A stretch of DNA of 37,744 bases from Ilyobacter polytropus (lineage in GTDB: Bacteria > Fusobacteriota > Fusobacteriia > Fusobacteriales > Fusobacteriaceae), in contig QKCP01000067.1 in NCBI GenBank assembly GCA_003246855.1, positions 1-37,744 of the forward strand. The letters run 5' to 3'. How positions within the stretch are numbered: position 1 is the stretch's first letter; each line of letters begins with the position of its first letter. The notes under the pieces were generated by a model. The model did no database searches. It was not told the origin of the DNA and was given only the letters and a program-made list of their open reading frames with translations. Shown here in pieces: positions 1 to 37,744 of this stretch. The translations under genes were made by a program, and so were the position numbers.

Positions 1-488
1 AACACGAGTACTAATATCTTCTCTAAAGCATATTTTCTGGTTCTTTTCATAGGCTTTAGTTTGAAGAAATCAGGAAAATTAGCTTTTAAAATTTAAATAA
101 TCTTATAAAAGAGGTTGCTTTTAATAATAGCTTGAAGTATATACAATATTAATTGTATTCTTTCATGAATGCGAAAATTGAATTAGTTTTTTACTTTTTT
201 CATTTTAAATACGGTACCACAAAAATAATTTCTTAGGAGATGGCAGATGAAATTGTCTAGCAGTGCCTTCTGAGTAGGATTTTATTCTGGTTATAGGTTT
301 TAATTCTGATTTTCCTAAAAATTCTACAGAACTGCTTGGCTTAATTGTTTAGAGAGAGTGCTGGGCAAAATATCCCATCTAATAACGTACGATATGTATT
401 AAAAAAATAAGAATGCTACATTATAAAAACAGTAACTCTGTTGATAATCTCCATTTTATGTTGTATAAATAATAATATATACACCTGA
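1..488. other. Left-edge region without an identifiable gene
   Basis: AT-rich stretch with no convincing start-plus-RBS. The + frame beginning at base 1 stays open to a TAA at 94-96 and could be the last 31 codons of a gene cut by the window edge, but the opposite strand also reads a short open frame over the same bases, so neither can be called. Bases 446-485 hold copy A of an AT-rich repeat (see the repeat entries). The region ends at the nifH remnant. Confidence 0.5.
446..485 (+). repeat. AT-rich intergenic repeat, copy A
   Basis: The stretch starts with GATAATC, continues through GTTGTATAAATAATAATATA and ends ACACC. It closely resembles bases 6112-6151 (copy B) and more loosely 29119-29153 (copy C). 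This copy directly abuts the nifH remnant. It could be a conserved promoter or operator, or a recombination-prone repeat; the AT-richness makes chance similarity a real alternative, mainly for copy C. Confidence 0.45.
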
Positions 489-563
489 AATGCAAGTACA
501 AAAGTTAAATTAACCCTTGAAGAGCTCGAAAAACTAATGATGGATTACGAATTTATGGACTGA
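489..563 (+). pseudogene. nifH: C-terminal remnant of nifH (nitrogenase iron protein)
   Basis: The open frame has no start codon, follows an in-frame TGA at 486-488, and ends at TGA 561-563. Its tail reads LTLEELEKLMMDYEFMD, which matches the shape of NifH C-termini (the 'MT-[LM]-[DE]-ELE-x-L-hydrophobic ... MD' ending). The identification rests on that motif and on position: nifH normally lies directly upstream of nifI1 in operons with nifI genes. Only about 25 codons remain, so the iron protein is not made from here. A short hairpin with arms GAATCA and TGATTC follows at 564-580. Confidence 0.62.
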
Positions 564-636
564 GAATCAGACCTTGATTCTTTATGAAGTAAAATGCAAT
601 GCTAGAAAAATAAAAATCTAGGAGGTATATGAAATT

Positions 637-966
637 ATGAAAATGATAAGAGCTATGATCAGACCGGAAAAACTTGACGAAGTACTAGTAGAACTAGCTG
701 AGGCTGGATTCCCTGCGGTTACAAAAATAGACGTAGTCGGAAGAGGTAAACAAAGAGGGATACAAGTAGGAAACATACACTACGATGAGCTTCCAAAAGA
801 AATGCTCATAATGGTTGTGAACACTGATGAGGATAAAGACGATGTAGTAAGCATAATCAAAAGAGTTGCAAAAACAGGAAAAGAAGGAGCTTTCGGGGAC
901 GGAAAAATCTTCGTAAGTGACGTTGAAGAAACTTACACAATAAGCAGCGGTTCAAATACTCTTTAA
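637..966 (+). CDS. nifI1: NifI1, nitrogenase-type PII regulatory protein
   Basis: This 109-aa protein is of the PII (GlnB) superfamily in the NifI1 branch. It begins MKMIRAMIRPEKLDEV, carries a T-loop region GRGKQRGIQVGNIHYDEL and the PII C-terminal signature GDGKIFV. In organisms with NifI proteins, NifI1 and NifI2 form a hetero-oligomer that binds nitrogenase MoFe protein and inhibits it after ammonium addition, relieved by 2-oxoglutarate and ATP. The start at 637 follows AGGAGG at 620-625. It is followed 58 bp later by nifI2. Length and motifs look intact. The oddity is context: nifH is reduced to a tail upstream and nifD to a stub downstream, so the usual target is missing here. Confidence 0.93.
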   Translation: MKMIRAMIRPEKLDEVLVELAEAGFPAVTKIDVVGRGKQRGIQVGNIHYDELPKEMLIMVVNTDEDKDDVVSIIKRVAKTGKEGAFGDGKIFVSDVEETYTISSGSNTL

Positions 967-1024
967 TGTCTGGATCAAATTCTAGGAGCGTATTTGGATA
1001 TTATAATAAGGAGGGCATGAGATA

Positions 1025-1405
1025 ATGAAAGAAGTTATGGCTATAATACGTAGAAACATGATAAACCAAACAAAAAATGCCTTATTGTTGGCAGGTATAG
1101 ACTCAATTACTGCCCGTAAAGTCCAAGGAAGAGGAAAACAAAAAGTTGGTTTCAAATATATAAAAGATATCCTTGAAGGTGCTGAAGTAAGTAATGAAAT
1201 GGTAGACGCAATATCTGAGCCACACAAACTTATCAGCAAAAGACTTTTAACTATTATTGTTCCAGACGACAAAGTGAAAACTGTTGTTGACACAATAATC
1301 AATGTAAATAAAACAGGTAACCCTGGAGACGGAAAAATATTTATTCTACCAGTAGAAGAATCTATAAGAATCAGAACTGGCGAAACAGGAGAAGCGACTA
1401 TTTAA
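1025..1405 (+). CDS. nifI2: NifI2, nitrogenase-type PII regulatory protein
   Basis: This 126-aa PII-family protein is of the NifI2 type: it opens MKEVMAIIRRNMINQTKNAL, has the GRGKQK stretch before a long T-loop insertion (roughly residues 37-65, with FKYIKDILEG), and ends with GDGKIFILPVEESIRIRTGE. Known family role: partner of NifI1 in post-translational nitrogenase switch-off. An AAGGAGG lies about 10 bases before the ATG. The frame is uninterrupted and about as long as other NifI2 proteins. It is co-oriented with nifI1 and probably co-transcribed with it. Eight bases after its stop the nifD stub begins. Survival of both genes without nitrogenase genes suggests a new target, a target elsewhere in the genome, or very recent loss. 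Confidence 0.92.
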   Translation: MKEVMAIIRRNMINQTKNALLLAGIDSITARKVQGRGKQKVGFKYIKDILEGAEVSNEMVDAISEPHKLISKRLLTIIVPDDKVKTVVDTIINVNKTGNPGDGKIFILPVEESIRIRTGETGEATI

Positions 1406-1413
1406 TTAGGTAA

Positions 1414-1502
1414 ATGGCAGGAGATTCAAAAGATATTCTAGAGCTTTATCCTGCGTAGATGATGAAAAACAGAAAAAACATATAATTATTAAGGGGGGAA
1501 AC
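1414..1502 (+). pseudogene. nifD: N-terminal remnant of nifD (nitrogenase alpha chain)
   Basis: ATG 1414 opens a frame reading MAGDSKDILELYPA and then a TAG at 1456-1458. Shifting the frame by one base restores DDEKQKKHIIIKGG up to 1499. Together these read like the start of NifD (pattern 'EILE-x-YP ... K-x-HI-[IV]-[IV]-K'), in the exact place where nifD follows nifI2. The frameshift and the loss of everything past about 28 codons show a dead gene. The restored frame runs straight into the ATG of the next gene at 1503, so the deletion endpoint lies at or near 1500. Confidence 0.62.
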
Positions 1503-1787
1503 ATGTACAAATTTTTGATTACGATTAAGCTAAAACCTGGTTCACTGGAAAAGATTCTTGAAAAAGCGCCGGAGGCTCAAAAAAAGACGCGTGAAGAAGA
1601 AGGATGTATTGCATATGATTTTTTCACGTGTACCGATGATCCAAACAAACTTGTATTTATTGAAATTTTCAAATCCAAAGAAGCACATGAATGGCATTGT
1701 GAACAAGATTATACAAAAGAGTTTATCGCCTTCCATGAGCAGTTCCACGAGTCACTTGTATTTGAAACGGTAAATATAGACCAATAA
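1503..1787 (+). CDS. Antibiotic biosynthesis monooxygenase (ABM) domain protein
   Basis: This 94-aa protein has a single ABM (dimeric alpha-beta barrel) domain: an opening strand MYKFLITIKLKPGS, then EEEGCIAYDFF, then KLVFIEIFKSKEAHEWH, typical of YgiN-like putative quinol monooxygenases and ABM stress proteins. These small cytoplasmic proteins act as dimers; substrates are often unknown. Its ribosome site, AAGGGGGG at 1490-1497, is made of the remnant nifD codons, and the remnant's second frame reads through into this ATG. It is therefore probably transcribed with nifI1-nifI2 today. A strong terminator starts at its stop codon. Confidence 0.85.
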   Translation: MYKFLITIKLKPGSLEKILEKAPEAQKKTREEEGCIAYDFFTCTDDPNKLVFIEIFKSKEAHEWHCEQDYTKEFIAFHEQFHESLVFETVNIDQ

Positions 1788-1827
1788 AAAATATCTCCGT
1801 AATCATATCGGTTACGGGGATATTTTT
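1787..1827 (+). terminator. Rho-independent terminator after the ABM gene
   Basis: 16-bp stem, arms AAAAATATCTCCGTAA and TTACGGGGATATTTTT with one wobble pair, followed by more Ts. It overlaps the stop codon. A sister copy with wobble-preserving changes lies at 6228-6268. Confidence 0.9.
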
Positions 1828-1857
1828 GTTAAATTTAACTATATGACCAGACTTTTT

Positions 1858-1891
1858 ATAGTATACATTAGTAAATTTTGTGGTATACTAT
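1858..1891. promoter_or_regulatory. Inverted repeat, possible operator upstream of the HIT gene
   Basis: Perfect 9-base arms ATAGTATAC (1858-1866) and GTATACTAT (1883-1891). Each arm contains the palindrome GTATAC, and the two GTATAC centres are 22 bp apart, about two helical turns. No T-run follows, so it is not a terminator. It may be a paired binding site for a dimeric regulator. Confidence 0.4.
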
Positions 1892-2083
1892 CTACTGTGG
1901 AATCTTACATAAGGGTAACAAATAACGGATGATTTTTTATTGATATACTGGTTTGAAAATGGGGTCTGCATTAAGTTTTTGTATGCACGCCTAAAAGCCT
2001 AAATAAGTTAAGTTCTTATAATAAAGATAGTTATAAAAGAAGTATTCTTTTACTATATAAAATAACTTGAATGGAGGAAGAAA

Positions 2084-2503
2084 ATGATTGATCAAAACTG
2101 TGCGTATTGTGTAGAAGGGGAATTATTGGCAAAATTTGGTATTAAAATTTGCGAATTAGAGGCATCGAAAGTTTATCTATTTAAGGAACAAAGCCATCCT
2201 GGTAGATGTATAGTAGCACCTAAAAAACACGTAGGAGATATGACTCAACTGACTGCAGAAGAAAGAAGTGCATATTTTGAAGACGTAGCAAAAGTAGCTA
2301 GTGCGATAATGGCTGCATATCATCCTGACAAAATAAATTATGGGGCATATGGTGATACTGGACATCATGTACATTTTCATCTTGTACCAAAATATAAAGA
2401 TGAATTTGAATGGGCAGGAATTTTCACAATGAACCCTGATCTGAAATACCTTTCAGAAGAGGGATATGCAGAGATGATTTCAAAAATAAAATCAAATTTA
2501 TAA
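2084..2503 (+). CDS. HIT (histidine triad) family protein
   Basis: This 139-aa protein carries the histidine triad near residues 89-97 as GHHVHFHLVPKY (H-x-H-x-H with flanking hydrophobics), the family's nucleotide-binding and catalytic signature; the middle His acts as nucleophile on nucleoside phosphoramidates or dinucleotides. The N-terminus has Cys residues (NCAYCVEGE) that in some HIT proteins join a zinc site. GGAGG precedes the ATG. A 7-bp hairpin, AAAAGAA/TTCTTTT at 2035-2051, sits upstream in the leader. Followed by its own terminator, it appears monocistronic. The exact substrate cannot be told. Confidence 0.92.
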   Translation: MIDQNCAYCVEGELLAKFGIKICELEASKVYLFKEQSHPGRCIVAPKKHVGDMTQLTAEERSAYFEDVAKVASAIMAAYHPDKINYGAYGDTGHHVHFHLVPKYKDEFEWAGIFTMNPDLKYLSEEGYAEMISKIKSNL

Positions 2504-2592
2504 AAAACAAGAATTCATAATTATCTTAATAGTATTTACTCTACGAATTTAAATTGATTAACATTTATAGAAAAAATAAAAATGTTGCATAC

Positions 2593-2625
2593 TTAAAAAC
2601 CAGCTTGAATATGGCTGGTTTTTAA
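2593..2625 (+). terminator. Terminator after the HIT gene
   Basis: Arms AAAAACCAGC (2595-2604) and GCTGGTTTTT (2614-2623) with a 9-base loop, about 90 bases past the HIT stop. Confidence 0.85.
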
Positions 2626-2715
2626 AATAATGTCTTTTCTGTATGTTAGTTTTAATAATCTTCGAATATTTTTTAAAAGTTTACTTTACAGATATATTTA
2701 ATGCTTTTTCAATAT

Positions 2716-2755
2716 AAAAACCTCCTGCTAATTTTTTAGGAAGGAGGTTTTATTT
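2716..2755 (+). terminator. Second terminator-like hairpin between HIT and pectinesterase genes
   Basis: Arms AAAACCTCCT (2717-2726) and AGGAGGTTTT (2742-2751), then a T-rich tail. No gene lies between this and the terminator at 2593-2625, so it either backs that one up or ends a short untranslated transcript. The right arm contains an SD-like AGGAGG, but no start codon follows within reach. Confidence 0.7.
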
Positions 2756-2956
2756 TAATAATTTTTGTGGTATATTTGGTGTATATCTATACGAAGCAAG
2801 CAAAATCATTCTGAAAAAGAGATGAAATAATATATCGTTGAAAATGTATTTAAAATAAATGGAATTCGAAAAAATATAAAACTTTTTAAAAATAAGGTAA
2901 AACGCCACTTTTCCCAGTATATAAAAAGATATCTTGTAAAAATTCAGGAGGAAATA

Positions 2957-3883
2957 ATGAAACAAAGAATCGTTGTGTCGAAAGATGGAAAAGGAGATTT
3001 TAAAACTGTTCAGGAAGCTATAGATGCTGTGCCTGATAACAATGGAGATGCTATAGAAATATTTATAAAACCGGGAAGATACTATGAAAAAATTGTAGTG
3101 CGTGAGAGTAAAACAAACATCACAATGATAGGTGAGGATAGGAAAAATACTTTATTGGAGTATGATGATTATGCAAAAAAACACGGAGAAGACGGGAAGC
3201 CGCTAACAACATACAGAACGCCTTCAGTGACTGTAGAGGCTGATGATTTTAAAGCTAAAGAGCTTACATTTCTTAATTCCGCAGGGACAGGGGATATCGT
3301 GGGGCAGGCGGTTGCTGTGCTAGTATTAGGAGATAGATGCGTATTTAAAAACTGTACATTCTTGGCTTATCAGGACACTTTTTATACCAAGGGGGTAAAC
3401 AGCAGAATATATGTAAAAGACTGTTTCATAGAGGGGGATATAGATTTTATATTCGGTTCTTCCACATCTGTATTTGAAACCTGTATAATTTCAAGTATAA
3501 ATGAACCAGCATTTGTTACAGCGCCTTCAACACCTATTTCGAGAAAATACGGCTATCTGTTTGAAAAGTGCCGATTAGTAAGTGCTCTCCCACCTAAAAC
3601 AGTATATCTAGGAAGGCCGTGGCATCCTGGAGGAGATCCTGATGCAATTGCAAGTGTCGTATTTAAGTACTGTGATCTTGGCGCGCATATAAAAGATGAG
3701 GGCTGGACAGAGATGAATGGATTTAAAGCAGAAGAAGCAAGAATGTATGAATATCAAAATTCAGGACCTGGAGCAGTGAAAAATGATATGAGAAGGCAAC
3801 TGTCTGCTGAACAGGCCTCAGAGTACACTCCTGATAAAATGCTAACAGGTGATGACAACTGGAACTTCAGAGCAGAATTTTAA
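2957..3883 (+). CDS. Pectin methylesterase (CE8), cytoplasmic
   Basis: A 308-aa right-handed beta-helix esterase of carbohydrate esterase family 8. It shows the family motifs in order: GQAVAVLV (about residues 115-122), QDTFYTKG (first catalytic Asp), GDIDFIFG (second Asp), and YLGRPWHPGG (substrate Arg and Trp). It removes methyl groups from pectin galacturonate. There is no signal peptide, so it probably acts in the cytoplasm on imported methylated oligogalacturonides. CAGGAGG lies 8 bases before the ATG. A deacetylase gene follows 88 bp later, suggesting joint trimming of methyl and acetyl groups. No lyase or galacturonate pathway gene is in the window. Confidence 0.93.
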   Translation: MKQRIVVSKDGKGDFKTVQEAIDAVPDNNGDAIEIFIKPGRYYEKIVVRESKTNITMIGEDRKNTLLEYDDYAKKHGEDGKPLTTYRTPSVTVEADDFKAKELTFLNSAGTGDIVGQAVAVLVLGDRCVFKNCTFLAYQDTFYTKGVNSRIYVKDCFIEGDIDFIFGSSTSVFETCIISSINEPAFVTAPSTPISRKYGYLFEKCRLVSALPPKTVYLGRPWHPGGDPDAIASVVFKYCDLGAHIKDEGWTEMNGFKAEEARMYEYQNSGPGAVKNDMRRQLSAEQASEYTPDKMLTGDDNWNFRAEF

Positions 3884-3971
3884 TTTTTAGCTGCAGTATA
3901 AATTTATATTATTATTCGCCAATAATTTTTTAATCGATAGAAAAACTTAAATTGCAGAAAGGAACGTGATT

Positions 3972-4778
3972 ATGAAAAAAATATATATCTGTTTTCCTGA
4001 AGGGAAACATAAAGTATTTACTTTAAGTTATGATGACGGATGTCTAGCTGACCGCAGGTTGCTTGAAATTTTTAATAAATATTCTGTAAAGGCGACTTTC
4101 CATCTAAATTCTGGTCTTTTCGGTGCTAATGAAAATGTTAGAGATAGGATTGAAGAAGGAGAAGTAAAAAAATTATATGCAGGTCATGAAGTATCCGCAC
4201 ATACAGTTAATCATCCGACTATAGCTAGAACTCCAAAAGAAGAGTTAGTTTACCAGATTATGGAAGATAGACGAAAACTGGAGAGAATCGTAGGTTATCC
4301 GGTTAGAGGGATGTCATATCCCAACGGTTCATACAACAATAGAATAGTAGAGTTATTACCGCATTTAGGCATTGAATATGCTAGAGTTGTCGGCGGGCAT
4401 CAAACATTCAAAATGCCTGAGAATTATTTAAAATGGCAGGCAACCTGTCATCATAATGAAAATAGTATTGAGAGAGCAAAAGAATTTGTTGATCTTCATA
4501 AAACTCAAGTGCTTTATATGTTTTATGTATGGGGTCATAGTTACGAATTCGATAACGATGATAACTGGGAATTGATTGAAGAGTTATGTTCAATTGTTTC
4601 AGGTAGAGATGATATTTGGTATGCAACTAATATAGAGATTTTTGATTATATGAATGCAGTTGAGAAGTTAAAATTTAATGTTGATAGAACACAGGTAATA
4701 AATCCGTCTCATATGTCAGTTTGGATAGAGATCGATGGAGTGAAAAAGGAAATAAACCCGGGCTTACAGAGTATCTAA
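3972..4778 (+). CDS. Polysaccharide deacetylase (NodB/CE4-like)
   Basis: The 268-aa protein starts at ATG 3972, 7 bases after AAAGGAA; an in-frame GTG at 3966 lies too close to that site. It has the NodB-homology motifs: TLSYDDG (catalytic and metal Asp, about residues 16-22), SAHTVNHPTI (the two metal His, about 75-84), and RGMSYPNGSY in the place of the R-x-x-PY/G groove motif. No signal peptide, so it should be cytoplasmic. Downstream of a cytoplasmic pectin methylesterase, an acetyl-ester or oligosaccharide deacetylase role in pectin use is a reasonable inference. The CE4 fold alone does not identify the substrate. Confidence 0.85.
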   Translation: MKKIYICFPEGKHKVFTLSYDDGCLADRRLLEIFNKYSVKATFHLNSGLFGANENVRDRIEEGEVKKLYAGHEVSAHTVNHPTIARTPKEELVYQIMEDRRKLERIVGYPVRGMSYPNGSYNNRIVELLPHLGIEYARVVGGHQTFKMPENYLKWQATCHHNENSIERAKEFVDLHKTQVLYMFYVWGHSYEFDNDDNWELIEELCSIVSGRDDIWYATNIEIFDYMNAVEKLKFNVDRTQVINPSHMSVWIEIDGVKKEINPGLQSI

Positions 4779-4895
4779 ATTCATTTGGTGGGTTAAGTGA
4801 ATTTAGAGTTATTCTTTTAAGATTTAAATTTAAACCTTAACTTTTTTCATTATAATAAATAATAGAAAACCATACTTTAAACTAAGGAGGAAAAT

Positions 4896-6068
4896 ATGAA
4901 TAATTTTGTTTACAATCTAACTACTAAAGTATTTTTCGGAAAAGGACAGATTTCTAATCTGCCGTCGGAAATAAAAAAATATGGTAAAAAAGTACTGTTT
5001 CTCTACGGTAAATCAAGCATTAAAAAAACGGGTCTATACGATGAAGTGGTTAAGCTGCTAAATGATGGCGGTATAGAGTTTTTAGAATTATCCGGTGTTG
5101 ATCCAAATCCAAGATTGTCTACAGTGAAGGAAGGTAGCAGATTGTGCAGAGAGCATGATCTTGACTTTATACTTGCTGTTGGGGGCGGTTCTACTATAGA
5201 TTGTGCAAAAGCTATCGCAATAGACAGATTTTATGAAGGCGATACATGGGTGGATCTTTACAGGCAAGGAAAAGTTGATACAATAAAAAAAGCTCTGCCT
5301 TTGGGATCAATCCTTACTCTTGCTGCAACAGGATCTGAAATGAATAAAAACACGGTTATTACTAATGAAGAAACAGAAGAGAAATACGGGCTTGGTACCG
5401 AGATAGTAAAACCTAAGTTTTCTATTCTTGATCCCGTGTACACATTTACAGTACCTAAACATCAAACGGCTGCAGGATGCGCTGACATACTGTCACATTT
5501 GTTTGAACAATATTTCTCACCAATAAAAAAAGCTTATGTGTCTGCTAGAATAGCTGAGGCTATTATGAAGACGGTTATTGAGTATGCTCCAATAGCGTTA
5601 AAGGAACCCGATAACTATGAGGCTAGAGCTAACCTTATGTGGGCAGGAACTGTGGCATTAAATGGTACCGCATCAGCAGGAAAGCCTGGGGACTGGTCCG
5701 TACATGGTATAGAACATGAACTTAGTGCAAAATATGATATCACCCATGGGGTAGGGCTGGCTATACTTACACCGAGATGGATGGAATATGTGATGAATGA
5801 TGATAATGTTTTCAGATTGGCTGATTATGCAAGAAATGTATGGGACGTTAGGGAAGAGGACGATTATAAAGCTGCTGAATATGGCATTGCAAAAACAAAA
5901 GACTTCTTCTTATCTCTTGATATACCAATGACACTGCCTGAAGTTGGAATAAATGAAGACAGACTGGAGGAGATGGCAAAAGCTGCTACAAAATCTGGAA
6001 AAATTGGTGCAATGAAAAAGATGGATTGGGAAGATGTATATAATATTTATAAAATGTGTTTGAAATAA
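4896..6068 (+). CDS. Iron-containing alcohol dehydrogenase (butanol dehydrogenase type)
   Basis: A 390-aa group III (iron-dependent) alcohol dehydrogenase resembling the YugJ/BdhA branch. Visible motifs: the nucleotide-binding loop VGGGSTIDCAKAIA (about residues 94-107), TLAATGSEMN, the metal-site segment GCADILSHLFEQYF (Asp and His), and HGIEHELSAKYDITHG (two more metal His). It would reduce aldehydes to alcohols with NAD(P)H in fermentation. The RBS AAGGAGG is well placed. It lies 117 bp after the deacetylase and may or may not be co-transcribed. It differs clearly from the second iron ADH at 10896-12077. Confidence 0.93.
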   Translation: MNNFVYNLTTKVFFGKGQISNLPSEIKKYGKKVLFLYGKSSIKKTGLYDEVVKLLNDGGIEFLELSGVDPNPRLSTVKEGSRLCREHDLDFILAVGGGSTIDCAKAIAIDRFYEGDTWVDLYRQGKVDTIKKALPLGSILTLAATGSEMNKNTVITNEETEEKYGLGTEIVKPKFSILDPVYTFTVPKHQTAAGCADILSHLFEQYFSPIKKAYVSARIAEAIMKTVIEYAPIALKEPDNYEARANLMWAGTVALNGTASAGKPGDWSVHGIEHELSAKYDITHGVGLAILTPRWMEYVMNDDNVFRLADYARNVWDVREEDDYKAAEYGIAKTKDFFLSLDIPMTLPEVGINEDRLEEMAKAATKSGKIGAMKKMDWEDVYNIYKMCLK

Positions 6069-6111
6069 AAACAAATATATCTTAGAGAACTTTTGTTTCA
6101 AATTTTTATTG

Positions 6112-6151
6112 ATAATCCTCATTTCATATTGTATAAATAATATATAAACCC
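6112..6151 (+). repeat. AT-rich intergenic repeat, copy B
   Basis: It reads GATAATCCTCATTTCATATT and then GTATAAATAATATATAAACC, nearly the same as copy A at 446-485 apart from a 3-base deletion. About 75 bases separate it from the terminator at 6228-6268, so it may drive a short leader RNA ahead of the membrane protein gene. Confidence 0.45.
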
Positions 6152-6227
6152 AAGATAGAATTTCTACTGTACAAGAACTTATTTCTCTTTATAAGTCACA
6201 TGTATTTTAAACGGTTATAGCACAATA

Positions 6228-6268
6228 AAAAATATCCCCGTAGTCTTATTGATTGCGGGGGTATTTTT
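6228..6268 (+). terminator. Terminator/attenuator upstream of the 152-aa membrane protein
   Basis: 18-bp stem including wobble pairs, arms AAAAATATCCCCGTAGTC and GATTGCGGGGGTATTTTT, with a 5-base loop and T-rail. It is homologous to the terminator at 1787-1827. It lies 160 bases past the ADH stop but only about 40 bases before the next start, so it may be the ADH terminator or an attenuator. Confidence 0.85.
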
Positions 6269-6311
6269 CTTAACTTTATCTGTACTTTAATAAATAGTAA
6301 AAGGAGAACCT

Positions 6312-6770
6312 ATGGATCAAAAGCGAGGACTTGGATTCTGGTTTCTAATTGTAATTGCATGTTTGCTTGCCATATGGTTTATACTAGGCCAGACATTATG
6401 CATTTTCTTCTATGACTTTACAGTCTCACTTGGATTCCAAGATTCTATAAATGACGTCACAGCTGTCGGTGTCGCATTTAACAAGGGATTCGGTATTGCA
6501 GATACATTATTCTATATCCCACTACTTATTTCAGGAATCATAGGCATTCTTAAAAAGAAGAGAATGGGAATTTATTTGATGTTCAGTGCGCTGGCGATTA
6601 CTGTATACTGGCCTATCGTTTGCCTTTCTGCAGTCTATTTTGCCAAAGGCGCCCCTGGGTGGAATCTGACATCCTATGCCGAGTATACGATGATTCTTTC
6701 ATTGATAACAGTTTACGGTGTTTGGGGGATGTGCTTTGTTTACATAAATAGGGCTAGGCTGATAAAATAG
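6312..6770 (+). CDS. Four-helix membrane protein of unknown function
   Basis: A 152-aa integral membrane protein with hydrophobic segments at about residues 8-28, 60-78, 84-106 and 123-145. The first and second segments are joined by a polar loop with a GFQDSINDV stretch. No family motif or catalytic residues are recognised. AAAGGAG lies 7 bases before the ATG. The gene follows a strong terminator and a repeat (copy B), so its expression may depend on read-through. It faces the DMT exporter gene tail to tail. Confidence 0.8.
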   Translation: MDQKRGLGFWFLIVIACLLAIWFILGQTLCIFFYDFTVSLGFQDSINDVTAVGVAFNKGFGIADTLFYIPLLISGIIGILKKKRMGIYLMFSALAITVYWPIVCLSAVYFAKGAPGWNLTSYAEYTMILSLITVYGVWGMCFVYINRARLIK

Positions 6771-6780
6771 TTTTTATAAT

Positions 6781-6812
6781 AAAAAACAGAAGAGAAATCA
6801 TATCTCTTCTGT
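6781..6812 (-). terminator. Terminator of the DMT exporter gene, overlapping its last codons
   Basis: 10-bp arms ACAGAAGAGA (6786-6795) and TCTCTTCTGT (6803-6812). On the minus strand it is followed by a run of six Ts; on the plus strand the T-run is missing, so it mainly serves the minus-strand gene. The stop codon at 6798-6800 lies in the loop. Confidence 0.8.
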
Positions 6813-7712
6813 CTCGATTATATCTTGATTCTTAGGCTCTTTATTGGTAGATCCCAGGTATATAGCACCTAGAGATATTACAAAACCTACAAGATCGATT
6901 ATGCTTGTTGGGCGTTTAAAGAATGCCATATCCCATATCATAGATAATGTCGGCTGCATAAGAAGTATTAATCCAGCTGTTGATACAGGTATATTCGACA
7001 TAGATGAGGATATAAATATCCATCCCAAACACTGGCAAAATATTCCGTAAGCTAATAAAATAATCAGGTTTTTAGTCGAAATCAGGTTAAAACTTTCCCC
7101 CGAGAACTTTGAAATAATTCCGAGCACAATAGCTGAAGATATACAAGCCCAGAATATATTACTGCTTGGAGAAAGTCTGTTTTTTAATTTGGACGAAAAA
7201 TTTAAAGTTAAAATATATCCTGTATAAAATACTGCCGTAGTCAATCCTAAAATTATTCCTAATTTATAGTTGTGTGTATTGCCATTCCAATTGACACCGC
7301 ACAAAAGAAATATCCCTATGAGGGCTAAAAAGATTGACATATAAAATTTCCAGTTGACCTTTTCTTTAAGAACTAAAAAACTTATAACAGCTATAAAAAC
7401 TACCTGAAAATTTCCCAATACAGTGGCAAGTCCCGGGCCTATATAGTGGATGCTCCTGTGCCATACAAAAAGATCAAAAGCAAAAAACAATCCTGCAAGC
7501 GCTGAGTATAGAAAAGCAGGAATGCCGACCCACAATTTTTCTTTTTTTATAAGGCTAAATATAAGTAAGAATGCCGCTCCGAATGCCACTCTGTAAAAAG
7601 CCGAAATACTGGAGCTTACGGTAGTCATTCTGGTAAATACCGCGGAAAAGCTTATAATGGAAGAGCCTGCTATAAGCAATCCCATATCTTTACTTTTTAA
7701 AATATTCTTCAT
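6798..7712 (-). CDS. DMT-superfamily (EamA) transporter
   Basis: A 304-aa drug/metabolite transporter with ten hydrophobic segments arranged as two EamA repeats (about residues 10-135 and 150-290). The typical feature GLATVLGNFQVVFIAVISFL lies at the end of the first repeat and PTLSMIWDMAFF in the second. Family members export amino acids, metabolites or drugs across the inner membrane. GAGGGAT precedes the ATG. The tail TEEI overlaps the terminator. A 31-bp palindrome upstream overlaps the likely -35 box, suggesting repression. Substrate unknown. Confidence 0.9.
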   Translation of the reverse strand: MKNILKSKDMGLLIAGSSIISFSAVFTRMTTVSSSISAFYRVAFGAAFLLIFSLIKKEKLWVGIPAFLYSALAGLFFAFDLFVWHRSIHYIGPGLATVLGNFQVVFIAVISFLVLKEKVNWKFYMSIFLALIGIFLLCGVNWNGNTHNYKLGIILGLTTAVFYTGYILTLNFSSKLKNRLSPSSNIFWACISSAIVLGIISKFSGESFNLISTKNLIILLAYGIFCQCLGWIFISSSMSNIPVSTAGLILLMQPTLSMIWDMAFFKRPTSIIDLVGFVISLGAIYLGSTNKEPKNQDIIETEEI

Positions 7713-7764
7713 AGATAATCCCTCATTGTAAAATTTTGTATAAACAGATTATAGCATGTATAGT

Positions 7765-7793
7765 ATAATAAAGGAATAAAATAAATGAAACAA
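7765..7793 (-). promoter_or_regulatory. Probable promoter of the DMT exporter gene
   Basis: Read on the minus strand: TTGTTT (7793-7788), 17-base spacer, TATTAT (7770-7765), about 52 bases before the start codon. The -35 box lies inside the left arm of the palindrome at 7785-7815. Confidence 0.45.
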
Positions 7794-7815
7794 TTTTATT
7801 ATTAATTTGTTTCAT
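7785..7815. promoter_or_regulatory. Palindromic operator candidate in the DMT/NYN divergent region
   Basis: Perfect 9-base inverted arms ATGAAACAA (7785-7793) and TTGTTTCAT (7807-7815) around an AT-only 13-base centre. No T-run on either side suits a terminator. It overlaps the -35 box proposed for the exporter gene, as a repressor operator would. Confidence 0.45.
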
Positions 7816-7990
7816 TTTGGGTTTTGAAAACTCTAATGTGAAGACAAAAAAAGCTTTACATGAAAGAGTTAGGAGTTTATTTTACGTTCATAAAAAAAGA
7901 ATAAAATCTAATGATATTATTCAAAGGAACTGGGTTTAATTATAACTAGGTCTAGAATATAACTTATTGTTGATAAAAATGGAGGACAAA

Positions 7991-8740
7991 ATGAGAGATA
8001 TTGAAGAAGTGAAAAAAATAGCAGTACTTATAGATGCAGATAATGCACAAAGAAATAAAATGAAATTTATACTAGAGGAAATATCAACTCACGGACATAT
8101 TATTACAAAGAGAGCTTATGGAGACTGGTCTAGTGAAGGATTAAAAAATTGGAAAAATGATTTGAATGAATTGGCGATACAGCCTATCCAGCAGTTTGCT
8201 TATACAACCGGGAAAAATGCTACAGATTCTGCTATGATAATTGACGCTATGGATTTACTTTATACTAAAAAATATGATGCCTTCGTTATAATTTCTAGTG
8301 ATAGTGACTTTACAAAGCTTGCAACGAGGTTGAAAGAATCGGAAATATTTGTATTTGGAGTCGGAGAATCAAAAACACCGTTATCTTTTAGAAACGCCTG
8401 TGATGATTTTATACTCAGTGAGAATTTAGGAGAATCTCAAGAAGTAAAAATCAAGGAAGATAGTTTAAAGGTGAAAAAAGTCGAAGCTGACATGGCTTTA
8501 TCTGAAATAGTTACATTATTAATGAAGGCTTATGAAAAATACGAAGATGAAGAAGGCTGGGTTAATATAAGTTCTGCAGGACAGTTTATCAAAAGGGTGA
8601 AACCCGATTTTGATGTTAGAACTTTTGGTGTCACTAAGCTATCGGAGTTGCTTAAACAACTAAATAAAACATTTGAAATGACAAAACATAAAGGAAAAGG
8701 AAGAGGTCATATCATAGCTTATAAACCTAGAAATTTGTAA
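7991..8740 (+). CDS. NYN-domain protein with C-terminal LOTUS/OST-HTH domain
   Basis: A 249-aa protein. Residues about 8-140 form a NYN (PIN-like) nuclease domain with acidic positions in LIDADNAQ, DSAMIIDAMDLL and ISSDSDFTKLA, which in this fold bind the catalytic metal. Residues about 170-245 match an OST-HTH/LOTUS RNA-binding winged helix (EEGWVNISSAGQFIKRV, TFGVTKLSELLKQL). The family is thought to cleave or bind RNA in the cytoplasm. I chose ATG 7991 because GGAGG at 7981-7985 is ideally placed; upstream TTG and ATG codons in frame overlap that site. It stands alone. Confidence 0.9.
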   Translation: MRDIEEVKKIAVLIDADNAQRNKMKFILEEISTHGHIITKRAYGDWSSEGLKNWKNDLNELAIQPIQQFAYTTGKNATDSAMIIDAMDLLYTKKYDAFVIISSDSDFTKLATRLKESEIFVFGVGESKTPLSFRNACDDFILSENLGESQEVKIKEDSLKVKKVEADMALSEIVTLLMKAYEKYEDEEGWVNISSAGQFIKRVKPDFDVRTFGVTKLSELLKQLNKTFEMTKHKGKGRGHIIAYKPRNL

Positions 8741-8847
8741 TTCTACGCTAACGAGCACAGGTGCATGCAACATGCTCGACGCTTAAGTATCCGCTTACGT
8801 GGCATTCTCTGTATAATCATAGTAAGGTTTGAATTTGGAGGTACATT

Positions 8848-9369
8848 GTGGGATTAAAGCTGGTAAAGTATAATAAGATATCTGAGTCAGAATATTTAGA
8901 CTATATTAATGAGTGGGAGCTTTCAGGTGAAAGAATTGTGCCGTGGGCTGCAGGAAGAGAAACTGAGAATTTTCAGAATCTATTAAATAAGTGGGCAGCC
9001 AATGAGACCGATGAGGCCTACAAAAAAGGGTTGGTACCGTCCACTCTTTATTTTTTAGTTCATAAAAAAAGAATCCTGGGTGCAATACATTTCAGACATG
9101 AACTCAACGATGACATGCTTCTGAATGGCGGGCACATTGGTTATGGTATCCGACCGTCCGAGAGAAGAAAGGGGTATGCAACTAATATGCTGGCGATGCT
9201 ACTGGATGACATCAGATCAAAGGGATATAAAAAGGTATTGATAACTTGTGACGATGAAAACATCGGTTCTGTAAAAACTATAGAGAATGCGAATGGGGTC
9301 CTGCACGATAAAACTGAGTTTGAAGGTGTGGTAACCCGTAGATACTGGGTTAATCTAGTTGCTACATAA
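8848..9369 (+). CDS. GNAT-family N-acetyltransferase
   Basis: A 173-aa acetyltransferase starting at GTG 8848, six bases after GGAGG. The acetyl-CoA motif A reads GYGIRPSERRKGYATNML (about residues 98-115, with the R/Q-x-x-G-x-G/A type pattern), and CDDENIGSVKTIENANGV forms the motif B region. It resembles YjdJ/YkkB-like GNAT proteins that acetylate unknown small molecules. A 6-bp hairpin, CGAGCA/TGCTCG around TGCATGCA at 8752-8778, lies in the spacer before it with no T-run. Its own RBS and spacing suggest separate or weakly linked transcription. Confidence 0.9.
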   Translation: MGLKLVKYNKISESEYLDYINEWELSGERIVPWAAGRETENFQNLLNKWAANETDEAYKKGLVPSTLYFLVHKKRILGAIHFRHELNDDMLLNGGHIGYGIRPSERRKGYATNMLAMLLDDIRSKGYKKVLITCDDENIGSVKTIENANGVLHDKTEFEGVVTRRYWVNLVAT

Positions 9370-9461
9370 TGATAAACCGCCAAACGCACTGCACTAAGGT
9401 CTTGCAAAACTTTAGTTATTATATGTTAATGAAGAGCAGAATTCAAGCAAGGAGGATTCTT

Positions 9462-9992
9462 ATGAAGGTTAACAAGATGAGAGATATATTTTTTATAATG
9501 GCCCTTATACTTCTATCTTCCTGTGCTAAAATCCCAAAGGGTGCCGCCGCGGTAACTGGATTCCAAAAAGAAATGTATCTCGGAAAATGGTACGAAATAG
9601 CTAGGCTGGATGTAGCATTTGAAAGAAACTTGAATAATACTACCGCTGATTATTCAATGAACAGCGACGGTACTATCAGGGTTGTAAACCGCGGTTACAA
9701 TTACGTTACAAACGAATGGAAAGAAGCTGTGGGCAGGGCAAGCTTTGTGGGCGACGAAAGTGTGGCTAGATTAAAAGTATCATTTTTCGGGCCTTTTTAT
9801 GGGGGCTATAATGTGATTGCGCTGGACGAAGAGTACAGATACGCCCTTGTTGCTGGCAACAACTTAAAATATCTTTGGATACTCTCACGTGAAAAGATAG
9901 TCCCAGACGACATCAGGAAAAGTTACCTGGAAATAGCAAGAGATATTGGCTACAATACTGGAGACCTCATATGGGTCGAGCATACCGATTAG
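9462..9992 (+). CDS. blc: Blc-type bacterial lipocalin (lipoprotein)
   Basis: A 176-aa lipoprotein. ATG 9462 follows GGAGG at 9451-9455; an upstream extension of the frame has no RBS. A signal peptide with lipobox LLSSC (Cys about residue 21) predicts lipid anchoring. The lipocalin signature G-x-W appears as MYLGKWYEIARLD, and the fold continues through YALVAGNNLKYLWILSR, typical of Blc. Blc proteins sit in the outer membrane of Gram-negative bacteria, bind lysophospholipids or fatty acids and respond to envelope stress. This is one of the better hints that the host has an outer membrane. The methyltransferase follows 61 bp later. Confidence 0.92.
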   Translation: MKVNKMRDIFFIMALILLSSCAKIPKGAAAVTGFQKEMYLGKWYEIARLDVAFERNLNNTTADYSMNSDGTIRVVNRGYNYVTNEWKEAVGRASFVGDESVARLKVSFFGPFYGGYNVIALDEEYRYALVAGNNLKYLWILSREKIVPDDIRKSYLEIARDIGYNTGDLIWVEHTD

Positions 9993-10053
9993 CAGTCTAA
10001 TTAAAGTTTATATATCAAAAAATATATCGACAATTAGAAAAAGGAGTTGTGAA

Positions 10054-10626
10054 ATGGGAAGCAAAATATTTAACCCTAAAAAATTAGATAAGCTCAATAA
10101 TCCAAGACGTTTAGAGGCGCTGCCTCCGAAATTAATTGCTGAAAAAATAAAAATTAGTAACCCATCAGTCATCATTGATTTCGGGGCTGGCACCGGCATG
10201 TTTAGCAAGGCTTTCTCAGAAATATACAGCGAGTGCAAAATCTATGCGTGCGACATCGCCAAAGAAATGATCGAATGGATGACTGAAAACGTGGTTTCTG
10301 AGTATGAAAACATTATCCCTGTCGAAATGAACGGAGAGGAAGTCCCGCTGGAAAGCGAGGTTGCCGATATAGTATTGATGATAAACCTGCATCACGAGCT
10401 TGACGACCACATCAAGGTACTGAATGAATGCAAAAGACTGCTTAAAAAGAACGGTAAAATTGTAGTATCGGACTGGAAAAAAGTAAAAACAGAAAGCGGC
10501 CCTTCCCTGGATATAAGAATAGAAGATAAAGTTGTGAAAGATCAACTGCTGGCTGCTGGGTTTCAAAATGCGGAAATATTCAATGAATTCATAAATAATT
10601 ACTTAGTCATCGCTGAAAAATGTTAA
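10054..10626 (+). CDS. Class I SAM-dependent methyltransferase
   Basis: A 190-aa methyltransferase of the Methyltransf_11/25 type. Motif I reads VIIDFGAGTGMFSKAF (about residues 39-54), motif II includes IYACDIAKEMIEWM, and VADIVLMINLHHELDD is the motif around strand 4. Start ATG 10054 has AAGGAG 8 bases upstream; the longer frame has no better site. No C-terminal substrate domain is visible, so the target is unknown. The N-terminal LNNPRRLEALPPKLI segment resembles proteins annotated as putative arsenite or general metabolite methyltransferases, but the Cys residues needed for arsenite are absent. Confidence 0.88.
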   Translation: MGSKIFNPKKLDKLNNPRRLEALPPKLIAEKIKISNPSVIIDFGAGTGMFSKAFSEIYSECKIYACDIAKEMIEWMTENVVSEYENIIPVEMNGEEVPLESEVADIVLMINLHHELDDHIKVLNECKRLLKKNGKIVVSDWKKVKTESGPSLDIRIEDKVVKDQLLAAGFQNAEIFNEFINNYLVIAEKC

Positions 10627-10651
10627 GAATATTTCTTAAAGCACAAAACAT

Positions 10652-10758
10652 AGTCTATAAAAGTTTTATCTTTAATAACGCTGCCGGACTTTGGGCCAAG
10701 AGCTTGGTTTAGTTTGAATTTTAATTGTAATGAAGCATGAAAAAATTCCTTATAGACT
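10652..10758. repeat. 107-base segment bounded by perfect 9-bp inverted repeats
   Basis: Arms AGTCTATAA (10652-10660) and TTATAGACT (10750-10758). The interior contains a GC-richer stretch (CTGCCGGACTTTGGGCC). No coding frame is evident. It may be the footprint of a small insertion or a structured leader of the ADH gene downstream. Confidence 0.3.
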
Positions 10759-10787
10759 TAAAACACCTCCTTTGCTAAATTGAAACA

Positions 10788-10807
10788 ATATCAGTAGCCA
10801 CTGATAT
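10788..10807. promoter_or_regulatory. Perfect palindrome upstream of the second iron ADH
   Basis: Arms ATATCAGT (10788-10795) and ACTGATAT (10800-10807) with loop AGCC. It lies about 90 bases before the ADH start and has no T-run, so an operator or leader hairpin is more likely than a terminator. Confidence 0.4.
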
Positions 10808-10895
10808 GACAAGGAGATTTTCTAATGAAATCCAACACTTTGAAAATACTAGTTCTATTCACGATAAAACTATAACCTATGGAGGGGCTGTGAGC

Positions 10896-12077
10896 ATGGA
10901 AATAAACAACTTCTATTTTTCCCAGATGCCAAAAATATATTTTGGTGAAGGCGAATTTAAAAACATTTTTGAAAAAATTCAAGGTTACGGAAAAAATGTT
11001 CTCCTGGTTCTTGGAGGAAGCTCTTTTAAAAAAAGCAAGGATTATGCCTGGTTTAAAAGTGAATGTGGCGAAAAAGATATAAAAATCCATGAAGTATCTG
11101 TAAAAGGCGAGCCTTCTCCTGAAATTATTGACGCAAACGTAGAGTTAAATAGGGATAAAGGGATAGATGTAGTTGTAGCTATAGGTGGAGGAAGTGTGCT
11201 CGATGCAGGAAAAGCTATCTCTGCGATGCTTACAAAAAAAGAGTCAGTAGTCGATTACTTGGAAGGTGTTGGAACAGGTGCCGTGCATAACGGGGAAAAA
11301 TTACCTTTTATAGCTGTCCCGACCACATCTGGTACTGGGAGTGAAGCTACTAAAAATGCGGTGATAAGTAAAGTTGGTGAAAATGGATTTAAAAAATCCC
11401 TTAGGCACGACAACTTTGTCCCAAATATTGCTATTGTTGACCCTGAACTTACCATGTCATGCCCAGCATCGATCACGGCATCATGCGGACTGGATGCCTT
11501 TACGCAGCTACTTGAAGCATATGTATCTACAAAAAGCTCACCGATTACAGATTCTTTATCTTTAAGTGGGCTTAAGGCAATTAAAGATGGTTTAATGCAG
11601 AGCTTTGAAAATGGAGATGATATTGAAGCCAGAAAAAATCTCGCATACGCCTCATTCATGTCTGGTGCTGTGCTTGCGAACTCAGGTCTCGGAGTTGTAC
11701 ATGGGTACGCATCTCCTATCGGTGCTTATTTTGATATACCGCACGGTATTGTATGCGGCACCCTTGTCGGAGAGGCAACTAAGATAAATATCAGGGAACT
11801 AAAAAAAGATGTCGATAAGGGCAAAAAATATCTAAAAAAATATGCAATAGTAGGTAGAGTTTTATCTGGTAAATACAATCTTGACGATAGTTCAGCTTAT
11901 GATATCCTAGTTAAGATAATAGAAACATGGATAGTTGAAATGGGTATAGATAAGCTGTCCAAGTACGGTATAAAAGAACCTGACCTTCTAAAGATAGTGG
12001 GTGAGACAGGGATCAAGAACAACCCTGTAAAGCTGGACAAGGAGCCTTTGTTAGAGATATTAAAAAACAGACTGTAA
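10896..12077 (+). CDS. Iron-containing alcohol dehydrogenase (divergent metal site)
   Basis: A 393-aa group III alcohol dehydrogenase. Motifs: VVAIGGGSVLDAGKAI (NAD(P) binding, about residues 90-105), PTTSGTGSEATKNAVI, GLDAFTQLLEAYVST and HGYASPIGAYFDIPHG. In the usual metal site Asp-x-x-x-His, the His is replaced by Gln here (DAFTQ), while the later His residues remain. This change is shared, as far as I recall, by a natural subfamily, so it need not mean inactivity. ATG 10896 lies 10 bases after GGAGG; an in-frame GTG at 10890 is closer to the same site and is an alternative start. It is unlike the ADH at 4896. Confidence 0.9.
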   Translation: MEINNFYFSQMPKIYFGEGEFKNIFEKIQGYGKNVLLVLGGSSFKKSKDYAWFKSECGEKDIKIHEVSVKGEPSPEIIDANVELNRDKGIDVVVAIGGGSVLDAGKAISAMLTKKESVVDYLEGVGTGAVHNGEKLPFIAVPTTSGTGSEATKNAVISKVGENGFKKSLRHDNFVPNIAIVDPELTMSCPASITASCGLDAFTQLLEAYVSTKSSPITDSLSLSGLKAIKDGLMQSFENGDDIEARKNLAYASFMSGAVLANSGLGVVHGYASPIGAYFDIPHGIVCGTLVGEATKINIRELKKDVDKGKKYLKKYAIVGRVLSGKYNLDDSSAYDILVKIIETWIVEMGIDKLSKYGIKEPDLLKIVGETGIKNNPVKLDKEPLLEILKNRL

Positions 12078-12309
12078 TTTTTGCTCTGCAGATGATTAAA
12101 ATCATAGATAACTGCAGCTGTGTATACAAAAAAACAATAAACGATTCCACGCCAAAGATAACACTGATATTTTTTACATTATTGGCACTCTCTATAATAC
12201 TCTCCGTGCCTGTATTCAGCGTAGATAACATTTCACTGCCCTTGGCTAACAAAAGAGTACACTGCTGGTAATATACAAATGCATACTAAAATTTATAAGG
12301 ATGGTATAG

Positions 12310-12771
12310 ATGGATTATATCAAATACATCAGAGAAAAAATCGGTCACCAGGAAATAAACTTAACAGGCGTAAATGTACTGATAATAAATGAAAAAGAAG
12401 AAATTCTATTGCAGCAAAGGGGGACTTACCCTTATAAATGGGGTTTGATTGGTGGCGTAACAGATTTGGGGGAATCACTTGAGGAAACGGCCATAAGAGA
12501 GGCCATGGAGGAAACCGGGTTGCTTATTTCTGATCTTAAACTGCTGGGTACAACTTCCGGAAAAGACTGCTACGTACATTTCCCAAACAACGACAAGGCC
12601 TATTTTATTACCATAGCGTACTACACCAACAACTTTAAAGGTACTATGCTTGCCGACGGCGAGGAAACAGTGGCCTTGCAGTTTTTTAGCTATGATTCAT
12701 TGCCGGCGGATATCCCTAAAATGCACAGAAAAATGATAGACCTCTACCATGAACTTGGGAAAAAAAGGTAA
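12310..12771 (+). CDS. Nudix hydrolase
   Basis: A 153-aa cytoplasmic hydrolase with a perfect Nudix box, G-x5-E-x7-REUxEExGU, read here as GGVTDLGESLEETAIREAME followed by ETGL (about residues 48-71). Nudix enzymes cleave nucleoside diphosphates linked to another group, using Mg held by the box glutamates. The upstream segment VLIINEKEEILLQQRG and downstream AYFITIAYYTNNF fit the fold. AAGGATGG lies before the ATG. It ends at its own terminator. The substrate (oxidised nucleotide, ADP-ribose, sugar nucleotide) cannot be read from the sequence. Confidence 0.95.
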   Translation: MDYIKYIREKIGHQEINLTGVNVLIINEKEEILLQQRGTYPYKWGLIGGVTDLGESLEETAIREAMEETGLLISDLKLLGTTSGKDCYVHFPNNDKAYFITIAYYTNNFKGTMLADGEETVALQFFSYDSLPADIPKMHRKMIDLYHELGKKR

Positions 12772-12852
12772 TGTAAGTTTTTATGAAGTCCATTGGTTAG
12801 CGATATTGTAGCTTGTTGGGAATTCTTGGATTAAGAAATTCACTCTCTGTAT

Positions 12853-12880
12853 AAAAAACGGCAGATGCCGTTTTTTTCTT
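12853..12880 (+). terminator. Terminator after the Nudix gene
   Basis: Arms AAAAAACGGCA and TGCCGTTTTTT with a 2-base gap (in practice a 4-base loop), then a long T-run. Confidence 0.88.
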
Positions 12881-13020
12881 TTTTGAAACATCCTCTGCTT
12901 TATTTGAAAAAAGGAAAACTCTGTATATTCCATATAATTTAAACAACAATCACGAGTATGAGGTATTGGGTAATTTTTATTTTTTACTTTAAAAGGGTGT
13001 ACCCTTGAAAAGAGGCTCAT

Positions 13021-13629
13021 ATGATTATTCTCGATATATTGGTAGTTATCTTAGTAGTTATCCTGATACTTATTCTATTGATATTGTTTGTCCCCTTTGA
13101 ATACAGCATCGAGGTGACAAACCATGAAAAGGATTTCTACTGCAGAGCTCGCGTGAACTGGCTTTTTGGCTTACTCCAGTTGGCATATGATAATAGGCTT
13201 CTACTTCACCTAAGACTGTTTGGTAAATTAGTTAAAATAAAAAATATGGAAAACAGAAAAAATACAGAAGAAATGCAAGCTATAGTACCAAAGAAAAATG
13301 AGAAGAAAAGCAGAAAAAAAAGGAAAGCAACTAAAGAGGGAGTAAAATATTTAGTTAAATGCTCTATGGGAACAATCAGAAAGTATAGACCAAAAAAACT
13401 TGTCGTCATCGGTCTGCTCGGCTTTAAAGACCCCAGCATTACAGGTTGTTTGCAGGGCTTAATCCATGTTTTCAAACCGCCTTTAGATATGGAAAACCTA
13501 AACTTCATCTATGATAAAAAGGTATATGACGGCACTATTTATACGCACGGGAAAATGCCTTTATACTATCTGGTTTTTGTCTTTTTAAAACTAATTTTAT
13601 ACAGCCCAACAAGGGAAATGCTAAAATAA
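13021..13629 (+). CDS. DUF2953 protein (YtfI-like)
   Basis: A 202-aa protein with one strong N-terminal membrane helix (about residues 3-27) followed by a soluble domain with VPFEYSIEV and, after a Lys/Arg-rich linker (residues about 75-110), GLLGFKDPSITGCLQGLI, which fits the DUF2953 family. In Bacillus the homologue (ytfI) sits next to ytfJ/gerW, and the same pair is found here with a 25-base gap. The function is unknown; the pairing suggests a shared membrane or envelope role. AAGAGG precedes the ATG. Confidence 0.8.
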   Translation: MIILDILVVILVVILILILLILFVPFEYSIEVTNHEKDFYCRARVNWLFGLLQLAYDNRLLLHLRLFGKLVKIKNMENRKNTEEMQAIVPKKNEKKSRKKRKATKEGVKYLVKCSMGTIRKYRPKKLVVIGLLGFKDPSITGCLQGLIHVFKPPLDMENLNFIYDKKVYDGTIYTHGKMPLYYLVFVFLKLILYSPTREMLK

Positions 13630-13654
13630 TAATAATTAAAGGGAGGTTATAACC

Positions 13655-14044
13655 ATGACCATACCAGAAAATATCGATCAATTGTTTGAGAAATTTGAAA
13701 ATTTTATCAAGAACAAAACTGTTATCGGAGAACCGTTTCAGATAGGAGACATCACTTTGATCCCTACACTTTCTATATCCTTTGGTCTTGGGACAGGCGG
13801 AGAAGATGAGACAGACACAAAAAAAGGTCAGCAGACTAGTGGCGGGGCGGGTATGGGAGGCCGTATACTGCCAATTGCTATGATTGTAATTAAAAATGGG
13901 GAGATAAGTGTACTCCCGATCAAGCAAAACACCGGACTGGATAAACTTATCGAAATGGTACCAGACTTGATGGACAAGATAAAAGACCTTTCCCCTGATA
14001 GTTTTAAGAAAGAAGAGGAAAAGAAAGAAGAAGAAAAAAAATAG
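13655..14044 (+). CDS. GerW/YtfJ family protein
   Basis: A 129-aa member of the GerW (YtfJ) family. The core reads NKTVIGEPFQIGDITLIPTL, then SISFGLGTGG, a Gly-rich loop and GRILPIAMIVIKNGEISVLP, as in the family. The C-terminus is a run of Glu and Lys. In Bacillus, GerW is a spore protein needed for germination, but family members also occur in non-sporulating bacteria, where their role is unknown. Adjacent to the DUF2953 gene with AAGGGAGG before the ATG, it is almost certainly in one operon with it. It has no signal peptide. Confidence 0.9.
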   Translation: MTIPENIDQLFEKFENFIKNKTVIGEPFQIGDITLIPTLSISFGLGTGGEDETDTKKGQQTSGGAGMGGRILPIAMIVIKNGEISVLPIKQNTGLDKLIEMVPDLMDKIKDLSPDSFKKEEEKKEEEKK

Positions 14045-14053
14045 ACTAATAAT

Positions 14054-14098
14054 AACCCACCCGTTAAAGTTCTAAAATATAAGGGTGGGTTGTTTTTA
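14054..14098 (+). terminator. Terminator of the DUF2953-gerW operon
   Basis: Arms AACCCACCC (14054-14062) and GGGTGGGTT (14083-14091), then TGTTTTTATT. Confidence 0.88.
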
Positions 14099-14148
14099 TT
14101 GAAAAATACTTATCTTTTGTTGAATAAAATCTGAAAAGGAGTAAAAAA

Positions 14149-14436
14149 ATGATTATCCAGATAATTAAATTCGAGACAGCATTATCAGAAGAGGAAATTC
14201 TTGCAACTGCAAAAGAACGTGCTGAGCAGTTCCTGTTGCTACCCGGACTGCTTCAGAAATACTATACTAAACTCGATCAACCTAATAAATACGCCGGCGT
14301 TTACATTTGGGATTCCATGGAATCATTAAACTCTTACCGTGAATCCAATTTGGCTGCCAGTATTCCCACTGCCTACAAGGTTATAGGATCTCCTACTATT
14401 GAGATTCTTGATACCCTTTTTCAATTACGAGAGTAG
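14149..14436 (+). CDS. YdhR-like / dimeric alpha-beta barrel monooxygenase-type protein
   Basis: A 95-aa protein. The segments MIIQIIKFETALSEEEILA, LPGLLQKYYTKLDQPNKYAG, VYIWDSMESLNSYRESNLA and PTAYKVIGSPTIEILDTLF follow the pattern of YdhR-like putative monooxygenases (dimeric alpha-beta barrel fold). No catalytic residue is known for certain in this family. AAAAGGAG lies before the ATG. It probably stands alone, between the gerW terminator and a 188-base spacer. Functionally it may resemble the ABM protein at 1503, though the sequences are distinct. Confidence 0.75.
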   Translation: MIIQIIKFETALSEEEILATAKERAEQFLLLPGLLQKYYTKLDQPNKYAGVYIWDSMESLNSYRESNLAASIPTAYKVIGSPTIEILDTLFQLRE

Positions 14437-14623
14437 CTGACATTATAATTTGTATGCCACTAAAGCGCGAAAGATCTCTATAGAATATGCCCCGAGGAAA
14501 ATTTATATGGTAAACATTCAAAAGGTTTATTTAGTTATTTTTGATATGAAGGGATTGAATTATAGAAGCCAACTATTCTAGCCTTAAATATTAGCAGATA
14601 AAAGTAATCTTGGAGGAATTCTT

Positions 14624-15595
14624 ATGAAAGCCGTTGTATACAAAAAATATGGATCACCTGATGTTCTTAAGCTTGAAGATGTAGAAAAACCAATTCCAAA
14701 GGACGATGAGGTCCTAATAAAGATACATGCAACAACCGTAAATCGGACCGACTGCGGGTTTAGAAAACCTGAATATCTTATTGTCCGTTTTTTCAATGGG
14801 CTTTTCAGACCGAAAAAAAACATATTGGGCAGTGAGGTGGCTGGCGAGATCGAGGCTATCGGGAAAAAGGTCAAAATATTTAAAGTTGGGGAACAGGTTT
14901 TCGGCTTAAGCACTGTAAATTTTGGTGCACATGCCGAGTACATCTGCATGCCAGAAAAGGGGTCGATTACAACAATGCCGGCCAATATGTCCTACGAAGA
15001 AGCTGCCGCTGTCTGTGACGGGCTAATGCTTGCGATTAATTACATCCGTAAGATTGAATTTACAAGTAAACAAAATATCATGATAAACGGAGCCTCGGGA
15101 TCTATTGGTTCCGCATGTGTACAGCTTGCCAAATACTACGGCGCAAAAATTACGGCGGTATGCGACACTAAAAATTTAGAGTTAATGAAATCCCTTGGTG
15201 CCGAAAAAGTGATAGATTACACAAAAGACGATTTTACAAAAGATAAACAGATGTACGATGTGATTATCGATGCTGTGGGCAAAAGTTCATTTTTTCGTTG
15301 TAGAAAGCTGCTAAATCCTGGAGGGTTATACTTCTCAACAGAGCTTGGATTTTTAGCGCAGAATGTTTTTTTGGCACTGCTGGCCCCAATCACCGGGAAT
15401 AAAAAAGTTAAGTTCCCGCTTCCAAAAGACAGCAAGGAGGACATAGTTTTTTTCAAAAAACTTATAGAGAATGGAGATTACAGGCCTGTTATCGATAGGC
15501 GTTATCCCTTAGAACAAATCGTCGAGGCCGCTAAGTACGTAGAAACCGGCAAAAAAACTGGAAACGTGGTAATAACTGTGGCGCATGATAGCTAA
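14624..15595 (+). CDS. Quinone oxidoreductase-like NAD(P)-dependent dehydrogenase (MDR)
   Basis: A 323-aa medium-chain dehydrogenase/reductase. The N-terminal GroES-like domain opens MKAVVYKKYGSPDVLKLEDV; the Rossmann domain has INGASGSIGSACVQLAKYYG (about residues 152-171), and LGAEKVIDYTKDDF follows. The usual catalytic zinc Cys and structural four-Cys lobe are not seen, which places it with zinc-free quinone/enone reductases. It would reduce alpha,beta-unsaturated carbonyls or quinones with NADPH in the cytoplasm. GGAGG precedes the ATG. Two-membrane-helix and DUF4386 genes follow on the same strand. Confidence 0.92.
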   Translation: MKAVVYKKYGSPDVLKLEDVEKPIPKDDEVLIKIHATTVNRTDCGFRKPEYLIVRFFNGLFRPKKNILGSEVAGEIEAIGKKVKIFKVGEQVFGLSTVNFGAHAEYICMPEKGSITTMPANMSYEEAAAVCDGLMLAINYIRKIEFTSKQNIMINGASGSIGSACVQLAKYYGAKITAVCDTKNLELMKSLGAEKVIDYTKDDFTKDKQMYDVIIDAVGKSSFFRCRKLLNPGGLYFSTELGFLAQNVFLALLAPITGNKKVKFPLPKDSKEDIVFFKKLIENGDYRPVIDRRYPLEQIVEAAKYVETGKKTGNVVITVAHDS

Positions 15596-15645
15596 GTCCT
15601 ACTAGGAAACTATATAATAGAAGATAGATTAAGAAAGGAAAAAAG

Positions 15646-15825
15646 ATGGATAGAAGGATAAAAGACAATTCAACCGTTGGCGGAGTTATATTTGTAGGTT
15701 GCATGTTTATCGGCTTGGGAATAGGGATGCTGTACAATAAAACTGCCGTGGGAGTAATATTGGGGTTGGGGGTTGGTTTTATCGTTATGGGGCTAATAAG
15801 GGCATTCTCCAGAAAAAATGACTAA
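15646..15825 (+). CDS. Small two-helix membrane protein (59 aa)
   Basis: ATG 15646 opens a complete 59-aa frame ending TAA 15823-15825, preceded by AAAGGA. After a charged start MDRRIKDNSTVGG come two hydrophobic helices, GVIFVGCMFIGLGIGML (about residues 13-29) and TAVGVILGLGVGFIVMGLI (about 33-51), and a basic tail RAFSRKND. It fits neatly in the gap between the MDR gene (50 bases before) and the DUF4386 gene (21 bases after), so probably an operon with the latter. I do not recognise a named family; small Gly-rich 2-TM proteins of this kind are common and uncharacterised. Confidence 0.75.
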   Translation: MDRRIKDNSTVGGVIFVGCMFIGLGIGMLYNKTAVGVILGLGVGFIVMGLIRAFSRKND

Positions 15826-15846
15826 TTTGACAAGGAGATAAGTATT

Positions 15847-16530
15847 ATGGGGCAAAGTAAAAAGATCGCAAGAACGGCAGGTTTACTGTATTTAATTATC
15901 ATAGTGTGCGCCGGTTTCAGCCAGGGCTATGTCCGCTCCACTCTCATAGTGCCAGGAGAGGCTGCGCAGACAGCCGGTAATATAATCGCTTCAGTGGATC
16001 TTTTCCGCCTAGGCTTTGCCAGCGACTTAATCGCATTCATGAGCGATTTGGCAGTAGCAATAATTTTTTATATACTGCTAAGGCCTGTGAATAATACACT
16101 ATCGCTGCTCGCCGCGTCTTTTAGACTAGTGGCTCACCCGGCTATCGCTAGCGTAAACCTACTAAACCACTATGCCGCACTGCTCCTTTTAAGCGGCTCT
16201 GACTATTTAAAAGCATTTGAGGCTGACCAGCTCTATGCTCTGGCATTGCTCTTCCTCAATATACATAAATACGGATACCTTCTCGCCGGTGCATTTTTCG
16301 GACTCCACTGCCTTTTGCTAGGCTACCTGATTTTCAAATCAGATCTTTTCCCAAGTATTTTGGGAGTTTTCATGGTATTTGCATCTTTGGGCTATTTGAC
16401 GGAAAGTTTTGGAATTTTTCTTTTCCCTGCTTTCGAGACTTTATTTGCATGGTTTGTTGCAGTGCCTGCAGTTATTGCGGAGATGTCGCTCTGCATGTGG
16501 CTTTTATTCAAGGGGGTAAAAGAACAATAG
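15847..16530 (+). CDS. DUF4386 membrane protein
   Basis: A 227-aa integral membrane protein with about six helices. The opening KKIARTAGLLYLIIIVCAGF and the central FRLVAHPAIASVNLLNHY and KYGYLLAGAFFGLHCLLLGY are typical of DUF4386. Function unknown in the family. CAAGGAG precedes the ATG. By eye, the codon use is GC-richer than that of genes outside the 9.4-18.7 kb block (for example CTCGCCGCG, AGCGGC). Other small membrane protein genes lie directly on both sides. Confidence 0.85.
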   Translation: MGQSKKIARTAGLLYLIIIVCAGFSQGYVRSTLIVPGEAAQTAGNIIASVDLFRLGFASDLIAFMSDLAVAIIFYILLRPVNNTLSLLAASFRLVAHPAIASVNLLNHYAALLLLSGSDYLKAFEADQLYALALLFLNIHKYGYLLAGAFFGLHCLLLGYLIFKSDLFPSILGVFMVFASLGYLTESFGIFLFPAFETLFAWFVAVPAVIAEMSLCMWLLFKGVKEQ

Positions 16531-16593
16531 AGAGCTTAGCTAACGTCAAAATTTTAGTGTACCGCTTTTCATAGAGTAGTGTAGGAGATAACT

Positions 16594-16968
16594 ATGGACT
16601 TATCAACATTAGTTGCAAAGATTATTGCCGTCATCTATATTTCAAGTGGCATTGCCGTGCTGATTGGGCAGGTCAGCTTCAATGAAATTGCCGGTGACTT
16701 GGATAAATCACCTGCCCTTACTTTTATCGCCGGATCCTTAGGTGCTGTCAGCGGCATGATATTATTAGAGTACCACAATAGCTGGGTTAAAAACTGGACA
16801 GTGCTGATTACTATTTTTAGCTGGGCTCTCCTGCTAGGCGGGATAAGTGTAGTTATCTTCCCGAAGTCACTTTCTTATTTCAGCCGCAGTTACAAAACAT
16901 CTCCTATTTGGGGAATCCTAATGATCTTCTTTGGGCTGCTTTTCGGCTATTTTGGCTTTGTAAAATAA
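16594..16968 (+). CDS. Four-helix membrane protein of unknown function
   Basis: A 124-aa membrane protein with hydrophobic segments at about residues 5-25, 40-58, 67-88 and 103-122, joined by short loops; the first loop has SFNEIAGDLDKSPALTF. The layout (short, four helices, an Asn/Trp-rich second loop) suggests an uncharacterised integral membrane family. GTAGGAG lies 8 bases before the ATG. It follows the DUF4386 gene by 63 bases and may be in the same transcript. Confidence 0.78.
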   Translation: MDLSTLVAKIIAVIYISSGIAVLIGQVSFNEIAGDLDKSPALTFIAGSLGAVSGMILLEYHNSWVKNWTVLITIFSWALLLGGISVVIFPKSLSYFSRSYKTSPIWGILMIFFGLLFGYFGFVK

Positions 16969-17166
16969 ACTAACTAGTATAGGAATCTCTAAAAAGCTAT
17001 TAGTTATCATCGGGGAATTATTGAATATTATATAGTGGGTTGACCCCTGTGTATCAATATCTGCCCGAAAAATACTATAAGCTATTCTTTTAGAAGAGCA
17101 AATTTATGTAAAAAATAAAGTATGAAGTGTAGCACCTTCGGAAATCAAATAAATATGGTGGTTAAT

Positions 17167-17640
17167 ATGACTGAGAAGGAATTTTTAAAGCTCGTGGACA
17201 AAGATAAATACCAAGTTTTTATACTAAGTTCTCCTGTGCCTATCCCGCTTAACTTTGCCGTGCACACCTGGTTTGTTGTCAACTTGAAGGGGGAAGTTCA
17301 CAGGTGGGAATTTGGGTATTTTAGGGGGAGCCCTTGTGAAAATGAGGTGGGTGTGCTAAAGGATTTTTTTCGCCCCACTACAGGGATGAACTTTTACTTT
17401 TGGAAATCGGAACCAAGGTTTAGATCTAAGCTGGCTGCATTCATCGAGGGGGGCGATGATTCAATCGCCAGGGACATGGCTTTGTTTATAGAAGAAAACT
17501 CATATTCCTATCCACTAAAGAATATATATCGGTTTAAGGGGCCAAATTCAAATACCTATATGCAGTGGGTGCTGGACAAATTTCCTAGTTCCAATTTAAA
17601 GCTGCCATTTAACTCTTTTGGGAAGGGATATAAAATTTAA
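17167..17640 (+). CDS. DUF3750-like protein
   Basis: A 157-aa protein from ATG 17167 (GGTGG just upstream; earlier in-frame ATGs at 17122 and 17155 lack a better site). Recognisable segments are NFAVHTWFVVNLKGEVHRWE (about residues 29-48) and, near the end, YRFKGPNSNTYMQWVLDKFP. The pattern of an H-T-W strand and a late GPNSNT motif fits DUF3750, a family with conserved His, Asn and Cys-like positions that may be a papain-like or NlpC-like hydrolase; the latter is my inference. No signal peptide is seen. It ends at a shared convergent terminator. Confidence 0.65.
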   Translation: MTEKEFLKLVDKDKYQVFILSSPVPIPLNFAVHTWFVVNLKGEVHRWEFGYFRGSPCENEVGVLKDFFRPTTGMNFYFWKSEPRFRSKLAAFIEGGDDSIARDMALFIEENSYSYPLKNIYRFKGPNSNTYMQWVLDKFPSSNLKLPFNSFGKGYKI

Positions 17641-17811
17641 AATTAATCCATCGGTTTATAACAACATATATGTCTTGCTTTTGAGAAGGGTGAGTATTTG
17701 GACTGCTAAGATGAAGAATGAAAAGGTTTTTGAGTGGAAAGTTTGTTGGGTTGATTCTAATAGATAGCATTCCACCCATTTTAAAAAGACAGGTTCAATG
17801 AATTATGAAGC

Positions 17812-17842
17812 ATAAAAAAAGCGGCATATGCCGCTTTTTTAC
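17812..17842. terminator. Bidirectional terminator between convergent genes
   Basis: Perfect palindrome AAAAAAGCGGCAT/ATGCCGCTTTTTT at 17815-17840, with A-run and T-run on opposite sides, serving both the DUF3750-like gene and the minus-strand MBL gene. Confidence 0.9.
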
Positions 17843-17853
17843 GCTTTAAGAGT

Positions 17854-18648
17854 TTAGTTTCCGCCCCTCATCTGAGCCAATATCTGCTCCAGTGCCTCTT
17901 GGTTAGGGGCTACAAAAGGGGCTGAACTAGGGACCTTCGCAAGCAGATCCAGAAGCTGCTCGTTTTTCCCCTGTACAGGCGGCAAATGTGACGATAGGAT
18001 TATTTTGGGTGCCATTTTGCGAATACTGTCCAGAGCTTGGCTGAGTACCCCGGGCTTATTCATATAAATCCAAGGGTTGTCTGCACCTGCCCAGCTAATC
18101 ATGCCTTGAGACAACTCTTCCTCTTTAAGATCATCGATATTCTGCACAGGTGAAGGAACAATGGCACCAAAGCAATCGGCAGAAAAAAAGGCTTCCGATT
18201 TGTCATCATATATTCCGATAGTCGTCGGGTTATCGAATAATGGAGGCCTAACGGCCGTCAACTTACGGTCACCAACATCAATACTTTCGCCTGGATTTAG
18301 CCAGTACACCCGGTCCATTGGTACTGGCCAAGCTGTGCTCATCCTAAGCACTGCCAATGAGTTTGCCACAAGTCTTGCGTTAGGTGCTGCTTCAAGAACC
18401 TCTTTAAGGTTGCCGGTGTGATCCGCATCATCGTGGGTTATCCACACCCACTTCAAATCTTTAGGATCGATAAGCGTTTTCAGAGCCTCCATAAACTCCT
18501 CGCTTTCAATACCCATTCCAGTATCTACCAAAACCGGTTCTTTTGCCTTGATAAGAAAGGCATTGACTGCAAGAAATCCTGTATTTGGGATGGGAAAATA
18601 CGAAGAAATTATTTCTATATCTGGTATTACTTCATATGCTTTTGCCAT
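17854..18648 (-). CDS. MBL-fold metallo-hydrolase
   Basis: A 264-aa metallo-beta-lactamase-fold protein. Metal ligands appear in VWITHDDADHTGN (H-x-D-x-D-H, about residues 74-86), FSADCFGA (bridging Asp, about 155) and LSSHLPP (last His, about 219). Such enzymes hydrolyse esters, thioesters or act as flavodiiron-like oxidoreductases. The FSADCFG stretch and the roughly 260-aa length resemble flavodiiron-type MBL domains, but no flavodoxin domain is attached. AAAGGAGG precedes the ATG. It diverges from the lipoprotein gene at 19011. Confidence 0.88.
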   Translation of the reverse strand: MAKAYEVIPDIEIISSYFPIPNTGFLAVNAFLIKAKEPVLVDTGMGIESEEFMEALKTLIDPKDLKWVWITHDDADHTGNLKEVLEAAPNARLVANSLAVLRMSTAWPVPMDRVYWLNPGESIDVGDRKLTAVRPPLFDNPTTIGIYDDKSEAFFSADCFGAIVPSPVQNIDDLKEEELSQGMISWAGADNPWIYMNKPGVLSQALDSIRKMAPKIILSSHLPPVQGKNEQLLDLLAKVPSSAPFVAPNQEALEQILAQMRGGN

Positions 18649-18668
18649 TTAGAATTCCTCCTTTTTTA

Positions 18669-18925
18669 AATTCAGATTTTACAAGCATTATTATCCTCAA
18701 AATACCTTAAGAAATCTAATTTTCAACGCCTTGTGGGCTAACTGTAAAACCTAATTTTATCATATTGATTTTCTGATTTTTAAGAAAAATTTAAAATTTT
18801 ACTTATACCGATAAATACTTAAAGTGTTTATTTTCTCCTTTATTAATATTTTATTATATTTACTTATAGTCTGATTTTTAAGCCAATTATAGAGTAAAAT
18901 ATTAGTAAGTGACTGGTCTCTTATT
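18669..18925. other. AT-rich divergent intergenic region
   Basis: Between the MBL gene (minus) and the lipoprotein gene (plus) lies about 340 bases with no coding frame. The right part holds the promoter listed next; the left part is AT-rich with no palindrome that I can support. Confidence 0.5.
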
Positions 18926-18955
18926 TTGATAAAAACATCTAATAAAAATTATAAA
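18926..18955 (+). promoter_or_regulatory. Promoter of the PEGA-like lipoprotein gene
   Basis: TTGATA (18926-18931), 18-base spacer, TATAAA (18950-18955), about 55 bases before the start codon. A good match to the housekeeping sigma consensus. Confidence 0.55.
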
Positions 18956-19010
18956 AAGGCGGTGATATTTTCAATTTATTGTAAAAAACTATGAAAAAGG
19001 AGGGCCTTTT

Positions 19011-19508
19011 ATGAAAAAAAATAGCTGTCTATTTATACTCATAGTCTTGATAATTTCTAGTTTGACAGGATGTGCAAGCATTGTAAGTAAATCTGAATAT
19101 CCCGTTAATATTACCAGTGTACCTACAGAAGCTGATATTAGCATTGCAAACGGAGAAAATAAAACTATTTTTATTGGAAAAACCCCTGCAATAGTTAGCT
19201 TAAAGGCAGGAGCAGGTTACTTTAAAGGTGAAAATTATACTGTTACTTTTTCAAAAGAAGGCTATATGCCTCATACTGCACAAATTTCAAGAGGGATAGA
19301 CGGATGGTATGTTGGAGGAAACATCATTGTTGGAGGACTTATAGGTTGGATTATAGTTGATCCTATTACAGGTGCAATGTGGACCCTTAAAGACCTTCAT
19401 ATAGATTTAATCCCATTATCTTCTGCTGTTTCCAAGGAAGGACTTCGTGTTATTACAATTGATAAAGTCCCTGAAAATCTACGTTCAGAAATGGTAAAAA
19501 TAAACTGA
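19011..19508 (+). CDS. Lipoprotein with PEGA-like domain
   Basis: A 165-aa lipoprotein. The signal peptide ends with lipobox LTGC (Cys about residue 21). Then VNITSVPTEADISIANGE and GKTPAIVSLKAGAGYF follow the PEGA-type pattern (SxPxGA..., G.TP..., leading to a beta-hairpin), KEGYMPHTAQISRG closes the domain, and a Gly-rich hydrophobic hairpin (IIVGGLIGWIIVDPITG) follows. Such domains are on the cell surface or periplasmic face. AAGGAGGG lies well before the ATG. A terminator follows, so it is monocistronic. Confidence 0.82.
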   Translation: MKKNSCLFILIVLIISSLTGCASIVSKSEYPVNITSVPTEADISIANGENKTIFIGKTPAIVSLKAGAGYFKGENYTVTFSKEGYMPHTAQISRGIDGWYVGGNIIVGGLIGWIIVDPITGAMWTLKDLHIDLIPLSSAVSKEGLRVITIDKVPENLRSEMVKIN

Positions 19509-19580
19509 TTATACAGATAATCAAAGCGTAACTCACTCTATATTTGTGACAAAAAAAAGATAAATATTGAGTAATAAAAT

Positions 19581-19616
19581 AAAAAAGCTGTTGATACCTC
19601 CTCAACAGCTTTTTTA
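19581..19616 (+). terminator. Terminator after the PEGA-like lipoprotein gene
   Basis: Arms AAAAAAGCTGTTGA (19581-19594) and TCAACAGCTTTTTT (19602-19615), 7-base loop. Confidence 0.9.
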
Positions 19617-19884
19617 CTTTTCTCAACACGATTATAGGCAAAGATCATCAGGATATACTGTTTCTACTTAAAATAAAGACACCTTTCACGGTTGATTACC
19701 ATCACATACATTTTTTATTTGAAAAACTCATTAAACTCCGCTGAAAAAAGGAAAAACCTATATTTATTATATAATCTAATGGGTAATAATAAATGAAATT
19801 TAACATTTTTTATATTAAAAATCCTTTGAAAAATACAAAAAAACTATATGGCTCCAAGATTTTACATGAATTGGGGGTAGCAGG

Positions 19885-20520
19885 ATGAAAATTACCATTA
19901 TCTACGACAATGAAGTATGGAAGGAAGGTTTAAGAGCAGACTGGGGTTTCTCCTGTCTTATAGAAGCATACGGCAAAAAAATACTCTTTGATACCGGTTC
20001 AAACGGATTTATTCTGCTGGATAATATGAGAAAATTGGATATAGACCCTCTTGAAATTGATGCTGTTTTTATATCCCATTTTCACTGGGACCATATCGGC
20101 GGGCTCGCAGATTTTCTCAGTATAAATCCTGCAAAAGTTTATATCCCGCTTTCCTCCGACGAACCGCAAGGAGCTGGAAAAACAATCAAAGTGAAGGAAT
20201 ACGTGAAAATCTTCGAAAATATCTTTTCAACCGGTGAGCTTGACGACATAGAACAATCACTCGTGATTAAAACAGTAGTTGGGCTGGTTGTGATAGCTGG
20301 TTGCTCGCATCCTGGGGTAAAAAATATTTTAAAGGCAGCATCGAAGCTGGGAAAAGTCTATGCGCTTATAGGCGGGCTGCATGGATTCAGAGACTTTCAC
20401 CTGCTTGAGGATTTAGAGCTTGTGTGCCCGACTCACTGCACCCAATTCATCCCTGAAATAAAATTACGCTATCCTGATAAATACGTTAAGGGGGGCGCAG
20501 GCAAAGTCATCGAGATATAG
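19885..20520 (+). CDS. MBL-fold protein of the COG1237 type
   Basis: A 211-aa metallo-beta-lactamase-fold protein. Metal site: ISHFHWDHIGG (H-x-H-x-D-H, about residues 63-73), AGCSHPG (second His region, about 133-139) and LIGGLHGF (Asp/His region, about 158-165). The opening TIIYDNEVWKEGLRADWGFS and the H-W-D-H motif point to the COG1237 family, whose archaeal members (methanopterin-pathway RFA-P-like, an annotation rather than an assay result) are variously named. GGGGG and AGGATG lie at the start. It precedes the polyamine pair by 197 bases; a functional link is not shown. Confidence 0.85.
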   Translation: MKITIIYDNEVWKEGLRADWGFSCLIEAYGKKILFDTGSNGFILLDNMRKLDIDPLEIDAVFISHFHWDHIGGLADFLSINPAKVYIPLSSDEPQGAGKTIKVKEYVKIFENIFSTGELDDIEQSLVIKTVVGLVVIAGCSHPGVKNILKAASKLGKVYALIGGLHGFRDFHLLEDLELVCPTHCTQFIPEIKLRYPDKYVKGGAGKVIEI

Positions 20521-20716
20521 CCCGTAAACTTGTGTAAAAAAAAACTGGTATTTATAAATATAATTAACTATAAACTCATAGCTGATTTTGATTATTGCTT
20601 AGCTATAACGATTGCACACACTATTTTGCATTTAAGACTTGTTTCAGTTAATATTCCTTAGAAAAAGGTTATCATGGTAAATGATATTTGGTTTAATTTG
20701 CAATAAGGGGGCCGTT

Positions 20717-21748
20717 ATGGATAAAAAAGATTTGTTGAACAAAGAAATAAAGCATATAGATATAACCAGTTTTGATTCGAGACAAATAATAGAAGCCTTT
20801 GGTGAGACAGCTTTTCAGGCAAGAAATCTTGCAAGGGCAGCAAAGATATATGATAAAATGCTTTCCGACGAAAGCTGCACAGTCATACTCTGTCTGGCCG
20901 GATCACTCTTCAGCGCTGGTCTAAAGGATATCGTATATGAAATGGTCAGAAACAACATGGTAGATGTCATTGTGTCAACTGGGGCTATAATTGTAGACCA
21001 AGATTTCTTTGAGGCTTTGGGATTTAAACACTACAATGGAAGCCCTTTTATAGACAACAAAATGCTACGAAAAATGATGATAGATAGGATATATGACACC
21101 TTTATCGACGAAAAAGATCTGAGGGCATGCGACATGACTATTGCAAAAATCGCAGGGAATTTACCGCCACGCCCTTACTCTTCCAGAGAGTTTATTGATG
21201 AAATGGGGTGCTTTCTGGTTAAAAACGGAAAAAATCCAAAATCCGTTGTTTTAGAATGTCATAAAAAAGGGGTGCCTATTTTTGTACCTGCATTCTCAGA
21301 TTGCAGTGCAGGTTTTGGACTTGCCCACCATCAGTACAATAAAGTTTCTAACCCCAAGGTTACAATAGACAGTGCAAAAGATTTTCTCGAACTGACTAAA
21401 GTTAAGATCAATGCTCAGAATACCGGTCTTATTATGATAGGCGGCGGCGTACCGAAAAACTTTGCACAGGATGTTACAGTCGCGGCAGATATTCTCGGAG
21501 CCGATGTCAGCATGCATAAATACGCCATCCAGATAACCGTAGCCGACGAGAGAGACGGAGGGCTGTCTGGATCCACACTTAAAGAAGCTCATTCCTGGGC
21601 CAAAGTAGACTCCGACTTTGAGCAGATGGTGTATTGCGAAGCCACCATAGCCCTTCCACTGCTTGCGAGCTATGCCTACCACCGGATGAATTGGAAAAAT
21701 CGCAATCCTAAAAATTACAATAATATTCTAGAGGAGGTCGACAAATGA
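20717..21748 (+). CDS. Deoxyhypusine synthase-like enzyme (bacterial DHS family)
   Basis: A 343-aa protein of the deoxyhypusine synthase family, from ATG 20717 (AAGGGGG upstream; an in-frame ATG at 20681 has none). The Rossmann core shows VILCLAGSLFSAGLKDIVYE (about residues 56-75), VIVSTGAIIVDQDF, GFGLAHHQYNK and IGGGVPKNFAQDV, and the family's catalytic Lys lies in SWAKV (about residue 295). Bacteria lack hypusine, and bacterial members are known or thought to make homospermidine or related polyamines by NAD-dependent aminobutyl transfer. Its last four bases (ATGA) overlap the start of the arginine decarboxylase gene: translational coupling. Confidence 0.9.
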   Translation: MDKKDLLNKEIKHIDITSFDSRQIIEAFGETAFQARNLARAAKIYDKMLSDESCTVILCLAGSLFSAGLKDIVYEMVRNNMVDVIVSTGAIIVDQDFFEALGFKHYNGSPFIDNKMLRKMMIDRIYDTFIDEKDLRACDMTIAKIAGNLPPRPYSSREFIDEMGCFLVKNGKNPKSVVLECHKKGVPIFVPAFSDCSAGFGLAHHQYNKVSNPKVTIDSAKDFLELTKVKINAQNTGLIMIGGGVPKNFAQDVTVAADILGADVSMHKYAIQITVADERDGGLSGSTLKEAHSWAKVDSDFEQMVYCEATIALPLLASYAYHRMNWKNRNPKNYNNILEEVDK

Positions 21749-22287
21749 TACCTACAAAGGCGTTTTTTGTAAAAGGTATAGGTGTGCATAAAGATCAGCT
21801 GACCTCTTTTGAAACTGCCCTCAGAAAAGCAGAGATAGAAAAATATAACATCGTTAGTATTTCCAGTATCCTGCCTCCTGGGTGTGAGATAATATCAAAA
21901 CAGGAGGGATTAAAACTTTTAAAACCTGGCCAGATAATACATTCCGTTATGGCAAAAAATCAGACCAATGAACCAAATCGCCTTGTATCTGCTGCGATAG
22001 GGCTAGCAGTTCCAAATGATAAAGAGGGATATGGCTATATCTCAGAGCACATCGCATTTGGTGAGACCGGAAAAAATTCAGGGGAATATGCGGAGGACCT
22101 TGCTGCTACAATGCTAGCAACCAGGCTTGGAATAGAGTTCGACCCTGAAACTGCCTGGGACGAGAGAAAGCAGATTTACAGGGCAAGTGGCAGGATATTT
22201 AAAACTACGCAGATACATCAATCTGCTGAAGGCAATAGGGATAACCTATGGACTACCGTTGTGGCCGCTATAGTTTTCATAATATAA
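21745..22287 (+). CDS. pdaD: Pyruvoyl-dependent arginine decarboxylase (PvlArgDC)
   Basis: A 180-aa pyruvoyl enzyme that converts arginine to agmatine. The autocleavage site is visible as SISSILPPGCE (about residues 38-48): cleavage before the second Ser would give the pyruvoyl alpha subunit and a short beta subunit. Also present are SVMAKNQTNEPNRLVSAAIG and GYISEHIAFGETGKNSGEYA, typical of the family. GAGGAGG lies 9 bases before the ATG. It overlaps the DHS-like gene by 4 bases. No agmatinase, agmatine deiminase or aminopropyltransferase lies nearby, so what follows agmatine is open. Confidence 0.95.
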   Translation: MIPTKAFFVKGIGVHKDQLTSFETALRKAEIEKYNIVSISSILPPGCEIISKQEGLKLLKPGQIIHSVMAKNQTNEPNRLVSAAIGLAVPNDKEGYGYISEHIAFGETGKNSGEYAEDLAATMLATRLGIEFDPETAWDERKQIYRASGRIFKTTQIHQSAEGNRDNLWTTVVAAIVFII

Positions 22288-22362
22288 TTAACTTAAACTA
22301 CTACCTTTTTTTAATTATTGAATTGATTTACATTTATAAAAAATATCTGTTTTACTAAAAAA

Positions 22363-22512
22363 ACACGAATTGCCACGAATCAAAAGATAAATAAAAATAT
22401 TTTGAACCCAGAGTTTAGGCTTAAAATAAAGAGTTTCACAGAGTTATAAGAAGACTTTTAACATAGGAGAAGCTTGCTTAAATCTTTTGAATAATCCGTG
22501 AACAATCGTGAC
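22363..22512. repeat. 150-bp element with imperfect terminal inverted repeats
   Basis: The left end reads ACACGAATTGCCACGAATC (22363-22381); the right end, ATCCGTGAACAATCGTGAC (22494-22512), is an imperfect reverse complement of it. The interior has a CCCAGAGTTTAGG / GAGTTTCACAGAGTT pattern. No coding frame. The layout suggests a non-autonomous, dispersed repeat (MITE- or REP-like). The rest of the 395-base gap after pdaD holds nothing I can identify except the RBS of the next gene. Confidence 0.45.
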
Positions 22513-22681
22513 AAAAATATCTTTACTTCAAGATTTTTTTTGTGCAGCTCATGTTTGTCAGATATATGAAACTGTATGTTCAAATAAGCTTTTATAGACA
22601 AATTCAGCAATTCATAAACAAGTTCAATCAATAACTTAATTTTTTATTAAATCATTTATGAATATGAGGCGGGGATGAAAA

Positions 22682-23206
22682 ATGAACTCCAATAACGGCT
22701 CTGGATTTCTTAAGGATTTCAAAGATTTCATGGTTTTTCTCCAAAGCTTATGGGGAATTTTGGCAGGAATATCTGTTTTTTTCCCTCTTTCTAATGTTTT
22801 CTCAAATATTATACCTATAGGAAACTTTTACGATGAACCACCTGGCTCAGGTGCATTTGCATACTTTAATCCAGAAATAATAACAGCTACAGCTACGCTC
22901 ATTACCTTATTTGTAGTACTTTCAACATTTATTAAACGCCACAAGTTAAAATATAAAAAGTTGGCTTTCATACAGGGAGGAGCCTGGCTTTACTTCAGTA
23001 TTGGACTTAGCTCCCTGATCCTCTATTTAGTGCTGAATTTTGGAATATATGATCTCATATATGGCCCCTTTGAAATATGGGATGGAGACCCTAGAAGGCT
23101 TATTGGAGATGTGATCCTCCTGCTCACATACAGTATATTTTTTGCACTGATAACAAAAGCATTTATGCTTCTAGGAATGAAAGAATTTTTTAGACGTGAA
23201 ACTTAA
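22682..23206 (+). CDS. Membrane protein of unknown function (4 helices)
   Basis: A 174-aa integral membrane protein with hydrophobic segments at about residues 17-38, 60-83, 99-122 and 142-165. The first extracellular or periplasmic loop carries GNFYDEPPGSGAFAYFNPE, and a cytoplasmic KRHKLKYKKL linker follows helix 2. No family recognised. A GGCGGGG precedes the ATG. It lies upstream of the DUF1232 gene by 55 bases on the same strand. Confidence 0.78.
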   Translation: MNSNNGSGFLKDFKDFMVFLQSLWGILAGISVFFPLSNVFSNIIPIGNFYDEPPGSGAFAYFNPEIITATATLITLFVVLSTFIKRHKLKYKKLAFIQGGAWLYFSIGLSSLILYLVLNFGIYDLIYGPFEIWDGDPRRLIGDVILLLTYSIFFALITKAFMLLGMKEFFRRET

Positions 23207-23261
23207 CCCTAATCACAATTTATACTAGTTTGTAAGATAGTTATAAAAAAGGAGCTTCGGT

Positions 23262-23639
23262 ATGGGAGTATTTGAACGATTAAAAATACGAGCAAAAAAC
23301 ACGAAACAAGAAATCTCTGCTATCTTCTACGCATACCAGCACCCAAAAACCCCCACTTTGCCAAAAATTATAATCTTATTCACCCTGGGATACGCCTTAA
23401 GTCCAATCGACCTGTTCCCAGATTTCATCCCGATTTTAGGTTACTTGGATGACATTTTAGTCATCCCGGACTTGATCTCCATCTCAATAAAGCTGATACC
23501 TGCCGAGATTATGGAGATTTCCAGAAAAAAGGCTGAGGGTGAACCTGTGACACTAAAAGAAAACTGGCTTTTCGCCGGTATATTCATTGCAATATGGGTG
23601 GTTCTGTTGGTAATTATTGTTTATTCAATAATTTACTGA
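23262..23639 (+). CDS. DUF1232 (YkvA-like) membrane protein
   Basis: A 125-aa protein. The DUF1232 core is clear: IILFTLGYALSPIDLFPDFI, then PILGYLDDILVIPDLISI (about residues 37-75), with the conserved SPIDL-P-D and GYLDD motifs. A C-terminal helix (about residues 105-123) anchors it. The family's function is not established. AAAAGGAG lies before the ATG. A short GC-richer spacer with a CTAGT/ACTAG hairpin separates it from the DUF1003 gene. Confidence 0.92.
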   Translation: MGVFERLKIRAKNTKQEISAIFYAYQHPKTPTLPKIIILFTLGYALSPIDLFPDFIPILGYLDDILVIPDLISISIKLIPAEIMEISRKKAEGEPVTLKENWLFAGIFIAIWVVLLVIIVYSIIY

Positions 23640-23705
23640 TTAATATGCTAGTGCAGCGCTCGTTTACTAGATGCCGGACAAATTAGTCGGCTAAAGGAGG
23701 ATAAT

Positions 23706-24407
23706 ATGAATGAAATTAAGTGTGATATCTGCCAGAAACAATTTTCTGAAACAGATTTAAGAAACGGTCATGGGATTCCTCACGAGATAGAGAGATTAAT
23801 AGTAAAAGATTTCCCTGATTGGAACGACAATAAAAGGATATGCAAAGATGACCTCAATATTTATAGAATGAAATACATATCTTCGCTAATTGAAGATGAG
23901 GAAGGGAAAATACAGGAACTGGAAACTTCGGTCATCACCAGTATAAAACAGAATGATATAATATCCTCAAATATAAATACTGCTGTAAGAGAGAGGTTAA
24001 AAATTAGTGACAGAATATCTGATAAAATAGCTGTCTTTGGCGGGAGCTGGACATTTATAATACTCTTTTTTATTATTCTATTTGCTTGGATGTTGCTGAA
24101 TAGCTACTTTTTGCTCAGTAAGCCATTTGATCCTTTCCCTTATATTTTACTGAATCTGGTTTTGTCGTGTGTTGCAGCGATACAGGCGCCCATAATCATG
24201 ATGAGTCAAAATCGCCAGGAGATGAAAGACAGGATGAGATCTGAAAATGATTATAAAGTAGACCTAAAGTCGGAGATAGAGATAAGAACTCTCCATGAGA
24301 AAGTCGACCATCTGCTGCTGGACCAATGGTCAAAGATGATGAGAATTCAGGAGATGCAAATTGAAATACTTGAAGATATAAAGAAAAAAACTGATACCTT
24401 AGAGTGA
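23706..24407 (+). CDS. DUF1003 membrane protein with N-terminal Cys motif
   Basis: A 233-aa protein. Residues 5-8 form CDIC and a later CKDD could complete a metal-binding or redox site. A coiled segment (about residues 65-105) leads into DUF1003: DRISDKIAVFGGSWTFIILF, a second helix NSYFLLSKPFDPFPYILLNL and the diagnostic AIQAPIIMMSQNRQ. The C-terminal RSENDYKVDLKSEIEIRTLH-type helix is predicted coiled coil. This closely follows the DUF1003 plan: two helices with a long cytoplasmic coiled tail. Function unknown. AAAGGAGG precedes the ATG. Confidence 0.92.
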   Translation: MNEIKCDICQKQFSETDLRNGHGIPHEIERLIVKDFPDWNDNKRICKDDLNIYRMKYISSLIEDEEGKIQELETSVITSIKQNDIISSNINTAVRERLKISDRISDKIAVFGGSWTFIILFFIILFAWMLLNSYFLLSKPFDPFPYILLNLVLSCVAAIQAPIIMMSQNRQEMKDRMRSENDYKVDLKSEIEIRTLHEKVDHLLLDQWSKMMRIQEMQIEILEDIKKKTDTLE

Positions 24408-24463
24408 TTGCTCAAGTTTCCCTAAGAACTGATAAAATAAAAAATTATAAGGAAGTGTAAAAA

Positions 24464-27382
24464 ATGGAATATAAAGAACATTCTTTAGCATTTTGGCTTT
24501 CTGAAAAGGTTATTGCTTGTAAGATAGAAAAATATTCATATGAGGTAAGTGATTTCGGTTCGGTAAGTTATTTTCTCTACTTCAATCCAGAAGGTGAAAT
24601 TGTAGAAAAAGATGGTAGGATAATTCTAGATGGTAAAACTAAAGAGATAAAATTAAAAGATATCGGTGATTTTTCAACGGCAACAGATATACTGCAATTT
24701 GAAACTGGGTACAGTATGCGTGAAAAGGAGTATAAGGAACGTATTAATGAGAAGTATGCATTACTAAAAAGAGATGGGGGCAAAGATAAGGTCGGATATT
24801 TTAGAAAACTCACATTTGCTGATCCTGTAAGTGAATATGACATAAAAAAAATGATCGCTGGAAATCTTGTGATTATAGCAAAAATTAACGGAAAAATTTT
24901 TAGAAAAGTAATCCTGCAAAAAGCTGATATTATCGACAAGTATTATTACTGCGACAGCGATTTGGGACTTGTCTTCAGCTCGAAAACAGACTTCAAATTT
25001 AAACTATGGGCCCCAACGGCTATTACTGTAAAGCTTCACGTATACATGGATTCAAATAATAGTACTGAAGTTTTTGGCTCGCCTTTTGAGATGATAAATA
25101 AAAGTGGAGTTTGGGAGTATCCTGGGAATAGTGATTGGCTAAATTATTTCTATCTGTATGAAGTGAAGGTATTTTCAAGACACGAAGGGAATAGGATTAT
25201 TTCCAAACTCGTAACGGATCCCTACTCAATATCCCTCTCGACAAATGGTGGGTTTAGCCAAATAGTCAATATAGAAGATTATGATGATAAAGATATCTCT
25301 CCGGATAATTGGAAGGAACATTGTTTTAGTTTTGAAGTGGATTTTGACCCAGTCGATATAACTTTATATGAATTACATATAAGAGACTTTAGTGTATATG
25401 ACGACAGTATAAGAGATGAGGAGCTTAGAGGGAAATACATGGCGTTCACCTTAAGTTCTACCAAGAGCATGAACCATTTAAAAGAATTAGCCGGCGCTGG
25501 ATTAAAATACATACACCTGCTCCCCGTAAATGACTTCTCTACAGTGCCAGAAGAAAACTCCTTTGACTTGAAAAAAACCACAGTCCGCACTGTACGGGAA
25601 TATTTTAATACCTACGATATTGGGAAAGTCCATGAGCTAGACGAGATAACACTTGCTGCAGAAGAAGTAATTAACTCATGCTCCACACTCAATGATATCT
25701 TTGAGAAGCTAACAAATAAATACGGTGGTGCTGGAGTGTACCAACAAAAATTAATTAAACTTATACAGGAAAACGACAAATATAATTGGGGGTATGATCC
25801 GTTCCATTATATGGTACCAGATGGAAGTTATGCAACAAATCCCAATGGCAAGATCAGGATAAAAGAGTTTAGAGCGATGGTCAAGGCTCTTCATGATATA
25901 GGGCTGCGTGTTGTGGTGGACGTAGTCTTTAACCACACTTTAAAAGAGGATCCGTTGGAATGGATCGTTCCCGACTACTATTATAGGATAGAAGGGAATG
26001 ACCTGAAACCCCATTGTGGTTTTGAAATCGCTACTGAAAATATGATGGTTGAGAAGTTGGTTTCTGATGCCATCTATAAATGGGTAAAATACTATAAAAT
26101 CGACGGGATAAGATTTGATAGAATGCAGGCGATGACGCTTAATTCAATATTAAAATCCAAGGAGAAACTCAGAACTTTAAATGTGAAAGACGATGAGATT
26201 GATGGAAAAAATATCTACTTCTATGGAGAGGGCTTTGACGAGACATTGATGGGCGCTGGGAAATTTCGAAGTGCAAACAGGAATACTATCTGGAATTATC
26301 CTGAAGAAGAAATAGGTATATTTAACTCGTATATTAGAAATGATCTAAGAGGAGAGCCTGAAAAAGGTAACGGAATATTTGAAAGGGATAATTTTATAGT
26401 TAAAAACGGCCTTGATCCGTCTAATAACTGGCAGCTAAATAAATCAAACATGGTTGGATATCTTTATGAAGATAAAGAAAATAATATAGCAAAACAATTC
26501 AATTGCCCACAATCAGTTGTCAATTATGTGACGTGCCATGACAACGGCACTCTATGGGATTATCTGATAGCAAAGGTAGGTTTCAATAGCAAGGATTCGC
26601 ATGATTACCCTGATGGCAGGACAGAAATAATGCTAAAAATGCACAACATATACTGTGGGATAATCGCACTAGCACAAGGTATCCCTTTTTTTCAGGCTGG
26701 AGTGGAACTTTTAAGGTCTAAGTCAGGGGATTTCAACAGCTACAATTCTGGTGAGTGGTTTAATAAACTCTGTTACCCCGACAATATAATTGACAACAAT
26801 ATCTTCAATGGGAACAACTGGGGAGTTGGGCTTATCGACGTTTTAGAATGGTTTGGTCCCGAAGGGGAGAAAGAAAAAAATATCTGGGAGGAAAGGTGGA
26901 GGGAAAGGCTTGAAAAAGTTCCCAAACCGACTAATAGGCAGGTCATCTATAGTAAAAACCATTTTAAAGACATGCTGCAAATAAGAAAAAGCACAAAGTT
27001 GTTTAGGCTGAGAAAAATAGAGGACATAAAAAAAAGGGTCAGCTTTCCGTATAGCTACGATAAAGATTTGTTTGTTATGAAGATAGATAGCCTGGACTTA
27101 AAAAAGGACGGATACAGTATATTAAAAGATGAAGAAATAGATATTAGAGGGGTATACATATTTATAAATGTTTCATGGAATGATGAAAAATGGTATGAAT
27201 GTAATGAAAAGGTGGAGTTGCATCCTGTGCATCGGAAAACAACGGATACATTGATGGACGAGTACTACAAACAAAACAACCTTTCTGACGATGCCAGCAA
27301 AAATGCTTATTTTGTCAAAAATTACCGTTTGAGAAGTAATGTAAGGATCCCTGCACTCAGTATGATAATCTACACTTATTAA
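24464..27382 (+). CDS. GH13 pullulanase-like glycoside hydrolase, cytoplasmic
   Basis: A 972-aa alpha-amylase-superfamily enzyme. An N-terminal beta domain of about 170 residues precedes a CBM48-like module (FKFKLWAPTAITVKLHVYMD, about residues 178-197). Then comes the catalytic barrel: YELHIRDFS (about 302), region I DVVFNH (about 486-491), region II GIRFDRM with the nucleophile Asp (about 552), region III YGEGF with the acid Glu (about 589) and region IV HDN (about 692-694). These match type I pullulanases (alpha-1,6 debranching), but the insertions are long. No signal peptide, so it probably debranches glycogen or imported maltodextrins. Substrate preference is inferred. Confidence 0.9.
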   Translation: MEYKEHSLAFWLSEKVIACKIEKYSYEVSDFGSVSYFLYFNPEGEIVEKDGRIILDGKTKEIKLKDIGDFSTATDILQFETGYSMREKEYKERINEKYALLKRDGGKDKVGYFRKLTFADPVSEYDIKKMIAGNLVIIAKINGKIFRKVILQKADIIDKYYYCDSDLGLVFSSKTDFKFKLWAPTAITVKLHVYMDSNNSTEVFGSPFEMINKSGVWEYPGNSDWLNYFYLYEVKVFSRHEGNRIISKLVTDPYSISLSTNGGFSQIVNIEDYDDKDISPDNWKEHCFSFEVDFDPVDITLYELHIRDFSVYDDSIRDEELRGKYMAFTLSSTKSMNHLKELAGAGLKYIHLLPVNDFSTVPEENSFDLKKTTVRTVREYFNTYDIGKVHELDEITLAAEEVINSCSTLNDIFEKLTNKYGGAGVYQQKLIKLIQENDKYNWGYDPFHYMVPDGSYATNPNGKIRIKEFRAMVKALHDIGLRVVVDVVFNHTLKEDPLEWIVPDYYYRIEGNDLKPHCGFEIATENMMVEKLVSDAIYKWVKYYKIDGIRFDRMQAMTLNSILKSKEKLRTLNVKDDEIDGKNIYFYGEGFDETLMGAGKFRSANRNTIWNYPEEEIGIFNSYIRNDLRGEPEKGNGIFERDNFIVKNGLDPSNNWQLNKSNMVGYLYEDKENNIAKQFNCPQSVVNYVTCHDNGTLWDYLIAKVGFNSKDSHDYPDGRTEIMLKMHNIYCGIIALAQGIPFFQAGVELLRSKSGDFNSYNSGEWFNKLCYPDNIIDNNIFNGNNWGVGLIDVLEWFGPEGEKEKNIWEERWRERLEKVPKPTNRQVIYSKNHFKDMLQIRKSTKLFRLRKIEDIKKRVSFPYSYDKDLFVMKIDSLDLKKDGYSILKDEEIDIRGVYIFINVSWNDEKWYECNEKVELHPVHRKTTDTLMDEYYKQNNLSDDASKNAYFVKNYRLRSNVRIPALSMIIYTY

Positions 27383-27493
27383 TTTACTACTTTTACTTGC
27401 AATTCAATAGCATATATTATTCCTGGCATAATCCAAAACTACCTTTAATTTGCCTGAACTTCTCATTGTCTGTTTTCTTCAAATGGATTAAAT

Positions 27494-27530
27494 AAAAGAG
27501 ATAACTAAACTGTTATCTCTTTTATTTTTC
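27494..27530. terminator. Bidirectional terminator after the pullulanase-like gene
   Basis: Arms AAAAGAGATAAC (27494-27505) and GTTATCTCTTTT (27512-27523), 6-base loop, then ATTTTTC; the A-run on the left serves the minus-strand gene at 27533. Confidence 0.88.
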
Positions 27531-27532
27531 TT

Positions 27533-28057
27533 CTACTTTAATTTATAGGTATTTAAAGGTTTCTGAGACATAACAGCTTCCGTATGTTTATCATAATCAA
27601 TTTTCCTCCTGCTTAATTCGTATATCCTAGGGATATCATGATACCAAAGAAGATCTCCCCTTAACATTAAACAATTATATATTACCTCTTCTTCATTGGG
27701 GTTTTTAACTTTAATAGTAAATCCTAACATAAAATCAATACCTTTGTATGAAATCTCATCATAGTATGTACATAATTTGTGAATTTCTATATATAATCTT
27801 CCCTGATCGGTATCTATAATCAGTTGTTTTGCTTTTTCAAAATTAAGATTATCATACTCTATCGCACTAGAATTAGGATAATAATCTGTAAATTTAAAAT
27901 CAGAAAACCTAAATAATCTAGCTAAATTACTTGACACTTTAAACGTATTTAGAATTATTTTATACGCTAATTCAAATGTTTCTTCTTTTGCTATTGGGTC
28001 AAATCCAAAATCTATCATTTTTCTCTTCATATATTTTGGTTCTAAAAATTTACCCAT
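27533..28057 (-). CDS. Hypothetical protein (174 aa)
   Basis: A soluble protein that I do not recognise. It is rich in Lys, Tyr, Asp and Asn, has no signal peptide or membrane helix, and includes DLLWYHDIPRIYELSRRKID near the end and a YYDEISYKGIDFMLGFTIKV strand pattern in the middle. GGGAGG lies before the ATG, which supports it as a real gene. It is isolated: a terminator on its left, IS30 debris on its right, and lower GC than the neighbours. It may be accessory DNA. Confidence 0.72.
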   Translation of the reverse strand: MGKFLEPKYMKRKMIDFGFDPIAKEETFELAYKIILNTFKVSSNLARLFRFSDFKFTDYYPNSSAIEYDNLNFEKAKQLIIDTDQGRLYIEIHKLCTYYDEISYKGIDFMLGFTIKVKNPNEEEVIYNCLMLRGDLLWYHDIPRIYELSRRKIDYDKHTEAVMSQKPLNTYKLK

Positions 28058-28260
28058 TTTAGTTCCTCCCGCATTAAAATATTATCTTGTTCTTAATTAC
28101 AAAAATTTTTCAATTCAAATGCTTAAATTCCTTTGTCTTAAATATAAAATATTTTTTAATTATTTTCTAATTCAAAGCGTAAACTAGTTTAAACATCGAC
28201 TTCTCTTTTTACTATTTAATTTTCTCCTTATCAGCTGATTATAGTAGTGATGTGTTATGT

Positions 28261-28706
28261 CAAGCGCACCACTTTATTTTTTCCCAGAAAATTTCTGTAG
28301 CTTTAAAATCACCTAATATTTTTCTTGGCCTGTCTTTAAACATCGTAACTATTTTTTCTAATTCTTAGTCTGATATTTTACTGAAATTTGTTTTCTTTGG
28401 AAAATACTGTCTTAATATGTCATTAAAATTTTCGTTGCTATCCTTTTCCAAAGGAGAATACGGATTACAGAAATAAACTTTAACTCCTAATTTGTTTTAA
28501 TTCCTTTAAATATAGCGATTTCTTTCCTATTATCAACTGTAACTGTCTTTAGGTATTTTTTGTGCTTGGAATTTTACTCTATTTTCTCTTTCAATTATGC
28601 TAAGATGATTATAACCTTTCATAGAGGATTCCTTTGTAAAGGTTTTTGTGGTGATTACATTCTACAGGATTTTCTATGAGAGATCTTTTTTTAAGTGGTG
28701 CACTTG
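28261..28706 (-). mobile_element. IS30-family element, internally deleted, with both terminal repeats
   Basis: The ends are CAAGCGCACCACTT (28261-28274) and AAGTGGTGCACTTG (28693-28706), inverted repeats with one mismatch. Between them, read on the minus strand, are the transposase start (MKGYNHLSIIERE), then directly a late part, ending FKDRPRKILGDF before EKIKWCA at the end. The IS30 signature for the last catalytic Glu region, NPYSPLEKDSNENFNDILRQ, is present. The element is about 450 bases instead of the usual 1.0-1.2 kb, so much of the transposase is gone. Confidence 0.85.
28268..28640 (-). pseudogene. IS30-type transposase remnant
   Basis: Broken in at least three ways: the first codons (MKGYNHLSIIERE) join a late segment, so the HTH and first catalytic region are deleted; a frameshift separates the KTVTVDNRKE block from the GVKVYFCNPYSPLEK block; and a TAA interrupts the reading between NFSKISD and ELEKIV. 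The order of the surviving blocks agrees with IS30 transposases. Confidence 0.82.
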
Positions 28707-29118
28707 TTTTAATCATACACTATTTTTAAAAAATCAATTTGTTTCAAGTGCTTGTTAACAAAATAATCTACAGGAAAACTTATAAAAATCTGGTAAGACT
28801 TAATAGTATAGCTATACAAAACAAAAAATAATCGGCTATAAGCGTTAATTGTAGGCGAAACTATGAACTTTATACAGTTGCTCTTACCAGAAATTAAACA
28901 TCCCCATATCCTGATTACTGGATAGCTTTTTTTCGGCACTGTTTAAAACTACTGTAGGGGGTAGATTTATTTATATTTGGTCCGACTATTGCTTTATTTA
29001 TTGGATCGCTGGCGGCTAAAGGGTATCTGTACTTGGGCGTCCTATTCTTTAATGACGGAAAACTGTACTTGATCTATTTAAAAATTTAAGCTTACATATA
29101 CAAAATACAGTTATAATC
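28707..29118. other. Gene-poor region right of the IS remnant
   Basis: No complete gene. A minus-strand frame (28709-28939) lacks a ribosome site. On the plus strand, 28958-29089 reads as an open tail, LFIFGPTIALFIGSLAAKG and on to KLYLIYLKI, ending in TAA at 29087-29089; it has no start and looks like the end of a lost membrane protein gene, but I cannot name it. Confidence 0.4.
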
Positions 29119-29153
29119 TTTGCCATCCCACATAAATAATATATAACCCTATC
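29119..29153 (+). repeat. AT-rich intergenic repeat, copy C (weak)
   Basis: It reads TAATCTTTGCCATCCCACAT followed by AAATAATATATAACC. The right half is identical to copy B over about 17 bases, but the left half differs. It lies 35 bases before gpmA and may mark its promoter. Confidence 0.3.
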
Positions 29154-29188
29154 AGTCACCGCATGGGTTTATGATATGGAGGTTGAAC

Positions 29189-29902
29189 ATGATAAAATTG
29201 GTTTTATTAAGACATGGAGAAAGTTTATGGAACAAGGAGAATAAGTTTACTGGATGGACTGACGTCGACCTTTCTGAGAATGGTGTGGAAGAGGCAAAGC
29301 AAGCTGGTAAAATGTTGACATCGGAAGGTTATACTTTCGATGTTGCTTATACATCAGTTTTAAAACGAGCAATAAAGACTTTGTGGCATGTCCTTGATGA
29401 GATGGATCTGCTGTGGATACCTGTAGTAAAGAATTGGCATTTGAACGAACGCCATTATGGGGCATTGCAGGGATTAAATAAATCTGAAACGGCAGAAAAA
29501 TGTGGAGAAGATCAAGTGATGATTTGGAGAAGAAGCTTTGACGTCAAGCCTCCAAAGTTGTCGCCCGATGATGAAAGGTTTCCTGGGAATGATTTGAAGT
29601 ACAGTTCACTGGAAAAAAAAGAGCTCCCATTGGCTGAAAGCTTAAAAGATACCATATTACGCTTCATGCCGTATTGGGAAAAAGCAATTTTGCCCGATGT
29701 AAGGTCTGGAAAAAATGTTATTATTGTTGCCCACGGAAATAGTTTGAGAGCACTTGTGAAGCATCTTGATGGTATCAGCGATGAAGAAATTATTAGCCTT
29801 AATATTCCTACAGGCATTCCACTTATTTATGAATTAGACGATAATGCAAAACCCATCAGGAAGTATTATCTTGGTAACAAAAAAATTGAAGTAGGTAACT
29901 AA
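29189..29902 (+). CDS. gpmA: 2,3-bisphosphoglycerate-dependent phosphoglycerate mutase
   Basis: A 237-aa dPGM, from ATG 29189 (GGAGG 8 bases upstream; an upstream in-frame ATG at 29171 lacks one). The catalytic histidine lies in [10 protein letters not shown] (residues 5-14), the second in [16 protein letters not shown], and [11 protein letters not shown] is the substrate loop of GpmA. It interconverts 3- and 2-phosphoglycerate in glycolysis with a phosphohistidine intermediate primed by 2,3-BPG. Length matches the family. It stands alone, ended by a strong terminator. Confidence 0.96.
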
Positions 29903-30002
29903 TCGAGCACCAAAAAAGCTTAAATAAAAATTTCCTAAAGAGAATTTACAAGAGATTAAGAAAATGCTGAACCCATAATAGTTTCTTTAAAGAAAAAAAT
30001 CA

Positions 30003-30032
30003 AACCCGGCGTAATAACGCCGGGTTCTTTTC
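30003..30032. terminator. Bidirectional terminator between gpmA and the alpha/beta hydrolase
   Basis: Arms AACCCGGCGT (30003-30012) and ACGCCGGGTT (30017-30026), loop AATA, T-rich on both strands. Confidence 0.9.
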
Positions 30033-30037
30033 TTGGG

Positions 30038-30850
30038 CTATAACTTTTCTAAAAAATCATTTAAGGCTCTATTTACATCTTCTGGGTTTTCAAGTGTTGA
30101 TATGTGCCCCGCCTTTGGTATTATGTAAAGTGATGAGCCCTTCACAAGTGCAGCCATCTCCTGTGACTCGCTTACAGGTCTAGGTATGTCCTCATCCCCT
30201 ACTATAAAGCATACCGGTATTTTTATGCCCTTAATCTCTTCTAATATAGAGTTCCTGCCGAATATACCCCTTCCAAGAGCGACTACCGACTGTATTCTGT
30301 CTTCTGAGATATCCAAAAGTGATCTCTTGAATTTTGTATATAGTTCTCCTTTATTTATGTTTTCCTGTTTAGAAAAGAATATTGGCGCTATCTGGTCGGC
30401 CAACTGCTCAGGTATCTGCTTGATATTCTCTATCATGTCTAACATCCCGAAATAAATGGCTTTAGTCTCCTGTGGTTCGGCACCTGAATAGCTCTCCATT
30501 ATTATCGAGGCTTTTAGCCTCTCTGGGTATTTCAATGCCAAATGAGCCCCTATCATCCCGCCTACAGAAAGTCCGGCGTATATAAATTGTCTTATCCCCA
30601 ACTTATCTGCAAAAGCTATGACATCTTTTGCAAGGTTCTCCATAGAATACTCTTTTACGTCACCCAATATGTCAGATTCACCGTGAGCCCATAAATCTAT
30701 GGATATACACTTATAATTTTTCGACAGCTCTTCTCTCTGTGGCTTCCACATATCCTTATCCCACAGATAAGAGTGCACAAGTATAATCGGGTACCCTTCC
30801 CCCTCAATCTCGTAACACAGTCTTCTGCCTGCTCCCATTTCAACGTACAT
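30038..30850 (-). CDS. Alpha/beta hydrolase
   Basis: A 270-aa enzyme of the alpha/beta hydrolase fold. The nucleophile elbow is AGLSVGGMIG (Ser about residue 95), HSYLWDKDMW gives the oxyanion region, the acid lies in VGDEDIPRP (about 217-225), and AGHISTLENPE holds the catalytic His (about 247). The shape is that of 3-oxoadipate enol-lactonase/haloperoxidase-like members, but the substrate is unknown. GGGAGG precedes the ATG. It faces gpmA and diverges from the RND gene across 343 bases. Confidence 0.9.
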   Translation of the reverse strand: MYVEMGAGRRLCYEIEGEGYPIILVHSYLWDKDMWKPQREELSKNYKCISIDLWAHGESDILGDVKEYSMENLAKDVIAFADKLGIRQFIYAGLSVGGMIGAHLALKYPERLKASIIMESYSGAEPQETKAIYFGMLDMIENIKQIPEQLADQIAPIFFSKQENINKGELYTKFKRSLLDISEDRIQSVVALGRGIFGRNSILEEIKGIKIPVCFIVGDEDIPRPVSESQEMAALVKGSSLYIIPKAGHISTLENPEDVNRALNDFLEKL

Positions 30851-31193
30851 ACAATTCCTCCCGTCATTATTTATATAAGTTCCAGTTGTTTCCCGTAAAA
30901 ATTGAAAAATTCTCCGATTTTAAAAAATATATACTTTAAAAGTTTATCACGTGTTTTTACTTTGTGTCAATGAGCGCAAAAAAATTCTCTCTAATTCAAA
31001 GGCTCAAAAACTATGTTAAAGCTACTGCAACGTCTGTCCACATTCATAAGCTAAAGTTTGATCATACATTTTTTTTAAAATCTTTATGGAGGAGTTTTTT
31101 TATTAAAGCTCTAACATCAATATTTTGTTTGTAGGAAAGAGGTCCGGTTATCGATAAAAGATAGTATAGAGCGTTTTTAAGGAGAGTGGGATA
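30851..31193. other. Divergent intergenic region before the RND exporter gene
   Basis: About 340 bases between the hydrolase and the RND gene, with both ribosome sites and AT-rich stretches. I see no convincing -35/-10 pair or palindrome that I would defend. Confidence 0.4.
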
Positions 31194-33785
31194 ATGGATA
31201 AACTAGGAATTTACATCATTAAAAACAAAAAAAGAATCACCATTTTTTCGATGCTGCTCACCTTTATCTTGGGATTTTTCATGACTAAACTCGAGATAAA
31301 CACGAGACTCATGGACCTTTTGCCTGAAAATGACCCGACAGTGTCGGCCTACAGGGATGCCGAGAAAAATTTCAGCAGCCTAGATTCTATTATAGTTGGG
31401 ATTGAGGGGAAAGAGGTGGATATAAAGAGTTTCATTGATGGAACAGCTCCGGTACTTTCTGAAAGAATCGGTGTAAAAGAAGTTGTGTACCATACAAACA
31501 GAGATTTTTTTAAGAAAAATGGTCTTCTGCTTATGGATTATCAAGACCTTGAAAACATGAGGGAAATTTTAACTGCATCGAGTCTGAAAGATTTTATAGC
31601 CGGGGTAAATAACAGTTTCGAAACTACATACCTCAATACTTCGGGTGAAGATAAGATAGAAAAGGACGAGATAGAGCTATTAAGCAGCTTGAACTACCTG
31701 GAAATAATTGTCAATGGGATTAAAAGTGGAGCTGTCTCGGTACAGGATGTGGAGAATTTTTTCGTAGGTGAAAATTACTTTATGTCAGCGGATAAGAATA
31801 TGGGTATATATACCATCGATACTACTTTTGGGATGGAGGAACCTGAAAAGGTAGTAGAGTTTGTAAATAGTACTGAAGAATACCTAAAAGATCAGGCTAA
31901 AAAATATGGGGTAAGTGTATCCTTGAGCGGATCACAGATACTTTTAAGAGATGAGATGGTGGTTTCTCAGAGAGATATGGAGTTCAGCAGCGTACTGTCT
32001 ATCACCCTTATTTTCTTTATATTCATGACCTCATTTAGAGGTATGAGGTATTCTTTTTTGGCAGTAATACCACTGATTGTAGGAATAATTTGGACACTTG
32101 GTCTGACATACCTCATAATCGGGTCTCTAAATATAATGACTGCCATGATGGGCGCAATACTTGTGGGGCTAGGCATAGACTATTCCATACACATAATATC
32201 GGTCTACAAGGAAGAAAGACTAGAAGGGAACGATGTAGATGCCGCAATTGTAAACGTATTTAAAAAAACCATCAGCGGGGTAGTAGCGGCAGCACTGACA
32301 ACGGCCGTCGGTTTTCTCATGTACGCATTTACAGATTTCCCGGGCTTCAGGGAATTCGGAATTGTATTGGGTATGGGGATAATTTCCGTAGTACTCGGGT
32401 CGATTTTCGTGCTTCCACCCATGCTTCTAACTTTTTCTAAGAAAAGCTACCTTAATGAGAGTATAAAAAGAAAAAAATCTAAGCTAGAGAAACTTGAAAA
32501 ACTTTTGGTCAGAAGGAAGTACCTTACTTTTTTTGCGGTGGTAGCCGCAACAATCTTGATTGGTGTAAAGATTCCAAATGTGGAATTTGAAAAGGATATG
32601 ATGAAGATAGAGGCTAAAGGGCTCGAAAGCGTCGCCCTTAACAGGAAGCTTATCGATAAATTTAACTTCAGCTCGGATAACTCCATTATAGTAAGTGATA
32701 CCGTACAAGAGTCACAGGAGCTTTACAAGAAAGCTGACAAGTTGAAAACCATGGGAACCATAGAGTCTTTGGGGTACTACATCCCACCAGACAGTGATCA
32801 GCTTGAAAAACTACAGTATTTGTGGAATGTGAAAAGGGAGATCGTCTGGGTGCCAGACAGCAAACTATATCTAAATGAACTGGCTGATGAGATATCTAGG
32901 CTGGAAGACAACCTAGTGGAGCTATCCGATTTGGCGTACATAGGCGGCGAGGAAAAGCTATTAAAAAAATGTGACTCTCTTGTAGAAACTCTGGATTTAT
33001 CTGGGTTTTCCGAGAACATAGGTGATTACTCTGAGAATATCGAAAAGGCACAAAAAATACTTATTACCGGTCTAAAAAACTTTATTTTGGAGGTGAATTC
33101 AGAAAAAAAAATAAGTTTGGATGATTTACCCGACAATTTGAAAAGAAGATTTGTGGGAAAAAACTCCAAGTACATGAACATCTTTTTCCCAAAGGATGAT
33201 TTGTGGTATTCCGAGTTTCAGGGTGCACACATAAAAGAAATAGACACACTTAGTCAATCCGTTACAGGGAGTGCCAAGATATTCTTGAGGGTGATGGACG
33301 TGGTAAAAATAGAGGGGAAAAAAGTACTTATGCTGAGCTTTATGGCCATATACATCATACTGATAGTCGACCTTAAAAGCTTGAAATATGCCACTCTGTC
33401 GATCCTACCTATGGCTATGACAGTAGTGTCTATGTTAGGCATAATGGGCTGGACCGGGTTTAAGTTGGATGTTGTGAACATAATAGCCGTTCCGCTGATA
33501 GTGGGTATAGGAATAGACGACGGGGTGCACATAATACATAGGTATCGTATCGAAAAAAATTTATTCAAGACCATCCGTAGCACCGGTAAGGCTATCACAC
33601 TCACGACTTTGACCACCATGGCGGCATTCGGCACACTTATGCTGTCAAAATACAGGGGGTTTGTACACTTCAGCATGCTGATAACAACAGGAGTCGGCCT
33701 GGCTTACCTTATGACCCTGTTTCTGCTTTTCAGCACCCTGGCGATAGTCGATGGAATTGGCCGTAAACGTGCAAGATCGAAGTAA
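31194..33785 (+). CDS. RND/MMPL-family transporter
   Basis: An 863-aa membrane protein with two repeats: helix 1 near residue 16-33, a large periplasmic loop, a helix cluster at about 265-410, a second helix 435-455, another loop, and a second cluster at about 715-855. Both clusters carry the VGLGIDYSIHI / VGIGIDDGVHI motif with the Asp residues expected for proton relay. This layout fits stand-alone RND permeases (HpnN/MMPL/YerP type) that export lipids or hydrophobic compounds. No fusion adaptor or OMF gene is adjacent. The RBS AAGGAGAG precedes the ATG. Confidence 0.92.
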   Translation: MDKLGIYIIKNKKRITIFSMLLTFILGFFMTKLEINTRLMDLLPENDPTVSAYRDAEKNFSSLDSIIVGIEGKEVDIKSFIDGTAPVLSERIGVKEVVYHTNRDFFKKNGLLLMDYQDLENMREILTASSLKDFIAGVNNSFETTYLNTSGEDKIEKDEIELLSSLNYLEIIVNGIKSGAVSVQDVENFFVGENYFMSADKNMGIYTIDTTFGMEEPEKVVEFVNSTEEYLKDQAKKYGVSVSLSGSQILLRDEMVVSQRDMEFSSVLSITLIFFIFMTSFRGMRYSFLAVIPLIVGIIWTLGLTYLIIGSLNIMTAMMGAILVGLGIDYSIHIISVYKEERLEGNDVDAAIVNVFKKTISGVVAAALTTAVGFLMYAFTDFPGFREFGIVLGMGIISVVLGSIFVLPPMLLTFSKKSYLNESIKRKKSKLEKLEKLLVRRKYLTFFAVVAATILIGVKIPNVEFEKDMMKIEAKGLESVALNRKLIDKFNFSSDNSIIVSDTVQESQELYKKADKLKTMGTIESLGYYIPPDSDQLEKLQYLWNVKREIVWVPDSKLYLNELADEISRLEDNLVELSDLAYIGGEEKLLKKCDSLVETLDLSGFSENIGDYSENIEKAQKILITGLKNFILEVNSEKKISLDDLPDNLKRRFVGKNSKYMNIFFPKDDLWYSEFQGAHIKEIDTLSQSVTGSAKIFLRVMDVVKIEGKKVLMLSFMAIYIILIVDLKSLKYATLSILPMAMTVVSMLGIMGWTGFKLDVVNIIAVPLIVGIGIDDGVHIIHRYRIEKNLFKTIRSTGKAITLTTLTTMAAFGTLMLSKYRGFVHFSMLITTGVGLAYLMTLFLLFSTLAIVDGIGRKRARSK

Positions 33786-33852
33786 TAATAGCAATACTTT
33801 CTAGACAATTATTTATAGGCGGTTACGACTTTAGTTATAAAAACTATAAAAA

Positions 33853-33880
33853 TTAACCCAGGAGTAATCCTGGGTTTTAA
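33853..33880. terminator. Bidirectional terminator between convergent genes
   Basis: Arms AACCCAGGA (33855-33863) and TCCTGGGTT (33868-33876), loop GTAA, A/T runs on both sides, adjoining the stop codon of the minus-strand gene at 33877. Confidence 0.9.
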
Positions 33881-34215
33881 TATATATTGTAATTAGATAC
33901 TAAGCTAATATCTCTTTTAATCTCTTTTTTTATCCAATTTTTAATGCCGTATTCAATAATATCTTTTTTAATAGTAGATTTTTTATATACTATTTCTTCC
34001 TCTTCCAAGCTTTTTAAAAATTCATTATCTGATGCAGAAGATGGTATAAGTCCAGCATTTAAAAAAATTTCTTTTAATAAAAATTTTTCTTCCGGCATTA
34101 AATTTTTAATTGAATCTCTTTTTTGGGAATCAATTTTTATTTTGAAAGCTATTAAGAATGATACGCATGAAAGTATTAAGATATAATATAAAAATTCTAA
34201 TGACATTATTTTCAT
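33877..34215 (-). CDS. Small membrane-anchored hypothetical protein
   Basis: A 112-aa protein. The start at 34215 (MKIMSLEFLYYILIL) has AGGAGG about 8 bases upstream; a TTG two codons earlier is an alternative. One N-terminal membrane helix (about residues 6-24) leads into a Lys/Glu-rich cytoplasmic part: LMPEEKFLLKEIFLNAG, then EFLKSLEEEEIVYKKS, a pattern like a winged-helix or coiled domain in SieB-type superinfection-exclusion proteins, but the match is too weak to name. Very AT-rich. It ends at the terminator it shares with the RND gene. Confidence 0.62.
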   Translation of the reverse strand: MKIMSLEFLYYILILSCVSFLIAFKIKIDSQKRDSIKNLMPEEKFLLKEIFLNAGLIPSSASDNEFLKSLEEEEIVYKKSTIKKDIIEYGIKNWIKKEIKRDISLVSNYNIY

Positions 34216-34221
34216 GTTCAA

Positions 34222-34566
34222 ACCTCCTAATATACAAAAAATTTACATTTACTAAATACTTATATAGTATAACATCCTGACCTATTTTGTCAATTTTCAG
34301 TTTAACAATAAAATCAAAGGATAACTCATTTAAAAAAACTTATTTTTTTTTAAAATGTCGGCAATTAACAATACAAAGTTTAAAAATATAAAATTATTTT
34401 TTAAGATGTAAAGGTGTATCTTTAAAAATAACGCTGAAAAATTTAAAAAATTTAATGAAAATATATATAAATATTAATATAGATAAGAAATATACAAAAT
34501 TTTGAAATCAAAACGAATAACAGAAAATAAAAGGAATGCAGAAAAAATACTTGTATATAATTATAT
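34222..34566. other. Very AT-rich leader of the structured RNA region
   Basis: About 345 bases with no coding frame. The last part (34545-34566) holds TTGTATATAATTATAT-like sequence, which may include the promoter of the RNA starting around 34567. Confidence 0.35.
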
Positions 34567-34680
34567 AAAGCAAGTGTAAAGGAGCAAAACTCCTTTAGGT
34601 TACCGGTATTGAAATCAAATATCGGTGACCTAAGCCCAAGGGCTTTAAAATTGTAGTAACCTATTTAGGGTTGCTTTTTT
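34567..34680 (+). ncRNA. Candidate structured RNA with Rho-independent terminator
   Basis: Four hairpins in order. A closing pair AAAGCAA (34567-34573) with TTGCTTT (34671-34677); TAAAGGAG with CTCCTTTA (34577-34597); AGGTTACCGGTAT with ATATCGGTGACCT (34597-34631, with wobble pairs); AAGCC with GGCTT (34632-34645). A terminator follows: GTAACC with GGTTGC (34656-34674) and six Ts. The terminator's right arm is the same sequence as the closing strand, so two folds exclude each other, as in a riboswitch or attenuator. But no gene follows on this strand for 1.7 kb, so an independent small RNA fits better. It matches no family that I recognise. Confidence 0.55.
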
Positions 34681-34695
34681 ATTTTACGTGGTGTA

Positions 34696-34776
34696 TTTAT
34701 TTTAAGAATGCTTAAGTAAATAAATAAAGCCACCGACTATCCTCTTAAGGCTAAAAGAGTGAATAATCAGTGGCTA
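34696..34776 (+). other. Two further hairpins downstream of the candidate RNA
   Basis: First hairpin: TTTATTTTAAG with CTTAAGTAAATAAA around AATG (34696-34727). Second: AGCCAC (34728-34733) with GTGGCT (34770-34775), with inner CTCTT/AAGAG pairing. A T-run near 34793-34804 could terminate the + strand, and the minus-strand 400-aa gene ends at 34859. Confidence 0.4.
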
Positions 34777-34858
34777 AACAGTAATTTTAAACTTATTTTT
34801 TTTTAAAATTAACAATAAACTTATGAAAAATTTAGACAAATATCTTTATTGATTTACA

Positions 34859-36061
34859 TTAAAGAAAGCTAAGCTTTATTATTTCGCCATTCTTTTTAAA
34901 GAATATTATTATCTCTCCGTCTTCGCTTACCTTTATAGCTATCATTCCGTAATATATTGCTGAGAGTGCGGCGGTACTCCTCGCCCCCTTTTCATACTTC
35001 ACATGCTCATGCGGTTTTACCATCGCCCCAAACGCCTTAACCTTACCTTTTTTGTTAAATATAAGCGCCCCGTCTATAGAAGCCAACTCAAGGATTAAAG
35101 GCTTAAATACGTTCTTCACATCTTTTTGAGTGAGGTCTATTTTCTCCAGCCTTTTCCTCAGTATATTTTTGAAAAAGTTATCTGAATTAATAAAGCTCTC
35201 TTCATTTGAAACACAAAGGCTGCAATTATCGTCTAAATCTACGATTATTAGGCCACCGTGCCTTTTATAGCTTAAATCAAAGACTATATGAAATAGATTG
35301 CACCCCATCCAATATTGTGGGGATACAATAGACTTCGTCAATATGTCAACGTAGGTGTTTTTTAAAGTATCAGCTTCATAAATCTTCCAGTTCCCCATTC
35401 TTTTAGAAGCCAGCAAGCCACTCTTGTCAAAAATTATTATATCCTCTCTCTTTGTCCTTATGATTCCGCACTCACCATCTTCTAAAACCGAATAATATGG
35501 GTGCAGAAACCCCGGGATAAGGGCATTTTCCTTTTCCGACCCTATATCCTGCCATTTTATATAGTTGTAATCTATATATGTCCAGTCTCTACCGATTCTG
35601 AAATACGTCATGGTGGAGCCACCCATAACATTTAACAGTTTTTCCTCAGTAAGATCGATCATATTAAACTCGCCTACCAGGTTCTGATTCAATATAAAGT
35701 TGACACCAATATTTTCATTTTCGTGGGTGACGTGTTCCAGACTCTTGAAATAATCAAAGAGTTTCAGCCACTTAACTTTGTCGTAACCTCTTATCTTAAG
35801 CCAGTTAGTCACGATGTAGCTTTCTATCAGCTCTCTTTCTATGGTATGCGACCCCAGCTTTATCTCCAAGAAACGGTTTGCGAACTGGTTTAAAAGTCGG
35901 ACTAATTTTGACATATTTTGGCTGTTCCTTCTAAAGCTTTTAAAATAGTAAGGTATCCCGCCTATGTTTATTTTTGTCCTGTGGAGTCCATAACCATTCT
36001 CACACTCAAAATACTGTGGAATTAAGTCTACGATTAAATTGTATAGTTGCTCTTTCTCCAT
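34859..36061 (-). CDS. Protein with a divergent C-terminal diadenylate cyclase (DisA_N) domain
   Basis: A 400-aa protein without signal peptide or helix. The C-terminal ~150 residues show the DAC fold in order: HGGLIIVDLDD (like TGALIVIER), LILELASIDGALIF (the DGA motif, about residues 323-336), and ARSTAALSAIYYGMIAIKVS (about 358-377). True DACs carry RHR-AAL; here the second and third residues are ST, so ATP-to-c-di-AMP activity is doubtful and nucleotide sensing is possible. The N-terminal ~240 residues are unlike known DAC partners that I recall. It is read away from the MFS gene. AGAGGAG precedes the ATG. Confidence 0.68.
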   Translation of the reverse strand: MEKEQLYNLIVDLIPQYFECENGYGLHRTKINIGGIPYYFKSFRRNSQNMSKLVRLLNQFANRFLEIKLGSHTIERELIESYIVTNWLKIRGYDKVKWLKLFDYFKSLEHVTHENENIGVNFILNQNLVGEFNMIDLTEEKLLNVMGGSTMTYFRIGRDWTYIDYNYIKWQDIGSEKENALIPGFLHPYYSVLEDGECGIIRTKREDIIIFDKSGLLASKRMGNWKIYEADTLKNTYVDILTKSIVSPQYWMGCNLFHIVFDLSYKRHGGLIIVDLDDNCSLCVSNEESFINSDNFFKNILRKRLEKIDLTQKDVKNVFKPLILELASIDGALIFNKKGKVKAFGAMVKPHEHVKYEKGARSTAALSAIYYGMIAIKVSEDGEIIIFFKKNGEIIKLSFL

Positions 36062-36179
36062 ATAAATTCTCCTCTGCTCATCAGATGAATTGTATATCCT
36101 TTTTAAAAATACTATTGGAAAATCCCTGGAAAATCCTCTTGAAAGAATTAAAATTATATATAATTAAGCAATTTTCTTG

Positions 36180-36426
36180 ATTATTTTCATATTCACAATT
36201 AGAGATTTGAATTTCTGGAATGTCAGATATTGGTAGCGTATATAAAAATGTGAGCTTTTATCGATTTCAATATGAAGCTTGCAGCTATTTTATAAGTAGT
36301 TTTCAAATAAAATATTATTTATTTCTTGAAAAATATGTGTAAAAGAACTATAATCAAGCATTAGAATCAGTTTATTTTGTAAGTAAAATTGGCACTGTGA
36401 CCGCCGAGTTGCATGTAGGAGGTAGT
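36180..36426. other. Divergent region between the DAC-like gene and the MFS gene
   Basis: The stretch after the DAC-like gene's start holds no coding frame; GGAGG at 36418-36422 is the MFS ribosome site. No promoter that I would defend. Confidence 0.4.
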
Positions 36427-37575
36427 ATGAGTAGTAAAGTATATCGGAATTTTGCGGGCTTATCGTATTTTATATTTTTTGGGACAGGTGCTTTTATCCC
36501 TCTTCTCACACAATATCTTAAAAATATAGGGTTTAGTGGTATCCAGATAGGTACGGCTATATCTTTCGGAACTTTGATCTCAATATTTTCCCAGCCGTTT
36601 TGGGGATTTTTAAATGATAAAACCCATAAGACTAAAGAGATAATGGGGTTCATGCTGCTAATAATAAGTATTATCCTTGCTTTTTTCCCGGCAATAAGAA
36701 ACTTCTACCTGTTTGCAGCGGCCTTCGGCCTTTATCAGTTTTTTTGGTGTGGAGTTTCACCTATAAATGATTCGATAGTGTTGAAATCAGATTTTGAGTA
36801 TGGTTCTATAAGGCAGTGGGGGGCAATAGGTTTTGCCGTGGCTGTCTTCGTATCGGGTCTGCTAGTAGACAAGATGGGGATATCTATCATTTTCATAGTT
36901 GCAATAGCGGCATTTATAATTTCGCTTTTGTTTTTGAAAAAGCTACATGTAGAGTCTAGCAGCACCGCTAGAATAGACCTTAACGATGTAAAGGAACTTT
37001 TGAAGAATAAAAATTATACCTTGTTTCTTTTGGGAGCATTTTTCATAGGCGGCACCATGCACGGCCACAACGCTTATTTTGGACTTTTATATGAATCTTT
37101 AGGTGGAACTGTCAGTGGCGTGGGATTTGCATTTTTACTTTTCGCTTCAAGCGAAGCCCCTTTTATGAAGCATAGTTCCAAGATAATAGAAAAAATGGGT
37201 ATAGAAAAAATGATGGTCACTTCTGTATTCATATTTTGTTTGAGATGGCTTTGGTATGGCACTTCCCCTAACCCAAAGCTGATGATACTGTTTTTCTTTG
37301 TACAGGGGATGTCGATAGGACTGTTTATAGCCGGCGCAGCACAGTACATCAAACAGCATACAAAGATATCTCAGAGAACTACGGCGCTTGCATTTTATGC
37401 CTCCTTTAGTATGGGGGTAGGTAGCATGTCATCTATCTTTATTTCCGGCCTGATATTGGACTATTTCGGGATAGACAAAGTGTATATATTTTACTTTATC
37501 TGCTGTGTCATAGGCTTGGGTATACTTTTTCATGTATTCAAAGTTTCAGAAAAAGCTAAGGCTGCATCAATATAG
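36427..37575 (+). CDS. MFS transporter (LacY/nucleoside symporter-like)
   Basis: A 382-aa transporter of the major facilitator superfamily (MFS_1-like/LacY-like branch) with 12 predicted helices. ATG 36427 lies 4 bases after GGAGG; an upstream GTG extension (36397) lacks a site. The opening GLSYFIFFGTGAFIPLLTQY, then QPFWGFLNDKTHKTKEIMG (the loop 2-3 motif A with G-x-L-x-D), QFFWCGVSPINDS and the second-half GLFIAGAAQYIKQHT are typical. It moves a sugar, nucleoside or similar solute with protons across the inner membrane. A double hairpin follows. Confidence 0.9.
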   Translation: MSSKVYRNFAGLSYFIFFGTGAFIPLLTQYLKNIGFSGIQIGTAISFGTLISIFSQPFWGFLNDKTHKTKEIMGFMLLIISIILAFFPAIRNFYLFAAAFGLYQFFWCGVSPINDSIVLKSDFEYGSIRQWGAIGFAVAVFVSGLLVDKMGISIIFIVAIAAFIISLLFLKKLHVESSSTARIDLNDVKELLKNKNYTLFLLGAFFIGGTMHGHNAYFGLLYESLGGTVSGVGFAFLLFASSEAPFMKHSSKIIEKMGIEKMMVTSVFIFCLRWLWYGTSPNPKLMILFFFVQGMSIGLFIAGAAQYIKQHTKISQRTTALAFYASFSMGVGSMSSIFISGLILDYFGIDKVYIFYFICCVIGLGILFHVFKVSEKAKAASI

Positions 37576-37576
37576 A

Positions 37577-37603
37577 AAAACTGTTGTGGAATCACAACAG
37601 TTC
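37577..37603 (+). terminator. Hairpin after the MFS gene
   Basis: Perfect arms AACTGTTGTG (37579-37588) and CACAACAGTT (37593-37602), loop GAAT; no T-run follows, so it may be a stabilising hairpin rather than a terminator. Confidence 0.55.
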
Positions 37604-37614
37604 AGATTGTAGAC

Positions 37615-37662
37615 AAGCGACTATCGAATAGAAATATTTGATAGTCGCTTTCCTTTATTTTT
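37615..37662 (+). terminator. Terminator at the right end of the window
   Basis: 16-bp stem with one wobble, arms AAGCGACTATCGAATA (37615-37630) and TATTTGATAGTCGCTT (37635-37650), loop GAAA, then TCCTTTATTTTTG. Confidence 0.88.
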
Positions 37663-37744
37663 GATAAATTTGATAAAAATGCATAGATTTGCTTCGGAAA
37701 TAAGGAATAAAATCCATTCCTTGCCTTCCAAAGTGCTAATTTTT

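Follow-up and report, generated by a model that had tools for sequence, protein, structure and literature searches.

A stand-alone protein with two predicted DAC-like folds, allied to the DACNG/DACNH-DAC proteins, whose proteobacterial relatives often adjoin CBASS and type I restriction genes

Diadenylate cyclases (DACs) have been linked to phage defense only recently, through the validated system DS-2 (DefensePredictor), in which a phospholipase and a cGAS-like enzyme are combined with a DAC (PMC13092281). Defense by DS-2 was abolished when the predicted catalytic residues of its DAC were mutated, 15 out of 30 homologs were located with CBASS, and Galperin 2023 is cited for the CBASS-DAC link (PMC13092281). 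Catalysis by DACs requires two DAC domains placed head to head (PMC8573169, PMC6368335), and in DacA of M. tuberculosis the replacement of RHR by AAA abolished ATP binding as well as cyclase activity (PMC3328451).

In the window analyzed here, i.e. the whole stretch of 37,744 nucleotides from Ilyobacter polytropus, we found a protein that we regard as a stand-alone member of a scattered family of tandem DAC-like proteins, which is allied to the DACNG/DACNH-DAC proteins (Table 1). Its single Pfam domain is DAC (PF02457, residues 262-390, E=1.7e-7), with a score of 31.3 bits against a gathering cut-off of 27, and its structural model is matched by CdaA, DacA and DisA, which upholds the divergent C-terminal DAC domain proposed in the initial annotation. 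The protein reads IDGA at residues 329-332 and GARSTAAL at 359-366, with the RSTAAL of residues 361-366 in register with the RHRxA(L) of DisA and CdaA, so that the retention of DGA and AAL and the change of RHR to RST were also correctly called. The same position reads R-H-R in a DisA from the same phylum.

Table 1. Features of the tandem DAC-like gene and its surroundings, in window coordinates.
Feature	Position	Strand	Basis or remark
Tandem DAC-like protein gene, 400 codons	34859..36061	-	Intact ORF, RBS
N-terminal wing, residues 1-90	35792..36061	-	Low model confidence; AF2 secondary structure, pLDDT
First DAC-like fold (predicted), ca. residues 94-226	35384..35782	-	Placed as DACNH is
C-terminal DAC-like domain, residues 249-400	34862..35317	-	Pfam DAC, Foldseek
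DGA motif, residues 330-332	35066..35074	-	D and G unchanged across 34 members of the family
RST in place of RHR, residues 361-363	34973..34981	-	First R conserved throughout; H and second R missing across the family
Probable terminator of the gene, strong hairpin followed by U-rich tail	34723..34775	-	-24.7 kcal/mol, z -5.5
Small SieB-like membrane protein	33877..34221	-	Pfam PF14163, E=5.7e-5, below cut-off; GC 0.212

By employing chained searches, which gathered members from Clostridia, Alphaproteobacteria, Vogesella and plasmids, we could compare the C-terminal domain across 34 family members, all of which share D330, G331, G359, R361 and A364. The position of the RHR histidine is taken by T (16 members), L (13), S (2), K (2) or G (1), and that of the second arginine by A (32), T (1) or Q (1). 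Since H and the second R are thus absent from every member, RST is the window protein's version of a family-wide loss, and the family reveals which active-site residues are strictly conserved (D, G and the first R) as opposed to dispensable (H and the second R). No model in Pfam, NCBIfam or PADLOC covers the full family; among 19 members tested, the DACN-type Pfam models gave zero matches and DAC was the sole credible model matched, in seven of them. The best identity of the window protein to any relative is 23%, its branch is very long (4.94 changes per site) and its placement in the tree is unsettled. A distant homolog of ca. 486 residues is found 5' of xseA in all eight genomes examined of one genus belonging to the host's own family, and apart from that genus the gene is absent from the other genomes of the phylum that were examined. 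A contig search with L013, L014 and L015 yielded 14 loci. Class-wide searches gave 1 out of 369 (the query's own genome) for the class of the Vogesella genome, 2 out of 385 for that of the Rhizobium genome and 11 out of 391, three of them weak, for that of a Clostridia MAG. Single-protein searches among plasmids, phages and viral contigs identified no close relatives beyond one on a gut scaffold, and viral contigs scanned with family alignments gave no matches.

Modeling of the window protein with AlphaFold on a 15-row alignment gave a mean pLDDT of 67 and a pTM of 0.65. All 50 matches listed in the comparison of this model with the PDB are DAC proteins (best E=7.5e-7, probability 1.00), namely CdaA, DacA, DisA, CdaM/DacM and CdaS, and because the listed matches comprise DAC proteins only, the lack of a DAC fold that the initial annotation had named as speaking against it did not occur. 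The model of the relative L026 is better (pLDDT 86.6, pTM 0.86), and its top Foldseek matches are likewise all DACs. The same order of elements, i.e. helix, strand, helices, two strands, helix and three strands, is repeated in both models, in the window protein at ca. residues 94-226 and then at 249-400. This repetition suggests two DAC-like folds in one chain, ordered as a wing, a pseudo-DAC and a DAC-like domain. The statement that the N-terminal 240 residues are unlike those of DisA, CdaA and CdaS was correct as well, the wing and the predicted second DAC-like fold being situated there. Aligned by sequence profile, the N- and C-terminal halves keep the same register, but the match is weak (hhalign probability 1.4%), and a duplication is for this reason read from the predicted structure. 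Against DACNH, the N-terminal domain aligns by profile at the YEG motif alone; the corresponding family motif TYEG is T-H-E-N in the first DAC-like fold of the window protein, with E114 invariant. DACN domains were reportedly defined by Galperin in 2023 as the N-terminal sensor domains of DACs. The kinship of the N-terminal domain to DACs is suggested by its predicted topology, in a model of moderate confidence in the case of the window protein.

The gene itself has an ATG start with AGGAG close upstream, and its composition (GC 0.376, GC3 0.446) matches that of the neighboring genes. It is monocistronic, and its divergent neighbor encodes an MFS transporter. The next gene after its hairpin, that of the SieB-like protein, is far more AT-rich and has a promoter-like site (34293-34266) and a terminator (33876-33855) of its own. 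An operon shared by these two genes was ruled out because of the separate terminator and promoter, and the SieB-like gene does not clearly belong to the unit of the window gene. The promoter-like site of the SieB-like gene is a strong one, and the GC content of that gene is 21%. Phospholipase and CD-NTase genes are absent around the window gene, which has no defense neighbors except for the weak, sub-cut-off SieB-like match, and no credible RNA element or riboswitch adjoins it. Further inverted repeats, without Rfam match, lie in the gap on its 3' side (34560-34680). Elsewhere in the window, at 20681-22287, a gene of the deoxyhypusine synthase family (PF01916, E=1.5e-94) overlaps another gene, by eye a pyruvoyl-dependent arginine decarboxylase, and the two are probably a polyamine pair, which is uncommon in bacteria. 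Two adjoining PII-like genes at 637-1405 resemble NifI1 and NifI2 by eye, which suggests a nif cluster close to the window start.

Among the nine proteobacterial loci compared (L015, L016, L023, L025-L029 and L054), a small sample whose members are akin to one another, CBASS or type I restriction-modification (RM) genes adjoin the family gene in seven, in six of these co-directionally. CBASS is found at L015, L026, L027 and L028, and type I RM around L025, L029 and L054. The order in L026 and L027 is a 2TM Cap15-like protein (assigned by profile in L026 and by its near-identical start in L027), a CapV phospholipase, a CD-NTase and, ca. 31 bases later, the family gene, which is the third slot of the DS-2 arrangement. 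In L028, CapV and CD-NTase are followed by a DACNG-DACNH protein (NCBIfam DS2_3_antiphage, 808 bits) and, 219 bases further on, by the family gene; a DAC of DS-2 type CBASS (L028, 5655-7415) is thereby situated immediately 5' of a second, family-type DAC-like gene. The L015 member is convergent to the adjoining type II CBASS. In the type I RM loci, the family gene is co-directional with hsdS and hsdR on either side of it (L025, 7596-8888; L029, 1190-2476; L054, 8057-9307). The family thus ties one kind of protein to type I restriction operons, in which, to our knowledge, no DAC-like protein has been reported. The remaining two, L016 and L023, have IS elements or an integrase nearby. All loci were found via protein similarity and not via their neighbors, and the link to defense is for this reason not circular. 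A defense role is likely for the proteobacterial relatives. The search for phage-defense neighbors in relatives that the initial annotation had proposed was thus productive, and the tie to nucleotide-based defense is borne out by relatives in CBASS operons, which may be sensors or cyclases, but not by the window copy, which has no clear defense neighbors. The clostridial members, in genomes of ca. 1 Mb, are preceded by smc, by ftsY (identified by eye) and by the gene of a sigma-70 factor resembling SigK by eye; in the MAG loci L017-L024, L030 and L058, the SigK-like sigma factor precedes the family gene in most of those read. Clostridial relatives and those in the host's family occupy fixed housekeeping positions.

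With moderate confidence, we lean towards a nucleotide-binding regulator or pseudo-enzyme sensor that would not synthesize c-di-AMP by the DisA mechanism, because all members have lost two residues of a motif required for ATP binding, and this motif has no counterpart in the partner fold. The N- and C-terminal DAC-like domains may pair within the chain, forming a pseudo-dimer with a composite nucleotide pocket. Such a pseudo-dimer would bind a nucleotide, change shape and gate a partner, with both ligand and partner being putative, instead of joining two ATPs, since H and R are missing from one half and the other has nothing resembling RHR. The ligand could be a CBASS-type cyclic nucleotide in the defense operons, and possibly c-di-AMP or ATP for the window protein, which in a DisA-bearing genome would serve as an auxiliary nucleotide-responsive regulator. 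Against a sensor, a catalytic role is conceivable for the invariant D, G and R, and the need of DS-2 for the predicted catalytic residues of its DAC would be compatible with catalysis. For these two reasons we keep, as possible though doubtful, a cyclase with a remodeled active site, which would either produce a nucleotide signal different from c-di-AMP or make c-di-AMP at a slow rate, and which in the defense-linked relatives would act as the second of two cyclases in a CBASS. Such a cyclase would also fit the position of the family gene in the third slot of a system whose defense needs those DAC residues (PMC13092281), and the phospholipase and CD-NTase of L026 and L027 belong to the PADLOC classes that precede the DS-2 DAC in L028; a similar loss of RHR is seen in the relative of the DS-2 DAC examined here. 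Two of the three RHR residues are nevertheless missing in all members, the partner domain offers no RHR-like motif, and a canonical DAC without RHR lost ATP binding (PMC3328451).

Another explanation turns on the host genome (G000), which encodes an ordinary DisA (C126:53563-53901) and in which a search with PF18144 found no SMODS-family CD-NTase. Tests of 12 genomes, this one included despite its DisA, revealed neither the DarA receptor nor a c-di-AMP riboswitch, and an unrecognized receptor is therefore wanted here. The window protein, in which the pocket of a degenerate synthase could accommodate the product, might be that receptor or regulator, reporting on what the resident DisA makes. 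We consider this improbable, as an ordinary DAC is absent from all seven family-bearing genomes tested outside the phylum, a count drawn partly from MAGs, and the family as a whole can thus not depend on c-di-AMP from one. The same absence was noted in the four clostridial genomes tested (L017, L018, L020 and L024); these absences concern ordinary DACs only, and divergent ones could be missed, since the window gene itself escaped the genome scan with PF02457. Within the phylum, an ordinary DAC occurs in 94 out of 98 genomes, yet the family gene in almost none. That the gene was acquired and is decaying, without function in the host lineage, appears very unlikely to us. The very long branch, the absence from the other phylum genomes examined, bar the one genus with its distant homolog, and the alteration of TYEG and of the N-domain SDG would agree with decay, but the frame of 400 codons is intact, with an RBS, its own terminator and host-like GC3, and all family-invariant residues of the C-terminal domain are retained. 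More speculatively, the family may be a portable nucleotide-signal module, plugged singly into defense operons of two unrelated kinds, CBASS and type I restriction, and domesticated in housekeeping loci, with the window copy as a free-standing one that would respond to a non-CBASS signal. The choice between second cyclase and pseudo-enzyme sensor is directly testable, and the proteins are small and soluble-looking.

In comparison with known systems, the family shares with DisA, CdaA/DacA and CdaS (PF02457) the DAC fold, the DGA motif and the GxR that starts RHR. Unlike these, it is without the H and the second R, its DAC domain is C-terminal, and it has a second DAC-like fold, as predicted, but neither an HhH domain nor membrane helices. 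As with CBASS ancillary genes (E1/E2/JAB, Cap15, CapV), the family gene lies directly 3' of the cyclase and effectors in L026-L028; unlike them, it is also found at hsdS/hsdR, after the SigK-like sigma factor and before xseA. The nearest described relatives are the DACNG/DACNH-DAC proteins, including the DAC of the CBASS-type DS-2 (NF053872, DS2_3_antiphage). The window protein has no match to NF053872, PF21752 or PF21750, and the best NF053872 score among the relatives is 16.1 bits (L017) against a cut-off of 630. The family proteins are shorter and read R-x-A (RTA/RLA) or RST where DACNG/DACNH-DAC proteins read RYN, as does e.g. the clostridial protein L057 (R-Y-N where RHR is expected), in which DACNH, DAC and TPR follow in order. 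Although the window copy, unlike the DS-2 DAC, lies outside CBASS, a patatin phospholipase and a CD-NTase adjoin the relatives L026-L028 just as they do the DS-2 DAC. The C-terminal domains of the two groups align with an hhalign probability of 94%, versus 30% for DisA, whose profile is shallow, and the chain of the family proteins, like that of the other group, would hold two DAC-like parts, the first of them predicted from topology; in both groups the C-terminal domain retains D-G and R while having lost RHR.
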